A model generated the notes under the pieces. That model was not told the DNA's origin. It did no database searches and saw only the letters and a list, made by a program, of their open reading frames with translations. A stretch of 42,582 nt of DNA from a virus: positions 1 through 42,582 of IMG/VR virus record IMGVR_UViG_3300044616_000931; one strand, written 5' to 3'. Below, in pieces: positions 1 through 42,582 of the stretch; the stretch's first letter is position 1, and each line of letters opens with the position of its first letter. The translations under genes and the position numbers were made by a program.

Positions 1-1
1 C

Positions 2-223
2 ATAGAAGAAAAAATAAGCGAGGGCGGTATCATATTACCTACCGAAAAGTACAATCGTAAATGTGTTATTATTAAATCTAATACTGACATTTTACCAGAA
101 GGATGTACTGTTATAAAAACAATTGGCAAAGGTACGATGTTCAAAATAAATGGAGAAGAATATGAAGCTCTCCATGAAAATGATATCTTAGCCATAATAG
201 AAGAAGATGGCACAGAAACCTAG
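2..223 (+). CDS. GroES-like co-chaperonin, C-terminal part (T4 gp31-like role)
   Basis: Only the last 73 codons are in the window; the frame is open from base 2 to a TAG at 221. The fragment has the GroES-fold pattern: a GGIILPT segment near its start (as in GRIVLP of GroES), a central gly-rich turn, and a C-terminal HENDILAIIE that mirrors the REDDILAVIE end of GroES. Known role of the family: a heptameric lid on GroEL that helps fold phage capsid protein, as gp31 does in T4. It overlaps the start of the terminase gene by 17 bases, so the two are probably translationally coupled. The mobile loop that contacts GroEL lies outside the window and cannot be judged. Confidence 0.7.
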   Translation: MEEKISEGGIILPTEKYNRKCVIIKSNTDILPEGCTVIKTIGKGTMFKINGEEYEALHENDILAIIEEDGTET

Positions 224-2024
224 AGCAGAAAGCGCAGGCTTTGAATTTAAAGTAGGGACAGCTGAAGAATCCTTTTCATGGACTTCAGAAAAGGTAGAGC
301 AACTTATGCTTGCTTTAGAAGAAGGGTATAAACCTAAAGCAACACCTTTTTATGAAGGTAATCCAAACCTAAGAAAAGGCAACATAGTTTTTAATTATAC
401 ACCACACGAGATTAGAGAAATCAAAAAGTGTGCTACTGATATCGTATATTTTGCAAATACTTATTGTACTGTAATGACCGATTTTGGTTTACAGACTATT
501 AAGTTAAGAGGATATCAAGAGGAAATGTTAAGGCAGTTCCAAGCAGAACGATTTAATGTATGTTTAGCATCTCGTCAGATTGGTAAAACGATTTGTTCAT
601 CAATCTTTATCGCCTGGTATTCATTATTCAATTATGATAAGAATTCTCTCGTTCTTTCAAATAAGGGTGCTACTACGAGAGAAATCATTGATAAAGGTAA
701 AACAATTCTTGAACACCTACCGTTCTTTTTAAAGCCAGGTGTAATTAAATGGGATGTATTCAATTCTAAATTTGATAATGGCTGTCGTATTATTGGTCAA
801 ACAACCACTAAGAAAGCGGCTATCGGTTTTACCATTCACTTACTGTTCATGGATGAGTTTGCACATATTCCTCAAAACTTTGTGGAAACCTTTTATGAAA
901 ACGTTTATCCTACTGTATCTGCTTCATCAAATTCAAAAGTAATTATTACAAGTACACCGAACGGCTTTAATAAATTTTATGACATTTATTCGGCTTCAGA
1001 GAAAGGGTTAAATGAATACTCACCGTTTAGAGTTGATTGGTGGGATGTACCTGGCAGAGATGAGGCATGGATGCAACAAGAAGTTGCTAACCTCGGTTCA
1101 GAAGAAGCATTTAACAGACAATACGGAAATCAATTTATTGCCAGCTCTTCTCTATTATTGGGTGCCGATAGTCTTAAAAAGCTTCAACAAAATCAAAAAG
1201 AATTTGTTCATAAAGAAGTTCCTGAATTTGAAGAAGAAAATGTTTCTTACGATGGCCTAGTATGGGATCCAACATTTGAGTTAGACGAAATTGAGGAAGA
1301 TACGAATTACTGGCTATTCTCTATTGATATAGCTGAAGGAAACGGCGGTGACTATTCAATAATCAATATCTTTAAGATTGAAATTATGGATGAACCTGAT
1401 TGGAAAAAGATAACATCGCCAGGTTCATTCGTTGACTTTTTTAGAATAAGACAAATTGGTAGGTTTAGAAGTAATGAACACACAATAGAAGAATTTGCAA
1501 AAGCAGTTTACATTTTAGCGTTTGATATGTTTCATTCAGAAAACGTTAAGATGATTATTGAGTGGAATATGTTTGGTGGAGAATTGATTAAAAGACTTGA
1601 AACTGTATTTCCACAAAGAAATGAATTTGATGAAGAGATGATAGTTAAGTTTAAACATCGTATAGATGCAAAAACAAAAAACTTTGGTCTTAAGGTTAAA
1701 AAAGATAATAAACCAATCTTTTGTCAAAATTTCAAAAAGTACATAACACAGAACAGAATTGTTATTAAAGATAAGAAAACCGTCTATGAAGCATCTACAT
1801 TTGGTAAGATGCCAAATGGATCATATGCAGGCCAATTAGGTCATGATGATCTTATTATGACAAGCATAAATAGTTCCGAATTTTTCTTTACTTTGGACTT
1901 CTCCGACTTTGTTGAAGAGATCTATGATACTGTAGATGATTCACTTCAGGCAAAGATTGATGAGATCTTAGATAAAGATTCAAAAGGAGGAAATCTTAAT
2001 TACGATATTTATGATCTTGTGTAG
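207..2024 (+). CDS. Terminase large subunit (T4 gp17-like)
   Basis: This is the 605-residue DNA-packaging motor. The N-terminal ATPase has a Walker A variant SRQIGKT at residues 122-128 and Walker B LLFMDE at 212-217, followed by an ITSTPNG coupling motif. The C-terminal half carries an RNase H-fold nuclease start (FSIDIAEGNGGD, about residue 372) and a late HDDLI acidic pair, matching the metal ligands of gp17 nuclease. The length matches T4 gp17 (610 aa). In the family it binds the portal, pumps DNA and cuts concatemers. It is followed directly by sheath and tube genes, the T4 order 17-18-19. The start lies inside the end of the GroES-like gene. Confidence 0.93.
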   Translation: MAQKPRAESAGFEFKVGTAEESFSWTSEKVEQLMLALEEGYKPKATPFYEGNPNLRKGNIVFNYTPHEIREIKKCATDIVYFANTYCTVMTDFGLQTIKLRGYQEEMLRQFQAERFNVCLASRQIGKTICSSIFIAWYSLFNYDKNSLVLSNKGATTREIIDKGKTILEHLPFFLKPGVIKWDVFNSKFDNGCRIIGQTTTKKAAIGFTIHLLFMDEFAHIPQNFVETFYENVYPTVSASSNSKVIITSTPNGFNKFYDIYSASEKGLNEYSPFRVDWWDVPGRDEAWMQQEVANLGSEEAFNRQYGNQFIASSSLLLGADSLKKLQQNQKEFVHKEVPEFEEENVSYDGLVWDPTFELDEIEEDTNYWLFSIDIAEGNGGDYSIINIFKIEIMDEPDWKKITSPGSFVDFFRIRQIGRFRSNEHTIEEFAKAVYILAFDMFHSENVKMIIEWNMFGGELIKRLETVFPQRNEFDEEMIVKFKHRIDAKTKNFGLKVKKDNKPIFCQNFKKYITQNRIVIKDKKTVYEASTFGKMPNGSYAGQLGHDDLIMTSINSSEFFFTLDFSDFVEEIYDTVDDSLQAKIDEILDKDSKGGNLNYDIYDLV

Positions 2025-2080
2025 AAAAGTAGCTATGCCGTGGATATATAAAAAAAGCAATAAAAAAAATATAATACAAG

Positions 2081-5000
2081 ATGGCACTAGATCCAAAAAT
2101 CGCTTCTCTTAAGGCTGCAGGTACTTACCGCTTTGAATTTGACAAGAGTCAGGTTGTTAGCATTCCTGCAAACCAAACAAGATTAATTGTTGGTTTTTCT
2201 AAGAAAGGTCCTTTTAATACACCAGTTTTTGTACCAGATACTGCATTCTTTAAGCAGGTATTTGGAGACATTGATAGGAATCTTGAAAGAAAAGATTCTT
2301 ATTTTCACAGAAGCTGTTTAGCTGCATTAGAAAGAGGTCCAATTTTAGCTCTTAACCTTTTAGCATTAGACTCTGATGATAATGTAGACTACATTAAGTT
2401 AGGTACAGCTGCTACACCAGAAGCACAAGATAACGCAGGTGATTCTGCTGAATACCAAAAATTTTATAACAGAGATAAATTCTTTTATCCTGACTCTGAT
2501 GCATTCCTAGATAATGTTGGAGCAAACAGAAACACATTAAGCTCTTTATCTACAAATGATCTTTTGGATTTTGTTAATTTAGGTCAAAATCCAGTTTCTA
2601 TCATTGTTAGAAAAGCAGCAAATGACAATGTATCAAGTTTCAATGTTACTGTTGAAGAATGGTACGGAACTGCAAACGTTCCAGGTTTCTTAAATAAAGA
2701 CAGTTTAATTTCTGACTTTATGGTAGATGTATTTGTTATTGAAGGTAACTTTGGTGGTAACTTCGGTTCTGCTACACCTTATGAGAGATTTACAGCTGAC
2801 CCAACATTCCAACAATACTTTGATCCTACTAAAGGTATTCAAAGAAAGAAATTTGCATCTGATACAACAGATACTAAATTGGAAGAGTTCTTTAATGAAT
2901 CTGAAGTTAACCTAATTGCAACTTATACTGCATGTTTAATTCCTGATTTTGTTGATCTACTTGGAAATAACTTATTCATTGAAAAATTAATCAATGCTGA
3001 TTCTGCTACGACTGGTTTATTCTGTGCTGTTAATGAAGATCTATTTAGCGGAGATTTTCTTATTGACGGTGTAAAAGGTGGTATTGACCTAATCGGACAT
3101 AACATTGAATATACTCAGGCAACTGGTATTCAGGATGATGTTAATTTCCTTTCTTATAGTGGATCAATTGTATCTGACCTTGAATATGCAAGAGCTGCCC
3201 AATCGGTAAACACTGCAACAATTGCAACTGGTGATATTGTATCTGTTAATACTTTAACTGGCGGAAACATTCAAATTTCAATCATAGGTTCTACTGGAAA
3301 TCCTTTATATGATGCATTTGTAGGTATGGCTCCTAATACAGCCAATACTGTAGGATCATATATTAAAGGAGCAATTAGTTCTAAGTTTGTACCAGTTCTT
3401 TCAGTGAATGTAACAAGTACTGTGGTAACTGTTGTTTTATCTGGGGCTGGTGGTATTGTGGCTGGAGATTTTCCAACTACATTAGGTACTACATATACTT
3501 ATGTAAATGAAGAAGATTTAGGATTTACTGTTCATGAATTTGAAACTTCAAATACTAATGCAAATATCATAGGTTCTTACGGAAGTGCAATGTACAGCGC
3601 ATTCTCTGCTGGAACACTTACTGATGGCGATGAGGCAATATTTGAAATCTCAAGTACAGAATATGTTTCTTACTTAGTATTCAATGCTGCATCTTATGGA
3701 TTTATTCATACAGGCGTACCTGCTAATGCTGGTACTAAATTTGCAATCTCTGATTCTTCATATTTCTTACCAAGTGTTAGAATAACTCCTTATCAACAAG
3801 ATACTTTTGCTACTGTTACTCCAAGATCTCAATTTAATATGGATAGTAACACTGGATTCTTCTTGGATTCAGACGGTAATTCTGTTGGCGGTTTTACTTT
3901 AGATATTCAAACACTTAAAGGTTCTCTTAACCGTTCAATTGATATCATTGCTGATTCTACATCTGAACCATTACTTAAGCCTAACCAGGTACTTATCGCA
4001 AGTACTAATCCTGATGCGGCTACCGTGGTTGTAGGAAATTACTTATTAAACTTTGAAGGTAATATTTCAACTCCTCATTCAAGATTAACAAGAATCAATG
4101 AAGTACAAGGTGGTAAAACATCTACTCAATTCCCGTCAATCCCGGTTGGTACAACTGCCTTATTAGTAACATGTCAATCTGAAATTGCTGTTACAACTGT
4201 AAGTTCAGTTAAGAAGGTTGAATTGTATTACCCAATTGATAGCTGGGTTGATTATTTTAATATCTTTACCCTTGATGGATTCCAATTAGATGTGACTAAG
4301 CATGTTCCTAATGGAACTAATGAACGCCAAAACCAAATTCTAAATGGTACATTAAGTGGAACTAATCTATTTAAGGCATTAACCGATAGAGAGACTATCA
4401 ATTTCCGTTATGTCGTAGATACATTTGGAAATGGTATTGAAAGTGGATCTAAAGCAATCTATACTCAATTATGTTCTGCTAGAAAGAATGCATTTGCAAT
4501 CATAAATGCTCCATCTGCTAAAGATTTTAAAGCTAACACTGATCCTTCATTCTTGGATGCGACAGGAGCCTTATCATCTAGATTTATTTCAACAGGTGGT
4601 GATCTTTCTAAGAACCCAACTGTTAGATACTCTTTACCTTCATCAACACAAGGCGGAAGCTGGGGTGGATTCTATTATCCTTTCATTACTGTAAGGGATT
4701 TAGGAAAGAACATTAACGTTCCACCAGCTGCTTATGTATCAAATAACTTTATTGCAAAGTATGAAAATGCATTACCTTGGTCATTAGTTGCAGGTGTTCG
4801 TAGAGGTGTTGTAGGCGGAACTGGGGTTGTAGGATTAGAAATTAATCTTGACCTAAGCGATAGAGAATACTTAGAACCATTTGGATTGAACCCAATCATT
4901 TTCCAAAGTGGAACTGGTCCTACTATCTTTGCAAATAAAACTGCTCAGCAAACTCCAAAATCTGCATTAAGTTCAATTAACGTTAGAGAGGTTGTTATCT

Positions 5001-5296
5001 ATATCCAAGATGGTATTGAAGCAATCCTTAAAAACTACTTATTTGAATTTAACACTGCTCAAACAAGATTGGAAATTAAAACACTTGCTGATAACTTCTT
5101 ATCAACAGTTCAAAATGACGACGGTGTTTATGACTTCCGTAACGTAATGGATGAAACTAACAATACGCCAGAGGTTATTGATCAAAATGTTGGTATCCTA
5201 GATACTTATATTGAACCAGTAAGAGGAATGGAAATCTTAGTACAAAGAACCACAATCTTAAGAACTGGGGCAATTAGTTCTGGAAACTTCCAATAA
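2081..5296 (+). CDS. Contractile tail sheath protein (T4 gp18-like)
   Basis: This 1071-residue protein lies between the terminase and the tube gene, the position of gp18 in T4. The N-terminus (ETRLIVGFSKKGPFNTPVFV type segment at about residues 30-55) and the C-terminal half (a segment around residues 830-1060 with PWSLVAGVRRGV, EINLDLSDREYLEP and VVIYIQDGIEAILKNYLFEFN) match the conserved sheath core. T4 gp18 is about 660 aa; the extra length falls in the middle, in Ser/Thr/Gly-rich, beta-looking sequence (about 250-700), consistent with added surface domains. It polymerises around the tube and contracts on infection. An AT-rich TATAAAAA sits 27 bp upstream of the start. Confidence 0.88.
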   Translation: MALDPKIASLKAAGTYRFEFDKSQVVSIPANQTRLIVGFSKKGPFNTPVFVPDTAFFKQVFGDIDRNLERKDSYFHRSCLAALERGPILALNLLALDSDDNVDYIKLGTAATPEAQDNAGDSAEYQKFYNRDKFFYPDSDAFLDNVGANRNTLSSLSTNDLLDFVNLGQNPVSIIVRKAANDNVSSFNVTVEEWYGTANVPGFLNKDSLISDFMVDVFVIEGNFGGNFGSATPYERFTADPTFQQYFDPTKGIQRKKFASDTTDTKLEEFFNESEVNLIATYTACLIPDFVDLLGNNLFIEKLINADSATTGLFCAVNEDLFSGDFLIDGVKGGIDLIGHNIEYTQATGIQDDVNFLSYSGSIVSDLEYARAAQSVNTATIATGDIVSVNTLTGGNIQISIIGSTGNPLYDAFVGMAPNTANTVGSYIKGAISSKFVPVLSVNVTSTVVTVVLSGAGGIVAGDFPTTLGTTYTYVNEEDLGFTVHEFETSNTNANIIGSYGSAMYSAFSAGTLTDGDEAIFEISSTEYVSYLVFNAASYGFIHTGVPANAGTKFAISDSSYFLPSVRITPYQQDTFATVTPRSQFNMDSNTGFFLDSDGNSVGGFTLDIQTLKGSLNRSIDIIADSTSEPLLKPNQVLIASTNPDAATVVVGNYLLNFEGNISTPHSRLTRINEVQGGKTSTQFPSIPVGTTALLVTCQSEIAVTTVSSVKKVELYYPIDSWVDYFNIFTLDGFQLDVTKHVPNGTNERQNQILNGTLSGTNLFKALTDRETINFRYVVDTFGNGIESGSKAIYTQLCSARKNAFAIINAPSAKDFKANTDPSFLDATGALSSRFISTGGDLSKNPTVRYSLPSSTQGGSWGGFYYPFITVRDLGKNINVPPAAYVSNNFIAKYENALPWSLVAGVRRGVVGGTGVVGLEINLDLSDREYLEPFGLNPIIFQSGTGPTIFANKTAQQTPKSALSSINVREVVIYIQDGIEAILKNYLFEFNTAQTRLEIKTLADNFLSTVQNDDGVYDFRNVMDETNNTPEVIDQNVGILDTYIEPVRGMEILVQRTTILRTGAISSGNFQ

Positions 5297-5336
5297 GAAA
5301 GAAAGAAAAAGAATAAATAAAAAAATAAGTTAAGCT

Positions 5337-5897
5337 ATGCCATTACCACATTACACTCAATCGAGGGCAAGTAATAACAGATATGAGCCAATTCAGCCTA
5401 ACCTATTCGAGATAACTTTGTTTACCCCGAATGGAGATGATACTGGTTTGATTCTAGAACATGTTAAATCTGTTGGAGGTTTAAATGCATTAAACCCATC
5501 TGTAGATGCAATTGGTCAAAAATATAAATTTGCTGACCGTTCATATGCAGGTATGCCTGGACAAACCTTCGTAGATCTTACTATTGCATTTACATTGAAC
5601 TTGAATGATGCAAATGAAAACTACATATACAATACCATGAGAAACTGGTATAAATTAATCTATGATCCTTTGACTGGAGAAATGGGATTAAAGAAAGACT
5701 ATGTAGGAAGTATGATCATTGTTCAGTATAACCGTGCAGGTGATATCTTCAGAAAGATTACATGTAAAGATATCTTCCCAACAGGTGCTCCTGATTTTAT
5801 TGATTCACTTGATTATGGAACCGCTGATGCCGCAGAATTAACAATGACTTATCGTTGTGATCACTGGGTTGAAGAAAATGTTGGTGCTCCTAACTAA
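5337..5897 (+). CDS. Tail tube protein (T4 gp19-like)
   Basis: This 186-residue protein follows the sheath gene directly. Its size and pattern fit the phage tube family: an N-terminal QPNLFEITLFTP strand, a long loop with LNPSVDAIGQKYKFADRSYAGMP, an amphipathic helix NYIYNTMRNWYKLIYDP, and a C-terminal strand ending in MTYRCDHW. The family forms stacked hexameric rings inside the sheath, through which DNA passes. It is the last gene before a strong intrinsic terminator at 5915, so terminase, sheath and tube may form one transcription unit. T4 gp19 is 163 aa. Confidence 0.85.
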   Translation: MPLPHYTQSRASNNRYEPIQPNLFEITLFTPNGDDTGLILEHVKSVGGLNALNPSVDAIGQKYKFADRSYAGMPGQTFVDLTIAFTLNLNDANENYIYNTMRNWYKLIYDPLTGEMGLKKDYVGSMIIVQYNRAGDIFRKITCKDIFPTGAPDFIDSLDYGTADAAELTMTYRCDHWVEENVGAPN

Positions 5898-5914
5898 TCT
5901 TATGAAACTTAGAT

Positions 5915-5941
5915 AAAACTGGCCTTCGGGCCAGTTTTTTT
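5915..5941 (+). terminator. Intrinsic terminator after the tail tube gene
   Basis: A perfect 10-bp stem (5915-5924 with 5929-5938) is closed by a TTCG tetraloop and followed by a run of T. The GC-rich core GGCC/GGCC and the U-tract make it a strong rho-independent terminator. Confidence 0.9.
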
Positions 5942-5985
5942 GTCTTATCTCTAATATATAATATAGAATACATAATCTATAGATC

Positions 5986-6456
5986 ATGATCATATTTAAA
6001 GTTGAAAACATATCCAACGGAAAAAACTATATAGGATATGCAATTAATGATAATCCTAATAACTTAGGATCTGGTAAATACATAAAGCGTGCAGTTAAAG
6101 ACTTTGGTACTACTTCCTTTAAGAGAGAAGTATTAGAAACATTTGATGCAGATGAATCTTTAGGTGTTGTTATGGATCGTGTTGAGTATTGGATTAAGAA
6201 ATTCAAATCGGATAATCCTAAATTTGGATATAACGAAAGCGTACAAGAAATGATTCCTCAAAAGAAAAAGTTAACTAAAAAGTTACAAGTTCTCTTAACA
6301 CCTGAGGATGAAGATAACCTAAATACTATTATCATTCAAAAATCAATGGAAACTGGTATTAAGCCTATTCCAATTTCAAGATATGTTAGAAATATCATAG
6401 TTGAACATATCGTAGAAGAAACATCACCAGAAAAACAATTAATAAAAACAAAATAA
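5986..6456 (+). CDS. GIY-YIG-like nuclease domain protein with DNA-binding-like tail
   Basis: This 156-aa protein starts with a GIY-YIG-type fold: IIFKVENISNGKNYIGYA (the YIG is present; the GIY strand is degenerate as FKV), then GSGKYIKRAVKDFG and SFKREVLE, which match the conserved Arg and following strand of phage seg-type enzymes. A Glu in VEYWIKKF fits the catalytic Glu. The tail after residue 90 (KKLQVLLTPEDEDNLN ... ISRYVRNIIVEHI) resembles a ribbon-helix-helix DNA-binding unit. It sits between tube and hub genes, where free-standing homing endonucleases often invade T4-like genomes. Activity is uncertain because GIY is altered. Confidence 0.6.
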   Translation: MIIFKVENISNGKNYIGYAINDNPNNLGSGKYIKRAVKDFGTTSFKREVLETFDADESLGVVMDRVEYWIKKFKSDNPKFGYNESVQEMIPQKKKLTKKLQVLLTPEDEDNLNTIIIQKSMETGIKPIPISRYVRNIIVEHIVEETSPEKQLIKTK

Positions 6457-6457
6457 C

Positions 6458-7456
6458 ATGAGTAACCACGAAGAGAATATCAAAAAGGAATTTGAAGCCG
6501 CAGAAGGTATTCAACCTGAAAATGAAGCTGTAGTTAATGATGGGAAGATAACTTCCTTAGGTAAAGTTGATCCAACCCGAGGAATGGGTATTACTTCACC
6601 TGATGATCCAGAGATAAGAAGAATCCAGGAACTAACTGGATATATGAAATTAGATTTAACAAACCTACCATCAGGTGGACGTTTTTATAGAGATGATTTT
6701 GAACTTCATATCAGAGCTGCTCGTGTTGGTGAGATTAGGGACTTCTCTACTGTTGATGAAGAAAATATCAGAGATGTAGATGAAAAGTTAAATGCTATTC
6801 TTGTTGGTTGTACTAAAATAATGTATGGTTCTCAAAGAGGTTCATATAGAGACATTCTTGAAGAAGATCGTATTTATGTTATCCTATCAATTAGAGAACT
6901 TACGTTTAAGAATGGCGAAGCTAAATTAATGATGCCGGTTGGTAAAAAGAAATGTACCACTGCTTCATGTAAATCTCAAGAAAGTGTAGAGTTAAGAACA
7001 ACCAATCTACAATTTAATAATGTAGATGAACTTATTGAAAAGTATTATGACCACGAAAATAAATGCTACACAGTTCCTACTAAAAGTCATGGCGAATTAG
7101 TTTTAGCTCCACCTACAATTGGTGTTATGAGAGCAATTACTGATTGGGCTAGAAAAAGAGAAGAAGAAAATAAATCATGGGATAAGTCTTCTCTTACAAT
7201 ATTACCTTATGTACAAAGAGAATGGCGTGGCTTTGATGAAAAACAAATATTCTCTACTATGACAGCATTTCAAGGCTGGGATGCTGGAAAATATTCAATC
7301 ATATTTAGACTTGTAGAAAAAATGAAACTAGGAATCAAACCTGAGTTTGTATATCCATGTGTTTCTTGTGGCGCGGAGGTCACTGTTCCGCTTTCCTTTC
7401 CCGGTGGCATCAAATCTCTGTTCATTATTCAAGATATCTCTTCTGAACTTTTATAA
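6458..7456 (+). CDS. T4 gp26-like baseplate hub / tail assembly protein
   Basis: This 332-aa protein starts one base after the preceding stop. After a disordered acidic N-terminus, residues 60-110 contain LDLTNLPSGGRFYRDDFELHIRAARVGEIRDFS, a pattern I associate with the T4 baseplate hub family (gp26/gp51 type). Cysteine pairs (KKKCTTASC near 165-170 and YPCVSC near 300) suggest a metal-binding knuckle. It sits between tube and tape-measure genes, where most long-tailed phages carry tail assembly chaperones. The next gene overlaps its 3' end in the +1 frame, as in G/T chaperone pairs. The family call is from memory of motifs and is moderate. Confidence 0.5.
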   Translation: MSNHEENIKKEFEAAEGIQPENEAVVNDGKITSLGKVDPTRGMGITSPDDPEIRRIQELTGYMKLDLTNLPSGGRFYRDDFELHIRAARVGEIRDFSTVDEENIRDVDEKLNAILVGCTKIMYGSQRGSYRDILEEDRIYVILSIRELTFKNGEAKLMMPVGKKKCTTASCKSQESVELRTTNLQFNNVDELIEKYYDHENKCYTVPTKSHGELVLAPPTIGVMRAITDWARKREEENKSWDKSSLTILPYVQREWRGFDEKQIFSTMTAFQGWDAGKYSIIFRLVEKMKLGIKPEFVYPCVSCGAEVTVPLSFPGGIKSLFIIQDISSELL

Positions 7457-7472
7457 GATAAGAGTATTACTT

Positions 7473-7715
7473 ATGGAAAAACTGCATGTTCAACCTACTG
7501 AGTTGGACATGCTTCCATATTATGAATTTGAGTATACTCTTGAAATCTATAATGACATCATTAAAGAACGCAATGATGAAGAGAAGAAACAAAATCAAGA
7601 TGCTGAAGAAAAGTATAACATAGCAGGTATGAAGAATAATGCCATGAATATGGGTAAAAATATGTCTGGTTATAAACAACCTTCAATGCCTAAAATAAGT
7701 ATGCCTCGTTTCTAA
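7473..7715 (+). CDS. Small acidic tail-assembly protein (possible T-like partner)
   Basis: This is an 80-aa protein if the ATG at 7473 is used. It has LPYYEFEYTLEIYNDIIKER, a charged helix rich in E/K/Q/N, then a Met/Lys/Pro-rich tail. Its reading frame is open upstream to at least 7347, overlapping the end of the gp26-like gene by about 110 bases in the +1 frame. Small charged ORFs of this kind just before a tape measure are typical of the second half of tail assembly chaperones, often made by programmed frameshift. An independent start at 7473 with an A/T-rich leader is also plausible. No direct homology is recognised. Confidence 0.55.
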   Translation: MEKLHVQPTELDMLPYYEFEYTLEIYNDIIKERNDEEKKQNQDAEEKYNIAGMKNNAMNMGKNMSGYKQPSMPKISMPRF

Positions 7716-7718
7716 ATA

Positions 7719-7726
7719 TATAAATA
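7719..7726 (+). promoter_or_regulatory. TATAAATA, T4-late-promoter-like element
   Basis: The sequence is an exact match to the T4 late -10 element, ending 15 bp before the ATG at 7742, right after the stop of the upstream gene. A late-type sigma gene is present at 25073. It is tentative, because A/T-rich leaders precede most genes here. Confidence 0.35.
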
Positions 7727-7741
7727 AAGATAACAGATAAA

Positions 7742-8737
7742 ATGGATAGACAGCAAATACTTAAAGAAATTCAAGACCAAAGTAAGTCTAAATTTTCTCA
7801 ATTAAGAACGCAGGCTTTACAAGAAGCCGTAAGAAATCTTTCTGCAGCTGCAGCTGCAGCAGGTGATTCAAGTAGCGGTGGTGGTAGAACACCTTCATTG
7901 GAATTTGTAGTAAATACAACAGACAATCTTGAGTTTGGCTTTAACTTTACTTCAACAGGGGAGCCAATTGCATTTACTATTAATTGGGGTGATGGTACAA
8001 TTCACGAAGATTCTGGTGGTGGTGGATATTATGAAGAGAGCCATGAATATGCCGAAGTTGGTGAATATACGGTTACTGTTACCTTTGATGATCCTCTTAA
8101 AATATTGGAATTAGATTTTCCAGGAAGCAGCAATGATTACGCAGGAATATCCTCAATCACAAACCTACAGTATTTATCTAATTTACAAGATTTTAGAGCA
8201 GACAATAATCACTTGGAAAGTGTTGATCTTTCAGGCTTAACTAATCTTACATATGTAGATATTAGCGATTGTGAATTACCAGATTCAAGTACCCACTCGC
8301 TAACAAGTGTTAATCTTTCAGGTTGTACTGCCTTGGAAGAACTTCGTCTTGACGATAGCGATTTTTCAGGTGGTTTTCCTAATCTTTCTGGATTAAATAG
8401 CTTATTTTATTTTGATGCTGATCAATGCGATATAGTAGGAACCGTTGATTTATCAGGTTTACCTTCGTTGAACGGTTTTGATCTTAATGGTAATTCTCAG
8501 TTAACCAGAGTTATTATTTCAAGCTCTCAACCACTTGGTGATGGTTGGAGTATTTACATATATGGCTGCGGGTTGACTCAAACAGCAGTTGATAACATCT
8601 TAGTAGCTTTAAGTACTAATGGTGTACTTAATGGTAGCATTGATATGGAAGGCGGTACAAATGCAACCCCTTCAGCTACTGGTCTCGCGGCTAAGTCTGT
8701 GTTGGAAGGAAACGGTTGGGAAGTTCTGGTAAACTAA
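7742..8737 (+). CDS. PKD-like plus leucine-rich-repeat protein, probable virion component
   Basis: This 331-aa protein has an N-terminal helix with an Ala-rich stretch and a Ser/Gly linker (residues 1-50). A PKD-like beta domain follows (about 52-120: FTINWGDGT ... HEYAEVGEYTVTVTF). Then comes an array of irregular leucine-rich repeats (about 130-290: LSNLQDFRADNNHLESVDLSGLTNLTYVDIS and similar units) and a capping segment. PKD domains and LRRs are extracellular binding modules in Bacteroidota proteins, so acquisition from a host surface protein is likely. Its place between the tail chaperone-like and tape-measure genes suggests it is made with the tail, perhaps as a surface adhesin. No signal peptide is seen. 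Confidence 0.6.
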   Translation: MDRQQILKEIQDQSKSKFSQLRTQALQEAVRNLSAAAAAAGDSSSGGGRTPSLEFVVNTTDNLEFGFNFTSTGEPIAFTINWGDGTIHEDSGGGGYYEESHEYAEVGEYTVTVTFDDPLKILELDFPGSSNDYAGISSITNLQYLSNLQDFRADNNHLESVDLSGLTNLTYVDISDCELPDSSTHSLTSVNLSGCTALEELRLDDSDFSGGFPNLSGLNSLFYFDADQCDIVGTVDLSGLPSLNGFDLNGNSQLTRVIISSSQPLGDGWSIYIYGCGLTQTAVDNILVALSTNGVLNGSIDMEGGTNATPSATGLAAKSVLEGNGWEVLVN

Positions 8738-8746
8738 TTTTTATGA

Positions 8747-11700
8747 ATGGCAGTAGTAACACTAAAGGATCTAATGGATCCTCTAACCAAGATAGCAAAA
8801 TCAACTGAAGAAACTGCTTCAAAGCTTGATGCGGTTGTTGCTGCTGTTTCAGGAGGGACTGGTGGTCAATTAAGTCAGGCAATCGTTACTGAACTACAGG
8901 TACAAACAGATTTATTAAGACAAATTGCAACCAATACTAAAAGTGGTTCAATAGCAGTTGACGGAAAACCTGTTGATAAAGATAAACTTAAAGAAGGTGC
9001 AGAAGCCATTAAAATGTTAGGTGGGGGTGCAGGCTCTCTTGCCATGGGTTTATTGGCATTTATGTTGGTGCCTAAGGGTGTTATTAAAAAATTCACAGAA
9101 ACCATTACTAGCTTAATGGCGGCCTTTGATCAAATAGACACCCAAAAGGTAGAGAAAGGATCTAAAGCATTTGAAACTATTGCCGGTTCAATCGGTCAGT
9201 TTGCAAGAGGATTAGCAATGGCAGGTTTACTCTTTATACCTGCAATGATTGGGGTTGGTGTGGTTATTCTTTCTCTAAAGATCTTACTACCTACTTTTGA
9301 ATTGTTAGGAGATTCTGATAAGAGAGTTCAAAAAGGTGCTGAAGTATTAGATCTTATGGGTGGTGCCTTAATAAAATTTGCTAAAGGATTAGTTCTGGCT
9401 GCAATTGGATCTGCTATCGGTATATTATTTACACCTCTTATAGTTCTTGCAATGATACTTATAGGTGGAGCTTTTGCTCTGCTAGGAAAGGTTGATAAAT
9501 CAATCAGACAGGGTGCAAGATCCGTGATGCTTATGGGCCGTGCTCTTGTATGGTTTGCGGTTGGTTTGGCTGTAGCTGCTCTTGCATCAATGATAGTTTT
9601 AACCAATCCAAATATGCTCTTAGCAATGGTTGGTAGTCTTGTTTTAGTTGGTGGAGCATTTGCTTTATTAGGAGTATTTGATAGATCAATTAAGAAAGGC
9701 GCCGTTGCCTTATTTGTAGTAAGTCTTACACTTGTAATATTTTCTATTTCATATCTTATATTTGCTGCTGTTACAAAGAATGTTACATTAGAACAGGTTC
9801 TTATTCAATCCGGTTTATTAATTGGAACCGGTCTTGCATTTGCCGTACTTGGTAAAATGTTTGGTCAAATTGTACCTGGTGCAATTGCAATTGCAGGTAT
9901 GGGTATTGGATTACTTGTATTTAGTTTAGGATACTTACCTTTTGCAGCGGTTACCAAGGATATCACATTAGAAAGCGTAGCTGCACAGGCAGGATTGTTA
10001 TTAGCATTAGGTGTAGAGTTTGCAGCTGCTGGTGTAGGTTCCCTATTTATATTAGCTGGAGCTGGAGCATTTGCAGCGGTTGGAATTTCATTATTACTTT
10101 TAGCTCCAGGACTTGCTGCTATCAAGGCGGTTGATTTTACTGAGGAAGACGCTAGGAATTTAACCACCACATTAGTTGGTGTTAAATCTGCATTCTTAGG
10201 TAATGCTGATGCTGATGAAGGATTCTTCTCAAAACTAGGTGGTGCAATAACCGGTGCTGTTGATGCAGTAAGAATGGTTGAAGCTGCATCCGGTTTTATA
10301 GCAGCCGGTATCGCTCTTAAAACTTTATCTTGGGGCCTAATGGCATTTAAAGAAGTTAAGTGGAGTGACGAGTTATCAAAAGAATTAGTAGTTATGCTAA
10401 ACGGTGTTACTACTGCATTTGCTTTAGCTGGGTCAAGCGAACAGGTTCCAAGTTCATCTTTCTTTGGTCAAATGTTCGGCTTTAAGAGAACTGCGGTTGA
10501 AGAAGGTATTAATTCAGTACTAGGTGCAGGCAGAGCACTTAAAGATATTGCCGAAGGTCTTAAGGCATTCCAGGCACTTATTGATAGTGGTGTTAATTTT
10601 GGTCAACCTGATGAAAACGGAAGATACCAACCTGGTACATTAGGTTATGCTGTAACAAACACGGTAGGATTTATTAATGAAGCATTTGCTTCAATTGCAG
10701 ATCAAGGTAATGTTCCGGCAGGTGGAGTATTTGGATCTCTATTTGGAATTAAAAAGAATAAAGTTGCTGAAGGTATTGAGTCAGTTAAAGGCGCAGGTCA
10801 AGAACTTAACAATATTGCAAACGGTCTTAAAACCTTCCAGGAACTGGTTGATAGTAATATTAACTGGGATAGGTTAGGAGACGCTATTAAAAAATCATTA
10901 GGATTTGTAGGAGATGCCTTTGCATCAATTGGTGGTAAAGAAGAATCTGATGGATGGTTTATATTTAGCTGGGATGAGAACCTTGTACAAAAAGGCGTTG
11001 AAAGTGTTCAAGGCGCAGGTCAAGAACTTTCAACCATTGCAAACGGTCTTAAGACATTTCAAGATATGGTCACAGCTAATGTTGACTTTGTTAAGTTAGG
11101 TGAAACTATTAAGACTACACTTACATTAGTAGGTGATGCCTTTGCAATGATAGGTGGTAAAGAAGAATCTGATAGCGCACTATTTGGATTAATTGAATGG
11201 GATGAGAACCTTGTACAAAAAGGTATAGAGAATGTTAAAGGTGCTGGTTCTGAGCTTACAAATATCGCAAAAGGTTTACAATCATTTGCTGACCTTAAGA
11301 ACCCTAAAGCCATAGCAAATAGTATTAAAGAAATCTTTACTTCAATTGGAGATACATTTACATTCTATTATGATAAGCCTAAATTCTCAGGACAACTTGA
11401 TCATATGAAATCGTTTGTTAATACAATGTCATATAATGCAAGTAAAGGTCTTATACATAAAGCAGCTGACGGAATGTCTAAAATGGCCGCGGCTATTAAT
11501 TCAATTAATACCGATAAAGCAGAGGCATTTGGAAATCTATTTAAGGGCGCCGGTGAATTAAGTACAAACACTATGGCATATTTCCAATTGATTAATGCTG
11601 TTGAAGATATTAGAGATGCACTTAATGCACAAGGAACTGGTGGAGGAACACAGACCGCAGCTGCTGGTGGAACTCAAGCAGGTGGCGGTGCTGAAAGTAA

Positions 11701-11815
11701 AGGTATTAAACCAACTCTTGACAGTATTAATCAATCTTTAGGAAGATTAAACAGTACAATGGGAAATATTGTTCCTGCTATCCAATCTATCAAAATTACC
11801 GTACAAGAACCGTAG
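8747..11815 (+). CDS. Tail tape measure protein
   Basis: This 1022-aa protein is in the usual place after the tail chaperone region. Residues about 90-470 hold a long run of hydrophobic, Gly/Ala-rich helices (some eight membrane-like segments separated by DxxVxKGA-type turns), as in tape measures that insert into the host membrane. Residues about 580-850 carry four copies of a module around KGxExVxGAGQELxxIAxGL. The C-terminal 150 residues are helical with a Gly-rich linker. In the family it sets tail length and is ejected ahead of the DNA. Assignment rests on length, composition and context rather than a specific motif. Confidence 0.8.
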   Translation: MAVVTLKDLMDPLTKIAKSTEETASKLDAVVAAVSGGTGGQLSQAIVTELQVQTDLLRQIATNTKSGSIAVDGKPVDKDKLKEGAEAIKMLGGGAGSLAMGLLAFMLVPKGVIKKFTETITSLMAAFDQIDTQKVEKGSKAFETIAGSIGQFARGLAMAGLLFIPAMIGVGVVILSLKILLPTFELLGDSDKRVQKGAEVLDLMGGALIKFAKGLVLAAIGSAIGILFTPLIVLAMILIGGAFALLGKVDKSIRQGARSVMLMGRALVWFAVGLAVAALASMIVLTNPNMLLAMVGSLVLVGGAFALLGVFDRSIKKGAVALFVVSLTLVIFSISYLIFAAVTKNVTLEQVLIQSGLLIGTGLAFAVLGKMFGQIVPGAIAIAGMGIGLLVFSLGYLPFAAVTKDITLESVAAQAGLLLALGVEFAAAGVGSLFILAGAGAFAAVGISLLLLAPGLAAIKAVDFTEEDARNLTTTLVGVKSAFLGNADADEGFFSKLGGAITGAVDAVRMVEAASGFIAAGIALKTLSWGLMAFKEVKWSDELSKELVVMLNGVTTAFALAGSSEQVPSSSFFGQMFGFKRTAVEEGINSVLGAGRALKDIAEGLKAFQALIDSGVNFGQPDENGRYQPGTLGYAVTNTVGFINEAFASIADQGNVPAGGVFGSLFGIKKNKVAEGIESVKGAGQELNNIANGLKTFQELVDSNINWDRLGDAIKKSLGFVGDAFASIGGKEESDGWFIFSWDENLVQKGVESVQGAGQELSTIANGLKTFQDMVTANVDFVKLGETIKTTLTLVGDAFAMIGGKEESDSALFGLIEWDENLVQKGIENVKGAGSELTNIAKGLQSFADLKNPKAIANSIKEIFTSIGDTFTFYYDKPKFSGQLDHMKSFVNTMSYNASKGLIHKAADGMSKMAAAINSINTDKAEAFGNLFKGAGELSTNTMAYFQLINAVEDIRDALNAQGTGGGTQTAAAGGTQAGGGAESKGIKPTLDSINQSLGRLNSTMGNIVPAIQSIKITVQEP
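10493..11295 (+). repeat. Fourfold internal repeat in the tape measure gene
   Basis: Four units begin near 10493, 10760, 10979 and 11205. Each encodes a helix with a core like GxxSVxGAGxELxxIAxGLKxFQ, then a variable spacer of 35-50 residues. Units 2-4 are nearly identical at the protein core (GAGQELNNIANGL, GAGQELSTIANGL, GAGSELTNIAKGL). Tandem gain or loss of such units would change tail length. Confidence 0.75.
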
Positions 11816-11905
11816 AAGATTAATCTTTTTTCTTAGAAACTTAAAACCAAGTTAACCTGTTACTATATAAAATTAACGGATTGTTCCACTAAAAGTATAG
11901 TAATT

Positions 11906-12700
11906 ATGGCTAAAAGTATTGTTTGGTTTGATTTAGAAACTACTGGTGTTAACACAGCAACAGATAGGATTATTGAGATCTGTATGATTAAAACAGATTT
12001 TGAAGGAAATGAGATTGCATCTTTTTATTCACTTGTAAATCCTGGCACTGGTATTGAATGGCGCCAAGAGGCGATAGATAAACATGGCATTACACCAGAT
12101 ATGCTTGAAGACCAGGATAGGTTTGAATTTATTGCCAAAGAAGTTATGGACTTTATAGGTGACTCTGACCTTGGTGGCTATAATGCACTTTACTTTGATA
12201 TCCCAATGTTAACTGAAGAGTTTATGCGAGCTGGGCTGGTCTTTAATCCTCGCGGTAAGGCTGTAATTGATCCGTTCATTATCTATTCAAAATATGAAAG
12301 ACGAGATCTAAGTACTGCTTATACAAAGTACACAGGTAAAACTTTAGAAGGTGCACACCGTGCAGAAACGGATATCCGTGCAACAATGGAAATCTTCCAG
12401 GCACAACGTAAACTTTATGATATGCCAGGATCTGCGGTTGAAATTGATCAGGTGGTTAATGAGTCTCGTCAAACCCAAGTAGATCTTAGCGGTAAGTTTA
12501 AGTTTGCCGAAATCAATGGTAAAAAAGAAGTCGTATTCAATTTTGGAAAGTGGATGGGTAAACCTTTTAAAGAAGTTTATGAAGCCGACTCACGTTACAT
12601 TGAATGGATGATTGATAAAGGAGAATTTGCAAAAGAAACTAAGATCATAGCCAGAAAACTTGTAGAAAAGATGAAGGCTGAACCACCAATGCCTTTCTAG
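11906..12700 (+). CDS. DnaQ-like 3'-5' exonuclease (DEDDh)
   Basis: This 264-aa protein has the full DEDDh exonuclease set: D9 and E11 in WFDLETTG (ExoI), D98 in YNALYFDIP (ExoII) and H151/D156 in HRAETD (ExoIII). After about residue 190 a second small domain (VVFNFGKWMGKPFKEVYEAD ... YIEWMIDKGEF) matches the C-terminal piece found in exonuclease X/DnaQ-type phage proteins. The family removes nucleotides from single-stranded 3' ends; in a phage it may serve proofreading, recombination or host DNA turnover. It stands alone between the tape measure gene and a promoter region, preceded by a 90-bp AT-rich gap with no other feature seen. Confidence 0.88.
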   Translation: MAKSIVWFDLETTGVNTATDRIIEICMIKTDFEGNEIASFYSLVNPGTGIEWRQEAIDKHGITPDMLEDQDRFEFIAKEVMDFIGDSDLGGYNALYFDIPMLTEEFMRAGLVFNPRGKAVIDPFIIYSKYERRDLSTAYTKYTGKTLEGAHRAETDIRATMEIFQAQRKLYDMPGSAVEIDQVVNESRQTQVDLSGKFKFAEINGKKEVVFNFGKWMGKPFKEVYEADSRYIEWMIDKGEFAKETKIIARKLVEKMKAEPPMPF

Positions 12701-12730
12701 AAATTGTTAATAACTTTTTTCATTTTTAGA

Positions 12731-12783
12731 GAAAAAAGTCTATGAAAAATTTTCAAATCCCAATAATTTGTTTTATATTTATA
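12731..12783 (+). promoter_or_regulatory. Early-type promoter, copy 1 (TTTC-N19-TATATTTA)
   Basis: The -33-like TTTC is at 12751-12754 and the -7-like TATATTTA at 12774-12781, with 19 bp between them. The 53-bp block is 44/53 identical, without gaps, to the block at 24455-24507. The A-rich upstream part looks like an UP element. It lies just ahead of the gene at 12799. Confidence 0.6.
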
Positions 12784-12798
12784 TAAAATAAAACGGAT

Positions 12799-12999
12799 AT
12801 GGAAATTAACACAGGATCAGTCGTAAAGTATCAAAATGGTTACTACCGCGTTACACGCTGCACCAAAAACACAGTCAATCTATCTGGAGTATGGGGCGGC
12901 CGTATTTATCACAAAGGAATTAATAAGTCTGAGGTAACTGAAGCTGCTGCTGAATGGTATGAAAGATGGAGTCAATCTGAAACCTATCAATGCATGTAA
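12799..12999 (+). CDS. Hypothetical protein, 66 aa
   Basis: I recognise no family. The start is short and beta-like (TGSVVKYQNGYYRVTRCTKNTVNLSGVWGG), resembling a small SH3-like barrel, then a helix rich in E/W. It is the first gene after the promoter at 12731-12783 and is followed by two other small genes in the same direction with 1-4 base spacing or overlap, so the three are likely one early transcript. Confidence 0.65.
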   Translation: MEINTGSVVKYQNGYYRVTRCTKNTVNLSGVWGGRIYHKGINKSEVTEAAAEWYERWSQSETYQCM

Positions 13000-13000
13000 T

Positions 13001-13228
13001 ATGATACGAGAAAAAACACAACACGCCGGACCTATCGTCATTGATCTAACAGGACCTGACGGTAATGCATTCGTCCTAATGGGAATGGCCAAAAAGTTTG
13101 GTCGTCAATTAGGCTGGGACAATGGTAAATGCCAAGACCTAGTAAATGAAATGATGAGTGGAGATTATGAGAATCTTCTCCAAGTGTTTGATCGCGAATT
13201 TGGTAACTTTGTAATTTTAGAAAGATGA
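13001..13228 (+). CDS. Hypothetical protein, 75 aa
   Basis: The ATG at 13001 is chosen because it starts just after the previous stop; an in-frame ATG at 12959 would overlap that gene by 40 bases. The middle (IVIDLTGPDGNAFVLMGMAKKFGRQLG) looks like a small alpha/beta domain found in several T4-like phages as unknown proteins. Its stop overlaps the next ATG by four bases (ATGA), which suggests coupled translation. Function is unknown. Confidence 0.65.
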   Translation: MIREKTQHAGPIVIDLTGPDGNAFVLMGMAKKFGRQLGWDNGKCQDLVNEMMSGDYENLLQVFDREFGNFVILER

Positions 13229-13530
13229 ATATAGACATTGAAAAACTTAAAAAGATCGAAGAGGTCTGCGGACAATTTGAAATTGGTCGAATCATGGGTG
13301 GTGGTGATCATAACTACCTTCGCTTTGGTTATTGGAGACCGACTGATTGGACTGCACTCCAAGAGATCTTAGGTCCTTCTATTATCGTAGAAGAAGACTC
13401 CGATTATGATGATGACTGCGGTTGGAAGTATTCATACACTCTCTATGATCGCTTTGAATGGGAAAAGATTCAAAAAGAAAGACAAGAGAGATTAAATGCA
13501 TGGAGACAACCTTCCGTGAAACAATCATAA
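13225..13530 (+). CDS. Hypothetical protein, 101 aa
   Basis: This acidic, Trp-rich protein (RFGYWRPTDWTALQEILGP and a DSDYDDDCGW patch) matches no family I recognise. It overlaps the previous gene by the ATGA tetranucleotide. It is the last protein gene before the tmRNA. Confidence 0.65.
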   Translation: MNIDIEKLKKIEEVCGQFEIGRIMGGGDHNYLRFGYWRPTDWTALQEILGPSIIVEEDSDYDDDCGWKYSYTLYDRFEWEKIQKERQERLNAWRQPSVKQS

Positions 13531-13540
13531 TACATAGTTA

Positions 13541-13548
13541 TATAAATA
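13541..13548 (+). promoter_or_regulatory. TATAAATA element ahead of tmRNA
   Basis: This is an exact T4-late-type -10 match. Initiation 6-7 bases downstream would fall right at the boxA-like sequence at 13556, 15 bases before the mature tmRNA 5' end. Confidence 0.4.
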
Positions 13549-13555
13549 ACGAAAC

Positions 13556-13568
13556 GTTCTTTAACATT
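13556..13568 (+). promoter_or_regulatory. boxA-like antitermination sequence before tmRNA
   Basis: GTTCTTTAACATT resembles the boxA consensus GCTCTTTAACA of bacterial rRNA leaders, where NusB/S10 bind. It ends two bases before the mature tmRNA. A second copy precedes the tRNA array at 14387. Confidence 0.5.
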
Positions 13569-13570
13569 AT

Positions 13571-13951
13571 GGGGGTGACCTGGTTTTGACGGTTAAGCTG
13601 AAAATAGGTTACTGATGCAAGCAGGGTTAGATGGAAACCCTTAAACACCTATCACACAATAAAAGGCGAAGAGAAATCTTCATTCACCTGGGAAGACGCA
13701 ATGTCTTTCATTGGTGCTGATTACGCAGTAGCTGCCTAGTCAGTCCCGCACTCATCGTGGGGTATTAAAAAGAATGAGAACCTTGAGTACTTCTCGCTGA
13801 CTCTCTAAATAAGAGTGGGGAACATTGGTCCAATTAACGATGTTGAAGAACTAATTGGTATTTTGTTTGTTTAGAAAAATAAACTAAGCTTGTGAACGAA
13901 GGATTTAGGTTCCTTAGTCGGACATGGGTTCGAATCCCATCACCTCCACCA
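13571..13951 (+). ncRNA. ssrA: tmRNA (ssrA)
   Basis: This 381-nt RNA has a tRNA-like end. The 5' GGGGGTG pairs with 3' CACCTCC as a 7-bp acceptor stem. A canonical TTCGAAT T-loop sits in a GTGGG-type T-arm (GGACATGGGTTCGAATCCCA region), and the 3' ACCA is encoded. The 5' GGTTTTGACGG block is a tmRNA signature. The tag frame runs 13665-13739: resume codon GGC, then GAA GAG AAA, ending TAC GCA GTA GCT GCC TAG, so the peptide begins GEEK and ends DYAVAA. That is 24 residues, clearly longer than the roughly 9-residue Bacteroidota tags. Downstream CCCGC/GTGGGG and CTCT/AGAG pairings fit pseudoknots. It rescues ribosomes stalled on broken mRNA. Confidence 0.95.
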
Positions 13952-13955
13952 AAAA

Positions 13956-14010
13956 AGGATGCTTACAGCAAACTAGGACTAGATTTGTAAACTATACTCC
14001 TCAGCATCCT
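13956..14010 (+). ncRNA. 55-nt structured RNA element A
   Basis: The ends form a perfect 7-bp stem (AGGATGC 13956-13962 with GCATCCT 14004-14010). The 5' strand is followed by TACAGCAAACT and the 3' strand by GTA. The same layout, same total length and same flanking words recur in element B (14842-14896), while the interior differs. It lies 5 nt upstream of tRNA-Gly. No tRNA D, anticodon or T arm is present. It is not a family I can name. Confidence 0.5.
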
Positions 14011-14015
14011 GTAAT

Positions 14016-14088
14016 GCGGAAGTAGCTCAGTTGGTAGAGCACAACCTTGCCAAGGTTGGGGTCGCGAGTTCGAATCTCGTCTTCCGCT
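14016..14088 (+). tRNA. tRNA-Gly(GCC)
   Basis: A standard cloverleaf: acceptor GCGGAAG/CTTCCGC, D-arm GCTC/GAGC, anticodon loop TTGCCAA and T-loop TTCGAAT. CCA is not encoded. It is separated from the main array by 325 bp. Confidence 0.95.
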
Positions 14089-14101
14089 CAAAAAGAAATT
14101 T

Positions 14102-14134
14102 TACTCACATAGTGAAACAAACATAGTGTGAGTA
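14102..14134 (+). other. Hairpin after tRNA-Gly
   Basis: An 8-bp stem TACTCACA/TGTGAGTA encloses a 17-nt loop. No U-tract follows, so it may be an RNA 3' end or processing signal rather than an intrinsic terminator. Confidence 0.4.
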
Positions 14135-14163
14135 TATATAAACAGTAAATAAAAACAAATTCA

Positions 14164-14259
14164 ATGCAACTGCACGGATGTACATATTGGATACTTAGTA
14201 ATGTGGAGAAGAATTTTCCACAGGCGGATTCAATTACACACATTCCAGGCAGGAGCTAA
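14164..14259 (+). CDS. Possible small protein, 31 aa
   Basis: A short frame starts behind an A-rich leader like those of other genes here (ATAAAAACAAATTCA then ATG) and ends just before a strong terminator at 14286. The peptide starts MQLHGCTYWIL and has no recognised relative. It could instead be part of a small non-coding transcript that runs to the same terminator. Confidence 0.3.
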   Translation: MQLHGCTYWILSNVEKNFPQADSITHIPGRS

Positions 14260-14285
14260 TGAAATAAACTCATCTAATAATTTAG

Positions 14286-14323
14286 GCCTCCTGGAAAATA
14301 AAAAATTCCAGGAGGCTTTTTTT
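14286..14323 (+). terminator. Strong intrinsic terminator between tmRNA region and tRNA array
   Basis: A perfect 11-bp stem GCCTCCTGGAA/TTCCAGGAGGC with a 9-nt A/T loop is followed by seven T. It insulates the array promoter at 14333. Confidence 0.92.
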
Positions 14324-14332
14324 ATGGGTCTC

Positions 14333-14363
14333 TTTCAGAAAAAGATTGAGTGGTTTATATTTG
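14333..14363 (+). promoter_or_regulatory. Promoter of the tRNA array (TTTC-N19-TATATTTG)
   Basis: TTTC at 14333-14336 and TATATTTG at 14356-14363 are spaced by 19 bp, as in the two other copies of this promoter type. The -7 box fits the Bacteroidota consensus TAnnTTTG. It lies just after a terminator and before the boxA-like site and first array tRNA. Confidence 0.65.
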
Positions 14364-14386
14364 TTTAGATTAAGAATAACAAATTT

Positions 14387-14402
14387 GTTCTTTGACATAT
14401 TG
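14387..14402 (+). promoter_or_regulatory. boxA-like antitermination sequence before the tRNA array
   Basis: GTTCTTTGACATATTG lies in the leader, about 24 nt after the -7 box and 11 nt before tRNA-Ser. It resembles rRNA-operon boxA and the copy before the tmRNA. Confidence 0.5.
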
Positions 14403-14413
14403 GTACCGATTTA

Positions 14414-14498
14414 GGAAGATTGGCAGAGTGGTCGATCGCGGCAGTCTTGAAAACTGTTGAACTGCAAGGTTCCGTAGGTTCGAATCCTACATCTTCCG
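14414..14498 (+). tRNA. tRNA-Ser(TGA)
   Basis: Acceptor GGAAGAT/ATCTTCC; loop CTTGAAA reads TGA; a long class II variable arm supports Ser. CCA is not encoded. It is the first tRNA of the array. Confidence 0.93.
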
Positions 14499-14508
14499 CA
14501 AATCAAAT

Positions 14509-14579
14509 TGCCCTCTCGTCTAATGGCAGGACATGTGGTTTTGGTCCACAGTGTGGAGGTTCGAATCCTTCGGGGGCAA
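14509..14579 (+). tRNA. tRNA-Gln(TTG)
   Basis: Acceptor TGCCCTC/GGGGGCA with one G-T pair; anticodon loop TTTTGGT reads TTG; T-loop TTCGAAT. CCA is not encoded. Confidence 0.9.
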
Positions 14580-14581
14580 CT

Positions 14582-14761
14582 AATGAAACCCACAGAAGTC
14601 CGATTAGCGCGGATGAAAGGAACCTTGGCTCTCAAAGGATCGCAACCTTTTAAAGAGAGTTTGAATGTCCCAAGGTACTCTGTTCAGATTCCTGCTCTGC
14701 TGTGCACGGCAACAGGTTATGGGGAACAAACCATAAGTAAAACTCGGAGATAGGTTTCATT
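14582..14761 (+). ncRNA. 180-nt structured RNA inside the tRNA array
   Basis: The region between tRNA-Gln and tRNA-Pro has no gene but is bounded by a perfect 9-bp pairing AATGAAACC (14582-14590)/GGTTTCATT (14753-14761). Inside are nested stems: ACCTTGG/CCAAGGT enclosing CTCT/AGAG and AAAGG/CCTTT, TCCG/CGGA near the 5' side, CCTG/CAGG, and TATGG/CCATA near the 3' side. It does not show the signatures of RNase P, 6S or tmRNA that I know. A processed stable RNA, comparable to the extra RNAs in the T4 tRNA operon, is the best guess. Confidence 0.5.
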
Positions 14762-14765
14762 TTAA

Positions 14766-14838
14766 CGGGGAGTAGATCAGTTGGTAGATCGGGTGGTTTG
14801 GGACCATCAGGCCGCAGGTTCGAGTCCTGTCTCCCCGA
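14766..14838 (+). tRNA. tRNA-Pro(TGG)
   Basis: Acceptor CGGGGAG/CTCCCCG; anticodon loop TTTGGGA reads TGG; T-loop TTCGAGT. The D-stem reads GATC rather than GCTC. Confidence 0.93.
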
Positions 14839-14841
14839 CTA

Positions 14842-14896
14842 AGGATGCATACAGCAAACTTTACTAAACAGCAAATTTGGAAAAAAGAAGCATCCT
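14842..14896 (+). ncRNA. 55-nt structured RNA element B
   Basis: A second copy of the element at 13956: AGGATGC (14842-14848) pairs with GCATCCT (14890-14896), again followed inside by TACAGCAAACT and outside by GTA, total 55 nt. The central 25 nt differ and are A-rich. It ends 7 nt before tRNA-Thr. Confidence 0.5.
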
Positions 14897-14903
14897 GTAT
14901 TTT

Positions 14904-14976
14904 GCCTCTGTAGCTCAGTTGGTAGAGCTACTGATTTGTAATCAGTGGGTCGCAGGTTCGAATCCTGTCGGAGGCT
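14904..14976 (+). tRNA. tRNA-Thr(TGT)
   Basis: Acceptor GCCTCTG/CGGAGGC; loop TTTGTAA reads TGT; canonical D- and T-arms. Confidence 0.95.
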
Positions 14977-14981
14977 CAAAT

Positions 14982-15053
14982 GGTCTGTTCGTCTAACGGT
15001 TAGGACATCACCCTTTCACGGTGGTGATACGGGTTCGATTCCCGTACAGACTA
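14982..15053 (+). tRNA. tRNA-Glu(TTC)
   Basis: Acceptor GGTCTGT/ACAGACT; TCGTCTAACGG D-arm typical of Glu; loop CTTTCAC reads TTC; T-loop TTCGATT. Confidence 0.95.
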
Positions 15054-15059
15054 CAACAT

Positions 15060-15134
15060 TGCGGGGTGGACTGGAGATGGTTCCAGCTCAGTCTCATAAG
15101 CTGAATCACATGGGTTCGATTCCCATTCCCGCAA
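15060..15134 (+). tRNA. tRNA with CAT anticodon (Met, initiator or Ile2), odd D-arm
   Basis: Acceptor TGCGGGG/TCCCGCA and 3' A resemble initiator tRNA, but T1-A72 is paired and the anticodon stem TCAGT/GCTGA lacks the three G-C pairs of initiators. Loop CTCATAA reads CAT. The D-stem appears shifted (CTGG/CCAG with loop AGATGGTT) after a 4-nt linker. The amino acid cannot be settled by eye. Confidence 0.75.
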
Positions 15135-15138
15135 CTAA

Positions 15139-15212
15139 GGCTCGTTAGTAGAGATGGTTACAATGTCGCCCTGTCACGGCGAAGGTCACGGGTTCGAGTC
15201 CCGTACGAGCCG
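15139..15212 (+). tRNA. tRNA-Asp(GTC)
   Basis: Acceptor GGCTCGT/ACGAGCC; loop CTGTCAC reads GTC. The D-loop holds GAGATGGTT, the same word as in the preceding CAT tRNA, with only a short GTA/TAC stem. Confidence 0.9.
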
Positions 15213-15216
15213 CAAA

Positions 15217-15286
15217 AAATGCCGAGGTTTAATATTGACCTAAAGTAATGTGTACAGTTACATCGTAGGAAGGCTACCTACATCTT
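15217..15286 (+). other. Spacer with several small hairpins
   Basis: A spacer of about 70 nt before tRNA-Ala holds AGGT/ACCT and GTAGG/CCTAC hairpins. Its CCGAGGT start could pair with ATCTTGG at the tRNA-Ala boundary (including G-U pairs), but that pairing would compete with the tRNA 5' end. It may be a processed RNA or plain spacer. Confidence 0.3.
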
Positions 15287-15363
15287 GGGGGTATAGCTCA
15301 GTTGGCTAGAGCATCTGCCTTGCACGCAGAGGGTCGTGGGTTCGAGTCCCTCTATCTCCACCA
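15287..15363 (+). tRNA. tRNA-Ala(TGC)
   Basis: Acceptor GGGGGTA/TATCTCC; loop CTTGCAC reads TGC; T-stem GTGGG/CCCTC has one mismatch. This is the only tRNA of the array with an encoded CCA (15361-15363). Confidence 0.92.
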
Positions 15364-15364
15364 A

Positions 15365-15437
15365 GATCTCGTAGCTCAGTTGGTAGAGCAATACACTTTT
15401 AATGTATGGGCCGCGCGTTCGAGCCGCGCCGGGATCA
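15365..15437 (+). tRNA. tRNA-Lys(TTT)
   Basis: Acceptor GATCTCG/CGGGATC; loop CTTTTAA reads TTT; T-stem GCGCG/CGCGC. Confidence 0.94.
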
Positions 15438-15444
15438 CAAAAAA

Positions 15445-15508
15445 ATCGCTAATGGAAACATTGAAGGTGTACAATGCTAGCAACACCGCAGGTTAAGCGA
15501 TATCCTGC
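15445..15508 (+). ncRNA. 64-nt pseudoknot-like RNA element C
   Basis: Closing stem ATCGCT (15445-15450)/AGCGAT (15496-15501). Inside are an AATG-GAAA-CATT tetraloop hairpin and a GGTGT/ACACC hairpin. GCAGG (15488-15492), inside the stem, can pair with CCTGC (15504-15508) outside it, forming a pseudoknot. The 3' end ATCCTGCA resembles the ATCCTGTA end of elements A and B. It lies 5 nt before tRNA-Leu. Confidence 0.45.
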
Positions 15509-15513
15509 AATTT

Positions 15514-15594
15514 GCCGAAGTGGTGGAATGGTATACACGCTGGTCTTAGGAACCAGTGCTTCACGGCTTAAGGGTTCGAGTCCCTTCTTCGGTA
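15514..15594 (+). tRNA. tRNA-Leu(TAG)
   Basis: Acceptor GCCGAAG/CTTCGGT; loop CTTAGGA reads TAG; a class II variable arm is present. It would decode CTA (CTN), not the common TTA codons of this phage. Confidence 0.93.
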
Positions 15595-15598
15595 CTAT

Positions 15599-15671
15599 GC
15601 ATCCTTAGCTCAGTTGGTAGAGCGCTTGCCTTACATGCAAGATGTCGGAGGTTCAAATCCTTCAGGATGTA
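15599..15671 (+). tRNA. tRNA-Val(TAC)
   Basis: Acceptor GCATCCT/AGGATGT with a terminal G-T pair; loop CTTACAT reads TAC; T-loop TTCAAAT. Confidence 0.94.
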
Positions 15672-15677
15672 CAAAAT

Positions 15678-15760
15678 TGGAAGGTGGGTGAGTGGTTAAA
15701 ACCGGCAGACTGTAACTCTGCTCCCTTACGGGTACGGCGGTTCGAATCCGTCCCTTCCAA
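15678..15760 (+). tRNA. tRNA-Tyr(GTA)
   Basis: Acceptor TGGAAGG/CCTTCCA; anticodon stem GCAGA/TCTGC with loop CTGTAAC reads GTA; a long variable arm (CCC/GGG) as expected for bacterial Tyr. Confidence 0.93.
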
Positions 15761-15765
15761 CATTT

Positions 15766-15839
15766 GGACCTTTAGCTCAGTCGGTTAGAGCATCGGACTC
15801 ATAATCCGCAGGTCGTAGGTTCGAGCCCTACAAGGTCCA
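15766..15839 (+). tRNA. tRNA-Met(CAT), elongator type
   Basis: Acceptor GGACCTT/AAGGTCC; D-stem GCTC/GAGC; loop CTCATAA reads CAT; canonical T-arm. An Ile2 identity after lysidine modification cannot be excluded. Confidence 0.88.
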
Positions 15840-15844
15840 CATTT

Positions 15845-15917
15845 AGTCGATTAGTTCAATTGGATAGAACACTTGACTACGGATCAAGAGATAAGGGTTC
15901 GAGTCCTTTATTGACTA
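15845..15917 (+). tRNA. tRNA-Arg(ACG)
   Basis: Acceptor AGTCGAT/ATTGACT; loop CTACGGA reads ACG, which normally needs A34-to-inosine editing to read CGN codons. The AGA codon favoured in these genes is not served. Confidence 0.93.
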
Positions 15918-15922
15918 CTAAA

Positions 15923-15995
15923 GGTGATGTAGCTCAGTTGGTAGAGCAAAGGACTGAAAATCCTTGTGTCGGCGGTTCGATTCCGTCTATCACCA
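15923..15995 (+). tRNA. tRNA-Phe(GAA)
   Basis: Acceptor GGTGATG/TATCACC; anticodon stem AAGGA/TCCTT with loop CTGAAAA reads GAA. Confidence 0.95.
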
Positions 15996-16006
15996 CAAAG
16001 TAATAT

Positions 16007-16078
16007 TCCTCGGTAGCTCAGAGGCAGAGCACATGACTGTTAATCATGGGGTCGGGATATCGTAATTCCCCCGGGGAG
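16007..16078 (+). tRNA. tRNA-Asn(GTT) with degenerate T-arm
   Basis: Acceptor TCCTCGG/CCGGGGA, D-arm and anticodon arm (loop CTGTTAA, reads GTT) are normal. The T-arm is GGGAT-ATCGTAA-TTCCC: the invariant G53-C61 pair is T-T, and T54 and A58 are replaced. It may be a damaged gene or one with an unusual elbow. Confidence 0.8.
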
Positions 16079-16085
16079 CAAATAT

Positions 16086-16159
16086 TGGAATGTAGCTCAG
16101 TTGGTTAGAGCACTTGCCTGATACGCATGTGGCCGGCGGTTCGAGTCCGCCCATTCCAA
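16086..16159 (+). tRNA. tRNA-Ile(GAT)
   Basis: Acceptor TGGAATG/CATTCCA; loop CTGATAC reads GAT; one T-T mismatch in the anticodon stem (CTTGC/GCATG). Confidence 0.9.
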
Positions 16160-16164
16160 CATAT

Positions 16165-16238
16165 GGTGGTCGTAGCTCAGTAGGTAGAGCACTGGATTGT
16201 GGTTCCAGTCGTCGCCGGTTCGATCCCGGTCGATCACC
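16165..16238 (+). tRNA. tRNA-His(GTG)
   Basis: Acceptor GTGGTCG/CGATCAC preceded by the His-specific extra G-1 (16165) facing C73; loop TTGTGGT reads GTG. Confidence 0.94.
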
Positions 16239-16243
16239 CAAAA

Positions 16244-16314
16244 GGCACCGTGTCCGAGTGGTTAGGCGAAGGTCTGCAAAACCTTTTACACTGGTTCGAA
16301 TCCAGTCAGTGCCT
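16244..16314 (+). tRNA. tRNA-Cys(GCA)
   Basis: Acceptor GGCACCG/CAGTGCC with one C-A mismatch; loop CTGCAAA reads GCA; canonical T-loop. Confidence 0.92.
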
Positions 16315-16323
16315 CTAACATAT

Positions 16324-16396
16324 ACGTCTGTAGCTCAGTTGGTAGAGCACTGGTCTCCAAAACCAGGTGTCGGTGGTTCGAGCCCATCCAGTCGTG
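16324..16396 (+). tRNA. tRNA-Trp(CCA)
   Basis: Acceptor ACGTCTG/CAGTCGT with one T-T mismatch; loop CTCCAAA reads CCA; discriminator G as expected for Trp. Confidence 0.92.
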
Positions 16397-16412
16397 CTAA
16401 TACATAAACCAA

Positions 16413-16862
16413 ATGAAAGTGTTCAGAAAGACAAATGGGGTCAAGGTAAATGTGATTGAACACACCCTTGAACAGCTAAGGAATTTTCCTTATGCATCGA
16501 TTCACATCGGTACTGATTCTCAAAATCATGGAGATGTAACGGTTTATAGTACTGTCATTGCATATCGCTTTGGAAACACTGGTGTGCACTATATTGTGCA
16601 TAGGCAAAAATTCCCAAAGATTTCTGATATGTGGACTCGTCTTTGGAAAGAAGCAGAAATGAGTATTGAAACTGCTGAATGGCTAACACAACAAATTAAT
16701 GTTAAAATCTCTATTGATATGGACTATAACGGAGATGAAGGTTTCAAATCAAATAAGATCATATCAGCTGCAAAAGGCTGGGCAAATTCATTAGGATATC
16801 CGGTTAATGTAAAGCCTAATGAACAAATTGCTACAAGGGCAGCAGACTATTGCTGTCGCTAA
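16413..16862 (+). CDS. RNase H-like protein of the YkuK/DUF458 family
   Basis: This 149-aa protein shows the DUF458 (YkuK) layout: an N-terminal helix with ASIHIGTDSQNHG, where the Asp in HIGTDSQ matches the first acidic residue of an RNase H fold. Then come VTVYSTVIAYRFGNTGVHYIVHRQKFP, a central Glu-bearing helix (WKEAEMSIETAEWL), ISIDMDYNGDEGFKSNKII with another acidic pair, and a C-terminal ATRAADYCCR. The family is a predicted nuclease, function unproven. The gene lies inside the tRNA array, between tRNA-Trp and tRNA-Ser, and its stop is only two bases before the tRNA-Ser, so it shares that transcript. A role in RNA processing or turnover is an inference from location. Confidence 0.75.
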   Translation: MKVFRKTNGVKVNVIEHTLEQLRNFPYASIHIGTDSQNHGDVTVYSTVIAYRFGNTGVHYIVHRQKFPKISDMWTRLWKEAEMSIETAEWLTQQINVKISIDMDYNGDEGFKSNKIISAAKGWANSLGYPVNVKPNEQIATRAADYCCR

Positions 16863-16863
16863 C

Positions 16864-16948
16864 GGAAGGTTACCCAAGTGGTGAAGGGGGCAGTTTGCTA
16901 AACTGTTAGGTCGGCAACGGCGCGAGGGTTCGATCCCCTCACCTTCCG
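16864..16948 (+). tRNA. tRNA-Ser(GCT)
   Basis: Acceptor GGAAGGT/ACCTTCC; loop TTGCTAA reads GCT; class II variable arm. It is the last tRNA, directly after the RNase H-like gene. Confidence 0.93.
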
Positions 16949-16998
16949 CTCTTTCAGAATGTAACTTTATGTATTATTATTAAATAAATAGTTTAGGT

Positions 16999-17196
16999 AT
17001 GAAACAGGATTTTATTTGGGTACGTAAGGTTATCCTAAACAATGATAATAGAACAGCTCATTATGACTCTTTATTGAGGTTAATTGAGTTGTTTACATTA
17101 AAGTGGAAACACAATGAAAAGGATCCACGCTTTCATGATGCATATGTTTCATATAAAGCTTTTTTGAAACTTACCCTTAGACAACAATATAATTAA
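16999..17196 (+). CDS. Hypothetical protein, 65 aa
   Basis: A basic, mostly helical small protein (LIELFTLKWKHNEKDPRFHDAY) between the tRNA array and topoisomerase. I recognise no family. A CTCTTTCAGAA word like that of the array promoter lies upstream, but no good -7 box follows, so its promoter is unclear. Confidence 0.6.
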   Translation: MKQDFIWVRKVILNNDNRTAHYDSLLRLIELFTLKWKHNEKDPRFHDAYVSYKAFLKLTLRQQYN

Positions 17197-17231
17197 ACCA
17201 AACAGAGTTTTAGCATATAAAAATAAAAGGT

Positions 17232-19109
17232 ATGGCCGTAAGTGTAGAAAAGAGGTATCAAAAACTTACTGATACTGAGCACGTTCTCCTTCGTCCGGGT
17301 ATGTACATTGGTTCAATTAAACCACATACCGAGGAAGTTTTTCTTATTAATGAAAAGAAAGGAAAGTTTGAACCTACAGAGATTACTTATAATCCAGGGT
17401 TTATTAAACTTTTTGATGAGATCGTATCCAATTCAGTTGATGAACATAAAAGAAATCCTAATCTTAACCAGATTAAAGTTACAGTAGATGAAGTAACTGG
17501 TCGTATATCAATCTGGGATAATGGTGGAATACCTGTAGAGATTCATAAAGAGTACGGAGAATGGGTTCCTGAAATGATCTTTAGTAATCTTAAAACAGGA
17601 AGTAACTTTGATGATACCGAAGATCGTACTGTTGTTGGTACCAATGGCGTTGGTAGTACTCTTACCAATATATTTAGTAAAGAATTTAGAATTGAAACAT
17701 GTGATGGCAAAAAATCATTCTTACAGATTTTTTCAAATAACATGTCATCTAGGACAGAGCCGGTAATTAAATCTCATAAGAAAGGCTATACTGAAATTTC
17801 ATACATTGCAGATTTTGATAGATTTGGAATGAAGAAGATTGATAAGTCTTCTCTACAAATGATCCAAAGAAGGCTTTATGATATTGCTGCATGTAATACT
17901 TCACTAAAGATTTATCTTAATGATACCTTAATATCATTTAAGAACTTTAAGGAATACGCTGAACTCTATACTGATAATGTTTTTTATGAGCAGTCTCAAA
18001 ATTGGAGAATTGGTATAGGTCATTCTACCTCAGGATTTAAAGCAATATCATTTGTAAATTCAGTAGAGACTAAAGACGGTGGTACACATGTTAATAATGT
18101 AACATTTCAAATCATTCAGTATCTTAGAGAAAAGATTAAGAAAAAGTACCGTGTAGATGTAAAGCCTACTGACTTAAAACAACACATCTTTCTATTCATT
18201 GACTGTACTGTAATTAATCCGGCTTTCTCATCTCAAACAAAAGAGAAACTCATTACTGAACCAAAGGACTTTGGAAGTATTCATGAACTTTCAGAAAAGA
18301 TACTTAAACAAGTATTTGGTTCAGAAATCATTCAATCGGTTCTTGATTGGATTGAAAGAAAACAAGCAGCCGAAGAAAGAGCAAAACTTAGAAAGTTAAA
18401 TAATAACCTTGATAAGTCAAAGGTAATTAAACTTATTGATGCTAAGAAAACGGGAGATAGGAAAGGATGTACCCTTGCAATCTTTGAAGGTGATTCTGCA
18501 TCATCTGCATTCCGCCGTTACCGTGACCCACAAACACAGGGTGCATTTCCTCTCCGTGGAAAGTTTATTAATGTAAGAGAAATTCCTGACTCAAAGGTTG
18601 TACAAAATAAAGAAGTACAATCTCTTATGGCAGCAATTGGATTAAAGATTGGTCATGAACCAAAGGATCTCCGTTATGGTAAAGTTTTACTTTATACCGA
18701 TGCCGATGTTGATGGTAATTCAATTTCTGCTCTTCTTATAAACTTCTTTGGTAAGTATTGGCCTGAATTATTTGAGGAAGGTAAAATCTTAAAGGTTGAA
18801 ACACCTCTTATGGTTGCAAAGAAAGGAAAAGAAACTCTTAGTTTTTATTCTGATGAAGAGTATAAAGAATGGGAACAAAAACAAAAATCATTATCTTCGT
18901 GGAATATTGAATATAAGAAAGGATTGGCTGCATTGGAGGACGAGGAATATCAGGAGATCATTAGAAGCCCTAGATCATACTTTCTTACAAAAGATAATGG
19001 ATTTAACAGTACATTAAATATCTGGTTTGCAGGTGACTCTACACCCCGCAAAAAGAAAATTTTAGGAGAATCTGTAGAAATTAAAACAAGCAATAAATCT
19101 CTTTTTTAA
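17232..19109 (+). CDS. DNA topoisomerase II large subunit (GyrB/ParE-like, T4 gp39+gp60 type)
   Basis: This 625-aa protein has a complete N-terminal GHKL ATPase: RPGMYIGSI near residue 22, DEIVSNSVDEH near 64 (catalytic Glu and Asn), ISIWDNGGIP near 97 and GTNGVGSTLTN near 137. The transducer domain follows. A TOPRIM part has FEGDSASSAFRR near 421 and YTDADVDGNS near 491. In T4 these regions are split between genes 39 and 60; here they are fused in one ORF of the ancestral form. With the next gene it forms the type IIA enzyme that passes one duplex through another during phage replication. The stop overlaps the next ATG by one base (TAATG). Confidence 0.93.
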   Translation: MAVSVEKRYQKLTDTEHVLLRPGMYIGSIKPHTEEVFLINEKKGKFEPTEITYNPGFIKLFDEIVSNSVDEHKRNPNLNQIKVTVDEVTGRISIWDNGGIPVEIHKEYGEWVPEMIFSNLKTGSNFDDTEDRTVVGTNGVGSTLTNIFSKEFRIETCDGKKSFLQIFSNNMSSRTEPVIKSHKKGYTEISYIADFDRFGMKKIDKSSLQMIQRRLYDIAACNTSLKIYLNDTLISFKNFKEYAELYTDNVFYEQSQNWRIGIGHSTSGFKAISFVNSVETKDGGTHVNNVTFQIIQYLREKIKKKYRVDVKPTDLKQHIFLFIDCTVINPAFSSQTKEKLITEPKDFGSIHELSEKILKQVFGSEIIQSVLDWIERKQAAEERAKLRKLNNNLDKSKVIKLIDAKKTGDRKGCTLAIFEGDSASSAFRRYRDPQTQGAFPLRGKFINVREIPDSKVVQNKEVQSLMAAIGLKIGHEPKDLRYGKVLLYTDADVDGNSISALLINFFGKYWPELFEEGKILKVETPLMVAKKGKETLSFYSDEEYKEWEQKQKSLSSWNIEYKKGLAALEDEEYQEIIRSPRSYFLTKDNGFNSTLNIWFAGDSTPRKKKILGESVEIKTSNKSLF

Positions 19110-20452
19110 TGGAAAAAAGAACAGTAACATCATTCTTTGATAAAGAATATTTGGAGTATGCAAAATATGTGGTAGAGAACCGCGCTATTCCAAGTTGTAT
19201 TGACGGCCTTAAACCAACCCAAAGAAAGGTTGTTTTCGTTGCAAATAAGATTTGGAAAAATGGATCTGAAAAGCCAATGAAATTATTCCAACTTGCAGGT
19301 CGTGTAGCAGCTGAAGCATATTATCATCACGGTAATACTTCCTTGGAATCTGCTATGGTTGGTATGGCACAAAAGTTTAAGAACTCTTTACCTCTCTTAG
19401 ATGGAATAGGTCAATTTGGTTCTCTGCGTTCACCTTCTGCTGGTGCACCTCGTTACATCAGTGCAAAATTACATCCTAACTTTGGACTAATCTATCAAGA
19501 TTTTGAACTTCTAAATAATAAGATTGAAGAAGGTGAAGAAATTGAACCAGACTTTTTTCTTCCGATTGTACCAACTGTGATCTTAAATGGATCATCCGGT
19601 ATTGCTGTAGGATTTGCTACAAACATTCTTAACCGCAATCCTAAAGATGTAGTTGAAGCATGTTTGGCCGTTCTTAGAGATAAGAAGATTAAAACCCTTT
19701 CACCTTGGTTAAGTGAGTTCAAAGGAACATTTACCAGAGATCCAGGTAATCCTAATACATGGAAAATAAGTGGATCTTACCAGGTAGTAAATAGTACAAC
19801 AGTAAAGGTAACAGAAATTCCACCTTCATTTACATATGAGAGATATGAAGAGTGGTTAAATTCATTAGTTGAAAAACGTATTATTGTTGATTATGAAGAT
19901 AACTCATCGGATAAGATTGAATATCTTCTTAAGTTTCAGAGAGCAATCTTAAAGGACTACATATCAAAAGATAGGTTAGAAAATCTTCTTAAGATACATT
20001 CACAGGAAACTGAAAACCTAACAACTATCGATGAAACTGGTAAACTAAAGATCTTTACTAAGGCAGAAGATATTGTTACTCACTTCGTAGGAATAAGACT
20101 ACAATTTTATCATAAGAGAAAGGCCTATCTTTTAGATAAGTTAGGTAGAGAACTTTTAATCATATCAAATAAGGCAAGATTTATTAAGGATATCATTGAA
20201 GGTAAACTTAAAGTAAATAATGTAGCAAAAGATATTATTGTTAAGTACCTTGATGATAATAAATATGACCGGGTTGATGGATCATATACATACCTATTAA
20301 GTATGGCAATCTATTCATTAACAAAGGAGCGGTTTGAAGAATTACTTAAACAGAAAGCCGATAAGGAAGCTGAGGTTGAAGCTATTAAGAAAACCGACCC
20401 TAAGGATATGTATATAAGTGATCTAGAACAATTGAAAAAATCTTTAGGTTAA
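19109..20452 (+). CDS. DNA topoisomerase II medium subunit (GyrA/ParC-like, T4 gp52 type)
   Basis: A 447-aa breakage-reunion subunit. RAIPSCIDGLKPTQRKVVF near residue 26 matches the conserved GyrA entry, and GAPRYISAKLHP near 112-123 carries the Arg-Tyr pair whose Tyr attacks DNA. ILNGSSGIAVGFATNI near 158 is another family signature. It ends after the coiled coil, without the GyrA C-terminal beta-pinwheel, like T4 gp52 (442 aa). It is translationally coupled to the large subunit by a one-base overlap. Confidence 0.93.
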   Translation: MEKRTVTSFFDKEYLEYAKYVVENRAIPSCIDGLKPTQRKVVFVANKIWKNGSEKPMKLFQLAGRVAAEAYYHHGNTSLESAMVGMAQKFKNSLPLLDGIGQFGSLRSPSAGAPRYISAKLHPNFGLIYQDFELLNNKIEEGEEIEPDFFLPIVPTVILNGSSGIAVGFATNILNRNPKDVVEACLAVLRDKKIKTLSPWLSEFKGTFTRDPGNPNTWKISGSYQVVNSTTVKVTEIPPSFTYERYEEWLNSLVEKRIIVDYEDNSSDKIEYLLKFQRAILKDYISKDRLENLLKIHSQETENLTTIDETGKLKIFTKAEDIVTHFVGIRLQFYHKRKAYLLDKLGRELLIISNKARFIKDIIEGKLKVNNVAKDIIVKYLDDNKYDRVDGSYTYLLSMAIYSLTKERFEELLKQKADKEAEVEAIKKTDPKDMYISDLEQLKKSLG

Positions 20453-20492
20453 TGAAACCTATTAGGATTAATCAATATAAAAAATAAATACC

Positions 20493-20660
20493 ATGAAAAA
20501 GTACATCATAGTTGGAAGTGGGGTTAAGTGGACATGTGAAGCCAGTTCTGAACAGGAAGCATGGGAATCTCTTGCCCAGATTAAACAACTACCTGTAAAA
20601 GAACTCAAAAAGATGTTTACATTAATGAACTCAGATCCAGATATCTCTAAAAATCAATAA
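20493..20660 (+). CDS. Hypothetical protein, 55 aa
   Basis: The frame starts at an ATG behind an A-rich leader (TAAAAAATAAATACC) and stops two bases before the next gene. It begins MKKYIIVGSGVKWTCEASSE and continues as a helix (EAWESLAQIKQLPVKELKKM). No family is recognised. Tight packing between topoisomerase and the next ORF supports it being real. Confidence 0.6.
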   Translation: MKKYIIVGSGVKWTCEASSEQEAWESLAQIKQLPVKELKKMFTLMNSDPDISKNQ

Positions 20661-20662
20661 AC

Positions 20663-20890
20663 ATGTTAATAGAACAAACCTCGATGACAGACTCATCAAT
20701 GATTAAAAAAGCAGTTTACAATTTTTCTGCTAGTACCTTAAAAATTGAATTTAACTCAGGTGCTGTTTATGAATATTCAAATGTTGATTCTCAAACATAT
20801 GAAGAGTTTTGTAAAGCAGAATCTCAAGGTAAATTCTTTAATGAAAAAATCAAAAACAATTATCAAAACTTTAAACTTTTATTAGACTAA
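20663..20890 (+). CDS. KTSC domain protein
   Basis: This 75-aa protein matches the KTSC domain pattern throughout: SSMIKKAVYNFSASTLKIEFNSGAVYEYSNVDSQTYEEFCKAES followed by GKFFNEKIKN. KTSC domains occur alone in phages and at the C-terminus of some lysyl-tRNA synthetases; their role is thought to be RNA binding but is not established. It starts 3 bases after the previous gene and ends 2 bases before the next. Confidence 0.8.
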   Translation: MLIEQTSMTDSSMIKKAVYNFSASTLKIEFNSGAVYEYSNVDSQTYEEFCKAESQGKFFNEKIKNNYQNFKLLLD

Positions 20891-20892
20891 TT

Positions 20893-21147
20893 ATGGGACC
20901 TAGTAATGTAATGTATGATGCCCTTAAGGCACAATTTGAAGCACAGAAGCAAAAGGCTCTTGCTACTCTTACAATCTATTTAACCAACCCGGTTGGTATT
21001 GGGGAGCACCCTCAACATATTGATGAAATGGTTACTATGACCAGATCTTTGGCTGAGGCAATTGATTGTATTGAAACTTTAGAAAAAACATTTGAAGTAA
21101 AAGCTCCTAAGGTAAATGAAAACGAGGAAAATGAAAACTCTAACTGA
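20893..21147 (+). CDS. Hypothetical protein, 84 aa
   Basis: A helical small protein with an acidic Asn/Glu-rich tail (NENEENENSN). A helix (DEMVTMTRSLAEAIDCIETLEK) suggests a coiled-coil or dimeric scaffold. No family is recognised. Its 3' end overlaps the next gene in another frame. Confidence 0.6.
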   Translation: MGPSNVMYDALKAQFEAQKQKALATLTIYLTNPVGIGEHPQHIDEMVTMTRSLAEAIDCIETLEKTFEVKAPKVNENEENENSN

Positions 21148-21358
21148 AATCGTACAGAGACTACTTGATGAAGGCCATATCTCTGCCGAGGAAGCTGTAA
21201 TCATTTTACAAACAGAGGTAAATAAATCTTACCCAGTTTATATTCCAGCACCTATGCCTTCATTACCTTATAGCCCACCATTTAAGCCTGGTGATATTTG
21301 GTATACTTCATCAACAAACTTTCCAATAGCAGGTTCAAAAGATAACACAAATGAATAA
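21131..21358 (+). CDS. Hypothetical protein, 75 aa
   Basis: The ATG at 21131 is preferred because an AACGAGGAAA sequence precedes it; an in-frame ATG at 21116 would add five residues. The N-terminal helix pair (LTEIVQRLLDEGHISAEEAVIIL) looks like a short helical hairpin, then a Pro-rich tail (YIPAPMPSLPYSPPFKPGD) that may bind a partner. It overlaps the kinase gene by 8 bases. Confidence 0.6.
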   Translation: MKTLTEIVQRLLDEGHISAEEAVIILQTEVNKSYPVYIPAPMPSLPYSPPFKPGDIWYTSSTNFPIAGSKDNTNE

Positions 21359-21830
21359 AGTAATCCTAGTAGGAAAGGCTGCGGCTGGAAAAGATCATAT
21401 GAGAAAAGTAATGGAAGGCCGTGGATTTATCTACGGCACTTCTTATACTACACGTCCTCCAAGAGAAGGTGAAATTGATGGCCAGGATTATTACTTTATG
21501 ACCAAAGAGCAATTTGAAGAAGGTATAGAGAATAACTTTTGGTATGAGTGGGTTGAATTTAATGGTTGGTATTATGGAACTAGTCATAAGCAGTTCAAAG
21601 AACAGTGTAACCTATTCATAATGACTCCTATTGGAATCTCTCACATCAATCCAATTGATCGTAAAGAGTGTACTATCATTTATCTTAATATGCCAACTGA
21701 GGTAAGAAGACAAAGACTACAGAATCGTAATATGCCAGGTGATACTTTAGAACGTAGAATCGAGGCTGATGAAAAAGACTTTGCAAACTTTACCGATTTT
21801 GATATTGAGATAAACAATCATAATTTCTAA
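21351..21830 (+). CDS. Guanylate kinase-like nucleotide kinase
   Basis: A 159-aa P-loop kinase. The phosphate loop is GKAAAGKDH (residues 8-16). The segment near 32-49 (TRPPREGEIDGQDYYF) is the hallmark GMP-binding region of guanylate kinases, with the Tyr and Arg that hold the base and phosphate. The lid is represented by RRQRLQNRNMPGDTLERR. It is shorter than cellular Gmk (about 205 aa), lacking the C-terminal helices. It likely makes dGDP/GDP for phage DNA synthesis and clusters with the next kinase and the TS-like gene. Confidence 0.85.
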   Translation: MNKVILVGKAAAGKDHMRKVMEGRGFIYGTSYTTRPPREGEIDGQDYYFMTKEQFEEGIENNFWYEWVEFNGWYYGTSHKQFKEQCNLFIMTPIGISHINPIDRKECTIIYLNMPTEVRRQRLQNRNMPGDTLERRIEADEKDFANFTDFDIEINNHNF

Positions 21831-21844
21831 CATATAAAAATAAA

Positions 21845-22444
21845 ATGAGTAAATTCATTATCATTGAAGGTACCGATAATACCGGTAAAGATACACAGCA
21901 AAATCTTATTATAAAGAATCTTAAAGATACAGTATTTCATAAAGTACATTATTCATCTTTACCTTTTAAAGATGATACTGAAATGCATACTAAGTATTCA
22001 CATAAGATGTATAATGATATGTTTAAGATGATGGTTTTGGCAAAGGACCAAGACATTAACATTATCTTTAATCGTTCTCATTTAGGTGAAAGCATTTACT
22101 CTCCACTCTATCGAGGTTACTCTGGCGATTATGTATTTGATATTGAAAAACAATATGTAAATACATTAAGAGAAAATCTCTATCTTATTACTCTTACAAA
22201 TGATCCTCATACCATTTGGAGTAGAGATGATGGAAAATCATTTTACAAAAATGAAGAAGGTATTAAAGCCGAGGTTGATGGTTTTGTTCGTGCTCATCGC
22301 CTAAGTAAGATTAAGAACAAACTTCTTCTTAATGTTGGTACAATGAGTGCCGATGAAGTATCTAAAATCATTATAGATTTTCTATCACATGAAAATACTA
22401 TAACGGGAGATCCAAAACAATTAGCAATGTTTGATCATGAGTAA
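21845..22444 (+). CDS. Thymidylate/dNMP kinase-like P-loop kinase
   Basis: A 199-aa protein with a kinase P-loop EGTDNTGKDT (residues 8-17), a form typical of thymidylate kinases (EGxDGxGKST). A DR-like motif appears in NIIFNRSHLGESIY. The middle lacks the classical TMP-binding signature, so substrate is unclear. T4 gene 1 encodes a dNMP kinase that also accepts hydroxymethyl-dCMP; given the neighbouring hydroxymethylase-like gene, a similar role is reasonable. The next ORF starts inside its last codons. Confidence 0.7.
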   Translation: MSKFIIIEGTDNTGKDTQQNLIIKNLKDTVFHKVHYSSLPFKDDTEMHTKYSHKMYNDMFKMMVLAKDQDINIIFNRSHLGESIYSPLYRGYSGDYVFDIEKQYVNTLRENLYLITLTNDPHTIWSRDDGKSFYKNEEGIKAEVDGFVRAHRLSKIKNKLLLNVGTMSADEVSKIIIDFLSHENTITGDPKQLAMFDHE

Positions 22445-22625
22445 ATGGAGGGAAGAACGTATGTATGAAATAATGCATCATCTATGGGATAATCCAAAGT
22501 TGATGGAATTGTATGAACTTGAAATGAAAAAGGCTCATGCAGAAAAATATGTAGAAGAGTTCTTTCCAAAAATGGAAAAATGTTACGAAAAAGCTTTAAA
22601 AGAATATGAGAATTTACAAGGGTGA
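22437..22625 (+). CDS. Hypothetical protein, 62 aa
   Basis: The start is taken at 22437 (ATGAGTAAATGG), overlapping the previous stop; an ATG at 22431 adds two residues. It is a charged all-helix peptide (MYEIMHHLWDNPKLMELYELEMKKAHAEKYVEEF) with no recognised family. It overlaps the next gene by 20 bases. Confidence 0.55.
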   Translation: MSKWREERMYEIMHHLWDNPKLMELYELEMKKAHAEKYVEEFFPKMEKCYEKALKEYENLQG

Positions 22626-23487
22626 AACGTTTGCTGACGTTTATCAAACAGCACTTAATGATGTACTTAATTACCCAGAGTATGTAACCTCCCCAAGAGG
22701 TATGAAAATTTTTGAGGTAACTAATGCTGCACTTGTTATTGAAGATCCAACATTCCCTCTTTATGAAAATAAAAGAAGAAGTAGTCAATTCAAATACATA
22801 GGTGCAGAATTAGTTTGGTATTTTACAGGCCGTAGAGATACTGCTTTCATTTCTAAATTTGCAAAATTCTGGGAACAGATTGATAACGGAAATGGTACCG
22901 TAAATTCTGCTTATGGCAGTCTTATCTTTGCTGATAAAAATATTCATAATATTAATCAATACCAATGGGCATTACAGTCCTTAATTGAAGATAAAGATTC
23001 TCGTCAAGCAATTATACATTTTAATACTCCTAATCATCAATGGAAAGGTAATAAAGATTTTGTTTGTACTTTAACTGGTGTTTTTCAGATCCGTGATAAT
23101 CAATTAAACTTTACCATTGATATGAGATCAAATGATCTTATACTTGGTACTCCAACTGATGTTGCATTCTTCTGTCTTTTACAACAGCAAATGTATCATC
23201 ATCTTAAGAAACACTATCCTGAATTGGAAATGGGTACATATACTCATATTGTACATTCACTTCATATTTATGAAAGACATTTCTCGCTAATTCATGAAAT
23301 GCTTCAACAGTCTTTTGATCCAATCAGTTTTCCTGAAATTAGAGAGTTTCTGATTGATCCTAACGGTAATCCATTAGATGGCATTAAAGAAATTGAAAAT
23401 GAAATTGAATCAGGTGCCCAAGAAATTCGTGTAAAAGATGACCCTTTACATAATTGGATATCCGATGCGATTTTTATGGATATATAA
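22606..23487 (+). CDS. Thymidylate synthase-family protein, probably dCMP hydroxymethylase (T4 gp42-like)
   Basis: A 293-aa TS-fold enzyme. The nucleophile Cys154 lies in DFVCTLTGVF; R174, S175 and D177 in DMRSNDL bind the phosphate. In E. coli numbering all are offset by 8, so N177, which selects dUMP, corresponds to D185 in LGTPTDVAFF. T4 dCMP hydroxymethylase has Asp at this place and shares the local sequence (DFMC, IRD, NMRSND, SLHVYSRHF against DFVC, IRD, DMRSND, SLHIYERHF). Prediction: it turns dCMP into 5-hydroxymethyl-dCMP with methylene-THF, so phage DNA may carry modified cytosine. A plain TS or another dCMP-modifying variant remains possible. Confidence 0.8.
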   Translation: MRIYKGETFADVYQTALNDVLNYPEYVTSPRGMKIFEVTNAALVIEDPTFPLYENKRRSSQFKYIGAELVWYFTGRRDTAFISKFAKFWEQIDNGNGTVNSAYGSLIFADKNIHNINQYQWALQSLIEDKDSRQAIIHFNTPNHQWKGNKDFVCTLTGVFQIRDNQLNFTIDMRSNDLILGTPTDVAFFCLLQQQMYHHLKKHYPELEMGTYTHIVHSLHIYERHFSLIHEMLQQSFDPISFPEIREFLIDPNGNPLDGIKEIENEIESGAQEIRVKDDPLHNWISDAIFMDI

Positions 23488-23505
23488 AAAAATAGCCATA
23501 GCTCA

Positions 23506-24456
23506 ATGAAACACATCAAACTCTTTGAAGAATTTATTAATGAAGCAGTAGAAGATAGCGGTCTAAAGAAAGTCTATCTCGCTACTCGTCGTGATAGCGG
23601 ACAAAGATGGTGGTCATATAAAGGATTTGCTGGTGATAAATTCTTTATCCAAGTAACTGAAAATAATATTGATAAGTTGGATATTAATCCTGACTATCCT
23701 GTATTAAATTATCATAGTACTATTGTTGATGAACTACTAAAGAAAGGAAAGATTAAAGAAGAAAATATCTATAATCATCCAAAGTACATTCCACTATCCG
23801 GTTCAAAGAAAGAGTTTCATAAACTTGTAGGTGAAGATGAAAATGTTCCTAAAACGGTTTACTCAAAGAATGAGGCATTAGAAAAGTTAAACTTTCCTAT
23901 TATTGCAAAACCTGCAAACGGTCACAGCGGAATAGGAATCCAGGTAATTAAGAAACCTGAATTGATGGAAGATATTGATGAGAAAGTATTTGATACTTTT
24001 TCTGAATATGTTGATAAGGTTGAGGAAATGAGATTCTTTAACTTTAAAGGTCAACCTATCTTTTGGATGGAAAGAACACCTGCAAACAGTAAAGCTAAGT
24101 CTGGTGATGGTAAGACTGATGAAGAGATGGAATTTAATTATGCAAAAAGAAACGTAGATAAAGTTCCTGCTGATTATAAGAAGGTCTTAGAAAAGTACTG
24201 TAAGATTTTTGAAAAGTTTCCTTACATCTGTTTTGATATGATGAAGGATAAAAATGGTAAGATCTTTGTAATTGAATCAAATGCCCAACCTGGCGTACCT
24301 TTTGATAGTACGGTTCAAATTTACAAAAAGATATATGAAGATTTCTATGGCAAACCGCTAGACGAAAAATCTCTTCAAAAACTGGATGAATACTCCAAGG
24401 AAATGGTTGAAAGAACGCTAAAACGTGATAGTGGAAGATTTTCAATAAAAAATTGA
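23506..24456 (+). CDS. ATP-grasp ligase-like protein with capsid-targeting-like N-terminus
   Basis: A 316-aa protein. Residues about 118-320 form an ATP-grasp fold: FPIIAKPANGHSGIGIQVI (Lys and gly-rich loop binding ATP), the MERTPANSK loop, and FDMMKDKNGKIFVIESNAQPG with the E-x-N metal ligands, closest in style to RimK-like peptide ligases. The N-terminus, MKHIKLFEEFINEA, matches the T4 internal-protein capsid-targeting form, with a possible gp21-type cleavage after INE (residue 13). Three other proteins in the window share this start. The family joins a carboxylate to an amine with ATP; substrate is unknown. It is followed by a promoter and probably ends its operon. Confidence 0.75.
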   Translation: MKHIKLFEEFINEAVEDSGLKKVYLATRRDSGQRWWSYKGFAGDKFFIQVTENNIDKLDINPDYPVLNYHSTIVDELLKKGKIKEENIYNHPKYIPLSGSKKEFHKLVGEDENVPKTVYSKNEALEKLNFPIIAKPANGHSGIGIQVIKKPELMEDIDEKVFDTFSEYVDKVEEMRFFNFKGQPIFWMERTPANSKAKSGDGKTDEEMEFNYAKRNVDKVPADYKKVLEKYCKIFEKFPYICFDMMKDKNGKIFVIESNAQPGVPFDSTVQIYKKIYEDFYGKPLDEKSLQKLDEYSKEMVERTLKRDSGRFSIKN

Positions 24457-24507
24457 AAAAAGTCTACAAAAAATTTTCAATTCTCGTTTTTTTGTTTTAT
24501 ATTTGTA
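24455..24507 (+). promoter_or_regulatory. Early-type promoter, copy 2 (TTTC-N19-TATATTTG)
   Basis: TTTC at 24475-24478 and TATATTTG at 24498-24505 are 19 bp apart. The whole block matches 12731-12783 at 44 of 53 positions without gaps. TTTTCAAT/ATTGAAAA inverted repeats overlap its 5' edge and the end of the ATP-grasp gene and might also stop upstream transcription. Confidence 0.65.
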
Positions 24508-24543
24508 CTGATGGTATATTAATACTATCTTAAATCAAATAAT

Positions 24544-25086
24544 ATGTCTGAGGAACTGAACAAAATTTCTGACTTTTATATTACATCTGATACGTGGTTT
24601 GGTCGACCACAAATACTTGAGATAGCAAAGAGAACACAGTTTGCAACGGTTGAAGAAATGAATGATCAACTCGTTAAGAACTGGAATAAGGTTGTTAAAT
24701 CATCTGACTTGGTTTTTCATTTAGGTAATTTTGCATGGGATCCTCTTACTGCAAGAACTATACTTAAAAAACTAAAAGGAAAAATCTTTTTTCTTATTGG
24801 TAATGCTGATGAAGCCTTATTGGAAGTAGCTGAGGAGTTTGAAAATGTAGTAATTCTTGATCATCAAATCGTTGAATTACCTCAATTTGATTCTGTTCTT
24901 TGTCATTACCCTTTAGAGGTATGGAACGGAAAATCTTCAGGAACAATTCATTTTCATGGACATACTGTTTTTTCTCATAAAACCGACTTAAGAGTTTCCA
25001 ATCGTATTAACACGTGCGTAGACTTTTGGTCATATTCACCAATTAAATTTTCGGCAATTAAAGAATTCGTAAATGGCAAAATCTAA
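24544..25086 (+). CDS. Metallophosphoesterase-fold protein, active site degenerate
   Basis: A 180-aa protein clearly of the calcineurin-like phosphoesterase family: ITSDTWFGR (residues 13-21), MNDQLVKNWNKVVKSSDLVFHLGNFAW (39-65), LIGNADE (84-90), CHYPLEVW and HFHGHTV. Active relatives read SDTHFGH, LGDFA, GNHD and GHTH at these places. Here H18 is Trp, D62 is Asn, H88 is Ala and the last His is Val, so most metal ligands are lost. It is probably a binding or decoy protein rather than a hydrolase. It is the first gene after a promoter and overlaps the sigma gene by 14 bases. Confidence 0.85.
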   Translation: MSEELNKISDFYITSDTWFGRPQILEIAKRTQFATVEEMNDQLVKNWNKVVKSSDLVFHLGNFAWDPLTARTILKKLKGKIFFLIGNADEALLEVAEEFENVVILDHQIVELPQFDSVLCHYPLEVWNGKSSGTIHFHGHTVFSHKTDLRVSNRINTCVDFWSYSPIKFSAIKEFVNGKI

Positions 25087-25699
25087 AACTTACAAAGAAC
25101 TGGCAATTGAGTTTAAGAAAACTCGCTCTGAAAGAATCTATAATGAACTTTACAAAAAAATGAGACCAGGTTTATGGTCCTATGTAAATAACATTGTTAG
25201 AGATCCGGCCGTGGCTGATGACATTGTATCAACCACATTAACAAATGTTTATCTTAAGATTGATCAATATGATGAGTCTTACCAGATAACTACATGGGCA
25301 TATCGTATTGCCTATAATGAATGTATCGGATGGATTAGATTCCGAAACAAAAAGATAAGCATCAATGTATTTACTGATGCTGGTGTTGAACCACCAACTA
25401 AAGATGGATTCCTTGATCCAGAAACCCATGTTAAAACAGATGAAGACTTCTGGGAGGAAGAGGATATTCTTACAGAGCAGGTAAGAGTAACTAAAGAGGC
25501 AATAAATGCACTGCCTCCAATGTATAAGAGATACATGGTTGAAAGATTCTTAAATCATAAATCATATAATGATATCCTTGATATCATGGCAGAATATGAA
25601 AAGGATATCAATCTGCAGACAGTAAAGAATCGTATTTTCCGTGGCAGAAAAATCGTCCAAAGGCAATTAGAGAAAATGAAACTCTTCTCTGAAGCATAA
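25073..25699 (+). CDS. Sigma-70 family RNA polymerase sigma factor (late-type candidate)
   Basis: A 208-aa protein with ECF-like sigma layout. Region 2 (about 25-95) has IYNELYKKMRPGLWSYVNNIVRDPAVADDIVSTTLTNVYLKIDQYDESYQITTWAYRIAYNECI, including the DDIVS helix for core binding and the TTWAYRIAYN helix that melts the -10. An acidic linker follows, then a region 4-like part (about 145-200) with INALPPMYKRYMVERF and a second helix set. T4 gp55 (185 aa) plays the matching role for TATAAATA late promoters; several such octamers occur in this window. It is co-transcribed with the phosphoesterase-like gene. Confidence 0.85.
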   Translation: MAKSKTYKELAIEFKKTRSERIYNELYKKMRPGLWSYVNNIVRDPAVADDIVSTTLTNVYLKIDQYDESYQITTWAYRIAYNECIGWIRFRNKKISINVFTDAGVEPPTKDGFLDPETHVKTDEDFWEEEDILTEQVRVTKEAINALPPMYKRYMVERFLNHKSYNDILDIMAEYEKDINLQTVKNRIFRGRKIVQRQLEKMKLFSEA

Positions 25700-25718
25700 A
25701 TAGATAAAAAAAAGAATT

Positions 25719-26159
25719 ATGTATATCTTTAAACTTTTTAATGAACTAAACATTTGGAGGAAGGTTAGAGCCATTGCGTTAGAGAATGAGCAGGCTTTAA
25801 ATGAATCTGGGTTTAGAGTTGATTGGATTGGCAGAATTTACACTGTCATCAATCTACCTGAAGAAGTAATTAATCAGCCTATCTCACGTGAAGGATATGT
25901 ATTAATGAAACTTCGTGAATATGATAGCCTGTTTCTTAATATGGGTATTGCTGATGCAATTGCCCCAGAGCTTATGGAAATAGAAGGTGCTGAAGCATAT
26001 CTTTTAGTCCTATCACCAGATAGAGACTATCTTAAGTTTTGGCCTTTCACAGTTTCCATGATAAAAACTGTAGGTCTATTCTTTGCATTAAGACTTGTCT
26101 ATCTTTTAATTACACACTATTGGTCATCTATCAGTTCTGCTTGGAACTGGATATTCTAA
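25719..26159 (+). CDS. Hypothetical membrane-anchored protein, 146 aa
   Basis: A soluble N-terminal 110 residues (mixed alpha/beta, WIGRIYTVINLPEEVINQ) is followed by one clear hydrophobic segment (FTVSMIKTVGLFFALRLVYLL, about 113-133) and an aromatic tail. Topology looks like a tail-anchored inner-membrane protein. No family is recognised. It sits between the sigma factor and nuclease genes with close spacing. Confidence 0.6.
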   Translation: MYIFKLFNELNIWRKVRAIALENEQALNESGFRVDWIGRIYTVINLPEEVINQPISREGYVLMKLREYDSLFLNMGIADAIAPELMEIEGAEAYLLVLSPDRDYLKFWPFTVSMIKTVGLFFALRLVYLLITHYWSSISSAWNWIF

Positions 26160-26163
26160 AGCA

Positions 26164-26907
26164 ATGTCAACACAACAATCACTATCACAAACGGAAACAA
26201 TTAATGGCAAACGATATTATGTTATAGGAGAACATAAGTATCCTTCTGTTACAACAGTTTTAGGTTCAATGACCGATTCTTCCGGTTTAGATAAGTGGAG
26301 AAAAAAGATTGGTGAAGAAGAGGCTGATCGCATTTCAAAATTTTCTGCAAATCGTGGTACCATCATGCATCAAATGATTGAGTACTTTTTAGGATCAACT
26401 AAAGAAACACAAAAGGAAAGATTAAAAGAAGCCCAGGAAAGGATTATTGAATTTGTTAAAGCTGAGGGTTTTACTGCCGAGGAATTAGAAGTTGGCCGCA
26501 AACTTTTTTATAGTTTTTATAATAATGATCTCTTTAGTAAGATAACTAAGGTTATAAGTATCGAGGAGACGCTCTACTCCCACCAGATGGGAGGGTATGC
26601 AGGTAGAGTAGATAATATTTATGAGAATATTTTATCCCATCTACTCATCTTAGATTTTAAGACTTCTAGAAAACAGAAAAAGAAAGAGTGGATTGAAAAC
26701 TACTTTATGCAAATTTCTGCATACTTTCTAGCTTACTGGGAAATGACCGGTAAAAAACCACATGGTGGTGAAATCTGGATTGCTGTGGAAAACGATCTTC
26801 CACAGGTTTTTGAAGTTACATGGGAAGATATCCAAGATTATGGTAAGAAATTCTTATCCCTAGTGAAAGAGTACCATAAACTCAATCCATTACCTCAGAA
26901 TATATAA
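26164..26907 (+). CDS. PD-(D/E)XK family nuclease (RecB/Cas4-like)
   Basis: A 247-aa protein with the exonuclease order of this superfamily: NRGTIMHQMIEYFLG (conserved His, near residue 65), GYAGRVDNIYE with the motif II Asp (near 143), LLILDFKTSRK giving D-x-K (near 158-160), and FMQISAYFLAYWE with the Gln/Tyr motif (near 175). The start YPSVTTVLG is also common in phage members. The family degrades or processes DNA ends; in phages it may serve recombination or host DNA breakdown. Its stop overlaps an A/T-rich leader for the next gene. Confidence 0.85.
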   Translation: MSTQQSLSQTETINGKRYYVIGEHKYPSVTTVLGSMTDSSGLDKWRKKIGEEEADRISKFSANRGTIMHQMIEYFLGSTKETQKERLKEAQERIIEFVKAEGFTAEELEVGRKLFYSFYNNDLFSKITKVISIEETLYSHQMGGYAGRVDNIYENILSHLLILDFKTSRKQKKKEWIENYFMQISAYFLAYWEMTGKKPHGGEIWIAVENDLPQVFEVTWEDIQDYGKKFLSLVKEYHKLNPLPQNI

Positions 26908-26923
26908 AAAAACAAAATAATGA

Positions 26924-27229
26924 ATGAAACACATTCAGACATTCGAGACTTTTTTTACTAGAACTCTATCTGAGGAATTAGACCAAACACGTCATAAAGC
27001 GGCTAAACATATCGAGGATATAGAAACCGAAAACGAATCAGATAAAAAGGCTGAAAAGGATGTAGAGGAATACTTAGACGATAAGTCAGAGTATTGTCCT
27101 AGATGTGGCGAGCATAATGATGATTGTAAATGCCAATCAGAAGATCCTTGGTCAACACAAAATTACCACAGAGTTCCTGTAGGTAAGAAGGAAAAGAGTA
27201 AAGCAAAACAAGACTTCAAAACAAAATAA
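26924..27229 (+). CDS. Small zinc-ribbon-like protein with capsid-targeting-like N-terminus
   Basis: A 101-aa very charged protein. It starts MKHIQTFETFFTRTLSEELD, the same style as the ATP-grasp protein, with a possible protease site after LSE (residue 17). A CPRCGEHNDDCKC cluster at about 64-76 could hold zinc. The rest is Lys/Glu-rich and disordered. This fits a T4 internal-protein type of virion passenger. No enzymatic domain is seen. Confidence 0.65.
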   Translation: MKHIQTFETFFTRTLSEELDQTRHKAAKHIEDIETENESDKKAEKDVEEYLDDKSEYCPRCGEHNDDCKCQSEDPWSTQNYHRVPVGKKEKSKAKQDFKTK

Positions 27230-27233
27230 AGAT

Positions 27234-27521
27234 ATGGAAAAGATTAACTTATTTTTTGCAAAGCACGGATCAAAGGTTATCACTGTACTTTTGATTCTTT
27301 TATACTTTAAGTCATGTAGCGTTGATAGCGAATTAGAGAGACTTAAAAAAGAAGCTAAAGCAAATACTGAAACTATCAGTAAACTTCCTACTGCGGCCGA
27401 TGTTAAAATTGAAGGCCTAAATGCAGAGAAGAGAATGATCCAAGCAACGGATCGTAAGATGTTGGATGTACAACGTCAAAATGAGATTGAAAAAGAGATC
27501 TCAAAATTACAAGGTAAATAA
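27234..27521 (+). CDS. Hypothetical single-pass membrane coiled-coil protein, 95 aa
   Basis: An N-terminal membrane segment (SKVITVLLILLYFKSC, about 13-28) is followed by a coiled coil of E/K/R heptads to the end. A Cys just after the membrane segment is not in a lipobox. Size and layout resemble spanin- or Rz-like proteins only loosely; I do not assign that role. The stop overlaps the next ATG by one base (TAATG), coupling it to the fibre gene. Confidence 0.6.
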   Translation: MEKINLFFAKHGSKVITVLLILLYFKSCSVDSELERLKKEAKANTETISKLPTAADVKIEGLNAEKRMIQATDRKMLDVQRQNEIEKEISKLQGK

Positions 27522-29740
27522 TGGCAAATATCATACCAGGTGTACCAACCCCAGGAGATCCCACATGTGCATTAACCGTTTGCGGTAGAATTATTGCACA
27601 AGTAGACTGCATTAAGTATATAATGCAAGGTACATCTGCATGTATTGATATTCAACTTTTTGGTGCTGATGGAACTCCTCTTGACTTAGATCAATTTTGC
27701 GAAATGCAAATCCAATTAACAAGTGAATTGGAATGTGTTATAGCAAATTTTTGGTATCCTAGTGTTCCTACTGGATCAAAGGGGTTTGATATTGAAATTC
27801 TTCAATACACAACTACAAATGGTCATATAGTAAATAAAGGTCTTCTTAGAATATGTTTATCTACTAACTGTACTCTTACTACAACAGGTGCTGTTTTTGC
27901 AGAGATTATTCTTAAAGAATGTTTACTAACTGGACAACAGCAGATTTTAACAGGTGTTCCAACCCCAACAGGTTTACCTGAACCATCAGGGGATACTTTT
28001 GGCATTCCTTGTCTTCAAGTTGCAAGCATACTTAATTCAAAGATAGCAAAAAACGGTGGAGCCGGTGGATGCTTTCCAGGATATATTCCACCTCAACCTG
28101 GATCGAGTGGAATAGGATTTGCAATCGGATCAACAGGTTCAACAGGAGTGCATGGATCAACTGGACCACAGGGTGAACCTGGTCTGACAGGATCAACAGG
28201 TCTTGGTGCAACCGGATCAACAGGTTCAACAGGAGTGCATGGATCAACTGGACCACAGGGTGAACCTGGTCTGACAGGATCAACAGGTCTTGGCGCAACC
28301 GGATCAACAGGTTCAACTGGTCCTCAAGGTGATCAAGGATTTATTGGTTCAACTGGTCCACAGGGTGCCGGTGGTTCATTAGGTTATTGGGGAAGTTTTT
28401 GGAGTACCCAGACCCAGATTGGCGGTGGTGTTGGTGTGGCTAATGTAATGACATTCAACAATACTGATCCTGATTCAAACGGTGTTTCTATTCAAAATAA
28501 TACTGAACTTACCTTTGCATATGACGGTGTTTATAACATACAATTTTCAGCACAACTTGACAGAATAGTTAGTCCTGCAACGGCAGATGAATTAGATATT
28601 TGGTTTGCTAAAAACGGTGTTGCCATACCAGATTCAAATACAACCGTAGTTGTTGCTGGTCTTACTGTTGCAGCAAAAGAAGTTGCAGCATGGAATTTCC
28701 AATTGAAAGTTAATGCTGGGGATTATATTGAACTCTATTGGTCATGTCCTAATGCTAGTGTTGAATTGGTTTATGTTCCTACTGATATAAATCCTATAAG
28801 ACCTGCTGTGCCTTCGGTAATTCTTACTGCTCAACAGGTAATGTATACCCAAATGGGTGGAACTGGTGCAACCGGTCCACAAGGAGACATTGGAGCAACT
28901 GGTTCACAAGGTCCACAAGGATTTATTGGTTCAACTGGTCCACAAGGATTTGACGGTGCAACCGGTCCACAAGGTCCACAAGGAGACATTGGAGCAACTG
29001 GTCCACAAGGTTCACAAGGTCCACAAGGATTTATTGGTTCAACTGGTCCACAAGGTTCACAAGGTCCACAAGGATTTGACGGAGCAACTGGTCCACAAGG
29101 ATTTGACGGTGCAACTGGTCCACAAGGATTTGACGGTGCAACCGGTCCGCAAGGATTTGACGGTGCAACCGGTCCGCAAGGTCCACAAGGATTTGACGGA
29201 GCAACTGGTCCACAAGGTTTTAATGGTTCAACTGGAAGTGTAGGGGCCACTGGAATTGGTGCAGTTGGTGCAACAGGTGCTCAAGGTAACATAGGTGCAA
29301 CTGGATCAACCGGGGCACAGGGTCCTATTGCTTCACTTTATTTACTTGAAGCGGTAACCGCGTCCATTTATTATACCTTACCGGGATCATTTACTGAAGA
29401 TCCTTGTAGATATAGCATCGTGAGTAATACAGTTAACGTATCAAGCGGATGGTTTAACACTTCAACTTATACATTTACTCCGCAGAAGGCAGGCTACTGG
29501 GAAATCACTGCAGCGTATGATGTGTATAGAAATTCTGAATCAAGTATGGCAATTAAGAAAAACGGTGGAATTATTGCATCAGCCGGATCATTTAATGCAG
29601 TAGCTCAGCAGATAACAAAGATCGTGTATCTAAACGGTTCAACTGATTCTATAAACATTATAAATGTTGGAGGATTAGCTGAATCAAGGCCGCAATATGC
29701 AGAAAGGTCTTGGTTCCAGGCAAGATGGATAGGAGAATAA
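27521..29740 (+). CDS. Collagen-like fibre protein with C1q-like domains
   Basis: A 739-aa protein. Residues 1-195 form a beta-rich N-terminal domain with several Cys. Two collagen-like Gly-X-Y regions follow, about 203-285 and 446-605 ([14 protein letters not shown] type). Between them, and after the second, lie two beta domains: [12 protein letters not shown] ... [20 protein letters not shown] (about 287-440) and [10 protein letters not shown] ... [20 protein letters not shown] (about 610-739), both with the C1q/TNF jelly-roll pattern. Such proteins trimerise and form fibres or head decorations in phages. The role in attachment is inferred. Confidence 0.8.
28127..28300 (+). repeat. Tandem 87-bp duplication in the collagen-like region
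   Basis: Two copies (28127-28213 and 28214-28300) differ at only one base I can see (GGTGCAACC against GGCGCAACC). The unit codes 29 residues, so each copy breaks the Gly-X-Y triplet phase once (at GLGAT). Confidence 0.85.
28858..29336 (+). repeat. Short-period collagen repeats
   Basis: Many 9-bp based units of the GGTCCACAAGGA and GGTGCAACT type are combined in 18- and 27-bp blocks, with silent changes between copies. They encode Gly-Pro-Gln, Gly-Phe-Asp and Gly-Ala-Thr triplets. Confidence 0.85.
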
Positions 29741-29768
29741 TATAATTACATAATAAATAAACTAAGTT

Positions 29769-30422
29769 ATGAAAAATAAATTAATTCATTATTTTATCAT
29801 AGGTATCTTCTGTAGCCTCTATTTTCTAGTTGCTACAATTTCTATGATTAACTCTGTTGCATTTTTTGACCTTGCTCATAATGGTGTTATGAACTGGGCT
29901 TTAGCAATTGGATTTGAATTAGGAGCAGCCGCATCTCTTGCTGCGATTATTATCCTAGATAAAACTAATAAAACAATGGTATGGACATTGTTCATACTTC
30001 TTACTGCCTTTCAAATGATGGCAAACTCATTTCATGCATTTATAAATCTTGAAAACTATATGCCTTGGATAGAACTGTTTGGTCTTGAAGAGGAAGAACC
30101 GATATTTCAAAAGAGAGTACTCTCAATCGTAAGTGGAGCCGTATTACCTATCGTGGCTCTAGGATTCATTAAGTCATTGGTTGATTATATTAGACCGGAA
30201 AATGCTCAGGCAGAACCTCAAATAACAGAGGCACCTGAAATAAAGCCAGAAGAAACTCCCATAGTGACGGAGAATAAAGTGGAAACTTCATCTGCAATTG
30301 GCGAATCTAAAGTAGGACATGTTACAATAACACCTGATGTAACTGAACCTAAACAAACAGCAGAGCAGATTAAAGTTTCACAAGCTACCAGTCCTGGGAA
30401 GAGGTATGTTTACAAGCCCTAA
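29769..30422 (+). CDS. Hypothetical multi-pass membrane protein, 217 aa
   Basis: Four hydrophobic segments lie at about 8-30, 43-64, 68-90 and 117-140, then a cytosolic-looking acidic, Pro/Glu-rich tail to residue 217. No family is recognised. Proteins of this shape, with a large N-terminal membrane part near PhoH, occur in other T4-like phages. The stop is 40 bases before the chosen PhoH start. Confidence 0.6.
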   Translation: MKNKLIHYFIIGIFCSLYFLVATISMINSVAFFDLAHNGVMNWALAIGFELGAAASLAAIIILDKTNKTMVWTLFILLTAFQMMANSFHAFINLENYMPWIELFGLEEEEPIFQKRVLSIVSGAVLPIVALGFIKSLVDYIRPENAQAEPQITEAPEIKPEETPIVTENKVETSSAIGESKVGHVTITPDVTEPKQTAEQIKVSQATSPGKRYVYKP

Positions 30423-30461
30423 TAGTAAACTTTGTCAACCAACTTAAATAACGATAAAAAT

Positions 30462-31178
30462 ATGCAAACAGCAAGAAAGCATGATGATGAAGTGTTTCGT
30501 GAGAAGCGCGTTATAAAAAATCCAATAAAATTTAAGATACCTCTTAACGAAGAACAAAAAATAGCAAAGGATAGAATCCTAGCAAATACAGTAACCCTTT
30601 TAGCCGGTAAAGCCGGTAGTGGTAAAACTCTTTTAGCATGTCAAATTGCATTAGATGGACTTTTCCGCAGACACTTTGAAAAGGTAATCATTACACGACC
30701 TACAGTATCAAAAGAAGAGATAGGTTTTTTGCCTGGAGATCTTCATCAAAAAATGGATCCTTGGGTACAACCAATTTACCAAAACATGTATCTACTTTAC
30801 GGTAAAGATAAAATTGATCCCTACATTCAGAGTGGACAAATTGAAATTGTGCCAGTATCATTTATGAGAGGCCGAACATTTCTTGACTCTTGTGTCATTG
30901 TGGATGAAGCACAAAACGTAACTAATGAACAAATGGAAATGATTGTTACTCGTGTTGGTCTTCGTTCAAAAATGATTATCTGTGGTGATGACGGCCAGGT
31001 TGACCTTAAGAATAAGAGTGACTCTGGTTTTAGATTCCTCTATAATTGTGCAAAGAGAATAAAAGGACTTGAAGCAATTACCCTTTTCCAAAATCATAGA
31101 GATCCAATTGTTGATATCTTAATTGATGTTTATGAAGAAGAGAATTTAAGGAGAAATGCAGGAAAGCCAAATAAATAG
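30462..31178 (+). CDS. phoH: PhoH-like ATPase
   Basis: A 238-aa protein with Walker A GKAGSGKT at residues 49-56 and Walker B VIVDEAQN near 145-152, plus TRPTVSKEEIGFLPGDLHQKM and ICGDDGQVD, all hallmarks of PhoH. ATG 30462 is chosen since it has the usual A-rich leader (ACGATAAAAAT); a TTG at 30432 would add 10 residues. PhoH is very common in marine and Bacteroidota phages; it binds ATP and may act on RNA, but its role in infection is unsettled. Confidence 0.9.
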   Translation: MQTARKHDDEVFREKRVIKNPIKFKIPLNEEQKIAKDRILANTVTLLAGKAGSGKTLLACQIALDGLFRRHFEKVIITRPTVSKEEIGFLPGDLHQKMDPWVQPIYQNMYLLYGKDKIDPYIQSGQIEIVPVSFMRGRTFLDSCVIVDEAQNVTNEQMEMIVTRVGLRSKMIICGDDGQVDLKNKSDSGFRFLYNCAKRIKGLEAITLFQNHRDPIVDILIDVYEEENLRRNAGKPNK

Positions 31179-31231
31179 AAAAAATGAACTGATGGATATG
31201 TTAACATCCATCTAAAAATAGAAACTATGAA

Positions 31232-31375
31232 ATGGCAAAAGCTAAAGCTGGTGTAACTGATTCTTTTAAGAAGAAGCCTAAAGTCTGCAGACCTGGTGTT
31301 CAGGCAAAGACAAAGCAATCTAAGAATAAGAAATCAAAGAACTACGTTAAGCCATATAGAGGACAAGGTCGCTGA
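31232..31375 (+). CDS. Small basic protein, 47 aa
   Basis: The frame runs ATG to TGA and is extremely Lys-rich: KKKPKVCRPGVQAKTKQS then KNKKSKNYVKPYRGQGR. The composition suggests nucleic-acid binding, with a net charge near +15. It has the look of small basic proteins I have seen in marine T4-like phages, without known function. It lies between PhoH and Hsp20, followed by a 145-bp spacer holding only a TGGGAATATTCCCA palindrome (about 31480-31493). Confidence 0.55.
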   Translation: MAKAKAGVTDSFKKKPKVCRPGVQAKTKQSKNKKSKNYVKPYRGQGR

Positions 31376-31520
31376 CTCATTGACATGGTCCTATTCCTAT
31401 TTTTCATGATTCCATGACATAACTGGTAGTGTTTTCCTAAATTTATAGAATTGCACGGTTTTTATACTATATTAATTGGTTGGGAATATTCCCATCATAA
31501 AAAATAAAAAACTAAATTCT

Positions 31521-31880
31521 ATGTTTACAACAAAAAGCACAAGTCTGTTTAACAGCATTTTTAATGATGATCTTTGGAAAGATCTAGAGACAAGTACAAG
31601 TTTATTTGCAGGTTATCATTCTGAAAAGACTGATGATGGCTATGTATTAGAATTGGCTGTACCTGGATTAACTAAAGAGGATCTAAGTATTAAGATCGTT
31701 AAAGGATATCTTAAGATTGAAAACAAAACAAAGAATATCTGGAATAATGAGTTTTCAAAGTCATTTATAATGCCTAACGATGTTAATGAAAAGAATGTTA
31801 AAGCCACTGTAGAAAATGGAGTTCTAAAAGTAACCATGTCTGTTAAGAAAGAATCTGAAAATGTTATCCAAATTCTGTAA
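31521..31880 (+). CDS. Small heat shock protein (Hsp20/alpha-crystallin)
   Basis: A 119-aa protein starting at ATG 31521, behind an AAAATAAAAAACTAAATTCT leader; an upstream in-frame start at 31476 is less likely. The alpha-crystallin domain covers about 35-118: YVLELAVPGLTKEDLSIKIVKGYLKIENKTK, FIMPNDVNEKNVKATVENGVLKVTMSVKK, with the conserved A-x-x-x-N-G-V-L-x-V-x motif. It is an ATP-independent holdase; in T4-like phages it is common and may guard virion proteins during assembly. It pairs with the GroES-like gene as a second chaperone function. Confidence 0.88.
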   Translation: MFTTKSTSLFNSIFNDDLWKDLETSTSLFAGYHSEKTDDGYVLELAVPGLTKEDLSIKIVKGYLKIENKTKNIWNNEFSKSFIMPNDVNEKNVKATVENGVLKVTMSVKKESENVIQIL

Positions 31881-31899
31881 ACCTTTAAGGATTCTTGTA

Positions 31900-31907
31900 T
31901 ATAAATA
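31900..31907 (+). promoter_or_regulatory. TATAAATA, T4-late-promoter-like element
   Basis: An exact match placed 15 bp before the ATG at 31923, in the 42-bp gap after Hsp20, the same spacing as the copy at 7719. Confidence 0.35.
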
Positions 31908-31922
31908 AAAAACAAAATAGAT

Positions 31923-32150
31923 ATGGAAAATCAAAATCCTCAAGAATTAACCCAGGCACAGGCTGTAAATGTATTAATCCAGGCCGCTCGTATTGCACAG
32001 TCAAAAGGAGCATTCACGCTTGAAGATGCTGAATTAGTTTCAAAAGCAATTAAGGCGTTTGTACCGGTTAACCAAACTGAAAATGGCCAGGATCCTGTGA
32101 TTAACGAGTCTCAAGATGAGACCGTTGAACCGGTAATAGAAAAAGCATAA
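31923..32150 (+). CDS. Hypothetical protein, 75 aa
   Basis: The N-terminal half is helical (AQAVNVLIQAARIAQSKGAFTLEDAELVSKAIKAF), then an acidic tail rich in E/Q/D. No family I can name. It is the last gene before the terminator at 32174. Confidence 0.6.
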   Translation: MENQNPQELTQAQAVNVLIQAARIAQSKGAFTLEDAELVSKAIKAFVPVNQTENGQDPVINESQDETVEPVIEKA

Positions 32151-32173
32151 ATGGTTAAACTCTCGGTTTTGAT

Positions 32174-32205
32174 AGAGGATCTGAGAAATCGGATCCTCTT
32201 TTTTT
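32174..32205 (+). terminator. Intrinsic terminator before the glycan cluster
   Basis: AGAGGATC/GATCCTCT (8 bp) with a 10-nt loop and a run of seven T. It falls inside an open frame that extends the next gene upstream, so the downstream ATG is the likely start. Confidence 0.88.
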
Positions 32206-32240
32206 GCTTGCAGATAAATAATAAAATTAAGAAGACATTA

Positions 32241-33713
32241 ATGAGAAGGAGAATTCCTAAGATAATTGTTAATCCAACTAGGGTTCAGCCTAATAGACCA
32301 ATTCAGGTTTCTAATCAGCCGCAAAGACAACAATCTCCAGTACAGCAGAGTAATGTACAAGCCGTACCTGTGAATAAGAAGACAAGTTTTTCTGCTAAGA
32401 AGTCTGACAGGGTTTTTATCTTAGGGGGTGGCCCATCTATTAAGGATACTAATTTATCTTTTTTAGCAGGTGAGGACACTATATGTGTTAATAAGGCAAT
32501 AGACCTTGTAAGAAATCCTACCTTCTTTATTACAATGGACTATAGTTTCTTTACAAAGGTTGGAGCACCGATTCAAAATATCACGGCTAAAGCAAAGAGT
32601 AGCCATTTTATTGTAAATAAGCAACATACATATATCCAAGAAATCAATGGTTGCTATACTGATGTTAGAAATAATCTTAGGTATTTAGGATTAGAACATT
32701 TTACATCTGTCATTGAATCAAATTCAACAATAAATGAAAGAAGCGGATTTGGTTTATCAGTGAATGATTTTTCCCATGGTGAAAACAGCGGATACTGTGC
32801 AATTCAGTTTGCTATCTTGGCAGGATATAAAGAAATCTATCTTATTGGTTTTGATTTAGGCTATACAACTAATTCTGAACAAACACATTTTCATGGTGCA
32901 TATCCTAAGGTCCCTTCAGATGTATTTAGGAAAAGACTTGATAATTACACAGGAAATTTAATAACGTCTGTGACAAAATTATCATCAAAGAGTTCCATTA
33001 AGATTATGACGGTAACACCTTCTTCATTAGAGTCGCTAATACCTAGAGTAAATCCTTTTAGATTAGATAAAGATAATCCGGCTGAAAATAAAATTGAACA
33101 ACCTAAAACTAATAGGTCTCTTTCTGATTTGGTAATTGTTGCATACTATACTCTTAATACTCCCTATGAAGATGAAGCTAAAAAATTAATAAGATCTCTT
33201 AATAAGTTAGGCCTTAACCATGATGTAGTTGGTGTTAAAAATCTTGGTGATTGGCAGGCAAATACCAGATTTAAGGCTAAGTTTATGGAGGATATGCTCA
33301 ATAAGCATCCAGGAAAAAATCTTCTGTATGTTGATAGTGATGCTATTGTACATAGCAGACCTACACTATTTGAAGACTATAATTATGATATCTCTGTGAG
33401 ATGGCAAGACTTTAGATGGAGAAAAGATGAGTGCCTAAGTGGTACAATCTTTATGGCAAATAATCAAAAGACTCGTGAACTCTGTCGTCGTTGGCAAAGA
33501 ATTAACATAAGTGAAGGACCTAATGCAAAAACATTTGAACAGTGGAACTTAGGAACTGTAATTAAACAAATGGAAGCAGAAGGAAAAATTAAAACACATA
33601 ATCTTCCTGCTGAATACACCTTTATATTTGATAGTATGAGGGCAATGTATCCTAATGCCGTACCGGTAATTGAACATTTTCAAGCAAGTAGAAAACTAAG
33701 AAATAAAGTATAA
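32241..33713 (+). CDS. Two-domain glycosyltransferase-like protein (DUF115-like plus GT domain)
   Basis: A 490-aa protein from ATG 32241; the frame is open from 32151, but that stretch contains a terminator. After a Gln/Pro-rich linker, residues about 50-270 hold a DUF115/MptE-like Rossmann domain (VFILGGGPSIKDTNLSFL, TICVNKAIDL, FFITMDY, SGYCAIQFAILAGYKEIYLIGFDLGY), related to motility-associated and sialyl-type transferases. The C-terminal half (about 290-490) is a GT-A-like nucleotide-sugar transferase with YVDSDAIVHS (DxD) and TFEQWNLG. It opens the glycan cluster and is likely bifunctional. Donor and acceptor are unknown. Confidence 0.75.
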   Translation: MRRRIPKIIVNPTRVQPNRPIQVSNQPQRQQSPVQQSNVQAVPVNKKTSFSAKKSDRVFILGGGPSIKDTNLSFLAGEDTICVNKAIDLVRNPTFFITMDYSFFTKVGAPIQNITAKAKSSHFIVNKQHTYIQEINGCYTDVRNNLRYLGLEHFTSVIESNSTINERSGFGLSVNDFSHGENSGYCAIQFAILAGYKEIYLIGFDLGYTTNSEQTHFHGAYPKVPSDVFRKRLDNYTGNLITSVTKLSSKSSIKIMTVTPSSLESLIPRVNPFRLDKDNPAENKIEQPKTNRSLSDLVIVAYYTLNTPYEDEAKKLIRSLNKLGLNHDVVGVKNLGDWQANTRFKAKFMEDMLNKHPGKNLLYVDSDAIVHSRPTLFEDYNYDISVRWQDFRWRKDECLSGTIFMANNQKTRELCRRWQRINISEGPNAKTFEQWNLGTVIKQMEAEGKIKTHNLPAEYTFIFDSMRAMYPNAVPVIEHFQASRKLRNKV

Positions 33714-33718
33714 TCATT

Positions 33719-34393
33719 ATGAAGATAAATGAATTCTTTGATAAAGTCATATGTATTAATCTTGCAAAACGTACCGATAGATGGTCGGAGATGACTGATC
33801 AATTTAATAAGCATAACATTAAAGCAACTAGATTTAATGCAGTTAATGGAAATCCAATGGGCTGGAAGTATAATAGTTATGCTGGGAGAGAATCTTCATT
33901 TGAAGGAGCAATGGGCTGTTTAGCAAGTCATCTTGAAGTTTATAGTTTAGCAAAACAAAACGGTTGGAAAAATGTTTTAATCATCGAAGATGATTGCGAT
34001 TTTATTGAAAACTTAAATGAAATTTTTGAAAAATCAATAGACACTTTACCTAAAGATTGGGATCTTTTATACTTTGGTGGTGTTCATGAAACACGTGGTG
34101 GTAAATTTGTTCCTGAAAAATTCAATAAGTTTTTTGTTAGAGCAAAAAGAATTATAACAACTACATGCTATGCAGTTAATAGTACTGCATATGATTTTGT
34201 ATTAGATACAATATTAAAAGATAAGCCTTATTTTGATAATCCTATTGATGCTTATTTAGGAGCTTATATACAACCTCATCTTAATACTTATGCATATCAT
34301 CCACCTATTGCATGGCAACGTGCTAGCCACAGTGATATCCAAAATGCTCATAGAGATTATTCAATTATGATGAAAAATAATAACATTTCATGA
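33719..34393 (+). CDS. Glycosyltransferase family 25
   Basis: A 224-aa protein matching the GT25 (LPS beta-galactosyl-type) pattern: VICINLAKRTDRW at 11-23, RFNAVNG near 38, GAMGCLASHLEVY near 64, VLIIEDDCDF near 86 with the metal/donor acidic cluster, and DLLYFGG near 114. These enzymes move galactose or related sugars onto LPS or protein. It overlaps the next gene by four bases. Confidence 0.85.
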   Translation: MKINEFFDKVICINLAKRTDRWSEMTDQFNKHNIKATRFNAVNGNPMGWKYNSYAGRESSFEGAMGCLASHLEVYSLAKQNGWKNVLIIEDDCDFIENLNEIFEKSIDTLPKDWDLLYFGGVHETRGGKFVPEKFNKFFVRAKRIITTTCYAVNSTAYDFVLDTILKDKPYFDNPIDAYLGAYIQPHLNTYAYHPPIAWQRASHSDIQNAHRDYSIMMKNNNIS

Positions 34394-35202
34394 TAACTTG
34401 TAGACTAAAAGGAGGATTAGGAAACATAATGTTTCAGATTGCTGCTATTGAAGCAATGTCAATTGATAGCCGTATATCATCAGTGTATTATAATGTTGGT
34501 TCTCAACTTAAGTTAATTAATGATGATGTTAATCATAACCCATTAATAAAACATGCAAATGAGTATTTAACTATATTTAAGAATTTTGATTGGAATAAAA
34601 ATTTTAAAGATAGAGTGTCTTTTAAAACTATTAAGGTTCCTTTTCATTATACCAAAATAAGACCTGAAAAAAATACATGTTATGATGGTTTTTTTCAATC
34701 AGAGAAATTCTTTAAACACAGAGAACGCGAAATAAGAACTCTTTTTGAACCATCGGACAAAATTGTTAAATATATTCAAGAAAAGTATCCCTTTATATTT
34801 AATACAAACATAACATCGATACATGTTAGACGTGGTGATTATCTAAAATTATCACACATTCATCCTCCGCCATCAATTGAATACTTTAATAAAGCAATAG
34901 AAATGATAGGAAAGAATTCCACCTTTATAGTATTTTCCGATGATATTCAGTGGTGTAAAGAAAACTTTAAGGGTAGTAATTTTATTTTTTCTAATGAAAA
35001 AGATTACATTGAATTATTTATGATGTCTTTTTGTAAAAATAACATTATGTCAAATTCCAGCTTCTCTTGGTGGGGTAGTTGGTTAAATAAAAATCCTAAT
35101 AAAAAGGTTATTGCGCCAATGCTGTGGTTTTCTCAGGAAGCTGCACAAAGAAAAGGAATTAACCCAATTGATATTATTCCAGAAACATTTATTAAAATAT
35201 GA
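34390..35202 (+). CDS. Glycosyltransferase family 11 (alpha-1,2-fucosyltransferase-like)
   Basis: A 270-aa protein with GT11 hallmarks: LKGGLGNIMFQIAA at 6-19, HVRRGDY at 145-151 (binds GDP-fucose), and NSSFSWWGSWLN near 216. The family adds fucose from GDP-fucose in alpha-1,2 linkage to galactose-type acceptors in O-antigens and capsules. A Gmd gene at 38902 makes the precursor of GDP-fucose, so donor supply and use are in one cluster. It overlaps both neighbours by four bases. Confidence 0.9.
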   Translation: MITCRLKGGLGNIMFQIAAIEAMSIDSRISSVYYNVGSQLKLINDDVNHNPLIKHANEYLTIFKNFDWNKNFKDRVSFKTIKVPFHYTKIRPEKNTCYDGFFQSEKFFKHREREIRTLFEPSDKIVKYIQEKYPFIFNTNITSIHVRRGDYLKLSHIHPPPSIEYFNKAIEMIGKNSTFIVFSDDIQWCKENFKGSNFIFSNEKDYIELFMMSFCKNNIMSNSSFSWWGSWLNKNPNKKVIAPMLWFSQEAAQRKGINPIDIIPETFIKI

Positions 35203-36068
35203 AAATGTATAAAGCAGAAAATGGTAGGTATTGGATTGATGTAATGCTACCTTTTCAGTCAATTTTAGTTAGAAGAAAATATGATAGAAATAGAATAAAA
35301 AGATTTAGAGATCTTAATCCACATAAAAAAATCTTTCTTATTCATTTTGAAGAACCTTTGAGAAATAGTATGTCAGAGCAGGATGTATTACAGGATGCAT
35401 CTTTATTTGATCTTATCTTTACTTCAAACAGAAATATTGTAAATAAAGTGTCTCATGCTTATTGGAGTCCTTTAGCAGAATGTTGGACTAATGGAAGTAT
35501 GCCTTCTATGGGAACTGATAGAACAGCAGAAGCCAGAGATAAAAAGTTTTGTATAAGCTTCTTAGGTACATCTAAGCAAATGGGATATGGTGGTTTTTAT
35601 GATATTAGAAAATATGTATGGGAACATGAAAAAGAAATACATATACCTACCGAGTTTTTAGATAGCAGAGAGCATTCTATAAATGATGGCCATCCTTTTC
35701 TTCCTACGAGCAGTACATTTCAAACTAGTGATAAGATTCATTTATACAAGTCAATGTTTAACTTTTGTCCGGAAAATGCAGATGATGAAAACTTTAGTCA
35801 GAGACTAATAGATTGTTTTATTAATAAAACAATACCAATCTATAGAGGGTATAAGAATATACATGAACATTTTAACATTGACGGAATTATTTATGTTAAC
35901 GATGGTCCTGATGCAATTGAAAAAATTAATCAATTAACTCCTGATTATTATCATAGTAAACTAAGTGCAATTGAAGATAATTATAGAAGATGTATTCAAA
36001 ATAATTATCATCTATCACCAGGAGATCGTATATCTATACTTATTATGAAAATTTATGAAAATAAATAA
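35199..36068 (+). CDS. GT10-like (alpha-1,3-fucosyltransferase-type) transferase
   Basis: A 289-aa protein. The C-terminal donor region FNFCPENADDENFSQRLIDCFINKTIPIYRGY (about 185-216) resembles the GT10 motif FENS...YVTEKL..A...G.VPVYWG. Upstream, IFLIHFEEPL and LFDLIFTSNRNI fit the acceptor-side fold. It could be another GT-B enzyme (exostosin-like), so substrate is uncertain. Genes on both sides serve deoxy-sugar metabolism, which supports fucose or a related sugar. Confidence 0.65.
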   Translation: MKMYKAENGRYWIDVMLPFQSILVRRKYDRNRIKRFRDLNPHKKIFLIHFEEPLRNSMSEQDVLQDASLFDLIFTSNRNIVNKVSHAYWSPLAECWTNGSMPSMGTDRTAEARDKKFCISFLGTSKQMGYGGFYDIRKYVWEHEKEIHIPTEFLDSREHSINDGHPFLPTSSTFQTSDKIHLYKSMFNFCPENADDENFSQRLIDCFINKTIPIYRGYKNIHEHFNIDGIIYVNDGPDAIEKINQLTPDYYHSKLSAIEDNYRRCIQNNYHLSPGDRISILIMKIYENK

Positions 36069-36077
36069 AATATCTAA

Positions 36078-36491
36078 ATGGAAAAAATATATTCAAAAAA
36101 GGAACCCGAAAAACTATTACATATAATAGTTAGAAAAGAGGATATGAAACCTGGTAGAGAGGATATTGTTTCAGAAGAAAATTTTATACAATGTTCCATA
36201 CTAAATATGAGTAAGGGGAAAACTTTTAAACCACATAAACATATTTGGAAAGAAAGAACACGTAATGTAATTGCACAAGAGAGTTGGATTGTAATCAAAG
36301 GATCCGTAAAATGTATATTTTATGATTTGGATGATAACATAATTGCAGAACCTATATTATATGCAGGCGATGCAAGCTTTACGTTAGAAGGTGGGCATAA
36401 TTATTTGATACTGGAAGATGATACTTTAGTATATGAGTATAAGACAGGCCCTTATGAAGGACAGCGGCTTGACAAAACATTTATTATATGA
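36078..36491 (+). CDS. Cupin-fold sugar-modifying or binding protein
   Basis: A 137-aa single-domain cupin: KPHKHIWKERTR (H-x-H-x(n)-E ligand form, about 52-60), VIKGSVKCIFYDLD, GDASFTLEGGHNYLILEDDTLVYEYKTGPYEG. The PEP-like pattern of metal-binding His and Glu is largely present. Relatives in polysaccharide clusters (WxcM/FdtA-like) isomerise nucleotide-sugar keto forms, but not all are enzymes. It overlaps the next start by four bases. Confidence 0.7.
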   Translation: MEKIYSKKEPEKLLHIIVRKEDMKPGREDIVSEENFIQCSILNMSKGKTFKPHKHIWKERTRNVIAQESWIVIKGSVKCIFYDLDDNIIAEPILYAGDASFTLEGGHNYLILEDDTLVYEYKTGPYEGQRLDKTFII

Positions 36492-37093
36492 AACTTAATT
36501 CAACATCATTAGCAAAATGGTTTGCTGATAAAGGTGATGCTACCCATATCTTAAACCATAATCTTAATAAAGATTCTATCGTAATGGACTTAGGTGGTTA
36601 TACCGGTGTATGGGCTCAACTAATAATTGATAGGTACAATCCAAATGTTTACATAATTGAGCCATTAGAACAGTTTTATAGAATTGCAAAATCTAAATTT
36701 GTTAATAATAATAAAGTAAGACTGGCGTGCGTTGGTGTTTCTCAAGAAAAGAAAGAAGGAATTATATACTTAAGTAAAGATGGTTCATCTGCGAACCAGA
36801 AAAACGGTAATCCTATAAAGGTTAAGCTTAAAAACATGGAAAATATACTTTATGAATTTAAGTTAGACCATGTTGATCTTTTGCAGATTAATATTGAAGG
36901 CGATGAATATTCTCTTTTGGAAGATATGATTAAAACTGGGTTTATTAATAAGTTTAATACAATTCAAATTCAATTTCATTTAGGTATCCCTAATGATATA
37001 GAAAGGAGAGAAAATATACAAAAATGTTTAATTCAATATGGATATAAACAAAAGTATAATTATGATTTTGTATGGGAGGCGTGGACAAAATAA
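36488..37093 (+). CDS. FkbM family methyltransferase
   Basis: A 201-aa SAM-dependent enzyme: IVMDLGGYTGVWAQLI (about 30-45, motif I), YIIEPLEQFYRIAKSKF (motif II acidic Glu binding ribose), and DHVDLLQINIEGDEYSLLEDM (about 135-155, the FkbM hallmark D-x-x-K/Q-I-D-I-E-G). The family O-methylates sugars in surface polysaccharides. The 3' end overlaps the next gene by 22 bases or ends 9 bases before its second start. Confidence 0.85.
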   Translation: MKLNSTSLAKWFADKGDATHILNHNLNKDSIVMDLGGYTGVWAQLIIDRYNPNVYIIEPLEQFYRIAKSKFVNNNKVRLACVGVSQEKKEGIIYLSKDGSSANQKNGNPIKVKLKNMENILYEFKLDHVDLLQINIEGDEYSLLEDMIKTGFINKFNTIQIQFHLGIPNDIERRENIQKCLIQYGYKQKYNYDFVWEAWTK

Positions 37094-37626
37094 AAGGTGA
37101 TATGAGATATAAAAAATTAGGTGAAGATGTTTATATTGGCGAATATGCAACAATAAAGAATCCTAACCTGTGTGAAATTGGAAGTCATAATGCTATTGAT
37201 AACGGTGTTATAATTTCAACAGAATTGGTCATGGGGGATTACATACACATTGCGCCGTATGTAGTTGTAATCGGTGGTAAAAAATCTAAACTTATTCTAA
37301 ATGACTTTTCATTCGTTGCATCAGGTACTAAAATTGTATGTGGTAGCGAGGATTATACTGGTGCAGGTTTAGTCGGTCCTACTATTCCTGAAGAATATAG
37401 ATCTGTAACATATAGCACGGTAACATTTGGTAAATATTCAGGCTGTGGTGTTAATTGTTCTGTTATGCCAGGTGTTACTTTTGGTGAAGGTTCTATACTT
37501 GGCGCAAATTCATTAGCGGTTAAAGATCTTGAGCCTTGGACTATTTATGTTGGTAGTCCTGCTAAACCTGTGAAGGTTAGAGATAAGGAAAAGATATTAG
37601 AATATGCAAAAAGGCTAAAACAATAA
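37072..37626 (+). CDS. Left-handed beta-helix (hexapeptide) acyltransferase
   Basis: A 184-aa protein with hexapeptide repeats throughout (DVYIGEYATIKNPNLCEIG, VIISTELVMGDYIHIAPYVVVIGG, VTFGKYSGCGVNCSVMPGVTFGEGSILGANSLAVKD) and the C-terminal VGSPAKPVK that closes the prism, as in WbbJ/LacA-type acetyltransferases. It probably O- or N-acetylates a sugar. A second start at 37102 (after AAAAGGTGAT, a real Shine-Dalgarno-like sequence) would remove ten residues and reduce overlap; the choice is open. Confidence 0.85.
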   Translation: MGGVDKIKGDMRYKKLGEDVYIGEYATIKNPNLCEIGSHNAIDNGVIISTELVMGDYIHIAPYVVVIGGKKSKLILNDFSFVASGTKIVCGSEDYTGAGLVGPTIPEEYRSVTYSTVTFGKYSGCGVNCSVMPGVTFGEGSILGANSLAVKDLEPWTIYVGSPAKPVKVRDKEKILEYAKRLKQ

Positions 37627-38271
37627 ATGATCAAGTTTCACACATACGGGGATAGTCATGCATCAAAACATGGATCGTGGGATCGGGTAAATTTAGATGA
37701 AGTTAATATAGTTATAAACTGGTTAGGGCCTAAGACTATGTATAGTTTTGGTAGAGATAAAGAAATAATAATTAAAAGAAATGAAATCGGTGATAATGAT
37801 TTTATTTGTTTTTGTTTTGGTGAAATTGATTGTAGAGCTCATATTAATAAATATGAACCTAACTGGAAAGAAAATATAGACAATCTAGTTGATGAGTATT
37901 TTAAGGCAATATATAAAAATATAAGTGGGTTAAACATTAAAGTATGTGTGTATAATGCAGTGCCTCAATTGGAAAGAAACTTGGAAAGATATAAATGGAT
38001 AATAGATTGGGAGAGTCTTGATCCGGTTAATAGAGCTTCTAAAGGTACTGATGAAGATAGAGTTAAATATACTCTTTATATGAATGAAAAACTTAAAGAG
38101 TATTGTAAAAATTATAACTACATATTTTTTGATGTTTATGAAAATTATGTAGATGATAAGGGATATCTTAATCCAATGTATTCAGATAATAATTGTCATA
38201 TAGATAATCCGGTTTTTATTATAGAAAAACTAAAAAGTATAATTAATGAGCATGGAATTAAAAGTAATTGA
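37627..38271 (+). CDS. SGNH/GDSL hydrolase-like protein
   Basis: A 214-aa protein. The catalytic Ser is S10 in YGDSHA (block I), FCFGEIDCRAH near 60 provides a block III-like Gly/Asx region, and a C-terminal SDNNCHIDN near 190 gives the Asp-x-x-His pair. Similar proteins in polysaccharide clusters act as acyl-sugar esterases or acetyltransferase partners. It sits after the acyltransferase, which suggests acyl-group handling. Its end overlaps the next gene by 26 bases. Confidence 0.75.
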   Translation: MIKFHTYGDSHASKHGSWDRVNLDEVNIVINWLGPKTMYSFGRDKEIIIKRNEIGDNDFICFCFGEIDCRAHINKYEPNWKENIDNLVDEYFKAIYKNISGLNIKVCVYNAVPQLERNLERYKWIIDWESLDPVNRASKGTDEDRVKYTLYMNEKLKEYCKNYNYIFFDVYENYVDDKGYLNPMYSDNNCHIDNPVFIIEKLKSIINEHGIKSN

Positions 38272-38884
38272 TTTTAGCGCAATAGAGGAATTTGAAAAAA
38301 AGATAGCAGAATTCTTTGGTGCCCCTTATGCTATAGCAGTTGATAGCTGTACTCATGGAATTGAACTATGTTTAAGATTGACTCAAACAAAGTCTATAAA
38401 TGTTCCAAATAGAACATATGTATCTGTACCAATGTTATCCTATAAATTAGGAATAGACTTAACATGGAGAAATGAGTCATGGGAAGATTATTATACCCTT
38501 AATTATGATGATAAAAGAATCATAGATGCTGCTGTACTTTGGAGAAAAGATAATTATATACCAAACACATTTATGTCTTTAAGTTTTCAATATCAAAAAC
38601 ATTTAAGCTTAGGCAGAGGCGGAATGATTCTTTGCGATAATAAAATAGATGCAGAAAGACTTAAGAAAATGAGCTATGATGGCAGATTACCAGGTATACC
38701 TTGGCGAGATCAAAATATAGACACTATAGGGTATCATTATTATATGACACCAGAAACTGCTCAACTTGGATTAACTAAATTACCGGAAGCAATAAAAGAT
38801 CAACCAAAAAAGTGGAGATATCACGATTGGCCCGATTTAACAAAGATGTCCGTGTTTATAGATCCTTATTTACAAACCAAATAA
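38246..38884 (+). CDS. DegT/DnrJ/EryC1-like aminotransferase, shortened
   Basis: A 212-aa protein with DegT features: FEKKIAEFFGAPYAIAVDSCTHGIELCL near 16-43, VPNRTYVSVPMLSYKLG, D94 in IIDAAVLW (pyridine N partner) and PLP Lys118 in SFQYQKHLSLGRGGMIL. Full-length members have 370-400 residues; here the small C-terminal domain is mostly missing. It may be a compact variant that still binds PLP, or a remnant that works with a host partner. In a cluster with Gmd it could make a GDP-amino sugar (perosamine-like). Confidence 0.7.
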   Translation: MSMELKVIDFSAIEEFEKKIAEFFGAPYAIAVDSCTHGIELCLRLTQTKSINVPNRTYVSVPMLSYKLGIDLTWRNESWEDYYTLNYDDKRIIDAAVLWRKDNYIPNTFMSLSFQYQKHLSLGRGGMILCDNKIDAERLKKMSYDGRLPGIPWRDQNIDTIGYHYYMTPETAQLGLTKLPEAIKDQPKKWRYHDWPDLTKMSVFIDPYLQTK

Positions 38885-38901
38885 ATTAAACAAAAATAAA
38901 A

Positions 38902-39894
38902 ATGAAAAAAGCATTTATTACAGGAATATCGGGCCAAGATGGTTCTTACTTAGCAGAGTACTTATTATCATTAGGGTATGAAGTACACGGTATGGTTAGA
39001 AGACAGTCTATTGCTGAAAACCAGTCTGCGCGATTGCAACCTTATTTTGAAACAGGTAGATTATTTACACATTATGGTGATCTTCTTGATCAAACTTCAA
39101 TAGAGAAATTATTAACAGAAATTAAACCTGAAGAAATTTATAACATTGCTGCGCAAAGTCACGTGAGAATATCTTTTGATATTCCGCAATTTACAGTCCA
39201 ATCAAATTCTATTGGTGTTGTAAATATGTTAGAATCTTATAAAAGAATATGTCCTAAATCTAAATTTTATCAAGCAAGTTCAAGTGAAATGTTTGGTTTA
39301 ACGGTAGAAGAAGATGGTTTTCAACGCGAATCAACTGTAATGAATCCGGTATCACCTTATGGTTGTTCAAAGGTATTTGCATATAACATGGTTAGGCATT
39401 ACCGTAGAGCCTATGGATTACATGCTGTAAATGGAATCTTATTTAATCATGAGTCTCCTAGAAGATCTTCTAATTTTGTTACAAGTAAAGTTGTTAAAGG
39501 TGCATGTAAAATTAAGTTAGGTTTACAAGATAAACTTGAATTAGGAAACATGGATTCATATAGAGATTGGGGTCATTCCAAAGATTATGTTAAAGCAATG
39601 TATATGATTATGAATCATACTGAACCTAATGATTACATTGTTTCTACAATGCAAACACATTCAGTTAGAGAAATGTGTGAGGTTGTATTTTCATATCTAG
39701 GTTTAGATTATAGAGATTATGTAATACAGAATTCTAAGTATTTAAGACCAGAAGAATTACCTTATCTAAAAGGAGATTCAACCAAGATAAGAAAGGAATT
39801 GGGTTGGGAACCTAAATATACCTTTGAATCAATGTTACATGAAATGTGTGATCATTGGTTAGATGTTTTACAAGGTAAAGAATCTTTCAGATAA
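38902..39894 (+). CDS. gmd: GDP-mannose 4,6-dehydratase
   Basis: A 330-aa extended SDR enzyme. NAD(P) site TGISGQDGSYL at 7-17, IAAQSHVRISFD near 82-93, S126-E129 in SSSEMFG and Y153/K157 in SPYGCSKVFAYN are all standard Gmd residues, and FNHESPRRSSNFVTSK is a strong family marker. It converts GDP-mannose to GDP-4-keto-6-deoxymannose, the entry to GDP-fucose, rhamnose and perosamine. The fucose synthase (WcaG) that would finish GDP-fucose is not in the window, so the host may supply it. Next to the GT11 and DegT-like genes its job is donor supply. Confidence 0.95.
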   Translation: MKKAFITGISGQDGSYLAEYLLSLGYEVHGMVRRQSIAENQSARLQPYFETGRLFTHYGDLLDQTSIEKLLTEIKPEEIYNIAAQSHVRISFDIPQFTVQSNSIGVVNMLESYKRICPKSKFYQASSSEMFGLTVEEDGFQRESTVMNPVSPYGCSKVFAYNMVRHYRRAYGLHAVNGILFNHESPRRSSNFVTSKVVKGACKIKLGLQDKLELGNMDSYRDWGHSKDYVKAMYMIMNHTEPNDYIVSTMQTHSVREMCEVVFSYLGLDYRDYVIQNSKYLRPEELPYLKGDSTKIRKELGWEPKYTFESMLHEMCDHWLDVLQGKESFR

Positions 39895-39903
39895 TTTTTG
39901 ATA

Positions 39904-40623
39904 ATGAAAAGAACAATCATCATAATACCAGCAAGATGGGGCTCAACTCGTTTACCCGCAAAACCTCTCGTAGACATTTTAGGAAAGCCTATGATCCAAT
40001 GGGTTTATGATGAATGTAAAAAATCCGTAGCAGATGAGGTTTATGTAGCCACTGATGATGAAAGAATTCATCGTAAAGTTATTGCATTCGGTGGTAAATC
40101 TATAATGACAAGTGATTGTAAAACTGGTACGGATCGTATTATTGAAGCTGCAAAGGATCTAACTTATGATATTTTAGTAAACATACAAGGTGATGAACCA
40201 GGATTAACCTTTAGAGATATTAATTCTCTTATTCATCTTGCCAATAAAAATCCTAATTCGGTTTCCACATTATCTGCTCTATTAGGACACGATGATCTAA
40301 AAAATAGGAATGTGGTAAAATTGGTTAAGTCTGGAAAAAAAATTGTGATGTTTACCAGAAGCAGTTCATATCTTTATAGCCCAGATGTAGAAAAACATAT
40401 AGGAGCATATGCATTTCCTAAAGATGTTATAAAACAGATAAGTAAGTTAAGAACACAAACCGAAAATGAAATAGCAGAATCTCTTGAGCAATTAAGATGG
40501 GCTGATTCTGGAATATCATTTACGTGTAATACGATATTACATGCTGCAAAGGGTGTAGATACCCCAGAAGATGTAATTATGATTGAATCATATCTGAAAC
40601 AAAGTAGAAAAATATCAATATAA
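39904..40623 (+). CDS. kdsB: CMP-Kdo synthetase (3-deoxy-manno-octulosonate cytidylyltransferase)
   Basis: A 239-aa protein from ATG 39904 (a TTG at 39898 adds two residues). IIPARWGSTRLPAKPLVDILGKPMI, VATDDERI, GTDRIIEAA and VNIQGDEPG match KdsB closely. The enzyme activates Kdo as CMP-Kdo for LPS core or capsule building. In a phage it may feed a host or phage transferase, or boost LPS modification. It ends the glycan cluster. Confidence 0.9.
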   Translation: MKRTIIIIPARWGSTRLPAKPLVDILGKPMIQWVYDECKKSVADEVYVATDDERIHRKVIAFGGKSIMTSDCKTGTDRIIEAAKDLTYDILVNIQGDEPGLTFRDINSLIHLANKNPNSVSTLSALLGHDDLKNRNVVKLVKSGKKIVMFTRSSSYLYSPDVEKHIGAYAFPKDVIKQISKLRTQTENEIAESLEQLRWADSGISFTCNTILHAAKGVDTPEDVIMIESYLKQSRKISI

Positions 40624-40639
40624 AACTAAATACCGTATT

Positions 40640-40873
40640 ATGCAACAACCAATGAACATGAATGTAGATCTTAATAGCACTACGGAGATTAAATGCGAGA
40701 ACTGTGGTAATGATACTTTTATTCCAATCTTTTATCTAAGAAAAGTTAGTAAACTTATTTCACCAGATGGTAATGATCGTATCCTTCCTATTGATACTCT
40801 TGCATGTCTTAAATGTAATCATGTAAATAAAGACTTTATCCCTGTACCAAAACAACCAAAACTAGAAAAATAA
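40640..40873 (+). CDS. Small zinc-ribbon protein, 77 aa
   Basis: Two Cys pairs, CENCGND near 19-25 and CLKCNHV near 57-63, with 30+ residues between them, form a typical zinc ribbon; the ends are short. It could bind DNA, RNA or a protein. It forms a run with the next two genes (spacing 3-6 bases), ending at the terminator at 41712. Confidence 0.7.
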   Translation: MQQPMNMNVDLNSTTEIKCENCGNDTFIPIFYLRKVSKLISPDGNDRILPIDTLACLKCNHVNKDFIPVPKQPKLEK

Positions 40874-40879
40874 ACAAAT

Positions 40880-41461
40880 ATGGAAAACGTTAAAGAAAAC
40901 GAAGTAGTTCAAGAACCTCTTAAAAGGAGTGAGCTTATTGCTCAACAAAAGGAACTTTTAGAACTTAATGAAAAGCTTCTAAAAGAAATGCAAGAAAGAG
41001 AATATACGATTGATCTTAACCACAAAAAGATTTTTGATCGTCTTATTAAATTCCTTGAAAAGGATGCCCCTTGGGGACATACCACTGCAACCGGTTTGGT
41101 TATGCTTTATCATAATCTTCGCGAGCAGAAAGAAAAAGTTATTAAGGCAAAAGAATGGGATGGCAAAATTGATTTAAGAGCTGCCAATGTAACTATTCTT
41201 TGGTCAATGGTAACAAAAATGACAGGTAATGGATTCCATGAAGCCAAGGCATTTATTGAATTGATGGCAGTATGTGGAGAAAGTTTATCTAACGCTGTTC
41301 AGAAGGCTCATTTAGATAATCAACAGCTTCGCGAAAATCATGCTCGCTTATCTCAAATCGATGATAAGTTATCAGATCCTACCACAATTAACGATATGGA
41401 AGATACTGCAGTTGAATCCGCATCAATTGCAGAAGAAGTAGATCCTATCATTGAAGCCTAA
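40880..41461 (+). CDS. Hypothetical coiled-coil protein, 193 aa
   Basis: An N-terminal coiled coil (QQKELLELNEKLLKEMQERE, about 22-41) is followed by a helical middle with FLEKDAPWGHTTATGLVMLYHNLREQK, and an acidic tail. No family that I can name, although similar proteins appear in T4-like marine phages. A structural or scaffold role is possible. Confidence 0.6.
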   Translation: MENVKENEVVQEPLKRSELIAQQKELLELNEKLLKEMQEREYTIDLNHKKIFDRLIKFLEKDAPWGHTTATGLVMLYHNLREQKEKVIKAKEWDGKIDLRAANVTILWSMVTKMTGNGFHEAKAFIELMAVCGESLSNAVQKAHLDNQQLRENHARLSQIDDKLSDPTTINDMEDTAVESASIAEEVDPIIEA

Positions 41462-41464
41462 TCA

Positions 41465-41713
41465 ATGAGCTTCCACAAAAGGTACATTGATAATAACCAG
41501 GTTATATCTCTATTTAAAGCCGGCGGTGCTGAACGAGTTATAAAGTGGTATACTGGCAAGGTTGATGCTCTAATCCTAGAATCTGGTTTGGCATCTGACA
41601 TTAATAAAATTCTTAGTGATAGTGAATGGGCTATTCTAGGCGCTACCAAAATTTCCGAAGAAATTACAAATAGAATAAATCAGGAATTAGGAATTGAGGA
41701 AATAAAAAAATAA
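41465..41713 (+). CDS. Hypothetical protein, 82 aa
   Basis: A small mostly helical protein (DNNQVISLFKAGGAERVIKWY, then ISEEITNRINQELG). It starts 3 bases after the previous gene, and its stop overlaps the terminator stem. No family is recognised. Confidence 0.6.
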   Translation: MSFHKRYIDNNQVISLFKAGGAERVIKWYTGKVDALILESGLASDINKILSDSEWAILGATKISEEITNRINQELGIEEIKK

Positions 41714-41732
41714 GGGACTTCGGTCCCTTTTT
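41712..41732 (+). terminator. Intrinsic terminator
   Basis: A 7-bp stem AAGGGAC/GTCCCTT with a TTCG tetraloop, followed by T-rich sequence, overlapping the stop of the 82-aa gene. It is the same UUCG architecture as the terminator at 5915. Confidence 0.88.
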
Positions 41733-41777
41733 ATTTCTCTATGTCATGACGGATAAATAAAAAAAGATAATATCAAC

Positions 41778-42485
41778 GTGAAATTTATTAAGAACTTTGT
41801 TAATTTCTTAACAGAAAAGAAAGAAGAAGATTTTGAGGACAAAATAAAGGGCCACGGATATTTTAAGGGAATATCTCAATCAACTGCTCGTAAAAAGCTA
41901 TCTCAAATGAAAGACCAGGCAGATAAGCCTGATGATGATCCATCTGCATATAAAGAATTACCTGGTGATACAAAGGGAAAGAAACTTCTAAAAACATCCA
42001 AGCATACTAAAACATATCAGGATCTTTATGGTGATGAAGAAAAAGAAAAGAATGAATCAATCATTAATTGGGAACTTCATCAAAAGCTTAAAGGTAATGA
42101 TATTAAGATAGAGAAAGAATTTTATCAATTTCCTTATCTTTTAAATGAAGATGATGCAGGTGGAGATCGTTCGCCTATTGATAATCCTGATATTGAAACC
42201 GCTCTTAAAAATAAGAGTGAAGAAACTGGAGTACCGGTACCACTTCTTAGAATTGTAATGCGTCGTGGTATGGCTGCATGGAAAAGTGGTCATCGTCCGG
42301 GTGCAGGGCAAGAACAGTGGGGATATGCAAGAGTTAATTCATTCCTAACACAAGCTCCAGGTACATGGGGTAGACCTATTAAAGATCCACAAAAGAATGG
42401 TCCTAAAGGTGCTTATGGTGCAGATGCCGATGTTGCTCAAGAGGTAATTAAAGGCGGCCATGATAAAAACCTAAAAAAGAAATAA
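41778..42485 (+). CDS. Phage protein of DUF5824-like type with capsid-targeting-like N-terminus
   Basis: A 235-aa protein starting at GTG 41778. It begins MKFIKNFVNFLTEKK, matching the motif of three other proteins here, with a possible protease site after LTE (residue 13). The middle is charged and disordered (KPDDDPSAYKELPGDTKGKK). The C-terminal about 80 residues (VPLLRIVMRRGMAAWKSGHRPG, EQWGYARVNSFLT, TWGRPIKD) match a domain I recall from many marine T4-like phages as DUF5824, function unknown. It may be a virion passenger. Confidence 0.65.
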   Translation: MKFIKNFVNFLTEKKEEDFEDKIKGHGYFKGISQSTARKKLSQMKDQADKPDDDPSAYKELPGDTKGKKLLKTSKHTKTYQDLYGDEEKEKNESIINWELHQKLKGNDIKIEKEFYQFPYLLNEDDAGGDRSPIDNPDIETALKNKSEETGVPVPLLRIVMRRGMAAWKSGHRPGAGQEQWGYARVNSFLTQAPGTWGRPIKDPQKNGPKGAYGADADVAQEVIKGGHDKNLKKK

Positions 42486-42486
42486 G

Positions 42487-42582
42487 ATGAAATCAATAAA
42501 ACTTTTTGAAGAATTTAAGGAGGCAACATCTTGCCCAGTTCCTACTAAAGATTTAGAAGTAAATACAAAAAATCGTGATCGT
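42487..42582 (+). CDS. Start of a protein with capsid-targeting-like N-terminus (partial)
   Basis: The first 32 codons are in the window and the frame is open to the edge. It begins MKSIKLFEEFKEATSCPVPT, almost the same as the start of the ATP-grasp protein, so it probably shares its targeting. It starts one base after the previous stop. Confidence 0.7.
   Translation, partial: MKSIKLFEEFKEATSCPVPTKDLEVNTKNRDR

Follow-up and report, generated by a model that had tools for sequence, protein, structure and literature searches.

The window, by which we mean the whole 42,582-nucleotide stretch of DNA analysed here, is a 42.6-kb IMG/VR virus record whose gene content is that of a contractile-tailed phage, with terminase, tail sheath, T4-type topoisomerase II, thymidylate synthase, and exonuclease families represented. 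A homing-endonuclease-like gene (5986-6456) immediately follows the tail tube gene. On the plus strand at 13571-13951, ARAGORN calls a tmRNA (ssrA) gene in the standard order of a one-piece molecule; the arrangement that marks two-piece permuted tmRNAs, a 3' tRNA-like half placed ahead of the mRNA half, is not found. Rfam model RF00023 matches over model positions 1-374 (107.2 bits, E 4.4e-41), and the CCA is encoded at 13949-13951, which agrees with an earlier note that had described a complete phage tmRNA with an encoded CCA. The score is lower than those of the Bacteroidota hosts listed for the same model (107 bits vs. about 125-200). All RF00023 family characteristics examined on the sequence are present save the usual tag length, which is typical of the family and not a defining requirement. 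Judged from its sequence, the gene is a member of the tmRNA family, set apart by the length of its tag.

The tmRNA gene stands at the head of an array of 22 tRNA genes (14016-16949, plus strand, called by ARAGORN) that covers all 20 amino acids. An inverted repeat, AGGATGC ... GCATCCT, surrounds the spacer between the tmRNA and tRNA-Gly genes (13955-14011) and is possibly a processing or termination hairpin. A T4-late-type motif, TATAAATA, occurs 23 nt upstream of the tmRNA, but with five occurrences in the window vs. 7.5 expected it constitutes no evidence, and was rejected.

The same long-tag tmRNA is found in 14 phage records, the window and 13 other IMG/VR contigs, which together contain seven distinct tmRNA sequences and three peptide variants (Ser or Ala at residue 14, Ile or Val at residue 16). 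From their closest isolated phages, the group of large phages that carries it probably has Bacteroidota as hosts. We scored the fold on an alignment of the seven distinct sequences. All seven form the 57 counted pairs, which fall in nine helices, and six of these pairs, distributed across four helices, show changes on both sides. Alignment cells with two-sided changes number 17, vs. a mean of 6.3 in shuffles and at most two when pairing partners were slid. The tRNA-like domain consists of a 5' half (13571-13622, with acceptor strand G1-G7 and the 5' strand of H2) and a 3' half (13888-13951, with the 3' strand of H2, the T arm, the 3' acceptor strand, and the CCA). Its H2 pairs and acceptor pairs, including the alanine identity pair G3.U70, which is GU in every case, are kept in all seven sequences.

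Between these halves, pseudoknot 1 (13623-13653) has a first stem at 13623-13628/13636-13641 and a second, with one bulge, at 13630-13634/13648-13653; all pairs are kept, and at 13626/13638 a G-C pair is replaced by A-U. Helix 5 (13718-13742), ten pairs of which are kept in all sequences, encloses the last tag codons and the stop. Its double change, A-U to U-A at 13727/13733, turns one alanine codon from GCA into GCT and a second from GCT into GCA; because both changes are synonymous, pairing and peptide are both kept. Pseudoknot 2 (13744-13778; stems 13744-13749/13757-13762 and 13751-13755/13774-13778) has a C-G to U-A change at 13746/13760, and a hairpin immediately 5' of the 3' half of the tRNA-like domain (13865-13884), paired in all sequences, shows three double changes. 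Pseudoknot 4 (13821-13858; 13821-13825/13840-13844 and 13830-13836/13852-13858) was read by eye from the alignment and lies outside the pairs counted by the tool; its sequence varies among the variants, while its pairing can be drawn in each. The proposal that this tmRNA is a non-functional relic or an assembly artefact has nothing in its favor beyond the unusual tag, and is barely credible for a molecule with an intact acceptor stem and CCA that recurs as seven distinct sequences in 14 records with compensatory changes in four helices.

The tag frame occupies 13665-13739 on the plus strand, nucleotides 95-169 of the tmRNA gene according to ARAGORN. It opens with the resume codon GGC at 13665 and comprises 24 codons, GEEKSSFTWEDAMSFIGADYAVAA, followed by a TAG stop. 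The frame, the 24-residue length, and the degron-like end are thus as the earlier note had read them. Pseudoknot 1 is separated from codon 1 by an 11-nt linker (13654-13664) that ends in AAUAAAA, with U(-5) at 13660 and A(-4) at 13661. The E. coli linker has the same length, and in that species the 11 nt after pseudoknot 1, and A(-4) above all, determine which codon is the resume codon; replacement of A(-4) by C or U abolishes activity in a KanR assay (PMC2481249). All 107 Bacteroidota tmRNAs sampled have A(-4), and 93 have U(-5). Within the tag frame of the window, the U(-5)A(-4) pair precedes codon 1 and codon 24, the last, only. The 11-nt linker after pseudoknot 1 and the placement of U(-5)A(-4) together make the assignment of the resume codon to codon 1 secure, against the possibility, allowed for in the earlier note, that translation resumes elsewhere in the frame.

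The most specific form of that possibility is a short tag, GADYAVAA, eight residues long and starting at codon 17, with the preceding 48 nt serving as RNA structure ahead of a later resume codon. The last eight residues do, taken alone, resemble a normal tag beginning with Gly, and a fold of two hairpins can be drawn for the 48 nt. However, codon 17 has C at -4 in place of the base that is invariant in the Bacteroidota sample and essential in E. coli (PMC2481249), it lies 59 nt after pseudoknot 1 rather than 11, and in variant L006 the predicted stability of the hairpins does not exceed that of shuffled sequences (z 0.05). We consider the short tag very improbable, and a real 24-residue tag very likely.

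The length of this tag is far from the Bacteroidota norm, as the earlier note had stated. In our Bacteroidota sample, 111 of 115 tmRNA tags have 8-10 residues, and the other four have 14, 19, 29, and 33, the last two being probable miscalls. The 19-residue tag, ANNTPVYAMNSVPVYSLAA, from a Bacteroidota host tmRNA (L471 in G237), looks internally duplicated (PVYAM / PVYSL). Bacteroidota-type one-piece tmRNAs, with tags such as GENNYALAA, otherwise share with the window a tRNA-like domain with G3.U70, pseudoknot 1, an 11-nt linker with U(-5)A(-4), a tag frame that ends in helix 5, downstream pseudoknots, and the CCA. Codons 3-18 (13671-13718, plus strand), EKSSFTWEDAMSFIGA, hereafter the extension, encode the residues for which neither the short sister-phage tags nor those of the sampled Bacteroidota offer an equivalent. 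The earlier note had asked whether ordinary host tmRNAs might carry the same long tag; a search of 84,980 prokaryote genomes for the tag core, made with an exact degenerate pattern that diverged tags would escape, gave no match. The 50,697 deposited phage genomes likewise gave none, whether compared at the DNA level or through the tag peptide, and within IMG/VR the core was found in no record beyond the window and the 13 contigs. Pattern matches at L116, L118, L120, L121, L125, and L131 belong to a protein motif, not to a tmRNA, and were discarded.

Long tags as such do recur, and the one in the window is not a singular case. Viral contigs and prokaryote genomes were sampled with one search pattern at equal sample depth. 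Among the matches listed, tags of at least 20 residues account for 8 of 22 viral and 7 of 79 prokaryote one-piece calls (Fisher p 0.0036), a comparison to be taken as a pointer and not an estimate because near-copies occur and one contig (L575, below) is possibly bacterial; several of the seven long prokaryote tags lack a tag-like end and appear to be miscalls. A second viral sample contributed, again among the matches listed, further families with tags of 24-31 residues. The one-piece viral loci with long tags (L532, L563, L577, L582, L290, L295, L531, L538, L602, L614, L537, L289, L210, L621, and L239) have 24-31 residues and fall into several unrelated sequence families. Phage genes are present on the contigs of L289, L537, L532, L563, and L239; L575, which carries a DUF1501 protein, is possibly of bacterial origin. 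All credible long viral tags end in an alanine-rich, Clp-like sequence, for example NTELALAA, GEVAIAA, or NEYEMAA. These tags, among them AEDIMSIPTSLTRGKAVFARNTELALAA, GTSNVDRVAEGEAILASIFGEVAIAA, and GNVQLSEMTFEKAIEFVNEYEMAA, are like that of the window in their one-piece form and conserved dialanine end, but their extensions are unrelated to its extension, apart from a weak resemblance to that of L289 (T-[WF]-E-[DK]-A-[MI]-x-F-[IV]; p 0.003, uncorrected, among about 18 comparisons). A dedicated scan found no further member, and a single origin of the window and L289 tags was not adopted. Mapped on a tree, long tags require 11 changes, and well-supported branches force at least three of these. 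Taken together, the samples suggest that one-piece phage tmRNAs commonly have long tags.

The main rival to a role for the added residues is that the tmRNA works but its tag length merely drifts, since nothing but ribosome release and the final residues matters, and that the gene is kept as a spare for the host tmRNA, like the full tRNA set of the phage. The high sequence diversity of long viral tags agrees with such drift, and tRNAs for all 20 amino acids fit a general replacement of host translation RNAs. Against it, even the two most divergent variants disagree at no more than 4 of the 48 sites in the 16-codon extension, while their downstream pseudoknots are largely rewritten, and long tags sit on several separate branches of the tree. 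For this pair, with so few changes (two synonymous, two non-synonymous), the test for synonymous excess on the extension itself has little power and is not significant (p 0.19). In an unrelated long-tag family, two of three pairs show a synonymous excess within the tag (p 0.012 and 0.024), an argument for translation of long viral tags in general and against an irrelevant tag length. With the constraint on the extension weighed in, we regard drift in a spare tmRNA as a minority prospect, although it is the strongest of the alternatives.

The phages closest to the long-tag group bear on how the tag arose. In a topoisomerase II tree, the long-tag phages are sister to L012 and L013 (support 99/99) and are nested among short-tag phages. 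The L012 phage has its 22 tRNAs in identical order, each 65-100% identical to its counterpart in the window array, and a tmRNA at the head of the array that is 53% identical to that of the window and encodes a nine-residue tag, GNTELAMAA; the tag of L013 is GNAELAIAA. The spread of identity among the single tRNAs, from 65 to 100%, looks as if individual genes had been swapped. Both sister tmRNAs occupy the same site as that of the window, between the DNA polymerase exonuclease gene and the topoisomerase II genes, but differ from it in having a nine-residue tag, another linker, and another pseudoknot 1. A larger tree built from tRNA-like domains places the short-tag sister tmRNAs in one group (97/93) that excludes the long-tag ones. 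Shared ancestry of the long-tag and sister tmRNAs is not rejected in an AU test (p = 0.12), and the nearest viral neighbor of the window tmRNA shifts with the rows included in the tree. Given the shared tRNA array, a tmRNA only 53% identical, and separate groups of tRNA-like domains, the simplest reading is that a whole tmRNA gene probably replaced an older short-tag tmRNA, rather than that the older tag was lengthened. The picture in the earlier note, some 16 residues inserted into a Bacteroidota-type tag, therefore stands as to the 24-residue length and is doubtful as to insertion, with a whole-gene swap the probable event.

Searches for SmpB, ClpP, SspB, and Lon domains detected none in the long-tag contigs examined, which are possibly incomplete. 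Five of these contigs (G001, G002, G003, G005, and G006) do encode an AAA+ protein. In G001 (L627:3638-5662), G002 (L629:2992-5016), G003 (L626:3680-5704), and G006 (L632:5614-7638) it is a 674-residue unfoldase of ClpC type with two AAA modules. PF00004, PF07724, and PF10431 score above cut-off, and a UVR-like middle motif scores just below it (20.8 vs. 21.5 bits). Residues 537-539, IGF, align to the region of the ClpP-docking loop of ClpC. The best PDB match is ClpC, 6em8, beginning at ClpC residue 151, and no match to a Clp N domain was found in the 674 residues. This gene was read in sister records, outside the window; because the topoisomerase II and tmRNA of G001 are identical to those of the window, the phage of the window very probably has the unfoldase too. 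The suggestion in the earlier note that the phage may alter which proteases or adaptors handle tagged proteins gains plausibility from a predicted ClpC-type unfoldase in the same phages. The unfoldase occurs also in short-tag phages, and so does not track tag length: G021, a more distant relative, has the same unfoldase (L628:3491-5515) followed directly by ClpP (L628:5515-6183), and G012, a short-tag sister, has the unfoldase domain, with ClpP not detected. Other long-tag viral contigs (G263-G267), several of which are short fragments, showed no comparable unfoldase. SmpB genes (L172-L175) occur in the huge phages LR745206, LR756502, and LR756504 and in Prevotella phage Lak-B5; two of these, LR756504 and Lak-B5, additionally contain a tmRNA match above cut-off. 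SmpB in huge phages was already known (PMC7162821).

During infection, we propose, the phage tmRNA would be charged with alanine, would use the SmpB of the host, and would enter ribosomes stalled at mRNA ends, so that the stalled protein would receive alanine plus the 24 encoded residues. The tag could then act as a degradation signal in two parts, its DYAVAA end a Clp-type C-terminal degron and the extension, EKSSFTWEDAMSFIGA, a second site at which an AAA+ protease recognizes or engages the tagged protein. A candidate partner is the ClpC-type unfoldase of the same phages, acting with ClpP, most simply that of the host. The tmRNA system is known to add its tag to stalled proteins, with ends of the ALAA type read by ClpX and ClpA (PMC3985003), and a VAA-ending tag in Chlamydia is a substrate for degradation by ClpXP (PMC9601184). 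Action as a degradation tag is likely. An extension that serves as an extra protease recognition or engagement segment is a tentative reading, its chances somewhat short of even, and a partnership of the tag with phage ClpC is doubtful. Leaving the ClpC partner aside, we judge as evenly poised the combined account, in which a functional one-piece phage tmRNA retains a Clp-type end on its tag and gains from the extension a second site for recognition or engagement. A broader generalization, that phages repeatedly gain or evolve two-part degrons of 24-31 residues and thereby route rescue products to a protease they favor, here phage ClpC with host ClpP, is unlikely.

The tag might instead stabilize or relocate proteins, or occupy the Clp machines of the host, rather than mark proteins for destruction. 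Such a role would suit the hydrophobic and aromatic residues of the extension (F7, W9, M13, F15, and I16) and an AVAA end that departs from the ALAA, AMAA, and RLAA dominant in sampled hosts. It is nevertheless improbable, given that the dialanine C terminus is fully retained and that the VAA-ending Chlamydia tag is a ClpXP degron (PMC9601184). Counting against the two-part degron, the extension shows no unusual amphipathic pattern when the window tag is compared with shuffles by hydrophobic moment (p 0.67). A parallel to that degron is found in the Mollicutes, where the tag was lengthened and changed along with a switch to Lon; the Lon-degraded tags of Mesoplasma and Mycoplasma likewise have extra residues before the C terminus, but they end in AFA, in hosts that lack ClpXP (PMC3985003, PMC8138137), and the AFA end is not seen in the window tag.

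A phage tag unlike that of the host in length and make-up, constrained in one clade and with counterparts in unrelated phages, offers a direct test of why phages carry tmRNA: whether it gives rescued proteins a different fate. Phages may be altering the destruction of tagged proteins, and their long tags could serve as new protein-degradation tags. According to the available part of the 2025 tmRNA database paper, the commonest tag length is 10, and tags of two residues are discussed there (PMC11915505); no discussion of long phage tags was found in that part or in the other literature covered, a scope outside which most subscription journals fall. Phage tmRNAs have been described from mycobacteriophages and Bacillus phage G (PMC4131195), huge phages (PMC7162821), and phage Melnitz (PMC9004378), often together with tRNAs, and the portions of these accounts available to us were found to hold no discussion of long tags. 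The Melnitz tmRNA is of the permuted two-piece form (PMC9004378), unlike the one-piece molecule of the window. Xanthomonas phage X1 (L145; OQ427096, near 120982), which has a related topoisomerase II, also carries a permuted two-piece tmRNA according to ARAGORN, with the tag VAANDADYSVARYA.
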